38,529 nucleotides of DNA from Bacteriovoracaceae bacterium. GTDB taxonomy: Bacteria > Bdellovibrionota > Bacteriovoracia > Bacteriovoracales > Bacteriovoracaceae. The position numbers were made by a program, and so were the translations under genes. Positions 1 through 38,529 of the stretch are shown here, piece by piece (the stretch's first letter is position 1; each line of letters begins with the position of its first letter). Location: NCBI GenBank assembly GCA_947461145.1, contig CANHJD010000006.1, forward strand, positions 1 through 38,529. The letters are read 5' to 3'. Under the pieces are notes generated by a model. The model saw only the letters and a program-made list of their open reading frames with translations, did not search any database and had not been told where the DNA came from.

Positions 1-186
1 AAACCCATCTCCACCTTGAAGAAAAATCATGGCATGGTAAGATGAAATGGATTGATCATTTAAAATGATATCGCAGTTTTCTGCAGATCCCACCAATAAC
101 TTGGTCTTTTCTAAAATCAAAGTGTCTTGAACACGTTGATCAAGGCATTTAAGAGTTACTTTTTCACATACCATATTATGTTTCAT
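1..186 (-). CDS. FHA-domain protein, truncated at left window edge (possible GltG-like component)
   Basis: Not in the ORF track because it runs off the edge. Translating the minus strand from ATG at 186 gives MKHNMVCEKVTLKCLDQRVQDTLILEKTKLLVGSAENCDIILNDQSISSYHAMIFLQGGDGF, an FHA-like G-S..NCDI.LND.SIS..HA pattern. Starts 3 bp after the stop of the upstream gene. Confidence 0.75.
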   Translation of the reverse strand, partial: MKHNMVCEKVTLKCLDQRVQDTLILEKTKLLVGSAENCDIILNDQSISSYHAMIFLQGGDGF

Positions 187-189
187 AGA

Positions 190-996
190 CTATTCCTGTT
201 TCAGTCTAAGTGAGATGATCTTTTCAATCTTTTGAGAAATCTTTGTCAACTCAGGGGCACCACTTCTTTCTCTTTCATTCATAATCTCCTCTGCTTCTTT
301 ATTTTTTCCTGATTTAAGCATGTATATGGCATAAGAATCAGCAATATCTTCACGCTTCATACTTTCTTTCGGAATTAAATTAAAATATTTCTCGGCACTT
401 AAAAGATCTCCCATAAAAACGAATGCATTAGCCAGGGAGAAATAAATATCAACATCTTTTGTTCCTTCAAATTCTTTAAGAATTTTTATAGCAACTTGGA
501 AGTGACCAAACTGAAGATAAAGCTGGGATAGATTAAACCGAGGAATTTTCGACTTTGGAGCAAGCTTTATAGATTCTTTTAGGTAATCACGCCCCTTCTC
601 CCATTCATTATATTTAAGTTGCACGAGTGCAAGATTATTCAAAAAATGTGCCTTTAATTGAGGTGAGCTTGCCTCTTCAAGCCCCAAGCGATAAAAAAAA
701 TCTGCTTTTGACCATTCGTCTTTCAAGTAATAGCAATTAGCAACCTGCAACCAATAGAGTGAATCCTTTTTAGCAAAATCCGTTTTTAAGGAATTTAGCG
801 TGCTATCAATTTCTCCCGAATAGCAACCGACAACTTTTCTTGATGAGTGAGAGGCCTCCAAACGTTTATCTGACCATCTCATAAAAGACTCATCAGCGAA
901 GGAATCCCATGAGGAATCATTAATTTTTCTTTCAATTCTGCTCGAACTGCAAGAAATAAGAAAAAGCATAAAAAAGACAGGAACTAGATTTGCCAT
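190..996 (-). CDS. TPR-repeat lipoprotein (GltE-like position)
   Basis: 268 aa; lipobox LISC near the N-terminus; repeated TPR helices (e.g. PQLKAHFLNNLALVQLKYNEWEKGRDYLKESIKLAP). Confidence 0.75.
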   Translation of the reverse strand: MANLVPVFFMLFLISCSSSRIERKINDSSWDSFADESFMRWSDKRLEASHSSRKVVGCYSGEIDSTLNSLKTDFAKKDSLYWLQVANCYYLKDEWSKADFFYRLGLEEASSPQLKAHFLNNLALVQLKYNEWEKGRDYLKESIKLAPKSKIPRFNLSQLYLQFGHFQVAIKILKEFEGTKDVDIYFSLANAFVFMGDLLSAEKYFNLIPKESMKREDIADSYAIYMLKSGKNKEAEEIMNERERSGAPELTKISQKIEKIISLRLKQE

Positions 997-999
997 AAA

Positions 1000-3849
1000 T
1001 CACTCCCCTTTAGTATCATCCATAATCAGAGCGGTATAAGATGAGAATATTGGATTCTCAACCTGCTCTTGAGAGGCCAGCATGCGACTACCTGTAGTAA
1101 GGTATTCTCCTTTCAAAAGAGATTCCTTAAGACCAAGGCTAAATTTTTCAGAAATGGTTAGAAAATTTGTAGATACTTGCTTCATTGCTTGATGAAAATC
1201 TTTATATGTCAGATCATCCATTCCCATCGGACGCAGCGAAATGATCTTTTTTCCCGCCGAGAGGTAGAGGTTGGAGAAAAGATTTGTAACATTAAGAGCA
1301 AGGTCTAACTGATCAGAATTCATTAAATATTCATAACGAGTTTTAAAGTCTTTCAATCCAACCAGGTAAAGCTCTAGTGATTTATTAAAATCATTTGCAG
1401 AAAAAACTGGTCTATCCCAGATCACTAAATCAGCTATTTCGTTAAATTTAGAATGAGCTTTTTGAAAATCATTTATTTCGGCTAACCAACGTTTCGAAAC
1501 AGGTGTATTTAAATCACCAAGTTCTTTTTTCATGGCATCTTTAAAATTTAAATCTGACTTTTCCCAAAACCATTTCTGCAAAACAAAAGGGTAATCAGCG
1601 ACAAAACTCTCTTGAGAATAATTTCTCACCAGGGAACGGAGATTTCTAAAATCTCCATTTCTAACAAAAAAGTGATAAACTTGGGCAATAGATTTGTGAA
1701 ACAAGTCTATTTTCGCAAGACAGGGTTTATTTTTTTCTGCAATTAATTTTGCTTTATTGCCATCATTTTCAACCAAGGAAGAAGTAACAGCGATTTCATA
1801 AAGTCGACTTTGAAGATCATCCTTAAAGGCGCAATTTTCAGTTAAAAAGAAAGAAGACATTGAAAAGGTTGTTTTAAAATCCTGCAGTCTAAAGAGTCTT
1901 TCCGAAATTTTCACTTGCTCACTTCTTTTAGAAACTCTTTCGTCTTTAGTGAATAACTTATGGGCATTTAATTGCCACTCAAATGTTTTGCGAGTATCAC
2001 CAAGTTCAAGAAATGAAAGTGAAGCAAAATAAGCAGATTGAGATTTAATTTTATCTGTGTAAAGTTCATTGTTATGAATAGATACAAACCCATCAGCTGC
2101 TGAGACTAAATTACCCCTTTTTGCCATTTCTTGATATTCAAGAAAAAGCATATTCCCTAATGTAATCTCGGATTTTTCAACCATGGTGCTGGGTAATTTA
2201 AGGAATCCTGACTTAAACTGGCGGATGAGTGTCGCAAAGTTCTTGGTATCTTTTGCTTCAATATAAAAATCCAATACTTTTGTAATAAGAATATGTTGCT
2301 CACTTATAAGTTCAGGATAATTGTTGTTAAAAGTTGAAAGCAAAGAAATGGCATGAGATGGTTTCTTCGTTTCTAAATAAAGACTAAATAATTTAGGATA
2401 AATCTTTTCACTTTTTTCATGGCGAGGCCAAAGTAAGAGATGATCAGCATAGGCCATCATGAGGTATTTTTGATTTAGCTGCTTATCAAAGACTTCATGA
2501 CTTGTTAGTAAAAGCAAAGAATCAATCGATTTTCTGGCAATAGCTTCATTTTTTGATAGTTTTGACTCAATTATTGCTTTTTCATAGGAGAGGGCCGACT
2601 CAGAATAAAGCTTAACTGAAAAGTAAGTTTCTCCCTTAAAATAAAGGTATTCAGCCTTATTGATAGGGTCTAATGAAATAAGATGGTTGAAAAAATTTAA
2701 GACAATTTCTAAATCATCTTTATTAAATCCCCCCCCACCCTCTTTCATGTTTTTTGATAACTTAATTTGTAAAAAACCAGAGAGTGAGCGAATTTTCTCT
2801 ACGGCTTCATCCTTACGTAAAAACTTGTGTTCTCTTTTATCATTTGAAGCCTTATAAAAGTGAACCAAATGAGAAGAGACTTTATCAAAATCAAAGAAAC
2901 GATTGTAATGGCGATAAAAATCAAGAGATGCAATATAAAGATCTTCTTGGTATTGGATCCACCCATTTTTATTTATGAGTTTTTGAATCGAACCTAATAT
3001 TTCTTCTGTTTCTTTTGCTAAGCCTTTCTCTGAAGTCTTCTGAGACATTGATAAAAGGTAGGTTACTGGATCTTTCTCATTTTTTAGATAGAATTCAAGT
3101 CCCTCTAAAGGTCGATTTGAGTAAACGTAGAAGGTTCCTACGTTATCTAGAACTTGCTCACGAATATTTATATACTTTCTATTTTTTGATAAATTATAGG
3201 CCATTTTTATTGCAGAAATAGCATTGTCAAAATTTCGCGATTTTAGATAGCACCAAGAGAGATTCAAATAATGCTTCGACAGCCAGGTGTCTTCAGACTT
3301 CTTTATGATTCTTTCATAAAAGTGAATTCCATCTTGGTAGCGTTTTTCATTGTAATAATAATCTGCGAGGGCCGTTTCAGCATGGTGCCTTAAAGCATCA
3401 TGAGAATTTGGAATCAAAGAAATTGTTTCGATTAAGTACTTTTCAGTAATATTATCTAATCCATAATCACGAGAATTGAGGGCAAGTGCAAATAAGACTT
3501 CGGCGCGTCTTGGAGAACGAGGGTGATCAGTTAAAATCTTTAATCCAAAATCCCTTGTGGATTGATAATAGGTTCTTGTTTCAATGAAGTACTGCTCTTT
3601 AGGTTTAACCTTTTTCCCCTGATTGAAAGTCTCAAGGAACTCGGAATTATTTTTTTCATGAAGTAATTTTAATTTTTCCGAACGAAGCTCAAGCATACGA
3701 TAAGAAAGTTCAGGGCCCTTTTTACTTGCACGCTCAAGAAGCCGCATTTCTTGGGAAATAAGACCCATAAGTTCAGTCCAGCGTGACTTCCTCATTGATG
3801 AAGAAAAAATGCTAGTAGAAAATATTAAGACTGCGATTAATATGCTCAT
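1000..3849 (-). CDS. Large TPR-repeat protein (GltD-like position)
   Basis: 949 aa; N-terminal hydrophobic segment; many TPR-like repeats (e.g. DALRHHAETALADYYYNEKRYQDGIHFYERIIKKSE); tightly spaced with neighbours. Confidence 0.7.
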   Translation of the reverse strand: MSILIAVLIFSTSIFSSSMRKSRWTELMGLISQEMRLLERASKKGPELSYRMLELRSEKLKLLHEKNNSEFLETFNQGKKVKPKEQYFIETRTYYQSTRDFGLKILTDHPRSPRRAEVLFALALNSRDYGLDNITEKYLIETISLIPNSHDALRHHAETALADYYYNEKRYQDGIHFYERIIKKSEDTWLSKHYLNLSWCYLKSRNFDNAISAIKMAYNLSKNRKYINIREQVLDNVGTFYVYSNRPLEGLEFYLKNEKDPVTYLLSMSQKTSEKGLAKETEEILGSIQKLINKNGWIQYQEDLYIASLDFYRHYNRFFDFDKVSSHLVHFYKASNDKREHKFLRKDEAVEKIRSLSGFLQIKLSKNMKEGGGGFNKDDLEIVLNFFNHLISLDPINKAEYLYFKGETYFSVKLYSESALSYEKAIIESKLSKNEAIARKSIDSLLLLTSHEVFDKQLNQKYLMMAYADHLLLWPRHEKSEKIYPKLFSLYLETKKPSHAISLLSTFNNNYPELISEQHILITKVLDFYIEAKDTKNFATLIRQFKSGFLKLPSTMVEKSEITLGNMLFLEYQEMAKRGNLVSAADGFVSIHNNELYTDKIKSQSAYFASLSFLELGDTRKTFEWQLNAHKLFTKDERVSKRSEQVKISERLFRLQDFKTTFSMSSFFLTENCAFKDDLQSRLYEIAVTSSLVENDGNKAKLIAEKNKPCLAKIDLFHKSIAQVYHFFVRNGDFRNLRSLVRNYSQESFVADYPFVLQKWFWEKSDLNFKDAMKKELGDLNTPVSKRWLAEINDFQKAHSKFNEIADLVIWDRPVFSANDFNKSLELYLVGLKDFKTRYEYLMNSDQLDLALNVTNLFSNLYLSAGKKIISLRPMGMDDLTYKDFHQAMKQVSTNFLTISEKFSLGLKESLLKGEYLTTGSRMLASQEQVENPIFSSYTALIMDDTKGE

Positions 3850-3852
3850 CTT

Positions 3853-4326
3853 TTAATAATTCCCACGTACGATAAATTTAAATTGTGAAAATCCTGCAAG
3901 TGCCGAATCGTGCATGACCCTTTGCACGATTTGGTAATCCATATCTTTATCAAAGACCAAATTCACAAGGTCTAAATTGACCTTGTGATTTTTGGCCTTA
4001 TACATTGACTCCATCATGGAGCGCTCTTCCTTGAGTTTCTTAGTAAGTACTCCCATTTCACCTGAAGCTGGTAGCCTTCCAATTTCTTTATTATTAAGAA
4101 ACACTTTGGCCTCCTTATTCACTTGCACCACGGGAGCAAATCTAGTCATATGCTTTGAATCTGAATCGGCCATCTCAAGTCCCTTTGTGAGATCCAACTT
4201 CAAATCAGAGGCATTATAACTTTTCAGCAAGAAAACCAGTAGAATAGTCAGGATATCAAGTAATGAAGTGATATCTACATCCACGGCCTCTCTTTCACGC
4301 TTACGATGAAATTTCTTTTTCATCAT
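3853..4326 (-). CDS. ExbD/TolR-family biopolymer transport protein (second copy)
   Basis: Single N-terminal TM with the conserved Asp (DITSLLDILTILLVFLL); start overlaps the stop of the preceding TolR gene. Confidence 0.85.
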   Translation of the reverse strand: MMKKKFHRKREREAVDVDITSLLDILTILLVFLLKSYNASDLKLDLTKGLEMADSDSKHMTRFAPVVQVNKEAKVFLNNKEIGRLPASGEMGVLTKKLKEERSMMESMYKAKNHKVNLDLVNLVFDKDMDYQIVQRVMHDSALAGFSQFKFIVRGNY

Positions 4327-4784
4327 TTCACTCCTGAATTATCGAAAACAATTTGTTCAAAAAGTTTTTCCTTACTGTCTTTAGACATCTGGGTACTATC
4401 AATAACTGTCACCAGATTCTGAAAAGAAACTTTTGGATCCGCCTTTAGAATCATCGTGTTCTCTGTTGGATTTTGCTTTTTTAAGCTGATGAGATACTCC
4501 TTCATCTCTCCTTTCTTTTCTGTACTGAAAACTTTTGAACGAGGTATCTTTAAACCTGTTTTCACAATCACCTGATCCTTAGTGATTTCAAGTGTTAAAT
4601 TTAGTGGGTCCTTATCCACGGACGTGTCTTTAGAAACTTTGGTCATAGGTAAAGTTGATCCAATTTCATAAACCTCTACAAACTGTGCAGACATAAGAAG
4701 GAAGAAGATAAAGATAAAGACTGAATCCAAAATCGGAACAAGATTTAATTTTTCAGGCTTCTTTAGTTTTCGTCCTACTTTCAT
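4323..4784 (-). CDS. ExbD/TolR-family biopolymer transport protein (first copy)
   Basis: NLVPILDSVFIFIFFLLMSAQF N-terminal TM with Asp; adjacent to a TolQ homologue. Confidence 0.85.
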   Translation of the reverse strand: MKVGRKLKKPEKLNLVPILDSVFIFIFFLLMSAQFVEVYEIGSTLPMTKVSKDTSVDKDPLNLTLEITKDQVIVKTGLKIPRSKVFSTEKKGEMKEYLISLKKQNPTENTMILKADPKVSFQNLVTVIDSTQMSKDSKEKLFEQIVFDNSGVK

Positions 4785-4798
4785 AATTAGTCCTTTAA

Positions 4799-5488
4799 TT
4801 AAGCTGCCTTGTCTGTTTGAACAGTTGAGGCTTTTTTAGTGCCTAGTAGATCAAGAAGCTTTACTGAGTTTTCTTCAATCTCCTGGATCATTTTTTCACC
4901 CTTGGCCATAAGGTATGAGTGAACAACCATAAGTGAGATCGCTGAAATCAATCCTAAGGCCGTCGTATTCATTGCAACGGCAATACCTTCTGCCAATAGC
5001 TGAGCTTTTTGTGAGGCTTCTGCCTGCGCTACAGCTGCAAATGATTGGATGAGGCCTTGGATCGTTCCGAGTAATCCCAAAAGTGTTGAGAGGTTTGCAC
5101 AAAGTGCAAGATAGGAAAGTCTTCTTTCAATCAAAGGGACAGTTTCTAGAATGCTTGCTTCTAGTGCGTCCTGAATTTGTTCCTTTGACTGATTGGCCCT
5201 CTTTAGACCATTCTTCATGACGAAAGCATTTAGCGAACTTGATTCAGTACATACTTGGATTGAATCTTGAACTTGATTTCCAATGACATATTTCTTGATG
5301 TTTGCCATAAGGCTTTTGCCATCAATATCATACTTGAAATAGTTCTTGAGTCTTTCGGCAGCTAACGCAATCCCGATACACCAAACGATAGCAATAATCC
5401 ACATGAAGATTCCACCCTCAACCATGAATCTTGCTGTCCATTGAAGTAAATTTTCTTGGTTAGCAACTTGTGCAGCGACTTGTTCCAT
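4799..5488 (-). CDS. MotA/TolQ/ExbB proton-channel family protein
   Basis: Three hydrophobic segments; LETVPLIERRLSYLALCANLSTLLGLLGTIQGLIQSFAAV is the MotA_ExbB signature. Track ORF starts at a TTG at 5518; the ATG at 5488 (MEQVAAQ) has a GGAGGG Shine-Dalgarno and is preferred. Confidence 0.88.
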   Translation of the reverse strand: MEQVAAQVANQENLLQWTARFMVEGGIFMWIIAIVWCIGIALAAERLKNYFKYDIDGKSLMANIKKYVIGNQVQDSIQVCTESSSLNAFVMKNGLKRANQSKEQIQDALEASILETVPLIERRLSYLALCANLSTLLGLLGTIQGLIQSFAAVAQAEASQKAQLLAEGIAVAMNTTALGLISAISLMVVHSYLMAKGEKMIQEIEENSVKLLDLLGTKKASTVQTDKAA

Positions 5489-5593
5489 ATTAAATCCCTC
5501 CAGGGAAAAGAGAATCAACTCCGCAGAAAAAATCTGTGTTTTGAATTTTTGTAAGAGAATTTTTGATGTGGGACTGTTTCATTTATTTTTGAA

Positions 5594-5610
5594 ACAAGAT
5601 CCAGTCTTGT
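5594..5610 (-). repeat. Small hairpin in the leader of the TolQ operon
   Basis: ACAAGA-TCCAG-TCTTGT, a perfect 6-bp inverted repeat with a 5-nt loop. Confidence 0.55.
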
Positions 5611-5614
5611 GGGA

Positions 5615-5680
5615 TTTTTTCAGAAGGAGTATCAACATACGTGCAGCGTGAATAAACGTCCAACAACTTATCTGAAAAAA
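5615..5680 (-). promoter_or_regulatory. Candidate structured leader element, copy A
   Basis: 33-bp conserved element at 5632-5664 (TCAACATACGTGCAGCGTGAATAAACGTCCAAC on +) enclosed by a perfect 10-bp inverted repeat TTTTTTCAGA (5615-5624) / TCTGAAAAAA (5671-5680). Homologous to 9680-9747. Confidence 0.7.
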
Positions 5681-5700
5681 GTGTGTCCTAATTTTTTCTC

Positions 5701-5728
5701 ATTCTACACTTATAAAAAAAAGTATCAA
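5701..5728 (-). promoter_or_regulatory. Sigma70-like promoter of the TolQ operon
   Basis: On the minus strand TTGATA (5723-5728) - 16 bp - TAGAAT (5701-5706). Same boxes and spacing at copy B. Confidence 0.6.
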
Positions 5729-5803
5729 TTGAGTTTTCAAAAAAAATGTCATTCTGCAAAGATTCGAAGTGGTTGGTTGGAGTTGCCAAAATATGATGTC
5801 AAT

Positions 5804-5836
5804 GTGCCAAAAAATGCTGGCATGTAAAGTTGGCAC
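5804..5836 (-). terminator. Hairpin just downstream of the VWA/barrel/TPR transcription unit
   Basis: GTGCCAA (5804-5810) / TTGGCAC (5830-5836) inverted repeat with a nested ATGC-TG-GCAT, 6 bp beyond the stop of the 82-aa gene. No strong U-tract, so it may be a 3'-end stabiliser instead. Confidence 0.4.
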
Positions 5837-5842
5837 GACATT

Positions 5843-6091
5843 CTATCTTATTGAATCAACGTCCCTTTTCTGGAAATTATCAAAGTTTTTGCGTGAAAAA
5901 AGATCCAATTCAAATCGTCGTCTGCCTCTTTCACGAACAGAGATATCTCCAGGGGCGATCAATTCTCCCTTCACCTCAAGATTGCCAAGATCAAACTTCT
6001 CATATTTTTTATACTGATAAATAACATTTTTATCCTCGGACAAAGCATAAAAAGAAGTTGTTAATAGCCATAAGCTTAGAAAAAATCTCAT
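5843..6091 (-). CDS. Small secreted protein of the gliding-like operon
   Basis: 82 aa with signal peptide (MRFFLSLWLLTTSFYALSE); start overlaps the upstream stop (ATGA-type coupling); charged C-terminal half. Confidence 0.65.
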   Translation of the reverse strand: MRFFLSLWLLTTSFYALSEDKNVIYQYKKYEKFDLGNLEVKGELIAPGDISVRERGRRRFELDLFSRKNFDNFQKRDVDSIR

Positions 6092-7464
6092 TGACCCTCC
6101 CTTGATCCTTCAACTTCCTTTAACTCGCAATTAGACTTTAGCCCTAATGAATAATCTCCCAACTCATCTGCCCAAAATGCTCCTTCAAAAGTCCAGAATT
6201 GCTCAAAACGGCTTCTTTTTACATTCGAATAGTCACCACGACTCCGATTGGAGGTAAGATCATGCTTTTCATAAACGAGGTCTCTTTTCCGAGAAATGAT
6301 TTCAAGATTTACTTTGAATAATTCAGAAGAAAAAAAAGGTACGGATTCTAAGAAATTAAAGATATCAGTTTTTGTATTGTAATTAATTTTATTAATCATA
6401 TTCTCTTTCACTGAAATCAAGTGCTTTAACAAATGATACCTTTCGGCCTTGTCTTGGATTTCAAGAATTTTTTTAATTTCCTGATCTATTTTGAAGACAG
6501 TATTAAAATCCAGACTGTATCGAATTTGTTTTTTGAGTCTAGAAATCATTTGCTTTACAAATGGGTCATTATTTTTGGATTCATCCGTTGAATTAAACAT
6601 AAGACCATAAAAATAGTTTTGAGAAGCCCTATTCTTATCTAGCACTTTATAGAGTTCAGTAAATCTGGGACGATAAAATTGATCATATTGCTTCGCAATT
6701 ATTAAACTATCCTCAAAAAGGCATAATCTAAAGTAAGAAAGTGCCGCCAAATATTCGGCTTCTGGAAAGAAGTAGGATTCTAATAATGGAGACTTGTAAG
6801 TGAGTAAAAGCCCAAGAGTTCGATTATAGTCACCAAGTTGATAATAGGCCCAGGCCTTTTCAAGGATGATATAAGGCCATTTATAGGAATTTTTAGTTAT
6901 CTTATCATAGGCATTAATAGATTCTCTAAAATTGCCTTTTTTATAAAGCTCTCTGGCAATCGAGACCTGACAAATTTCAAAAATCATTCGATAGTATCTT
7001 TTTATCTTTACGCTTTCGATCTGATTTTCTTGCTTAACGGAAGAAGCCTTACAACGTTCCAAGGCTTCACTCTCCTTTAAAGATTCCGCTTGATCACCAT
7101 AAATTTTTGACTTCGAAAGCTGAGTCTCAGGAAAATAGCGATGCTCTTCATGAACCTTTTCAAAATAGGACAATGCCTTTTTATATTGTTTGGATTGCGC
7201 AAACCTCCTCCCAAGAATAAAACTGGTTGAGGATGTTGTATATTGCTCTAAAAGTTTTGTCTCATAATCCTCAAGTAATTCAATACCTGTGAAATAGAGA
7301 AGTCGCTCTAATCTTTCAAGATCCTCCTTGGACTTATGCTTATCATATGTTTCAAGAAAATATTCATTAAGGGCAGTGTAATAATATTTATCCTTCTCAT
7401 ATCTTTGAGATAAAGTCTCGCTCATTGCATGAAAACTTAGTATCATGAAGATGAAATATTTCAT
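6088..7464 (-). CDS. TPR-repeat periplasmic protein
   Basis: 458 aa; signal peptide; TPR-like segments (YDKITKNSYKWPYIILEKAWAYYQLGDYNRTLGLLLTYKSP). Confidence 0.7.
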   Translation of the reverse strand: MKYFIFMILSFHAMSETLSQRYEKDKYYYTALNEYFLETYDKHKSKEDLERLERLLYFTGIELLEDYETKLLEQYTTSSTSFILGRRFAQSKQYKKALSYFEKVHEEHRYFPETQLSKSKIYGDQAESLKESEALERCKASSVKQENQIESVKIKRYYRMIFEICQVSIARELYKKGNFRESINAYDKITKNSYKWPYIILEKAWAYYQLGDYNRTLGLLLTYKSPLLESYFFPEAEYLAALSYFRLCLFEDSLIIAKQYDQFYRPRFTELYKVLDKNRASQNYFYGLMFNSTDESKNNDPFVKQMISRLKKQIRYSLDFNTVFKIDQEIKKILEIQDKAERYHLLKHLISVKENMINKINYNTKTDIFNFLESVPFFSSELFKVNLEIISRKRDLVYEKHDLTSNRSRGDYSNVKRSRFEQFWTFEGAFWADELGDYSLGLKSNCELKEVEGSREGQ

Positions 7465-7473
7465 TTTTCAACC

Positions 7474-8181
7474 TTAGAATGAAAACCCAACACTTATTAT
7501 AAGATCTTGATTCGTTTTAAAAGCTTCTGTACCCGATTTCCCATTCCTATCAGGACCAGCTGCTTTGTAATGGTGCTGCATCCATTCAACACCTAAGTGA
7601 ACATTCTCTTTCAGGTGAAATTTTACTTTTGTTTTCCAAACTGCTGCATTTATTTTTTCGCTATCGTAGTTCGACTTCAAATTTGTATCATCAACAGTTT
7701 TTCGATTACTTTCAGCATCTATTTTTGCGAGTCCCGCACCAAAAGACCAATCAAAGTAATATATCTTATTAAATGTGTTTATCTTTCCATAAAAAGGTGA
7801 CCAAATCACCATTGCGCCATAAGACTGATTTAATCTTCGAACAAAAGGGTCAGCACCATTTATTTGTCTTACATTATTCCAGTTTTCATTTGTGGAGTTT
7901 TGATATCTATTATAAAACGCCTCAAGTCCCCACTCCTCGTGAAAGTAAAATCCTGTTTTAAGACTTAAACCATCCGTTTTCTGAAAAGTAGAAGTGAAAT
8001 TAGAAAGGTATCCTAAATCTGCGTAAAACTTATGCTCCTTTTTGAACAATTTATTTTGCAGAACATAGACCTTTTTATCAGGATCAAGCCAAAGGAAATC
8101 ATAAAGTGATTCCTCACCTGAATACACGAGGCTTTGAAAGATGAGCAAAAGGAAAAGTCCAGCAATCATTCTTTTTATCAT
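7474..8181 (-). CDS. Outer-membrane beta-barrel protein (GltA/GltB-like position)
   Basis: 235 aa; signal peptide; alternating aromatic strands (KFYADLGYLSNFTSTFQ; SYGAMVIWSPFYGKINTFNKIYYFDWSFGAGLA); ends in F (DLIISVGFSF). Confidence 0.75.
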   Translation of the reverse strand: MIKRMIAGLFLLLIFQSLVYSGEESLYDFLWLDPDKKVYVLQNKLFKKEHKFYADLGYLSNFTSTFQKTDGLSLKTGFYFHEEWGLEAFYNRYQNSTNENWNNVRQINGADPFVRRLNQSYGAMVIWSPFYGKINTFNKIYYFDWSFGAGLAKIDAESNRKTVDDTNLKSNYDSEKINAAVWKTKVKFHLKENVHLGVEWMQHHYKAAGPDRNGKSGTEAFKTNQDLIISVGFSF

Positions 8182-8189
8182 ATAGTCCC

Positions 8190-9575
8190 TTATTTCACGT
8201 AATAAACTTTAATCGTTGCACCAACAGGGGGAAGATCATTCTGAGCAAACTTTATGGACCTTGAAATTGAGTCATACGTAAAATTTGTAACTAGAGAATC
8301 ATTGACGTAGACTTTCAAAGTCCCAGGTTGTGGGGTATGGCCAAGAGCAAAGCTATCTAACAATTTAATTAGTGAATCACCCATTCCTGATAGTGACTTG
8401 TAAAAATCTCCTCTGATATCGGAGACGATTCCAGAAGTTTGTGAGGAAGCATCTTTATATCTTTGTGAGCCGGTTGTTACACCATAGTCACAACAATTAG
8501 AATTAAAGACATCCACAATTGAATACATTTTGATTAAACCAGCTGTGGACTTAAAAGATTTTAAATAGTCCATATAGCTTGAAACAGACAGAGGTGACTG
8601 ATCCTCTTCGTCAGAAATTAATACAACAGCAAGGTAAGCGTCTGGTCGTAGAAAAGTGGACGCATATTTCTCCATAAATCCTTGAGTCGCTTCAAGGCCT
8701 TTTTCTTTGCCGGATCCATGAGTTCCTACATTCACGAGATTTCTAAAATCATCCATAAATTTTTGAGGATTTGACTGGGCCATAACAGCATTTAACTTAC
8801 TTTCTGAGCCTGGAACCACTGCACCTTTCAAATAAGGACGACTGGTATCCGTTGTAGTAATTGCCATCTTAAAATCTACGTTCTTCTGAATAAACTCATC
8901 GATGAAAGCAGAAAAGTTTGACCCTAGTGCGTCCTGCTCATCATTCATAGATCCTGAATTATCAATGACCCAAAGGATGTCCAATTTTTTTGAACTTTCA
9001 GATGTTTGAGTAAATTTTTCGAAGGTACATCTCGCTTCGAGGCCGATTGTAGGATTTGATTCATCCAAATGGTCAGGATCATTTCCGTGACCGTTATTGC
9101 AATCTCCATAAGTGGTTCCGCCAGTGGTCGCTCCCCCGGCGGTTGATCCATCAACTCCACCGGAAGTTTCGCCACCACTTGTTCCACCGGCGGTTGATCC
9201 ATCAACTCCACCGGAAGTTTCGCCACCACTTGTTCCCCCGGCGGTTGATCCATCAACTCCACCGGTAGTTTCACCACCACTTGTTCCACCGGAGGTTGAT
9301 CCATCAACTCCACCGGAAGTTTCGCCACCACTTGTTCCACCGGAGGTTGATCCATCAACTCCACCGGAAGTTTCGCCACTATCCACTCCACCCTGAGTAG
9401 TATCCCCACCGAAGTCAATTCCACCTTGATCACCACTTCCTGTGGTTGCCCCATCATTGGGAACATCGGTTGGGGTTTCTAAAAAATTTTTTTCGTAAAA
9501 TTGATCTTTATTACATGCTGATAAATTAAAAAGGACTAAGAATGTGATTCCTAAATTAAAAACTCCGGTCTTCAT
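8190..9575 (-). CDS. VWA-domain surface lipoprotein with Gly/Ser/Thr repeat stalk (CglB-like)
   Basis: Lipobox LSAC; MIDAS-like DNSGSM (KLDILWVIDNSGSMNDEQ); VVLISDEEDQS; repeat region between lipobox and VWA domain; RBS AAGGGAG upstream of the ATG. Confidence 0.85.
   Translation of the reverse strand: MKTGVFNLGITFLVLFNLSACNKDQFYEKNFLETPTDVPNDGATTGSGDQGGIDFGGDTTQGGVDSGETSGGVDGSTSGGTSGGETSGGVDGSTSGGTSGGETTGGVDGSTAGGTSGGETSGGVDGSTAGGTSGGETSGGVDGSTAGGATTGGTTYGDCNNGHGNDPDHLDESNPTIGLEARCTFEKFTQTSESSKKLDILWVIDNSGSMNDEQDALGSNFSAFIDEFIQKNVDFKMAITTTDTSRPYLKGAVVPGSESKLNAVMAQSNPQKFMDDFRNLVNVGTHGSGKEKGLEATQGFMEKYASTFLRPDAYLAVVLISDEEDQSPLSVSSYMDYLKSFKSTAGLIKMYSIVDVFNSNCCDYGVTTGSQRYKDASSQTSGIVSDIRGDFYKSLSGMGDSLIKLLDSFALGHTPQPGTLKVYVNDSLVTNFTYDSISRSIKFAQNDLPPVGATIKVYYVK
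9141..9380 (-). repeat. In-frame 51-bp tandem repeat (about 5 units) encoding GGVDGSTxGGTSGGETS
   Basis: ggttgatccatcaactccaccgg... begins at 9141, 9192, 9243, 9294 and 9345, i.e. exact 51-bp period. Confidence 0.95.
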
Positions 9576-9679
9576 GACTAGACTCCCTTAGGAGCGCAGA
9601 GGTGGACAAAAGTTTAATACTGCATCAAATGCACTAGATTAAAAAAATGTGATTTGAGGCAGACTTTTGGCCTTGCGGA

Positions 9680-9747
9680 TTTTCTTGAGATTTGGATTCA
9701 ACATACGTGCAACTTGATTTAACGTCCAACTACAAAATTCAAGAAAA
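9680..9747 (-). promoter_or_regulatory. Candidate structured leader element, copy B
   Basis: 33-bp element at 9698-9730 (TCAACATACGTGCAACTTGATTTAACGTCCAAC on +; 29/33 identical to copy A) enclosed by a perfect 9-bp inverted repeat TTTTCTTGA (9680-9688) / TCAAGAAAA (9739-9747). Confidence 0.7.
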
Positions 9748-9767
9748 AAATTTTGATTTCTTTGGAC

Positions 9768-9795
9768 ATTCTACGCTTCTCAAAAAAGATTTCAA
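9768..9795 (-). promoter_or_regulatory. Sigma70-like promoter of the VWA-lipoprotein operon
   Basis: Minus strand TTGAAA (9790-9795) - 16 bp - TAGAAT (9768-9773), matching copy A. Confidence 0.6.
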
Positions 9796-9873
9796 TTTAG
9801 ATTTTATAAAAAATAACAAAACGACTTGATTTGTAATGGCTTAGAAAGCCCTTCTACACAAATTCTTGGCATG

Positions 9874-10437
9874 CTAAAAACCCAAGTGCAGAGATTTGTT
9901 ATCACTTTTAAGGCTTTTCCATACCCTATTGACCCGTTTATATTCACTTCCAACAACCATTTCGCAAAGATTGGTATCAGAACTAAAGTGATAAATATTA
10001 TAAAAACTCATCTTCTTTAAAGATGAAAGATAAACCTTATTATTGAATGCACAATCCAAGATGTAGCTACCAACATAAGTTAGCTGGTCATTTTTTAAGT
10101 GAAAAACAAACTTCTTTTTAAGTTTATTAATTCGATAAATTTTATGATTCAATTTAAGGCCGACAATCTCCCAATCCCCATGGGACATCTCAATTTGGGA
10201 GAGAGTCTTATTTACAATTATGGATTCCTCTTTTTGGGTTCCCTGATTAAGCAAAAGAAGTTCTACTTCTTTTGGGGCGATTAGATGAAAGATTGCCCTT
10301 GTTTTACCCATAATTCTGGGTTTAGGTCCAATTTCCCTATTTGGATTCAAATTTTCTAATTTTGAGGGAGTTGAAAATTGATGGCTACAGCCTATCAAAA
10401 TGATTAAAAAAAGAAGATTTTTCGCTTTGTTATTCAT
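9874..10437 (-). CDS. Hypothetical lipoprotein
   Basis: Track ORF starts at 10491; the internal start MNNKAKNLLFLIILIGCSHQ (10437) gives a clear lipoprotein signal (LIGC). Confidence 0.6.
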   Translation of the reverse strand: MNNKAKNLLFLIILIGCSHQFSTPSKLENLNPNREIGPKPRIMGKTRAIFHLIAPKEVELLLLNQGTQKEESIIVNKTLSQIEMSHGDWEIVGLKLNHKIYRINKLKKKFVFHLKNDQLTYVGSYILDCAFNNKVYLSSLKKMSFYNIYHFSSDTNLCEMVVGSEYKRVNRVWKSLKSDNKSLHLGF

Positions 10438-10489
10438 AATTAACAATATTATGACACCTCGATACAAATAGGCTAGATTTAGAATTATC

Positions 10490-11533
10490 ATGAAAACCTC
10501 GGCTTACTCACTAACTGCATCAGATTGGGCAGAAACTTTTGGATCACAAGGCTTCGCTATAGCCTCCCTTCGTTTTTGGCTTGATGGTCTCTACAAAGAC
10601 CGATCTTTTTGGGATCGCCATATTTCACCTCATTCCATAGAATGGTTTACAGAAACATTTGATTTTTCTTTACCAAAAATTTCTCGAGTCCTTGAATCTG
10701 AAGATGGCACTGTCAAATTTCAATTACAATTTGCTGATGGGTTGGAAGTTGAAACAGTTCTAATCCCATTTTTTAAACGTTATACTGTATGCCTCTCGAC
10801 CCAAGTTGGCTGTGCGATGAATTGCAGCTTTTGCTACACTGGAACTCAGGGCCTGAAGCGCCAGCTAACCGCTGGTGAAATTGTGGGTCAATACTTAGTT
10901 GCCTTTGAATGGCTTTTACAGCAAAAGCCCCGCTCATTAAGGCCAAGTATTGTTTTTATGGGCCAGGGCGAACCACTACATAATTTTATTGAAGTAAAAA
11001 AAGCGGTTGAGGTCCTCAGTGATACAAAATGTATTGGGGTCGGACATCGGCAAATGACTCTTTCAACAGTTGGTTACCTACCGGCCATAGGGCAACTTTC
11101 AAACTTCCCAAAGATTAACTTTGCATTGAGTCTTCACTCTCCTTTTGATCATGAAAGAAATCAACTCATTCCAATTAATCAAAAATATCCATTGGATGAG
11201 GTATTAAATGAGTTGGATAAGCTTATGCTCTTAAAGCGCCAATTTATAACTTATGAATACCTATTAATTAAAAATTTTAATATGACTAAAGATCATGCCC
11301 TTGCCCTCGCTGAGAAACTTGCCCATCGCAAAGCCATCATAAATCTCATTCCATTTAATCCTTTCCCTGATTCAAAGTGGGAAAGGCCGGATGATGATGA
11401 AATTGAGAAGTTCAAAGAGCTCCTCGTTTCAGAGAAATTACGTGTTATGGTTCGCAGGACAAAGGGAGATGATATATTGGCCGCTTGCGGCCAGTTAAAA
11501 ATCAACAAAATGGCGAGGAATTATGTTAGTTGA
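10490..11533 (+). CDS. rlmN: Radical SAM rRNA/tRNA adenine methyltransferase RlmN
   Basis: CAMNCSFC radical-SAM motif; GQGEPLHN; C-terminal conserved Cys (ILAACGQLK). Confidence 0.9.
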   Translation: MKTSAYSLTASDWAETFGSQGFAIASLRFWLDGLYKDRSFWDRHISPHSIEWFTETFDFSLPKISRVLESEDGTVKFQLQFADGLEVETVLIPFFKRYTVCLSTQVGCAMNCSFCYTGTQGLKRQLTAGEIVGQYLVAFEWLLQQKPRSLRPSIVFMGQGEPLHNFIEVKKAVEVLSDTKCIGVGHRQMTLSTVGYLPAIGQLSNFPKINFALSLHSPFDHERNQLIPINQKYPLDEVLNELDKLMLLKRQFITYEYLLIKNFNMTKDHALALAEKLAHRKAIINLIPFNPFPDSKWERPDDDEIEKFKELLVSEKLRVMVRRTKGDDILAACGQLKINKMARNYVS

Positions 11534-12296
11534 TGATTTTGATTCACGCTTTGGCGGGATTGTCAGAGTTTATGGGATAAAAGGAATGTTAAAAATTAGG
11601 CAGGCAAAAATTCTTGTCATCGGAATCGGGGGAGTTGGCTCTTGGGTTGCTGAAGCGCTCGCAAGGACCGGCATCGGTCATATGACAATGGTTGATCTTG
11701 ATGATGTCTGTGTCACCAATATTAACCGCCAGGTTCACGCCCTAAATGGCACTGTTGGTAAATTTAAAGTGGATGTGATGAAAGAAAGAATTGAGCTTAT
11801 TAATCCTTTCTGTGAAGTAGATACAAAGCAATGTTTTTTTAGTCCAAAAAATTTAGGGTTAATTTTTGATAAGCATTATGATTTTGTGGTTGATGCCTGT
11901 GATGACTTTACTAACAAATGCTACCTCATTGATTACTGCAGACAAAATAATATTCCCTTGGTTGTCATGGGTGGTGCAGGTGGAAAAACTGATCCATCAC
12001 AGATCAAAATTACTGACATGGCCACATCTGCAAATGATCGCTTACTCGCTCGTCTTCGCAAAAAACTACGTCAAGATTTTTCTTTTCCAGGTGAAACAGA
12101 TGGTAACTTCGGAGTATGGGCCGTCTGGTCCCATGAGCGTGCTGTCTACCCGACACCTGATGGATGTGTGACTCATAAACCTCCAGGGATGGCAAAAAAT
12201 ATGGATTGCTCTGAGGGCTTTGGATCAGTGAGCTTTGTCACAGGAGCTTTCGCTTTTGCAGCGACTTCACTCGTTATAAGAGAGATTACAAAATGA
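11523..12296 (+). CDS. tcdA: ThiF/MoeB-family tRNA threonylcarbamoyladenosine dehydratase
   Basis: RFGGIVRVYG...GIGGVGSWVAEALARTGIGHMTMVDLDDVCVTNINRQ, typical TcdA/CsdL; overlaps the end of rlmN. Confidence 0.88.
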   Translation: MLVDDFDSRFGGIVRVYGIKGMLKIRQAKILVIGIGGVGSWVAEALARTGIGHMTMVDLDDVCVTNINRQVHALNGTVGKFKVDVMKERIELINPFCEVDTKQCFFSPKNLGLIFDKHYDFVVDACDDFTNKCYLIDYCRQNNIPLVVMGGAGGKTDPSQIKITDMATSANDRLLARLRKKLRQDFSFPGETDGNFGVWAVWSHERAVYPTPDGCVTHKPPGMAKNMDCSEGFGSVSFVTGAFAFAATSLVIREITK

Positions 12297-12640
12297 AATT
12301 TTTTAAAGATCTTAAAAAGTTTTTACTCGATGTTGGAAATGATAAGAGGATTCCTGCAAGAGATAAAAAAATTGTGCTTGCTCTAATCGCCCTTGTGATT
12401 TCCCCTATTGATCTTATACCAGACTGGATACCAGTACTTGGACTTCTTGATGATATTATTATTCTTTCTATAATTCTTGATTATTTTTTTAGAGTCTTAG
12501 ATAGCAATGTATTGCTTTCACATTATCCATGGGGAATGAAAAGCTTTGTAAGGCTAAAAGGCATCGCCCGAGGAATGGAATTTTTTATTCCACGTTTTAT
12601 TAAGAAACGCCTTTGGCAATATGTTGGAGAGCCTTACTAG
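12293..12640 (+). CDS. DUF1232/YkvA-family membrane protein
   Basis: IPARDKKIVLALIALVISPIDLIPDWIPVLGLLDDIIILSIIL is the DUF1232 signature. Confidence 0.85.
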   Translation: MKFFKDLKKFLLDVGNDKRIPARDKKIVLALIALVISPIDLIPDWIPVLGLLDDIIILSIILDYFFRVLDSNVLLSHYPWGMKSFVRLKGIARGMEFFIPRFIKKRLWQYVGEPY

Positions 12641-12642
12641 TC

Positions 12643-12996
12643 TTAATATTTTGGAACAATTTTTTCCAAGTCACTTTGAATCTGTTTGAATTGGACACTA
12701 TCTAAATCAATCCCATGAACTTCCTCAATCTTATTATCTGAATGAGCGCTAGCCGAAGCTGGAGATCGTGAAGCGGCTTTTTCCGCCTGACGATTGATAG
12801 CGACCCATTGCTCAGAACTTAATGATTGCATCCGGGCTTTGGCCTTGGCAGCTTCTTCCTTTGAAATGACGTTTTTTTCCACCATTTGATCCAGCATACT
12901 TACAACTCTTTCAGGAGAGACATCTGCCACTGAATGAAAGGTAACAAAAACTACCAATGAAAATAACCATTTCATGCTTAACCTCGCATGAGTCAT
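12643..12996 (-). CDS. Hypothetical secreted protein
   Basis: 117 aa with signal peptide; helical; convergent with the upstream gene. Confidence 0.5.
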   Translation of the reverse strand: MTHARLSMKWLFSLVVFVTFHSVADVSPERVVSMLDQMVEKNVISKEEAAKAKARMQSLSSEQWVAINRQAEKAASRSPASASAHSDNKIEEVHGIDLDSVQFKQIQSDLEKIVPKY

Positions 12997-13083
12997 TATC
13001 GGTACTTTCTAGAACTGGATTAATGGATATTACGAGAGAACCTAATTGCGAGGGGTTATAAAAATCGAAGGATTGGTCTATTG

Positions 13084-13109
13084 GCAACTAAATCAGTCAG
13101 TTTAGTTGC
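13084..13109. terminator. Hairpin overlapping the 3' end of the Gre-family gene
   Basis: GCAACTAAA (13084-13092) / TTTAGTTGC (13101-13109), perfect 9-bp inverted repeat with 8-nt loop; stop codon lies in the loop. No strong U-tract. Confidence 0.45.
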
Positions 13110-13573
13110 ATAATTTTATACGCTCTCGTTTCTTTAGGTGTTTGGACTTCAAATTCCTCACCGGCCTTAAGCCCCAGCATTTCTGAGCCTAGTGGGGAAA
13201 ATATGGAGACAACCAAAACAGCCTTGTCTCCAATTTTTAAAATTGTCCCACCTGAAGTCGGTATAAGAAAATAGGTTCTTCTTTCACCCTTGTGCAGAAG
13301 TTCAACGAGACTCCCAATACTGGCCTCTTGTGAATTATTCGATAGTTCAAGATCAACTTCTTCTAGCATTTGAATTTCTAGCTTAAGGTCCTCTACTCTT
13401 CTGGCTTCAGCACTTGCAAGATAAGAGGCCTCAAGAGAGCGCGTATCGTACTTACTTTCGGCCTTGAATTCCTGGTCAGTGGCAAACTCTTTTGTAGCCT
13501 TAGCAGCCACTTCAAGCTCTTGCATCTCAGTTTTCATCTTACCAATAAGTTCAGATAAAAGATCTTGCTTCAC
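13097..13573 (-). CDS. GreA/GreB-family transcription elongation factor
   Basis: Coiled-coil N-terminus and C-terminal LVSIFSPLGSEMLGLKAGEEFEVQTP. Likely GTG start at 13573 overlapping the ychJ stop (TAGTG); the track start at 13621 would overlap ychJ unnecessarily. Confidence 0.75.
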   Translation of the reverse strand: MKQDLLSELIGKMKTEMQELEVAAKATKEFATDQEFKAESKYDTRSLEASYLASAEARRVEDLKLEIQMLEEVDLELSNNSQEASIGSLVELLHKGERRTYFLIPTSGGTILKIGDKAVLVVSIFSPLGSEMLGLKAGEEFEVQTPKETRAYKIMQLN

Positions 13574-14079
13574 TAAGCACCATGGCACTTTTTGAATTTT
13601 TTGCCTGAACCGCAATGGCAAGGATCATTTCGTCCTAATTTGGGTTCAAGTCTTTTGACTGGTTGGGCACCATGAACATTACCCTCTTTAAATTTCCACT
13701 CGCCATTATGTTTTTGAAACAAAGAAGTTTCATGGTGACGAAGCTCTGTTCCAGAAGTTTTATCTTTATAATGGGCCACAAACTCAACTAGACCTGAATC
13801 ATCATTAGCCTGGCCTTTCTTTGTAGTTTTTATCTCAAGGCCTTTCCACTCAGAACTTTCCGCCCACTTAAGTGCTTCTTCTTTATTAAAGACTTCGTGC
13901 TTCTCATGGACTTGGGTGCTATCGATAAAATCCATATCTCTTACAACGTAGGCCGTATAGCGAGACCTCATAAGTGACTCAGCAGTTGCTGCTTTTTTAG
14001 ATCCTTTAATGATGGGTCCACAACAAACGTCAAATTCAGCTTTAGTTGTTTCCAAAACACGGCATGGGCAATCAGACAT
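13573..14079 (-). CDS. ychJ: YchJ-family SEC-C motif protein
   Basis: [25 protein letters not shown] and C-terminal [23 protein letters not shown] motif. Confidence 0.88.
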
Positions 14080-14130
14080 ATCTCTCTCCTATGATTTTCA
14101 TTATTATCAATGTAAGATCAAAAACATTCA

Positions 14131-16428
14131 ATGTTATATCAAAAAATTTCTCTTCCTATTGATGGCTACCTTGAAGAAATCCTTAAAAAGGTCACGGAAT
14201 TCTCGACTATTCTTATCAAGGCTTCGCCTGGCTCGGGGAAGACGACTCGCCTGCCATGGTATATTGCAAAAAATCTGGATAAAAAAGTGATTGTTCTTGA
14301 GCCAAGGCGTCTGGCCGCCAAACTGGCCGCGGAAAGAATTGCCCAAGAAGAAAGTCTTAAAATTGGGGATGAAATCGGTTACCACTTTCGTTTTGAAAAT
14401 AAAACATCGGAAAAAACATTTCTTACGTTTTATACCGAGGGAACTTTTCTAAAAAAGGCTTTATCTGATCAGGAACTGAGGAATGTGGATGTCGTTATAT
14501 TGGATGAATTTCATGAGAGACATCTTGAAACAGACATGGCCCTCGCTTTCTTACTTGAGCTTCAATCAAAAAGAAAAAATTTAAAAATTATTTTAATGTC
14601 AGCAACGCTAGATACCGAACTTTTAAAAAATTTCCATGATGCTACAACCATAGAAATTGAGGCACAAAATTACCCTGTTGAAATTCACTACCTCCCAAAT
14701 CAACCCAGCATATTAAATCAAAATCTAGAAATTAAAATTCGTGACTCACTAGAAAAAATCCCAAAGCATGATGATGTTTTAATATTTTTGCCTGGGATGA
14801 GAGAAATATTAAAAATTCAAAACTACCTACAAGATCGTTACGGGGATGTTTTTATTTTACATTCTGAGGTCTCGAAGGAAGAACAGGAGAATGCTCTTGG
14901 AATTTCTTCAAAGAGGAAGATTATACTTTCTACAAATATTGCAGAAAGCTCTGTAACAATACCAGGGATTAAGGCGGTTATAGATATAGGGATTCAGAGA
15001 GAGGCGCACTACTCGCCCTGGAATGGGCTCAAAATAATAACTGATAGACCTGTTACCAAGTCCTCTGCCATTCAGCGCTCTGGTCGAGCAGGAAGAACCT
15101 CCCCTGGAATATGCTATCGCCTTTATTCACTTCAAGACTTTGAAAGCAGAGAAAACTTCACACTACCAGAAATCACAAGAGCGGATTTAACTGATGTCTT
15201 TTTCCAATTCGTTCAATTTAAAAACCTCCTAAGATGGATCACCCCACCTCCACCAGAGCGCTGGAATAAAGCAAAAGATCTTTGTTTCCTCATGGGTGTC
15301 ATTGATGAGGGGAGCAAACCTACACCACTTGGCCTTGAACTTTCAAAATACCCTGTGAACCTAAGGGTTGCAAGGGTCATGAAGGAAGGTGAAGTCCTTC
15401 CAAGAGATGAAAAAAAACAACTCATAAATTTTATTTGCCAAGATTTAGAGAGAGATACCACTGGACGATTGATTAAACGCCTAAGTACGTACCTTGAATC
15501 AAATGAAGTCAAAGATTATCATTGGGAAAAATCTCTTATAAGTGGTTTTATAGATCAAGTCGCAAAATACCGTCCAAAACAAAACGATCTCATCCATTTT
15601 TCTGGCAAGAGTATTAAACTTCATCCCTCTTTAGGAACACTCCAAGAAGGGTTTTACCTTGTTCTAGATATTACCCAAAAACAGGAAGCGATAAAAATTA
15701 TATCGATCGAGGAAGATTGGTTATTTGATCACCTTCCCTTTCCCTTCGTAACTGAGGATCAAATTGTAGTGAATGAAGAATTTGCCATAAGATCCATTAC
15801 AAAACTTGGCAGCATCGTTCTTGATGAGCAAAATACAAAGCTAGAGTGGAGTAAAATCACAGATCAGCAAAAGGGAAAAATACTTCAGTCGGCCGAGGGA
15901 CAGTTTTCAAAAAAATGGAATCAGTGGAAGGAAAGTGAGACCTATAATCGCTTTCATTATTGGAATAAGATTAAGGGTAACTACGAGCTAATTGATCCAA
16001 AAGTTAATGAATATTTTGAATATTGCGGCGAAATGAATTGGAAATCATTGGACTATTTTTTTAAAGAGTTCACTCAGGAAAATGAACTCAACCTTCACCT
16101 ACCATGGTCAATGAATCTTGGAGGTAAAAAGGACCAGAAAATCCACTACCCGTTTAATCAAGAGCCCTATATCGAGGCAGCAATTCAAGATTTCTTCGGA
16201 CTAAAAGAGTCACCAAAACTGGGACCAAATAAGTTATCACTGACCTTAAGGCTTATAGGACCCCATAAGCGTCCCTTACAAGTCACAAAAGATCTTCAAG
16301 GCTTCTGGAAAAAAACTTATCAAGAGATGCTCAAAGAGTTTAGAAGGGAGTATCCTCGTCACCACTGGCCGGAAGACCCAGAAAATGCACCACCTATCCT
16401 TCTTAAACGTCAACTGAACCAAAGCTAA
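14131..16428 (+). CDS. hrpB: ATP-dependent helicase HrpB
   Basis: GSGKTT, DEFHER, SATLD and QRSGRAGR helicase motifs; HrpB-like C-terminus (PLQVTKDLQGFWKKTYQEMLKEFRREYPRHHWPEDP). Confidence 0.92.
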   Translation: MLYQKISLPIDGYLEEILKKVTEFSTILIKASPGSGKTTRLPWYIAKNLDKKVIVLEPRRLAAKLAAERIAQEESLKIGDEIGYHFRFENKTSEKTFLTFYTEGTFLKKALSDQELRNVDVVILDEFHERHLETDMALAFLLELQSKRKNLKIILMSATLDTELLKNFHDATTIEIEAQNYPVEIHYLPNQPSILNQNLEIKIRDSLEKIPKHDDVLIFLPGMREILKIQNYLQDRYGDVFILHSEVSKEEQENALGISSKRKIILSTNIAESSVTIPGIKAVIDIGIQREAHYSPWNGLKIITDRPVTKSSAIQRSGRAGRTSPGICYRLYSLQDFESRENFTLPEITRADLTDVFFQFVQFKNLLRWITPPPPERWNKAKDLCFLMGVIDEGSKPTPLGLELSKYPVNLRVARVMKEGEVLPRDEKKQLINFICQDLERDTTGRLIKRLSTYLESNEVKDYHWEKSLISGFIDQVAKYRPKQNDLIHFSGKSIKLHPSLGTLQEGFYLVLDITQKQEAIKIISIEEDWLFDHLPFPFVTEDQIVVNEEFAIRSITKLGSIVLDEQNTKLEWSKITDQQKGKILQSAEGQFSKKWNQWKESETYNRFHYWNKIKGNYELIDPKVNEYFEYCGEMNWKSLDYFFKEFTQENELNLHLPWSMNLGGKKDQKIHYPFNQEPYIEAAIQDFFGLKESPKLGPNKLSLTLRLIGPHKRPLQVTKDLQGFWKKTYQEMLKEFRREYPRHHWPEDPENAPPILLKRQLNQS

Positions 16429-16673
16429 AGTCGAGTGTCACCTTTTTGGGCACCAATATATCTAAAGCGTGGTACAAGCTTTCCCTCAACTTCAACCGTT
16501 TCGCAAAACATGGATAATGGACGAACCCAATATGAAGCTTCTGAGTTATCATACAGGCATTCATAGTAGACCATCCACTCTAGAGTCTCTGAATGTTTCG
16601 CCAGGTTTATCACTCTATAATTCATGCCCTTATAGTGCTGATAAATCCCGCCTAATTTTATATCCCCTACCAC
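16425..16673 (-). CDS. DUF1653 family protein
   Basis: GGIYQHYKGMNYRVINLAKHSETLEWMVYYECLYDNSEASYWVRPLSMF. Confidence 0.85.
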   Translation of the reverse strand: MVGDIKLGGIYQHYKGMNYRVINLAKHSETLEWMVYYECLYDNSEASYWVRPLSMFCETVEVEGKLVPRFRYIGAQKGDTRL

Positions 16674-17989
16674 TTTAATCCAACTAGAAATAGGTTTGGA
16701 GTCATGCCGATAAAAAACATTAAAAGTAGGATTATGACGTAAGGAAACATTTGTCCTAATGACATGTCAAAATTCTTAATCTTCTGAGGATAAGAGCTTT
16801 GCCCCAAAAACAACTTAGAAAAAACTAAAAAGAAAAGAATACCATTTAAACATGTTGCAAGGATGTGCCCAAGACCAAGAAGTGGATGTCTATCAAGAAG
16901 TCCGTTAATAACGAGATCCTCTACAACAAATGAAGCTCCAAGAGGAATTCCGATCATGCAAAAACCGAAAAGGCAAAACAATGTTGCTAACTTCGGATAG
17001 TACTGAGCAAGTCCATAAAATTGATTCAAACGTTTAATACTTGTGAACCGCTGAACATAGCTCACTAAAGACCAAAGTGCCGTTGCAGAGAGTGAGATGA
17101 CCATCATGTGCAAATACGCACCACGTGCCGCGGTTGAATCTGCCTGAAGACCAGTTAAAATCAATGAAGACTGGGCAACATAAAAATAGGTTGTTGTTTG
17201 AGAAACATTTGTTTCAAAGATTCCTCGTATAGTCCAATAGATAGAAGAAAAAATAGATAAACCTAGAAGTGACAAGGTAAAAATATCCGGATCCTGATTC
17301 AAAGTGGGCATGAGAAATTTTACAAAAAGCAAAACACCGGCACGAGAAAGAAAAATGCTTGAAATCTGATACCAAGCAAGATTTCCTACCATGTCATGAA
17401 TCCATGAATGGAAGGGAAAAACACCATGGGATTCATAGATGATAATAAAAGCAAGGATAAGAACTGGCCAGGTAAAAAACTCAGCAGGGAATTCAGAAAA
17501 AGAAGCAGTGGTTAAACCACTTTGAGCAGCAAAAAAAATCAATCCCAATAAACACAAAAAAGTCAGTGCATGCTGAATTAAATATGTACCACCGCCTGAA
17601 GTTTGATCCTGCCTGATACTACGGATAAATCTAATTGCTGGAAGCGAGCGTTGGAAACTCCAAAAGATAAAAAAAGTTAGAAGATTATTGGAAAGAATAA
17701 TACCAACAGCACCAAGGATGTAATAGATGAGTGAGGAGCTGATGGTGTTCTCTTTACGAATTGGATAGAGACCAACGAGAAGAGAGATACAAAAAACGGC
17801 CCCAGTAAAAAGACTAAACTGATCAAAGTTAAATTCAAAGATTGAGGTATTGATTTGAAAATTAGTGGCGCTATCTTGAACAAGAAAGAGCGTTAAAAAG
17901 GTTATTCCCAAAACAAAAAGAAGAGTAAAAATTAACTGTTGAAATTTACTGCTAATCTCAAAGATGGGAAGGCTACGTGATATCGTCAT
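16667..17989 (-). CDS. Second NuoL/MrpD-like membrane subunit of the DAB operon, apparently degenerate
   Basis: 440 aa, polytopic; FPFHSWIHDM aligns with the antiporter-like family; directly downstream of the DabB-like gene. Confidence 0.7.
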   Translation of the reverse strand: MTISRSLPIFEISSKFQQLIFTLLFVLGITFLTLFLVQDSATNFQINTSIFEFNFDQFSLFTGAVFCISLLVGLYPIRKENTISSSLIYYILGAVGIILSNNLLTFFIFWSFQRSLPAIRFIRSIRQDQTSGGGTYLIQHALTFLCLLGLIFFAAQSGLTTASFSEFPAEFFTWPVLILAFIIIYESHGVFPFHSWIHDMVGNLAWYQISSIFLSRAGVLLFVKFLMPTLNQDPDIFTLSLLGLSIFSSIYWTIRGIFETNVSQTTTYFYVAQSSLILTGLQADSTAARGAYLHMMVISLSATALWSLVSYVQRFTSIKRLNQFYGLAQYYPKLATLFCLFGFCMIGIPLGASFVVEDLVINGLLDRHPLLGLGHILATCLNGILFFLVFSKLFLGQSSYPQKIKNFDMSLGQMFPYVIILLLMFFIGMTPNLFLVGLKW

Positions 17990-17992
17990 AAT

Positions 17993-19330
17993 TTATCTCT
18001 TTTTAAAAATGAACATCATGAGGGAATTATTAATTTTCATCCATTTTTTTTCAAACTCAATATAAGTTCGAATTGGCCACGAAAGACCTTCTAGAATCTT
18101 TCCAGAAAAATAATCTAAGTGAAAACCATGGAGAGCATGCACATAGAAACGTCTACGAAAGGATCTTGAAACAATTTTTTCGATAGAAAGTTTTCTATCA
18201 ATAAGCGCATTTTCTTGAACCACAGGATTCTCGAAAAAATCCTGAATCAAGGAAGAGGATCTTAAAAACTGCCAAGTTCGAAGACTTGCGTGTGCAACAA
18301 TATGAAACAGGGCGAATTTAGTAAAACCAAGTGAAATTTCAACCCAAATGATACCCACTTGAGAAATTGTTGCAAATGCAAGCATCGTCTTTGCATCTGA
18401 ACGAGTTCTGCCCACTGCTGTTGCATAAAGGGCACTCAATGCGCCAACAATTCCTATCGTCCATAATAAAAGTGGGAAGTGTTCAAAGAAGCTATAGAAT
18501 CTTAAAAGTAAGAAGGGTCCTAGATGTACTGAGAGTGCACCATAGAAAATAGCACTTGAGGGAGTTGGACCTTCCATTGCGGCCGGCAACCATGAACTAA
18601 ATGGGAGCTGCCCACTTTTGGCGAGTGCCGCCCAGATAATAAATAAACCAATGAATGTCATCGCAACAACACCACCATGACCAGACTCTTGCAAATGGAT
18701 ATTATGTAGCAATGAGGGAATTTCAACAAAATCTGTAGTGTGCATGTAATGATGCGCCCAAGCGGCAGCAGCAAGAATTCCCATATCACAAAAGCGATAG
18801 CTAACAACTGCCTTTAAAGAATGCCGGACTGGTTGAGACTGATTATAAAAGTACCCAATTAGAAGTACTGATGCCGTCCCTACTAATTCCCAACCAGCAA
18901 AGATCAAATCTAAAGATCGCGCAAAGCTGACTATATTTAAGCCCAACATAAGAGTCGTTAGAAGAAAAATAAACCTAAAATAGCCCTCTTCTTTATGCAA
19001 GTAATTCCGAGAGAATCGAAAAATAATTCCAATGAGAAGACAAGTCAGCAACGCATAAGTGGATCCAAGCAAATCAATGATAAACCGGATTTTAAAATCA
19101 TAATCACCAACTTGGATCCAAGCGGGATAATTAATAGAAATTGGTAGGGAACCATTGTGAATAACAAGAATACTTAGTGCTAAGCTTATGAGACTTGTGA
19201 GGATTGACATCCATTTAACACTCTCAGATAAGAACCTTTCAGGCAGATCCATTCTTGCAAAGAAACTAAGGCCCAAAAAAACAATCCAACTGAATGGAAT
19301 TAGAAGTAAAGAGAGAAATAAATGTTCCAT
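17993..19330 (-). CDS. dabB: DabB-like proton-conducting antiporter subunit (NuoL family)
   Basis: AGWELVGTASVLLIGYFYN and ALAKSGQLPFSSWLPAAMEGPTPSSAIFYGALSVHLGPFLLLRF retain the family Glu, Lys and His; overlaps the end of dabA. Confidence 0.85.
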   Translation of the reverse strand: MEHLFLSLLLIPFSWIVFLGLSFFARMDLPERFLSESVKWMSILTSLISLALSILVIHNGSLPISINYPAWIQVGDYDFKIRFIIDLLGSTYALLTCLLIGIIFRFSRNYLHKEEGYFRFIFLLTTLMLGLNIVSFARSLDLIFAGWELVGTASVLLIGYFYNQSQPVRHSLKAVVSYRFCDMGILAAAAWAHHYMHTTDFVEIPSLLHNIHLQESGHGGVVAMTFIGLFIIWAALAKSGQLPFSSWLPAAMEGPTPSSAIFYGALSVHLGPFLLLRFYSFFEHFPLLLWTIGIVGALSALYATAVGRTRSDAKTMLAFATISQVGIIWVEISLGFTKFALFHIVAHASLRTWQFLRSSSLIQDFFENPVVQENALIDRKLSIEKIVSRSFRRRFYVHALHGFHLDYFSGKILEGLSWPIRTYIEFEKKWMKINNSLMMFIFKKR

Positions 19331-22095
19331 TAGCCAATCTCCGCAAAATCATCTTCGGAAGTTTTCTTATTTATTAAGTCCACTGAAGTCTTGTAATTTT
19401 TCATAGCAAGGATATCAATCTCTAATTTTTTAAATTCATGTTCCTTAAAAATAAACCATTCATTAAGTTCTGGATCAAAAACACACAGCCTCATCCAATG
19501 ATTATAAAGTAGCTTTTTTAGCCGTCCATGATTGTCAAAGATCTTTTTAACTCTTTCTAGAGGAGCTTCAACAATTGTCATATTCCTTATCGGTTCGTGA
19601 ATTTCAACCATTTGACGAGCTAGACCGATTCTTAAATCACTTGAAGAGCCAGTCATAACTCCCAAAAGAGAAGTTAGATTAAGAGGTAACTTTGAGCCAC
19701 ATCCAAAATTATCGTTATCAACACACGAAAAGTAATAATCCATATTAATATTTACAGCAACAGGAATACCACCAAGGATAACTTGTTGAAGGATTTCACC
19801 CTGCGGATCTATTTTCCAATCATATGTTAAAAGGAATGATCGTCGATTCAGAAAAAGACCTTTAGTCAAATCACGAAGTCCAACAATTGCAAGAGCATTC
19901 GTTGAATGACCATATTCTGGGCGTGGTTGGGCCAAATCTTCTGCTCTTTCTCTAACGTGCTTTATGGCGAATTCGGGATCATGTTTCGCCCTTGGAAGAC
20001 TAAAGCGCTGACATCTTTCAAATGCGTTAAGCTTACAGGCTTCTTGAAGATAAGATCGAATTTTTGCAAACTCTTCCAGATAGCTTTCTGGAAGAAATTC
20101 AAGATCAAAAAAATGAATTTCATCAGTACAAGTGTCATGAAAACCGGACACAACATAAGTTTCTTTTGGAATAGATATACCGGCAGCTTCCAGATGGATT
20201 CGAACTTCCGGGTCGTTTGCCATTTTTGCAAAAGCTCGAGAATTTGGAACACCAGCGTTTCCGCCACAGGCTCCACATCCATAGGCCTGTTTGAAAGGAT
20301 TATTATTACTTGTAGAGCCATGTCCCATCAAAATAACGAGTTTAGAGAACTCTTTTTTTAGGCCACACATTGAAATAATCGCTTCAACAATCTTCGCCAT
20401 TTCTTTCTTCGTATAACCTGTCCTCTCATCAGTATGATCTAGGGAAATCTCGGATTCGGGCAGTGGGCTCACAAAATGATTAAACTTCTCGCGGAACCCC
20501 TTGCTTTGCTTTGGAAAGAAAACCTGAAGAAACATGGGAACTATGCTGACAACACCTAAGATAAGAGTTGAAAGGAAACCTCTCACTAGAGTACGAGACA
20601 TGTAATACAAGCTTAAGTCAGACATACCTTTTAATTGATTTAGCTTTAAGAAACTCTCCGCATTTTTGGTATTTTTGGGAACTTCTCTTACTATCCGACT
20701 TGGCTGAATAACTGGAGGACACTGAGCTATTAGTCGCTTATGCTTAAGGCTACTAAACTTCATATCAATGCCAAAGAATCCAACAACTCCGAATGTTTTA
20801 ATATTCGGATTTATTTCTTCAAGATGCCTACGAATTGACTCTTCCCTATCATCAATACAAAAAAGAACCTGAGCATCAGTGGGAGTGACCTTATTATTCG
20901 AGCGATCATGAGAAACGATAGCGGATAAAGCTTCCCTATAAAAATGATTTTCAAAAGCCTCATGCCAGAGCCTTACTAAATGCTCTTTTTCAGAAGAGTC
21001 AACATTCTTGATTAGAGTGACTAATTCTTCAGATGATAATTTTTCAATCCAGGGGATTGGAACATTGAATGCTCTAACAATCTGATAAAGGGCCAGACTC
21101 AGGTGAAAACTTCGCAATGAAATTGTTTCTTCTCTACCATAAATCATCGCAAGATCAGTTGAGTGTAATTTTGCATGGTATTCATCAAGAGAAGTTTCAA
21201 CTAAAATAAGTGCTGCAATAAAATCAACAAGCTTAATGTTTGGTGCTTGAACTGTTGCCTGCCAAGGCTCCGTTTCGAGCTTATTGACCATTCCTGACCA
21301 GCCTTTAAGATCGAAAAGTAGCTCCAGTAAATAATTCTCCCAGGATTCCATTGGGATATTAATTCGACTTAATTCTGCTTCAATAATCTGTTTGGGTGGA
21401 AGTCCATTGTATGCGTTAACTTTTTTTGCAAGAATCTTTTGCCATTCAGTCCCGTACTTTCTAACAACTTCCACATCATCGATAAAGAATGCCCAAAAAC
21501 CTTTTTTTACAAATGGGTTTGACCAGAAACTTTGTCCTTGATCTAAAAAGCTTGAAATGAGTTTAATAACGTAGGGATGAGTTGAAGCCGCCAAAGACTC
21601 ATTATAGTATTTTTCCCAGTAGGCCTTAGCACGATATTTTTTACCACCCTGAGGTAGAATTAACTCCTGCCCGTTCATTTTCTGTGCACATGCTTCCCAA
21701 AGTTCTCGATCTTCAATATCAGGCTGAATTTCATCATCATTAAAAGCAATATCTGCAAACATTAACCTCAAGTAAAAATCCTTAAGGTCTAAATTTAGCA
21801 TTTTAGCAGTTTCAGAATTATTATAATGAAGTAAGTACTGATCTATTCCTAAGTTGACATCATTCATTGTGATTTTATTTTCAACGTACTTCTGCTTATA
21901 TTTTTCAACTGACCAGTAAGAATTAGCTCGATATAAAGCTCCAGCATCGGCCAAAGCTTCATGAAATTCTTTTCCCTCAAACATCATTAAAATATTATTA
22001 TGAACAAAACTATGTAGAGGATTTTGAATTGGCAATTTTGCCCTTACTTTCTCTAGAATCACTTCCAAGGGTGAGAGGTCTTTAGCATCAGTCAT
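19330..22095 (-). CDS. dabA: DabA (DUF2309/UPF0753) inorganic carbon transporter subunit
   Basis: 921 aa; VLFCIDDREESIRRHLEE and LMGHGSTSNNNPFKQAYGCGACGGNAGVPNSRAFA contain the beta-carbonic-anhydrase-like metal-site residues (C, D, H, C). Confidence 0.93.
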   Translation of the reverse strand: MTDAKDLSPLEVILEKVRAKLPIQNPLHSFVHNNILMMFEGKEFHEALADAGALYRANSYWSVEKYKQKYVENKITMNDVNLGIDQYLLHYNNSETAKMLNLDLKDFYLRLMFADIAFNDDEIQPDIEDRELWEACAQKMNGQELILPQGGKKYRAKAYWEKYYNESLAASTHPYVIKLISSFLDQGQSFWSNPFVKKGFWAFFIDDVEVVRKYGTEWQKILAKKVNAYNGLPPKQIIEAELSRINIPMESWENYLLELLFDLKGWSGMVNKLETEPWQATVQAPNIKLVDFIAALILVETSLDEYHAKLHSTDLAMIYGREETISLRSFHLSLALYQIVRAFNVPIPWIEKLSSEELVTLIKNVDSSEKEHLVRLWHEAFENHFYREALSAIVSHDRSNNKVTPTDAQVLFCIDDREESIRRHLEEINPNIKTFGVVGFFGIDMKFSSLKHKRLIAQCPPVIQPSRIVREVPKNTKNAESFLKLNQLKGMSDLSLYYMSRTLVRGFLSTLILGVVSIVPMFLQVFFPKQSKGFREKFNHFVSPLPESEISLDHTDERTGYTKKEMAKIVEAIISMCGLKKEFSKLVILMGHGSTSNNNPFKQAYGCGACGGNAGVPNSRAFAKMANDPEVRIHLEAAGISIPKETYVVSGFHDTCTDEIHFFDLEFLPESYLEEFAKIRSYLQEACKLNAFERCQRFSLPRAKHDPEFAIKHVRERAEDLAQPRPEYGHSTNALAIVGLRDLTKGLFLNRRSFLLTYDWKIDPQGEILQQVILGGIPVAVNINMDYYFSCVDNDNFGCGSKLPLNLTSLLGVMTGSSSDLRIGLARQMVEIHEPIRNMTIVEAPLERVKKIFDNHGRLKKLLYNHWMRLCVFDPELNEWFIFKEHEFKKLEIDILAMKNYKTSVDLINKKTSEDDFAEIG

Positions 22096-22262
22096 ACACG
22101 GCTCTTTTTTAAATTAAACGAATAGAATAATAGTACTCCACCGCAGAGCTTTAACAAGAACATGATTTTTTTTTAATCAGTTAATTTTTTTTCATCCCCA
22201 AAGTATTGCTGTCAGGCATCTAGTTTTTTGTTATCATTGTTTTGAAATCAAAAAGGATAACA

Positions 22263-22970
22263 ATGGCGAGCTCGAAACCTAATTCTCATATTGTTTTTTT
22301 ACATGGGGCACTTGGTACTTCTAAGGATCTCACTTCCCTAATAGAAATCTTTGAAACCAAAGGTTATAAAACGCATACATTTGATTTTTCCGGACACGGA
22401 CCGGGAAGTAAAAATTTTGAAGAGTTTAGAATCGACTGTTTTGCTAAGGCTTTAGACCTGTTTTTAAGTTCCAACAACATCAAGTCTTCAGCAATTTTTG
22501 GTTATTCAATTGGCGGCTATATTGCGCTATATCATAAAGCCCATTTCGAAGACTCTCCCATAAATACTATCATCACCTATGGTACAAAATTTAACTGGTC
22601 CCCAAAAATATTGGCACGAGAAATGGCCATGCTAGACCCAGAATACATCTTGGCAAAAATGCCTCAATTCGCCGATTCCCTGCATGAGAAACATGGAGAG
22701 GACTGGAAAATGGTTTTGAGATCTACTGCTCACATGTTTCAAAATCTTGAGCGACTTGATGGTTTAACAAAGGAAGACTTCAGCGATATTGATATCCCAA
22801 TAACATTGGTTCATGGCGATCTGGATAGAAATGTGACTGCAGAAGAAACGCTCCTTACATCTTCCTGGATAAAAAAAGGCAAGGTGAAGACATTAGTTAA
22901 TTCGAAGCATGAACTTGATAAAGCAAACTTAAAAGGATTAGCAGAAATTATTGAGCAAGCCTTGGAATAA
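22263..22970 (+). CDS. Alpha/beta hydrolase
   Basis: HGALGTSKDL, nucleophile elbow GYSIGG, VHGDLDRNVTAEE, SKHELDK. ATG at 22263 preferred over the track TTG at 22242. Confidence 0.85.
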   Translation: MASSKPNSHIVFLHGALGTSKDLTSLIEIFETKGYKTHTFDFSGHGPGSKNFEEFRIDCFAKALDLFLSSNNIKSSAIFGYSIGGYIALYHKAHFEDSPINTIITYGTKFNWSPKILAREMAMLDPEYILAKMPQFADSLHEKHGEDWKMVLRSTAHMFQNLERLDGLTKEDFSDIDIPITLVHGDLDRNVTAEETLLTSSWIKKGKVKTLVNSKHELDKANLKGLAEIIEQALE

Positions 22971-22994
22971 GGGCCTCGGAAATTCCGAGACCCC
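22971..22994. terminator. Bidirectional hairpin between convergent genes
   Basis: GGGCCTCGG-AAATT-CCGAGACCCC inverted repeat with one mismatch, between a + gene ending 22970 and a - gene ending 23010. Confidence 0.6.
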
Positions 22995-23009
22995 TTGAAA
23001 AATTTCTAA

Positions 23010-23636
23010 TTACTTAATTAGGCCTTCCTCTTTCATTGCTTTAATTACTGCTGGACGCTCTGAAACTCTCTTCATATATGTGTTAAGATTTGACCAAAGA
23101 GTCATATCGATTCCAACATATTTTGTCCAAGTGAGACAAGTAAATAGATAGGCATCTGCAATTGTGAAATCGTTACCCATAAGGTAATTATTTTGACCTA
23201 ACTTTTCGGCCAAAAAATTGAATTTATCTGTAAGAACATTTTTGTAAAAATTTTTCACATCATTTTGAGTCTCAGTCGATTTAAACATTTTTTCAGTACC
23301 GAAAAGTGGTGAGAAATTTTTATGAATTTCTGTTGCAACAAAGTTCGTCCACTCAAGAGTGCGAAAACGGTCTGAAGTGCCAAATTTAGCAAGCATCGTT
23401 CCATCATTTTTATAGTCAGCAAGGTACTGAGAAATGATTGCACCCTCAGTAAGAATTTCACCATTTTCCATTTTTAGAGCTGGAACGCACCCTTTCATAT
23501 TAATGTGCTTATAATCTCCAGATGTAATCGTCTTGTTAGTAAGGTTTACAGATTCAAGTTCATAAACCATGTTAAGTTCTGCCATAACAATGTGCGGAGC
23601 AAGTGAGCAGGCACCTGGGCTGTAATACAATTTCAT
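23010..23636 (-). CDS. Glutathione S-transferase
   Basis: MKLYYSPGACSLAPHIVMAEL and C-terminal FTIADAYLFTCLTW. Confidence 0.92.
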   Translation of the reverse strand: MKLYYSPGACSLAPHIVMAELNMVYELESVNLTNKTITSGDYKHINMKGCVPALKMENGEILTEGAIISQYLADYKNDGTMLAKFGTSDRFRTLEWTNFVATEIHKNFSPLFGTEKMFKSTETQNDVKNFYKNVLTDKFNFLAEKLGQNNYLMGNDFTIADAYLFTCLTWTKYVGIDMTLWSNLNTYMKRVSERPAVIKAMKEEGLIK

Positions 23637-23825
23637 AAAATCTCCAATGGTTAAAAAGTTAAAAGTGAATTCTGGCCTAAGAGATAAAATAGGTCTAGCA
23701 GCGGTGCAATTTTCCAGAGTATTTTAGTTCGTTTCCACCGAAGGTGTTATCTATTTGCCTATAAAGGTGAAGGTGGAAGTTCCTTGATTTTTCTGTAAAC
23801 TGATTCAGTCAAAGGGTTGTTATTA

Positions 23826-26630
23826 ATGAAGGAATATACTTGGGTTGCAGAACTTGCCACGGACTGTAAGAATTACGCCGATTCATTAGGCTTTTTCTTC
23901 TCTAGGGCAATCTCAAAAGTTGATCTGCCTGATGTATCTAGCTCTCAATTAAAACGATCATGGTCCGTCCTTGCCAGAGATATGGTACATCTGGGATTTG
24001 ATGAAGAGGATGCACTTCCCCCAGATATTGAGGCGACAATTGAAGCCTTACAATTCTTAGGAATAAAAAAATTAGAAGAAAATCTTGTTGATGAGCAAAA
24101 ACTTGCTGAAGCTCTTGGAAGAACTCTTCAAAAACTACTCGAGACCATAGGTGCTTATCCAACTATTTTTGAAATGCTTGATCAAGTAGATTTACTTGAG
24201 GATATGGTTGGAACCATAGCAAAAAGATATCTACCACTCTTTAAACTTTTTCCGGCCTTCTCAAATGAAGCTCTCTCTATTATTCCCTATTTGAAAGAAC
24301 CCCTTTTTACAGCACTCTATGAACTACCTGAATCTGAGCACCTTCGCCTAACTCAGCTCACTCATAAAGTTCTTCATAGCTTTTACAATAATCAAGTTAG
24401 ACCTAAATTAGTTGAAACTCTAAAAGATAACTTAAAAGGAAGAAATTTACTTCTTCCTCTGATCGATGAAGCCGTTAATCATCTTCCAGATGATCGCTGC
24501 ATGACTGCTTTAATCAGCATCCTTTGCACGCCCAGAGAGGAACTTTCTCAAGGGAGAATTATTTCCATAGTTCTTCAGGAGTTAGGGGGAATGTATGTGA
24601 AGCTTGCCCAGGTACTTGCAGAGCTAGCTCCACCTTCTCTTGCCAGAGAACTCCGTCACCAGCAAGATAAGCTCGGAGGAATTTTCGGAAGCCAGGAAAA
24701 ATCTTGGAAGTATGTCCTGAAAATTTTTGAAAGACCATCTTGGGCCGAGTACAAAGAGTATATTAAAATTCCAACGACGGTACACAATGCATTTGCAGGA
24801 GCGTCTGTTGGAGCAATTTATGAATTTGAACTAACTGAAATTGGAAAAATTAAATTTGAAACGACAGGTACTGTACTTCTTAAAGTTCAAAGACCAGGGC
24901 TAACTCAACTCTTTGAAGAACAAAAAGCGACCCTTCTCGCAATCCTCGAACATCTAGATAAATCACTCGACACAAGTGACTTATCCTCTGATGATATTAC
25001 AGAAGTCAGAAGCCTGATCATGGCCTTAAAAAGAACGATCATTAATTACGCGGCTCAAAGTATAGGCGAGCTTGATTTCAGGATTGAGAAAAAAAATGCA
25101 GAAAATGTAAAAGAAGCCCTCAAAGGAGCTTTTAGCTTACAGGTCCCTGACTTTTATCACGTCGAGACAGATGTTGTCTTAATGGGAAGAATAAGAGGGG
25201 AAAAGATAACTTCTGTTGTCCATTCTCGCTACCTTGAAAGAATGACTATCGCAGATATTGTAACAGAGGCTTACTTGTACATGATGTTTCAAAAAGGAAT
25301 CATCTGGGCCGATCCTCACGCTGGAAATATTCTTTATGATGCTGACAATCTTCAGATCAAGCTAATCGACCTCAATCCTTGTTTTACATGGGACCAGTCA
25401 ACCGTAAGAGAATTTTTCGCTTTTCTTTATCGATTAATTCTTAACGATCAGAAAGGAATTTTCGAAGGACTCTCAAAGCTCGTCGAGAACCCAGAAGAGC
25501 TCACAACTGAGAAAGGTAAGAAAGTTATCAGTGATTTTATCACCAATGGAAATCAGGGTGAGTTCATTCGTTCTTTAAGTGACTTAGTTCGACTCCTAAG
25601 TGAAGCCAACATAAATCTTCGAATTGAAGTTCAGGCTGCCCTTCGTGGACTTTCCCAGGTCTATCTCACGGCAAATGCAATTTCTTCAAGAAATAATTTT
25701 GGAAAAATTCTTCAGAAACAGTTTGGCTGGAGGAAATTATTAAAACTCGTTTTTGCGATTGGCCCCTTTAAGGTCTTGCGCTCTCTACTTCCGATTGCCT
25801 TCAGTGTTGTCCGAAATTCTCCTGAACAAGAAGTTGGACCAACTCTCGATGAAAGAGACATCACTGCTATTGAGCTCGCTCTTAAAATTCTCAAGACTGA
25901 AAATGTTTGTAATATTGAATTCATTAGAAATTCTCCTGAAGAGAATACTCATTTGACCTTAGCAGCAGATGGTTCAAGTTTAATTAAATCAACAAACCTT
26001 AAAATTGAAATCCAGACTGAAACAAAGCCAGCTTCCGTGAAATATATTGTAGAAGCTCCTACCAAAGAATGGCTTAAGGAGAGGCAAGAATATATTAAAC
26101 TCCAAGGTATGGGCTTTACGCTTTGCCTAGTCGAGTGCTTAGAGCAATTAAGACGACACTCTCTTGAGGATTACTGGTCTGTGGTAGAAAGCTGGAGCTT
26201 AAGTACGACTCAAAAATCTCCTCGTGCCAATATGCTCATCGGAGAGGTCAAACTTGCGGCAAGAGTTTTATTTACCAAGCGCTATTCAAATATTTGGACT
26301 TCAGAATTCATAAGCGTGTCTTTTTGGAATCGATACTTATGGAAAATTCTCATTCGTTTTGAGGAAAGATTTGAAAGACGAGAGCAGGGTTACTTTTCTA
26401 TTCTTTCTAAAAAAATGGGTAAGGCCAAAGTTGGCGAATTAACTTTCGGAACACTTCAGCGCCTAAAAATTATTGCCTATCGATTGATCATCAGTGGACT
26501 CAAAAGCCTTATTAAAAGAAGTCGTTTTGAAATGAACCTTTTGCCATTACCTACGGAAGATCTTATTCACCGAATGCTTCATGGCCTTTTAAGACGGGGC
26601 CTCAATAACAACGTAAAATCAGATACATAG
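23826..26630 (+). CDS. Large UbiB/AarF/ABC1-like atypical kinase with N- and C-terminal extensions
   Basis: GGMYVKLAQVLAELAPP, AGASVGAIYEF...VLLKVQRPG, ELDFRIEKKNAENV, WADPHAGNILYD, LIDLNPCF. ATG at 23826 preferred over the track TTG. Confidence 0.85.
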   Translation: MKEYTWVAELATDCKNYADSLGFFFSRAISKVDLPDVSSSQLKRSWSVLARDMVHLGFDEEDALPPDIEATIEALQFLGIKKLEENLVDEQKLAEALGRTLQKLLETIGAYPTIFEMLDQVDLLEDMVGTIAKRYLPLFKLFPAFSNEALSIIPYLKEPLFTALYELPESEHLRLTQLTHKVLHSFYNNQVRPKLVETLKDNLKGRNLLLPLIDEAVNHLPDDRCMTALISILCTPREELSQGRIISIVLQELGGMYVKLAQVLAELAPPSLARELRHQQDKLGGIFGSQEKSWKYVLKIFERPSWAEYKEYIKIPTTVHNAFAGASVGAIYEFELTEIGKIKFETTGTVLLKVQRPGLTQLFEEQKATLLAILEHLDKSLDTSDLSSDDITEVRSLIMALKRTIINYAAQSIGELDFRIEKKNAENVKEALKGAFSLQVPDFYHVETDVVLMGRIRGEKITSVVHSRYLERMTIADIVTEAYLYMMFQKGIIWADPHAGNILYDADNLQIKLIDLNPCFTWDQSTVREFFAFLYRLILNDQKGIFEGLSKLVENPEELTTEKGKKVISDFITNGNQGEFIRSLSDLVRLLSEANINLRIEVQAALRGLSQVYLTANAISSRNNFGKILQKQFGWRKLLKLVFAIGPFKVLRSLLPIAFSVVRNSPEQEVGPTLDERDITAIELALKILKTENVCNIEFIRNSPEENTHLTLAADGSSLIKSTNLKIEIQTETKPASVKYIVEAPTKEWLKERQEYIKLQGMGFTLCLVECLEQLRRHSLEDYWSVVESWSLSTTQKSPRANMLIGEVKLAARVLFTKRYSNIWTSEFISVSFWNRYLWKILIRFEERFERREQGYFSILSKKMGKAKVGELTFGTLQRLKIIAYRLIISGLKSLIKRSRFEMNLLPLPTEDLIHRMLHGLLRRGLNNNVKSDT

Positions 26631-26736
26631 AGCCAGCTTCCATGAAGAAATTACTCTCATCTTTTTGGTAAGTGACAAATGGTCCCTAAGTTATTAATTT
26701 CCTAAAAAATTTTTACTTTAAAGGCCACTTTTAATT

Positions 26737-27630
26737 ATGAAAAAGTTCATCCTCTTTTTCTTGATCTCATTACCCGTATTTGCCTCACCACGTGAGCAGG
26801 CAGAAAATCTTCTTTCAAAATTAGACAGTGAATTATCAACTGATATTCGCATGGATCTCTTTTCACAAAACTTCATCGGTTTGCCTTATGGGGATGGTGG
26901 TCCACTCGGAGAGGGTGAAAATGGTCGCTATGATCAAGATCCACTATATCGATTTGATACATTTGATTGCACCACTTTTGTAGAAACAACAGTAAGCCTA
27001 GCTCTCTCAAGAGATGTTGATGAATTCGAAAATAAAATGGATGAAATTCGCTACGAAAGCTCACAAGTTGATTACCTTAAGAGAAATCATTTCCCGAGCT
27101 TGCAGTGGATTCCAAATAATATCAAGAACGGTCTTTTAAAAGAAATTAATCATCTGATACTTCCCTCTTCTGAAACAAAAACTGCCGAAGCCGTTATTGA
27201 TCTTCCTGGCTGGTTAAAAAAAATAAAAATAAATGAAATTAAAGTTCCTGAAGCGACTCAGTTGGAGCGCGAATCATTATTAGAAGAGTTACGAAGCTAC
27301 GCTTCCCAATATACACCCATTGTTGCTCGTTTAAATTATTTACCTATTGCAACTCTAGTAACAAAACCTCAAGTCCTCAAGCTCATACCTAATGGAGCAA
27401 TTGTCAGCTTCGTCAGACCAAACTGGGACTTAACAGACGCAATCGGGACACATATGAACGTATCCCATCAAGGAATAATTTTTCAGAAGAAAAATGGCAC
27501 TTACCTGAGACACGCGAGTTCATCTTCAGAAAAAAGAGTGATGGAAGTTCCACTTTATGACTATCTTAAGAAGTTTGAGAATCACCCTACTCTAAAAGGT
27601 ATTCATCTTATGCAGGTGAATGAGATCTAG
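26737..27630 (+). CDS. DUF1460 (N-acetylmuramoyl-L-alanine amidase-like) secreted protein
   Basis: Signal peptide; FIGLPYGDGGPLGEGENGRYDQDPLYRFDTFDCTTFVETTVSLAL; GTHMNVSHQGIIF. Confidence 0.82.
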   Translation: MKKFILFFLISLPVFASPREQAENLLSKLDSELSTDIRMDLFSQNFIGLPYGDGGPLGEGENGRYDQDPLYRFDTFDCTTFVETTVSLALSRDVDEFENKMDEIRYESSQVDYLKRNHFPSLQWIPNNIKNGLLKEINHLILPSSETKTAEAVIDLPGWLKKIKINEIKVPEATQLERESLLEELRSYASQYTPIVARLNYLPIATLVTKPQVLKLIPNGAIVSFVRPNWDLTDAIGTHMNVSHQGIIFQKKNGTYLRHASSSSEKRVMEVPLYDYLKKFENHPTLKGIHLMQVNEI

Positions 27631-28238
27631 GCCTTATACAAACCATTTGGATCAGATCCGAGAAAGCAGGCCTCCTGGAGTCTTTTGGGGACAGGAGGTA
27701 ATTTTTTTAATATTCTTGGGTCAATAATTTCAAAATGAGTCAGGTCATTAAAACTCATGCCGAGATTTAAAAGATCTGCATCAGTGGTTCTCCATTCCCA
27801 GTTGTTATAACGATTAAGATTTATAGGATTTGAATAGCCATAGAGGCTGTGCTTGCCTTTTGTATTAAAATAAAAATCAAAATAACTCATAACAAGCTCA
27901 CGAACACTCTGATAATAAGGCAATCGACCAGCAAGCAGAGTGGTATTTGATTTCGATATACTTCCCCACCCAGTATCGGTTTTATAGACAGTAAGAACAT
28001 GGTGATCATCATTTTCAGCTATAAGATCAACCATTAAAGGTTTGTGTCCATGGTATTCCAATGCTGCCGCCGCCAACAGTCCACCCTCGAAGCAGTGCCC
28101 CTCACCTGTAATCATCACCCACCTTGGAGAGGAAGCATGATCAGTGGGATTATAAATAAGATCATTCACGTAGTCTTGAATCTTAGCAGGAGTGCTTAGA
28201 GAACGAAGCAAACGTCTCTCTGAGGGAGTCCAATTCAT
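27627..28238 (-). CDS. Transglutaminase-like/cysteine-protease-fold hypothetical protein
   Basis: GEGHCFEGGLLAAAALEYHGHKPLMVDLIAENDDHHVLTVYKT resembles a transglutaminase-like Cys-His-Asp arrangement. Confidence 0.6.
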   Translation of the reverse strand: MNWTPSERRLLRSLSTPAKIQDYVNDLIYNPTDHASSPRWVMITGEGHCFEGGLLAAAALEYHGHKPLMVDLIAENDDHHVLTVYKTDTGWGSISKSNTTLLAGRLPYYQSVRELVMSYFDFYFNTKGKHSLYGYSNPINLNRYNNWEWRTTDADLLNLGMSFNDLTHFEIIDPRILKKLPPVPKRLQEACFLGSDPNGLYKA

Positions 28239-29216
28239 TTAAATAACTTCAATGATAAGATGATGAATATTAAATTTTTTTGAAATCAGATCCCTGTAAT
28301 CAGAAGAGCGTTGTTCAAGATTTTTCCTTATCACAAGCTCGCAACCAACTTGCCCCGGAGCAAGTTTCCACAGATGGATATCCAAAACTTTGGAACCATC
28401 GAGTTCAATTTGTTTAATTAACTTTTCCTGGTCAATAGAATCATCATGAGCATCCAAAAGATCCATTCCGCTTTGGTGAATTAAACCGATGGACCATTTT
28501 AAAACCACGAAACCACCGATAACTCCAACAAGAGGATCCAACCAACTCCAACCCTGCCAACGACCCAAAAGGAGTGCAATGATGGCAAACACTGAAGTCA
28601 GAGCATCTGTCACAATATGGATGTAAGCACTATCATGGTTATGATCATGGCCGTGCGAATGACTATGATTGTGAAGATGTTGGTGCTGATGATTATTTGC
28701 AGGCGCTAGTTTATTTTTTGGATGAGAGTGGTCGTGATCACAGTGATGATGATTCTCTTTATGATCAAAAGCTTCATCTCTGTGCATAATCATTGCACAG
28801 ATTAGATTCACAATGAGGCCCACAACCGCCACCATAATCGCCTGCTCATAATGAATTGTCTGAGTTTCATAAAAGCGAGAGATGGATTCTACAATCATTG
28901 AGATAGCAATTAGAATTAAAATCATTGCACTGGTGTAACCACCCAGAGACAGGATTTTCCCCCCACCAAAGGTAAAGGACGATTTGAAACGAGGATGACG
29001 ATAGAGATAATAGACAACTAAAGACAGACCAAGGGCGAGCGTATGAGAAGCCATGTGCCACCCATCGGCCAAGAGTGCCATTGAGCCGGACCAGTATCCA
29101 ACGATGATCTCAACGACCATAGTGAAAAGTGTAATAAGTGTAACCCATTTCGTCTTTTTTTCATTGGCAAGAAACACACCCGTGTCTCTTTTGTCTATAC
29201 TGCAAGCTTCGTGCAT
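28239..29216 (-). CDS. Cation diffusion facilitator (CDF) metal efflux transporter
   Basis: Six-TM pattern; ALLADGWHMASH; His-rich cytoplasmic loop HKENHHHCDHDHSHP...HNHSHSHGHDHNHD; SAYIHIVTDALTSV. Confidence 0.92.
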   Translation of the reverse strand: MHEACSIDKRDTGVFLANEKKTKWVTLITLFTMVVEIIVGYWSGSMALLADGWHMASHTLALGLSLVVYYLYRHPRFKSSFTFGGGKILSLGGYTSAMILILIAISMIVESISRFYETQTIHYEQAIMVAVVGLIVNLICAMIMHRDEAFDHKENHHHCDHDHSHPKNKLAPANNHQHQHLHNHSHSHGHDHNHDSAYIHIVTDALTSVFAIIALLLGRWQGWSWLDPLVGVIGGFVVLKWSIGLIHQSGMDLLDAHDDSIDQEKLIKQIELDGSKVLDIHLWKLAPGQVGCELVIRKNLEQRSSDYRDLISKKFNIHHLIIEVI

Positions 29217-29231
29217 ATTGTCTCCGATACC

Positions 29232-30092
29232 TTATTTTACCAAATCCTTCGAAAGAAGAAAATCAAGAAGTCCAGAACTCGCACCTGCAATTATCAAAAT
29301 CATGGCCAGTGCAGTGGGCAGTGTCATCATTTGGTCAGTAAAAAGCACCAGACCAAGTGTGGAAAGAACAGGCGTTAAATAGGAAAGAGCACCAATAACT
29401 TGGGGGTTTCCTTTAAGAAGGGAATAGTCCCAGGCGTAAAAGGCAAAACCAAAAGGTCCAAGCCCCATCACCATTAATATCAGAGCATCGTTCCACTGAA
29501 GGACAACTCTGGGCTCAATACAAAAATGAGTTAGAAAACACAACAAACCCGTAAGAAAACAATAGCCACCCACGGACCAAACTGAGGAGGAGCCCATTTT
29601 CTTTTTTCCTAAAGAATAAATAGGCCATGAGAACGCGGCACCAAGTGCAAGTAAGTAACCCTTTATATTATTGGATTGAAATTCTGCCCCTTTTCCAAAA
29701 ACTAAAACGATACAGCCAGCTGTAGCCAAAAGTGCTCCAAAAAAATGATAATATTTTAGTTTTGTCTTTGGAAAAAATAATGGTGTCAATAAGACCATGA
29801 GCATGGGCCAGAGGTAATTAATTAAATTCGCCTCAATTGCTGGAGCAAATCGAAAAGAATAAAACAACAAAAAATGATAACCGTAATAGCCGAGTGTCCC
29901 CCAAGCGGTTGTCTTTAAGTCCACAAACATCTCTTTCGGCTTTCTTAGTGCAAGAAGAGACCCTGTCAAAAAGGAAACACCTAAAACATAAAAAGGTGGT
30001 AGGTGAATAACAAGATTTCCTAAGCTCGCAAGACTGGCCCAACATATGATCGCAAGGAGGCCTGGCGCTAAAGAATGTGAATTTTTATTCAT
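29232..30092 (-). CDS. EamA/DMT-family exporter (YddG-like)
   Basis: Ten hydrophobic segments; LINYLWPMLMVLLTPLFF and GALSYLTPVLSTLGLVLF. Confidence 0.8.
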   Translation of the reverse strand: MNKNSHSLAPGLLAIICWASLASLGNLVIHLPPFYVLGVSFLTGSLLALRKPKEMFVDLKTTAWGTLGYYGYHFLLFYSFRFAPAIEANLINYLWPMLMVLLTPLFFPKTKLKYYHFFGALLATAGCIVLVFGKGAEFQSNNIKGYLLALGAAFSWPIYSLGKKKMGSSSVWSVGGYCFLTGLLCFLTHFCIEPRVVLQWNDALILMVMGLGPFGFAFYAWDYSLLKGNPQVIGALSYLTPVLSTLGLVLFTDQMMTLPTALAMILIIAGASSGLLDFLLSKDLVK

Positions 30093-30135
30093 AGGAAAAA
30101 GTCTAGCCCGATCAAATGAAACAAGCTAGTCTCAA

Positions 30136-30672
30136 ATGATGATTGAAACAAATCGCCTTCTTATTCGACCAATGACAAATGAGGATGCACTTCATCTGTT
30201 TGAATTAAATTCTGACCCAGAAGTCGTTAGGTACACGGGCGATACGGTCACTCATAATTTTGCCGATGCTCAAAGAATTCTTACAGATCTTGTTTTTAAC
30301 CAATTTAATCTTTATAAAATGGGTCGTTTCTCAGTTCTCTTGAAAGATGGAACTTATCTCGGGTGGTGCGGACTAAGATATTTCCCAGAATCAAAGGAAG
30401 TGGATCTTGGCTATAGATTTCTCAGGAAATTCTGGGGACATGGATATGCTACAGAAGCTTCACTGGCGATTTTAAAATATGGGTTTGAAGATTTAAAACT
30501 TCATCGAATTCTAGCGAGGGCAATGCCAGCGAATTTACCAAGTATTAAAGTTTTGCAAAAATTAGGCATGACTTATCGAGGGGTCGCGAATGATCCTCAT
30601 TATCCTAGCGGTTTTGTTCTTTATGATATAACGGCTGAAGAGTTTAATAATGCGAAAATTAATAAGCTTTAG
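30136..30672 (+). CDS. GNAT-family acetyltransferase (RimJ/RimL type)
   Basis: TNRLLIRPMTNEDALHLFELNSDPEV, GYRFLRKFWGHGYATEASLAIL, NLPSIKVLQKLGM. Confidence 0.93.
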   Translation: MMIETNRLLIRPMTNEDALHLFELNSDPEVVRYTGDTVTHNFADAQRILTDLVFNQFNLYKMGRFSVLLKDGTYLGWCGLRYFPESKEVDLGYRFLRKFWGHGYATEASLAILKYGFEDLKLHRILARAMPANLPSIKVLQKLGMTYRGVANDPHYPSGFVLYDITAEEFNNAKINKL

Positions 30673-31342
30673 TATTTTAGCTACAGTAAAAATATTCTCA
30701 CATCTTTTCTATAGAGGAAAATTTAATTGGATTACTCCTGTCCCTGAAAAGCCTTGGGAGAATGCTCGACTGATGGTTTTCCTCAATCATACTTCTCTAT
30801 ACGAGCCACTCTTTATCCAATACCTTCCCTTCAGCTTTTTGTGGCAACTTGTAGATAAAGTTAATGTTCCAGGGGCAGACATAACGTTAAATCGTCCTAT
30901 CGTAGGAACATTCTGGAAACTTATGCTGCCAAATATTTCTTCCGTTTCTAGGAAGAGAGATGATACATGGAGCACATATCTTAAATCCATCAGACCAGAT
31001 TCTGTAATTATGATTGCTCCCGAAGGACGAATGAAAAGACCGGGGGGACTTGATAAATTTGGAAAACCAATGACCGTTAAAGGTGGTGCAGCCGATATCA
31101 TAGAAAACATCAATGATGGGGCGATGATACTTTGCTTGAGTGGTGGACTTCACCACGTTCAAACTCCTGGGCAGCATTTCCCTCGCCCATTCAAAACGAT
31201 ACGGATGAACCTCTCTTACGTTGATTTGAATAATTTTAAATCTCAATTCTCTGAGTTTTCACCCAGAGAGAGAAAATTAAAGATAACCCGTCTTCTTCAG
31301 GATAACCTTGAGTCAAATTGCCCTAAAGATTTTGAGACATAG
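30650..31342 (+). CDS. 1-acyl-sn-glycerol-3-phosphate acyltransferase-like (PlsC) protein
   Basis: FLNHTSLYEPLF and IAPEGRMKRPGGLDKF; overlaps the GNAT gene end. Confidence 0.75.
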   Translation: MRKLISFSILATVKIFSHLFYRGKFNWITPVPEKPWENARLMVFLNHTSLYEPLFIQYLPFSFLWQLVDKVNVPGADITLNRPIVGTFWKLMLPNISSVSRKRDDTWSTYLKSIRPDSVIMIAPEGRMKRPGGLDKFGKPMTVKGGAADIIENINDGAMILCLSGGLHHVQTPGQHFPRPFKTIRMNLSYVDLNNFKSQFSEFSPRERKLKITRLLQDNLESNCPKDFET

Positions 31343-32027
31343 AGTAGATTGAATAAAATTCCCGATGAACAGCATCATAGACTTGGGAGAGCCAAGGGAA
31401 TTCATACTGAATAAGACTTCTTACTCCCTTCCCTCTAGCGATCACTTTAAAATTCTTTTTTTCTGCTATGAACTCTAGTTGCTTGATTGTTCTTCGCAAG
31501 TGAGGAACAGTACCATAATCATAAATGAAATAATATTCTGCGATTGGTAGCTCGTAATCAGGTGACGTTAAATTCTTCTCAAAAAGCTGGGCATTTTGAC
31601 AGCTGTAGAGCTCAAGAATCCTCTGGCCCTCTTTCACTCGCTCAGGAACATATTCATGACCGATGAAATAGACTTCAGGATAAAAACTTCCCAAAATTAA
31701 TCCAAGCCTGCCATACCCTGCACCTAAATCTACCACCGTAGATCCGGCCTTAGGGTTTAGAAGCTCACAAATTTCACGAAGCTCTCCATAAGGAGTCTGT
31801 AGCGTTTGATGAGAGAGACCCACCCATGTTTGATTTCCGCCATGAATGGCCTGCCCCCAATTCTTATGGTCACCTTCTGGCAATTTGCTCTTGGCTATCT
31901 CTAAAAGCCCATTCTCTATAGCCTCAACGGCAACACCCAAGTCTCTATCTAAGGCCTCAGAATGAGTGCGGTTTGCCTCATAAGAGCTATCTTTTGCATA
32001 AAATAATTGAGTATTAAGTTTGGACAT
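31323..32027 (-). CDS. SAM-dependent methyltransferase
   Basis: GSTVVDLGAGYGRLGLILG motif I. Confidence 0.75.
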   Translation of the reverse strand: MSKLNTQLFYAKDSSYEANRTHSEALDRDLGVAVEAIENGLLEIAKSKLPEGDHKNWGQAIHGGNQTWVGLSHQTLQTPYGELREICELLNPKAGSTVVDLGAGYGRLGLILGSFYPEVYFIGHEYVPERVKEGQRILELYSCQNAQLFEKNLTSPDYELPIAEYYFIYDYGTVPHLRRTIKQLEFIAEKKNFKVIARGKGVRSLIQYEFPWLSQVYDAVHREFYSIYSMSQNL

Positions 32028-32109
32028 CTCCTAGTCATTATCAAATAAAATTCTACATTTAAACACAGAAAGATTTTTTCTTGGGTTATAATTATGTGGG
32101 GGCTTTTTC

Positions 32110-32901
32110 ATGACAAAGTATGTTTCAAAACAACCAAATGCAGAGGGGTTAATTGAATGGACTTCTGATGAAGATTCGACCTGGTCAACTCTGATTGAGC
32201 GCCAAACCGAGATAGTAAAGACAAGGGCTTCAAAGGAGTTTCTTGAAGGCCTCGAACGTATTCAATTTTCTAGAAAGAATGTTCCCCAACATCATGTTAT
32301 CAACCAACGTTTAAAAAACTTTACTGGATGGCAGGTAGAAATTGTTCCGGCATTAATTCCAGCAAAAGAATTCTTTACTCTACTAGCAAATAAGAAATTT
32401 CCAGCAGCAAGCTTCATTCGTATACCCGAAGAACTTGATTACATCCAAGAGCCAGACATTTTTCATGAGTTTTATGGGCATGTTCCTCTTTTAACTTTTA
32501 AAGAGTATGCCAATTTTATGGAAGAGTTTGGGAAGCTCGCCCTCAATGCTGCTCCAAAAGATAGAAGTCGCCTCTTTCGGATCTTCTGGTTCACGATTGA
32601 GTTTGGTCTTCTGAATACATCTCAGGGTGTTCGTGCTTATGGCGGAGGGATGCTCTCATCGATTCATGAAACAGTTTACTCCGTTGAAAGCTCTGTTCCT
32701 AAACGCCTCCCCTTTGATACTTTGAACGCCTTAAGAACGCCTTACAGAATCGACATTCCTCAACCCCTTTATTATGTTCTTAATCGCTTTGAAGACATCT
32801 ATGGGATTTTGGACCAGGACATTATGGGACTTCTCCAAAAATCAAAAGAATTAGGTGACTTTGAACCCCTTTTTGAGCCGGCCCCCAGTAGTGAGCTTTA
32901 G
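32110..32901 (+). CDS. phhA: Phenylalanine 4-monooxygenase (aromatic amino acid hydroxylase)
   Basis: PDIFHEFYGHVPLL metal-binding H-x4-H, FWFTIEFGLL, AYGGGMLSS, plus N-terminal HHVINQRLKNFTGWQVEIVPALIP. Confidence 0.9.
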   Translation: MTKYVSKQPNAEGLIEWTSDEDSTWSTLIERQTEIVKTRASKEFLEGLERIQFSRKNVPQHHVINQRLKNFTGWQVEIVPALIPAKEFFTLLANKKFPAASFIRIPEELDYIQEPDIFHEFYGHVPLLTFKEYANFMEEFGKLALNAAPKDRSRLFRIFWFTIEFGLLNTSQGVRAYGGGMLSSIHETVYSVESSVPKRLPFDTLNALRTPYRIDIPQPLYYVLNRFEDIYGILDQDIMGLLQKSKELGDFEPLFEPAPSSEL

Positions 32902-32999
32902 CCTAAAATAAGATCAAGACAGATTTCTTGCAAAACCTTACAGAGCAAGACAAATACCAGATCTTTTTGGTAACAACTCCCCATTAAATGGGAGAATTT

Positions 33000-33851
33000 A
33001 TGAAAACATTTTTGCTTCTGGCCATTATGACTATGTCAGCTTCTGCATTCGCTTTACCTGTGGCACCTTTTGATGCCCTACAAGTAGCGCCGCTAAAATC
33101 AAAAACTCTCAATTCTTTAGAGTATGATTTTGAAGGAATTGTAAAACTCTCCAACTGTTCAGGTGCCTTAATTAAATTTAACGGCATGCCCTCTTCGGCA
33201 AAAGCAATTGTTATGACAAATGGTCACTGTATTCAAAAGCCAACTGGTTATTTGAATCCCGGTGAAGCTTGGTTTAATCGACCTATGGCAAGAGAGATGA
33301 AGCTTTTTGATAAGAGCATGAATCTTTTCCCAATCAAAACAACTAAAATTATCTACGCTACAATGACAGATACAGATCTTGCACTTTATGAACTAGATAA
33401 GTCCTATGCAGAAATTTTTAAAACAACAAATGTTCGGCCTTTACTTCTCGATACAATGAGACCATCTCTCGGTCACCCTATTGAAATCATCTCTGGATAT
33501 TGGGATCGTGGTTATTCGTGTGAAGTTGATAACTTTATTTTTCAAGTTAAAGAAGGCCAATGGACTTGGACTGATTCTATTCGCTACACTCCAGGCTGCG
33601 ACACAATAGGTGGAACTTCTGGGTCACCAATTATTGCAAAAGGTGAACGAGTGGTCATTGGGATTAATAATACATCCAATGATAAGGGTGAGAAATGCAC
33701 GCTTAACAATCCTTGCGAAGTGAGTGCAAATGGGGACATTAACGCCACTCAAGGAGTTCGTTATGGCCAGCAGACTTACAACATTTATAACTGCCTTACT
33801 GTTGATTTCAAGCTTGATCTGAACATCAATGGTTGTGATTTACCGAAGTAA
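33000..33851 (+). CDS. Secreted trypsin-like serine protease
   Basis: Signal peptide; triad-like TNGHC, TDTDLALYEL, GGTSGSPII. ATG at 33000 preferred (RBS GGGAGAATT). Confidence 0.8.
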   Translation: MKTFLLLAIMTMSASAFALPVAPFDALQVAPLKSKTLNSLEYDFEGIVKLSNCSGALIKFNGMPSSAKAIVMTNGHCIQKPTGYLNPGEAWFNRPMAREMKLFDKSMNLFPIKTTKIIYATMTDTDLALYELDKSYAEIFKTTNVRPLLLDTMRPSLGHPIEIISGYWDRGYSCEVDNFIFQVKEGQWTWTDSIRYTPGCDTIGGTSGSPIIAKGERVVIGINNTSNDKGEKCTLNNPCEVSANGDINATQGVRYGQQTYNIYNCLTVDFKLDLNINGCDLPK

Positions 33852-33856
33852 GCCTC

Positions 33857-34603
33857 ATGAAAGGGACTTTTTTTAGCAAGCCACTTGAATGGAATATTGA
33901 AACTGATAAAGAATCTTGGGCCCAAGGAGAGAGTGTTAAAGGCACTCTCCGCGTAAAAAATCATGGTTCAGAATCTATAAGTCTTGAATTGTCCGGTGTT
34001 GGGCTTGCTCATGCAGACATTAAAAAAGTTCATGCTCGCACCGAAGGAGCAATGAAATTTGATGTGAAAGAAACTTTCTCAGATTCTGAACTTCAAGCAA
34101 ATGAATCGAAAGAACTTCTCTTTAACCTCATCCTTCCTTCAAATTGCGCTGTGACAGATAAAAAGGCCAGCTACTATCTTGCCTATGGCAAAGAAGCCTC
34201 TGAAAATCATCTCATGCTAAAAATTGAACCCAAGCCTCTTTTTGGAAAGGTAATCGGACTTCTTGATACTTTTCATCGCTTCAAACTTAAAGAGTATAAA
34301 GCTGCTAAAAATGGTGTCGAATATAAATTAATCCCACCAACCTCAAGAGATATGGCAAATCTAGAATCACTAAATCTTATTTTTTCCATGAGTGGGGAGA
34401 ATCTGCAGATGGACTTTGATTTTCAGGTCAAAAAACTTGAAACAGAATCAGTGACTACGAAAATCACTAAGGTGGGAGTCAAAATTCAAAAAGTTCTTAC
34501 CCCTAGAGAATATTCTTTAGGCAAAGACATGATCAACCAGGACACTCTTTTGAAATCTTTAGAGAGTGCGATTTCAGAAGTTAAACTTAAAAGCGTTTTT
34601 TAG
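33857..34603 (+). CDS. Arrestin-like / SpoOM-family protein
   Basis: DKESWAQGESVKGTLRVKNHGSESISLELSGVGLAHADIKKV, Spo0M-like N-terminus. Confidence 0.55.
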   Translation: MKGTFFSKPLEWNIETDKESWAQGESVKGTLRVKNHGSESISLELSGVGLAHADIKKVHARTEGAMKFDVKETFSDSELQANESKELLFNLILPSNCAVTDKKASYYLAYGKEASENHLMLKIEPKPLFGKVIGLLDTFHRFKLKEYKAAKNGVEYKLIPPTSRDMANLESLNLIFSMSGENLQMDFDFQVKKLETESVTTKITKVGVKIQKVLTPREYSLGKDMINQDTLLKSLESAISEVKLKSVF

Positions 34604-34606
34604 TAT

Positions 34607-34631
34607 AAATGGGAGGTTTCTCCTCCCATTT
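34607..34631. terminator. Bidirectional intrinsic terminator between convergent genes
   Basis: AAATGGGAGG (34607-34616) - TTTCT - CCTCCCATTT (34622-34631), perfect 10-bp stem. Confidence 0.75.
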
Positions 34632-34634
34632 GAA

Positions 34635-35804
34635 TTATCTTGTAATCGGTTTGTAGATTCTATTTAAGCCTTCAAGCGGAAAGCGCCCATCACGAAATTT
34701 TTCATCTTTTTTCTTCATCCAAAGCATATCTGGCCTGGTAACCGAAATCCAACTTCCGCCTGTTATATTTCCTGATTTATCTAATTCAAGAATATATTCA
34801 TAATTTTTACTTTTAAAAGCTTGTGAGGCTGTAGAGGTCACTGGATCCTTGGAAACAAAATTAAGATTGCCTTCAGCAGCACTTTCAGGAGTGAAAAATT
34901 CAAGTTCTTCACCATAGGTCATGATAGTTTGAACTCTAACTTTTTTATCTATTCCTTTTTTTTGCTCAGCTAAGGAAGTCTCTAACTCTTCAACGACTGC
35001 CGACTCATATGCAACCACAGGTTGGTTCCAAACATCATTAAAGCGATCAACATCGGCCACAAAGCCCTTTGAATAAACTCCTATCATATTTGTCAGCACA
35101 ACGTGGAAGGCCCCAGCATTTACATCACTACATTCAGGTAGATTAGCAAGCCTTGCTTCTGGCATCGGAGCATGTCCGTCCTCAGTGCTCGCCTCACCAG
35201 GAACTTTACCTTGAGCAGCACATCGGTCCCCGATACGAGTATAAAGTCCCTTTGAGTTAAAAGCGTCATGCATAGAAAGAAGACCCTTCACATCAGAAGA
35301 ACCGAAAGGAACTCTAATTCCATCTTTATTTGTAATAACAACTCTGTCAGGTTCAGCATAATTAGATGCTGCTTGAGACCAACCATGACAAATACCCTCC
35401 CACCACAAATCATTAGGAGAGAGGCTTCGCAATACTTTCTTCGTGAGAGAGTATCTGTAATCAGCTTGTGAAATATCATAAAGCTCGGCTGGAGAAAGTT
35501 CAGACAACTGAGCTTCAGTCATTTTTTTTAGTTCTTCTTTCTTTAATAATCTGTATTCAAAAGGTTGAGGATTTGGGCTGTTCCAACGATAGGCTATCCC
35601 GCCTTTGTTTGATGGCCAATAAGACTCAGACCACCCCAAACGATCATCAAGAAGTTTTGCAGCTAAAGGAAGGGAGCGAAACTCAACTTTCATTTCACCA
35701 TCAGCGATGATTTTAAAATAGTGTGGGTTATTAGCACTATCCCATTTTTCTGCCATGGCCGAAGAAGCAACAAAAACAGAAGCCAATACAAAAAGCTTTT
35801 TCAT
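34635..35804 (-). CDS. Secreted transglutaminase-elicitor-like protein
   Basis: Start MKKLFVLASVFVASSAMAEK (35804, RBS GGGAAAGGG) gives a signal peptide; LWWEGICHGWSQAAS (candidate Cys), GAFHVVLTNMIG (candidate His), GFVADVDRFNDVWNQPV (candidate Asp). Confidence 0.65.
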   Translation of the reverse strand: MKKLFVLASVFVASSAMAEKWDSANNPHYFKIIADGEMKVEFRSLPLAAKLLDDRLGWSESYWPSNKGGIAYRWNSPNPQPFEYRLLKKEELKKMTEAQLSELSPAELYDISQADYRYSLTKKVLRSLSPNDLWWEGICHGWSQAASNYAEPDRVVITNKDGIRVPFGSSDVKGLLSMHDAFNSKGLYTRIGDRCAAQGKVPGEASTEDGHAPMPEARLANLPECSDVNAGAFHVVLTNMIGVYSKGFVADVDRFNDVWNQPVVAYESAVVEELETSLAEQKKGIDKKVRVQTIMTYGEELEFFTPESAAEGNLNFVSKDPVTSTASQAFKSKNYEYILELDKSGNITGGSWISVTRPDMLWMKKKDEKFRDGRFPLEGLNRIYKPITR

Positions 35805-35928
35805 ATTCCCTTTCCCTCTTTTAAAACTGCTGAGCGTTATAGCTCTAAAACGACCAGGACTCAAGCCAACTGGAAGTTTTTACAAAGGGGAAACAGAATC
35901 TAAGTGACTGAAATAACTAGTTTAATAA

Positions 35929-37515
35929 TTACTCTAACCCAAGGAAATGGTCATAGGAACATTCCTCATCCCTAACACCTCTGTCCTCGATCGAAATCAC
36001 CCTACTTGCTATAGTTTGAATAAACTCGTGGTCATGAGAGGTAAAAAGAAGAGTGCCTTTAAAATCAATTAGTCCTTCGTTTACGGCCGTAATGGTTTCA
36101 AGATCAAGATGATTCGTAGGATTATCCATAACAAGGACGTTCGAACCTGAAAGCATCATCTTTGAAAGCATACAACGTACCTTTTCGCCTCCCGAAAGGA
36201 CGTTACATTTCTTTAGGGCCTCTTCGCCAGAGAAGAGCATGCGTCCTAAAAATCCGCGTAAAAAAGTTTCTGTTTGATCTTTAGAATACTGACGAAGCCA
36301 GTTGATAAGATCAAGTGATGCATCTTTAAAAAATTCAGAGTTATCATTTGGTAAATAAGCTCTTGAAGTCGTGATCCCCCATTCAAATTTTCCACTATCA
36401 GGCTCCATCTCCCCCATCAGAACTTTGAATAGTGCTGAGGTCACGACCTCTGATTTTGCTAGGAAAACAACCTTCTGCCCTTTTTTGATCGTAAAAGAGG
36501 CATTATTAATAATTTTTTTCCCTTCAAGACTCACTGTAAGACCATCAACTCTCAGCAGGTTATCACCCGCTTCACGGTCAGCGCGAAACCCAACATAAGG
36601 ATATTTTCTTGAAGAAGGCTGAATGTCCTCGAGGGTTAATTTATCTAGCATTTTCTTACGAGAAGTCGCCTGTGAAGATTTAGAAGCGTTAGCAGAAAAG
36701 CGCTGAATAAAATCTTTCAACTCTTTCATTTTATCTTCAACTTTCTTATTTTGATCCGACATCATTCTCTGAGCAAGCTGAGAGGATTTATACCAAAAAT
36801 CGTAATTTCCGACGTAGAGCTTAATCTTATTAAAATCAATATCGCAAATATGGGTACAGACTTTATTTAAAAAATGTCGGTCATGGGAAACAACGAGAAC
36901 TGTGGTCTCTTGCTGGTCCATAATAAAATTTTCAAGCCACTGGATTGCTTTGAGATCAAGATCGTTGGTGGGCTCATCCAAGAGAAGAATCTCTGGCTTT
37001 CCGAAGAGGGCCTGAGCAAGAAGAACTTTTACTTTCTCTCCACCCGTGAGTTCTTTCATTTTCTTTTGATGAATATCTTCCTTAATTCCGAGACCGGCCA
37101 GAAGTGAAGCGGCATTCGCCTCAGCTTCCCAGCCATTCATCTCTGCAAATAAAGACTCAAGCTCTGCTGTACGCTCACCATCTGCATCTGAGAAATCTTC
37201 CTTGGCATAAAGAGCATCTTTCTCTTTCATAATATCAACTAAACGTGAATGTCCAAGAATGACAGTCGTGAGAACAACTTCTTCCTCATACGCAAAGTGG
37301 TTCTGTTTTAATATGGCCAAACGCTCACCAGGAGTGACTTCAATTCGTCCAGATGTAGGTGAAATTTCGCTGCTGAGGATTTTGAGAAATGTGGACTTAC
37401 CTGCACCATTTGCACCAATGATGCCGTAGCAATTGCCAGGCGTAAACTTAAGGTTCACATCATCAAATAGAGTTCTTCCACCAAACTGAAGTCGTAGGTC
37501 ATGGACAGCAAGCAT
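35929..37515 (-). CDS. ABC-F family ATPase (YbiT-like)
   Basis: Two ABC domains: GANGAGKST, LTGGEKVKVLLAQALFGKPEILLLDEPTNDLD; LSGGEKVRCMLSKMMLSGSNVLVMDNPTNHLD. ATG at 37515 preferred (RBS AAGGAT). Confidence 0.92.
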   Translation of the reverse strand: MLAVHDLRLQFGGRTLFDDVNLKFTPGNCYGIIGANGAGKSTFLKILSSEISPTSGRIEVTPGERLAILKQNHFAYEEEVVLTTVILGHSRLVDIMKEKDALYAKEDFSDADGERTAELESLFAEMNGWEAEANAASLLAGLGIKEDIHQKKMKELTGGEKVKVLLAQALFGKPEILLLDEPTNDLDLKAIQWLENFIMDQQETTVLVVSHDRHFLNKVCTHICDIDFNKIKLYVGNYDFWYKSSQLAQRMMSDQNKKVEDKMKELKDFIQRFSANASKSSQATSRKKMLDKLTLEDIQPSSRKYPYVGFRADREAGDNLLRVDGLTVSLEGKKIINNASFTIKKGQKVVFLAKSEVVTSALFKVLMGEMEPDSGKFEWGITTSRAYLPNDNSEFFKDASLDLINWLRQYSKDQTETFLRGFLGRMLFSGEEALKKCNVLSGGEKVRCMLSKMMLSGSNVLVMDNPTNHLDLETITAVNEGLIDFKGTLLFTSHDHEFIQTIASRVISIEDRGVRDEECSYDHFLGLE

Positions 37516-37582
37516 AAATATCCTTGAATTTTTGCCCAAATTTAGCAGAAAACAAAAAAAATGTCTTGAAGTTTAGAAAGGT

Positions 37583-38221
37583 CTAAAGAGAAATACTAAA
37601 TTTTACAGAGGAGCGGTTAAGGTACTGGACTGATTCTACATATTCTTTATGGAGGGACTCAACATGAGAAAAATGATCACCAAAGATTTCTTTGAGATTT
37701 TCAGTATGTGTGCGCTGAAGTTCATCTTCTTTTGAATCCCCTTCAACTAGTGCTTCATCAGTTGAACTAGCAGCATCTTCTGCTACGGTCGTATTGGCAT
37801 CAGAAAAATCAACACGTTCAGCAAACTTTTTCTTCTCGTCCATATAGGCCGAAAACATTTCATCGGCCTTATCTGGATCTACGCTTACAAGATATTCTTT
37901 TAAATTATTTTTCCACCCATCTTCAATATCATTCCAAGGAAGCTGAGACAGGTCCTCTCCATCGTACTCTTCTTCCTCTTCCTCCTCATATTCAGAATCT
38001 GGAACAAATGATGAGTTTGTTGATGAAAAGGCAGTGATGGCTTCCTTATCAGTGATTTCACTTTCTGGAGTTGGAATTACTGCTTTTTTTATGGGTACTT
38101 TTTGTACAGCAGACTGCCTAATAGAAAGGCTATCCTCTTTTGGAGTAGATACAATTTTCTTCTGACTTTGAAAGTGAAGAAAGAGGCAGGCAAAAAAACT
38201 GATTATAAGGGCAGTTCTCAT
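37583..38221 (-). CDS. Hypothetical secreted/membrane-anchored acidic protein
   Basis: 212 aa; N-terminal hydrophobic segment (ALIISFFACLFLHF); acidic run EYEEEEEEEYDGED. Confidence 0.5.
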   Translation of the reverse strand: MRTALIISFFACLFLHFQSQKKIVSTPKEDSLSIRQSAVQKVPIKKAVIPTPESEITDKEAITAFSSTNSSFVPDSEYEEEEEEEYDGEDLSQLPWNDIEDGWKNNLKEYLVSVDPDKADEMFSAYMDEKKKFAERVDFSDANTTVAEDAASSTDEALVEGDSKEDELQRTHTENLKEIFGDHFSHVESLHKEYVESVQYLNRSSVKFSISL

Positions 38222-38282
38222 CCCCTAATTTTAAGGGGAATCTGGAAGTGAAAGAATCGGGCAAAATTAACCTAGTATAAAC

Positions 38283-38304
38283 CACCCGACCCTAAGGTCG
38301 GGTG
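38283..38304 (-). terminator. Terminator-like hairpin after the BI-1 gene
   Basis: CACCCGACC (38283-38291) - CTAA - GGTCGGGTG (38296-38304), perfect 9-bp GC-rich stem 12 bp past the stop. Confidence 0.65.
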
Positions 38305-38315
38305 AATGATAAAAA

Positions 38316-38529
38316 CTATTTACGTCGATCGCCACTCATACGAAGAATGAAAAGAAATAGGTTGATGAAGTCTAAGTACAAGGCCAAAGAACCGAGAATT
38401 GCACCCTTCTGAGTCTCCTCAGAGTTTCTTGAATAATGGGCCATACTCTTAATTTTCTGAGTGTCATAGGCGGTTAATCCGGCAAAAACGATGATACCAA
38501 CAAGGCCGTAAACTTTGCTGGCCACAGAC
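38316..38529 (-). CDS. Bax inhibitor-1/YccA family membrane protein, C-terminal part, truncated at right window edge
   Basis: GLTAYDTQKIKSMAHYSRNSEETQKGAILGSLALYLDFINLFLFILRMSGDRR is the BI-1 C-terminus. Confidence 0.9.
   Translation of the reverse strand, partial: SVASKVYGLVGIIVFAGLTAYDTQKIKSMAHYSRNSEETQKGAILGSLALYLDFINLFLFILRMSGDRRK

Follow-up and report, generated by a model that had tools for sequence, protein, structure and literature searches.

A probable cis-regulatory leader RNA family upstream of surface-lipoprotein and gliding-type genes in Bacteriovoracaceae

Results

The locus and its two leader copies

The window, i.e. the whole analysed stretch of 38,529 nucleotides from a Bacteriovoracaceae bacterium (contig CANHJD010000006.1, assembly GCA_947461145.1), includes on its reverse strand a gene for a TolQ/ExbB/AglR-like proton channel and a gene for a MIDAS/VWA adhesin-like lipoprotein, preceded by copies A and B of the same leader element, respectively (Table 1). 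The operon on the TolQ side includes a MotA_ExbB gene and two ExbD genes. The VWA lipoprotein matched the Bdellovibrio MIDAS adhesin model NF052240 (5e-18) and the gliding lipoprotein CglD model NF033765 (7.3e-8), both below the curated cut-offs, and its neighbours matched GltC (5.7e-27, below cut-off) and OMP_myx_plus (above cut-off). On the basis of the GltC-like, OMP_myx_plus, CglD-like and TolQ/ExbD profile matches the region was interpreted as a gliding-type envelope locus.

The 33-nt cores of copies A and B are identical at 29 of 33 positions and are the sole close copies within their own genome. Each core is enclosed by arms that are perfectly complementary within the copy (stem P1), and in both copies the stem lies 20–25 nt downstream of a TTGAWA-N16-TAGAAT promoter, no other promoter-like site being present on either leader. 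The original prediction, made from the sequence alone, had described the two-copy 33-bp element with its identity, enclosing arms and promoters, and had placed it at a gliding-like locus; all this held. It did not include the tandem direct repeat in the loop. It had given a leader of approximately 190–200 nt. The length read from the sequence to the ATG is predicted to be ~206 nt for leader A (ATG at 5488) and ~187 nt for leader B (ATG at 9575), with the transcription start inferred from the promoter consensus. In these two leaders over 80 nt separate the ribosome site from P1, and no link between the two has been shown. Taken by themselves, the two window sequences gave a weak folding signal for copy A (z −0.94) and a moderate one for copy B (z −2.48); it is the relatives that provide the proof of structure.

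A terminator-like hairpin is present within leader A on the forward strand (5522–5538), antisense to the gene direction.

Table 1. Positions of the leader elements and associated features in the window. R1 and R2 are covariance models built from genus sequences and from 91 sequences, respectively.
Feature	Position	Strand	Remarks
TolQ/ExbB/AglR-like proton channel gene, downstream of leader A	4799..5488	−	MotA_ExbB 1.1e-26; tolQ 4.5e-18 (below its cut-off)
MIDAS/VWA adhesin-like lipoprotein gene (MIDASAdhsBdello-, CglD-like), downstream of leader B	8190..9575	−	NCBIfam profiles
Copy A RNA element	5606..5680	−	Covariance model match, positions 1-75; own-genome R1 E=5.8e-15, R2 E=9.0e-12
Copy B RNA element	9672..9746	−	Covariance model match, positions 1-75; R1 E=1.4e-16, R2 E=1.0e-13
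P1 5' arm, copy A, TTTTTTCAGA (RNA UUUUUUCAGA)	5671..5680	−	Pairs with 5615-5624; covaries in relatives
P1 3' arm, copy A, TCTGAAAAAA (RNA UCUGAAAAAA)	5615..5624	−	Stem covaries in relatives
P1 5' arm, copy B, TTTTCTTGA (RNA UUUUCUUGA)	9739..9747	−	Pairs with 9680-9688
P1 3' arm, copy B, TCAAGAAAA (RNA UCAAGAAAA)	9680..9688	−	Sequence
Conserved 33-nt loop, copy A	5632..5664	−	Unit 1, 8-nt spacer, unit 2, AUGUUGA
Loop unit 1, copy A, GUUGGACGU	5656..5664	−	
Loop unit 2, copy A, GCUGCACGU	5639..5647	−	
AUGUUGA, copy A	5632..5638	−	
Conserved loop, copy B	9698..9730	−	Unit 1, unit 2, AUGUUGA
Loop unit 1, copy B, GUUGGACGU	9722..9730	−	
Loop unit 2, copy B, GUUGCACGU	9705..9713	−	
AUGUUGA, copy B	9698..9704	−	
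Leader promoter, copy A	5701..5728	−	TTGATA (5728-5723), 16-nt spacer, TAGAAT (5706-5701)
Leader promoter, copy B	9768..9795	−	TTGAAA (9795-9790), 16-nt spacer, TAGAAT (9773-9768)
Candidate second hairpin P2, copy A (CAAGA-CUGGA-UCUUG)	5595..5609	−	Sequence; weak for copy A taken singly
Shine-Dalgarno of TolQ-like gene within self-complementary UCCCUGGAGGGA	5495..5506	−	Sequence; ribosome-site masking inferred
Shine-Dalgarno hairpin CUCC-UAAG-GGAG upstream of adhesin start codon	9583..9594	−	Same stem, variable loop in adhesin leaders of relatives

Distribution across genomes

Searching with the 33-mer and at most three mismatches found the element in 20 of the 26 genomes of the window's genus and, at this stringency, in no other genus. 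The reversed pattern, used as a control with the same number of mismatches, gave no matches in 146 genomes, and the copies are thus not due to chance. The genomes of the genus usually carry two copies about 4.1 kb apart. Where the contig suffices, one copy precedes the VWA lipoprotein gene and the other the TolQ-like gene, and the intervening OMP, TPR and small-protein genes are shared, at roughly 50–75% protein identity. With a relaxed loop pattern 51 of the 132 family genomes were positive (reversed controls 0). An exact, slightly relaxed pattern run over the GTDB species genomes matched 38 stretches, nearly all of them labelled as Bacteriovoracaceae, Bacteriovorax, Halobacteriovorax or unclassified MAGs. 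A pattern match in a Crocosphaera MAG (L161) was judged a chance match, as it had no R2 match.

Model R1 (E ≤ 1) matched 73 of the 132 family genomes, representing 27 of 48 genera, and model R2 (E ≤ 0.01) matched 90 of 379 genomes of the phylum. Bacteriovoracaceae accounted for 88 of these, including 25 of the 26 genomes of the window's genus. The only matches outside the family, G258 (L194) and G310 (L170), were judged to be chance or false matches because neither has a target-type gene downstream. Several species have 3–5 copies per genome. Also the window's own genome includes a third, diverged copy (L101, C160:4051-4127, reverse strand; R2 E = 2.8e-6), which lies upstream of a CG-type lipoprotein gene and has a second hairpin adjoining the start codon. 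The original extent of two copies was therefore an understatement: many further copies exist in the genus and in other genera, and the element is found family-wide and is likely to be specific to Bacteriovoracaceae. A mobile or viral origin was rejected, there being no exact match among viral contigs.

Covariation of stem P1

Stem P1, of approximately 10–14 bp, surrounds the core at all 34 genus sites. In the arm-swap tests the sites had been chosen by the loop only, not by pairing. Within the genus, the arms of the same site paired at −13.6 kcal/mol and swapped arms at −9.2 kcal/mol (z −10.3, 0 of 20,000 permutations), and at the 29 sites of other family genera the corresponding values were −12.3 and −7.7 kcal/mol (z −9.2, 0 of 20,000 permutations). 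In the 91-sequence model alignment, two-sided changes were present in all 12 P1 pairs. The two-sided cells numbered 210; shuffled data gave 56, and sliding the partner never gave more than 84. The covariation value was 0.589, compared with no more than 0.19 after sliding. This alignment is biased towards structure. In the unfitted genus alignment P1 covariation was 0.361 (0.226 shuffled), and a slide of +1 came close to it (0.300) because some sites pair in a register shifted by one. Strong covariation across relatives shows P1 to be a conserved secondary structure with compensatory changes, and the earlier structured-RNA reading was upheld.

The strand test comparing G-U with A-C in the stem gave only weak evidence (14:10 in register in the unfitted sequence alignment, 73:36 in the model-fitted one), and no significant difference was found between sense and antisense in P1 duplex energies. 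Given this weakness, it is the position and orientation of the sites, together with the second hairpin, that favour action as RNA over DNA.

The tandem repeat of the loop

The loop is 33–36 nt in size and contains two tandem 9-mers, GYUGNAYGU, spaced 17–18 nt and followed by NNGUUGA. The consensus of 91 sites reads G-U-U-G-N-A-C-G-U, 8 or 9 variable bases, G-Y-U-G-N-A-Y-G-U, NN, GUUGA. Invariant positions include G1, G4, C7, G8 and U9 of unit 1, and the middle G and the last GU of unit 2. The units form a direct repeat and are near-identical to each other in one locus (L102).

No covarying Watson-Crick pairs were found within the loop when the aligned sites were searched. A 4-bp ACGU/ACGU loop pairing produced by RNAalifold from the sequence alignment was rejected: being invariant it shows no covariation, and it is broken in other genera. 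Core positions 5 and 22, which are equivalent (the first variable base of each unit), have a strong non-Watson-Crick association over all sites, with the combinations GC, TT, CC and CG. This association tracks clades and no pairing is claimed for it; it is possible that it reflects clade history or a matched recognition position.

Leader features outside P1

A TATAAT-like −10 box was present upstream of the model start at 62% of the sites, against 26% in shuffled sequences. As it is mostly located 15–35 nt upstream, P1 is placed near the mRNA 5' end, with the start inferred from promoter consensus only and without transcript data. The 42 nt after P1 folded better than coding controls (p = 6e-8). 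In the CG-lipoprotein group, a hairpin with a loop of 3–4 nt (P2) lies directly downstream, its own arms giving −10.3 against −7.8 for swapped arms (z −5.0), and its 3' side contacts or includes the Shine-Dalgarno region 5–12 nt before the AUG. This group thus has a second covarying hairpin at the Shine-Dalgarno region. In the adhesin leaders the Shine-Dalgarno sequence is inside CUCC-N4-GGAG, with a constant stem and a changing loop, although there was no genome-wide control for short hairpins of this kind.

No terminator-like hairpin with a T-run was found after P1 at any of 118 sites. A transcription attenuator was therefore rejected, as no intrinsic terminator precedes the gene at these sites or in the window leaders. 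Also a leader peptide was rejected on sequence evidence, the ATG in the copy A core not being conserved. The leader pattern fits translational control better than attenuation, the functional coupling between P1 and the hairpins being inferred.

By eye only, a possible long-range CAAAAGU / ACUUUUG pairing was seen in several leaders, both in the window (9672-9577, reverse strand) and in the adhesin leaders of relatives, between the segment following P1 and the segment directly above the RBS hairpin.

Target genes

The target census included 123 distinct family sites, one of them at a contig end, with target classes assigned by motif. Four classes, i.e. MIDAS-adhesin-like lipoproteins, CG-lipoproteins, TolQ-like channels and other lipoproteins, were found directly downstream of 121 of the 123 sites. 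A MIDAS-adhesin-like lipoprotein with the N-terminal motif CxxxEFYEK followed 62 sites, a lipoprotein with CG after the lipobox 31, and a TolQ/ExbB/AglR-like channel 21. The class of other lipoproteins was formed by a third family (CNxDEFFPTEExxxGADAYC; 6 sites) and by another lipoprotein at a single site. The sites have one orientation relative to the downstream gene, the sense direction, and the census of family sites included no metabolic or transport genes. The element thus immediately precedes, on the sense strand, a limited group of surface genes. This near-exclusive siting before surface-lipoprotein and gliding-motor genes makes a shared cell-surface control switch of the predator likely. 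Control of the gliding-like locus, as first proposed, had to be amended, since the targets include non-gliding lipoproteins.

One copy (L124; G150:C79) precedes an unrelated membrane protein of 619 aa.

Comparison with known RNA families

Rfam 15 gave no matches in the window at the gathering threshold and only chance-level matches at a relaxed threshold. When eight loci of distant copies were searched, the only match was to an unrelated fluoride riboswitch (RF01734, 43.4 bits; L083:87-165), present in the same 3.1-kb stretch as a lipoprotein-type copy; its recovery served as a positive control and shows that the search works. The original prediction had not recognised a known riboswitch class in the element, and the Rfam result agrees with this. 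No published description of it was found in the literature searched, most subscription journals being outside the scope. Cis-regulatory leader RNAs as a general kind are known, while the family, the tandem-repeat loop and the predator-specific regulon appear to be new.

Discussion

Proposed function

The element is likely to represent a novel family of cis-regulatory leader RNAs tuning the translation or stability of a predation and gliding surface regulon; the trans-acting factor and the direction of control are inferred, and no transcript data are available. In the proposed mechanism, P1 near the predicted mRNA 5' end would present the doubled loop, which a single trans-acting factor may read. 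Binding of the factor would set the translation (or decay) of the surface and gliding regulon in step with the predatory cycle, putatively by altering access to a hairpin-masked ribosome site. The first guess for the factor is a dimeric RNA-binding protein, because the loop repeats one short single-stranded motif in direct orientation and intersperses its fixed bases with variable ones; the strongest competing candidate is a small symmetric ligand.

A bolder reading would see here an undescribed RNA regulon of predators. A single factor recognising the loop, perhaps a novel riboswitch ligand whose binding site has two-fold symmetry, would then co-ordinate how prey-contact adhesins, envelope lipoproteins and the gliding motor are translated at the switch between attack and growth. 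Taken jointly, these claims are possible but less likely than not.

Alternative explanations

A new riboswitch class is possible but rather unlikely. The doubled loop would then bind a small molecule, either a two-fold symmetric one (e.g. a cyclic dinucleotide) or two molecules, and release or mask the ribosome site, ligand binding being inferred. This is supported by the invariant loop bases within a covarying stem, the position at the mRNA 5' end and the downstream RBS hairpins. Furthermore, a regulon of motility and adhesion would be an apt target of c-di-GMP, as c-di-GMP signalling governs gliding and predation in Bdellovibrio bacteriovorus (PMC3627812). Against it, there is no multi-helix aptamer but only one covarying helix plus P2, without a covarying Watson-Crick pair in the loop, and the element is confined to one family, lacks metabolic and transport targets and matches no riboswitch in Rfam. 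As to the expression platform, terminators are absent (0/118), P2 contacts the RBS in the CG-lipoprotein group, and the window leaders have only short self-complementary Shine-Dalgarno sites.

A stabiliser or localiser at the 5' end, without a switch, is unlikely. Such a hairpin would guard the mRNAs of surface proteins from decay or bring them to the membrane, which would agree with its location near the predicted 5' end and with nearly all targets being exported lipoproteins or a membrane channel. However, all that such a role requires is a stable stem; it does not call for tandem repeats in which eight loop bases are invariant across the aligned sites.

A DNA operator, which the original prediction had left as an alternative, was weakened to very unlikely. 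In that case a regulator bound to the two direct repeats just below the promoter would block transcription, and the inverted repeat would be incidental or part of the site. The direct repeat 17–18 bp apart near the −10 box is in favour of it, and DNA is still compatible with the G-U strand test. However, the arms outside the core vary in sequence yet remain complementary in register, which would be needless in a duplex-DNA operator; moreover, the sites lie between the −10-like box and the start codon in one orientation relative to the gene, and a second covarying hairpin is present on the same strand.

A CsrA/RsmA target hairpin with GGA in the loop, suggested by UUGGACGU in the genus consensus, is all but excluded, because GGA is not conserved beyond the genus (GUUGCCCGU, GUUGUUCGU and GUUGUACGU, unlike GUUGNNCGU) and the two bases that follow GUUG are variable (G/C/T/A, then A/C/T). 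An integron attC site was dropped, as the conserved block is in the loop and not at the outer ends.

Relation to known systems

The leader RNAs bound by CsrA/RsmA, TRAP and RAT/LicT carry repeated binding motifs for these proteins. The element resembles them in that its structured leader displays a short sequence repeatedly, as would suit binding by a protein dimer or multimer, but its motif GYUGNAYGU is neither GGA nor GAG, it has no terminator/antiterminator pair, and no protein has been identified. With compact translational riboswitches (preQ1, SAM/SAH and guanidine classes in Rfam) it shares a short fold in the 5' leader, with a putatively masked Shine-Dalgarno sequence further downstream. 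It differs from them in having no sequence or covariance match in Rfam, in its one large direct-repeat loop, and in its targets, which are lipoproteins and the gliding motor instead of metabolism. The merRNA of B. bacteriovorus, an abundant RNA of the attack phase that carries a c-di-GMP riboswitch (PMC3627812), is likewise a structured RNA of a related predator functionally tied to the switch between attack and growth. In contrast to the element, merRNA has no controlled gene downstream and belongs to a known riboswitch class, whereas the element is short, has one covarying stem and a tandem-repeat loop, precedes surface genes and has no Rfam match.

With more than 120 sites, the element defines a testable post-transcriptional regulon in predators, in which little is understood of how the attack machinery is controlled. 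The covariance model and the loop consensus allow direct fishing for the binding partner. Should this partner be a second messenger, a new riboswitch class would result; a protein partner would mean a new motif for RNA recognition, the tandem GYUGNAYGU.

The closest known target protein is the MIDAS adhesin Bd0875 of B. bacteriovorus, whose mutant kills prey without invasion (PMC11003981); also the commonest target of the element is MIDAS-adhesin-like. The likeness to Bd0875 does not go beyond the family level (65 bits, the curated cut-off being 700), and that study concerns a different predator family. In the adhesin-like lipoprotein of the window, a long Gly/Ser/Thr/Val/Asp repeat (SGGVDGSTAGGTSGGET) separates the lipobox from the VWA-like domain, and its relatives in other genera have differing low-complexity linkers (Pro/Val, Asp/Asn or Gly/Thr).
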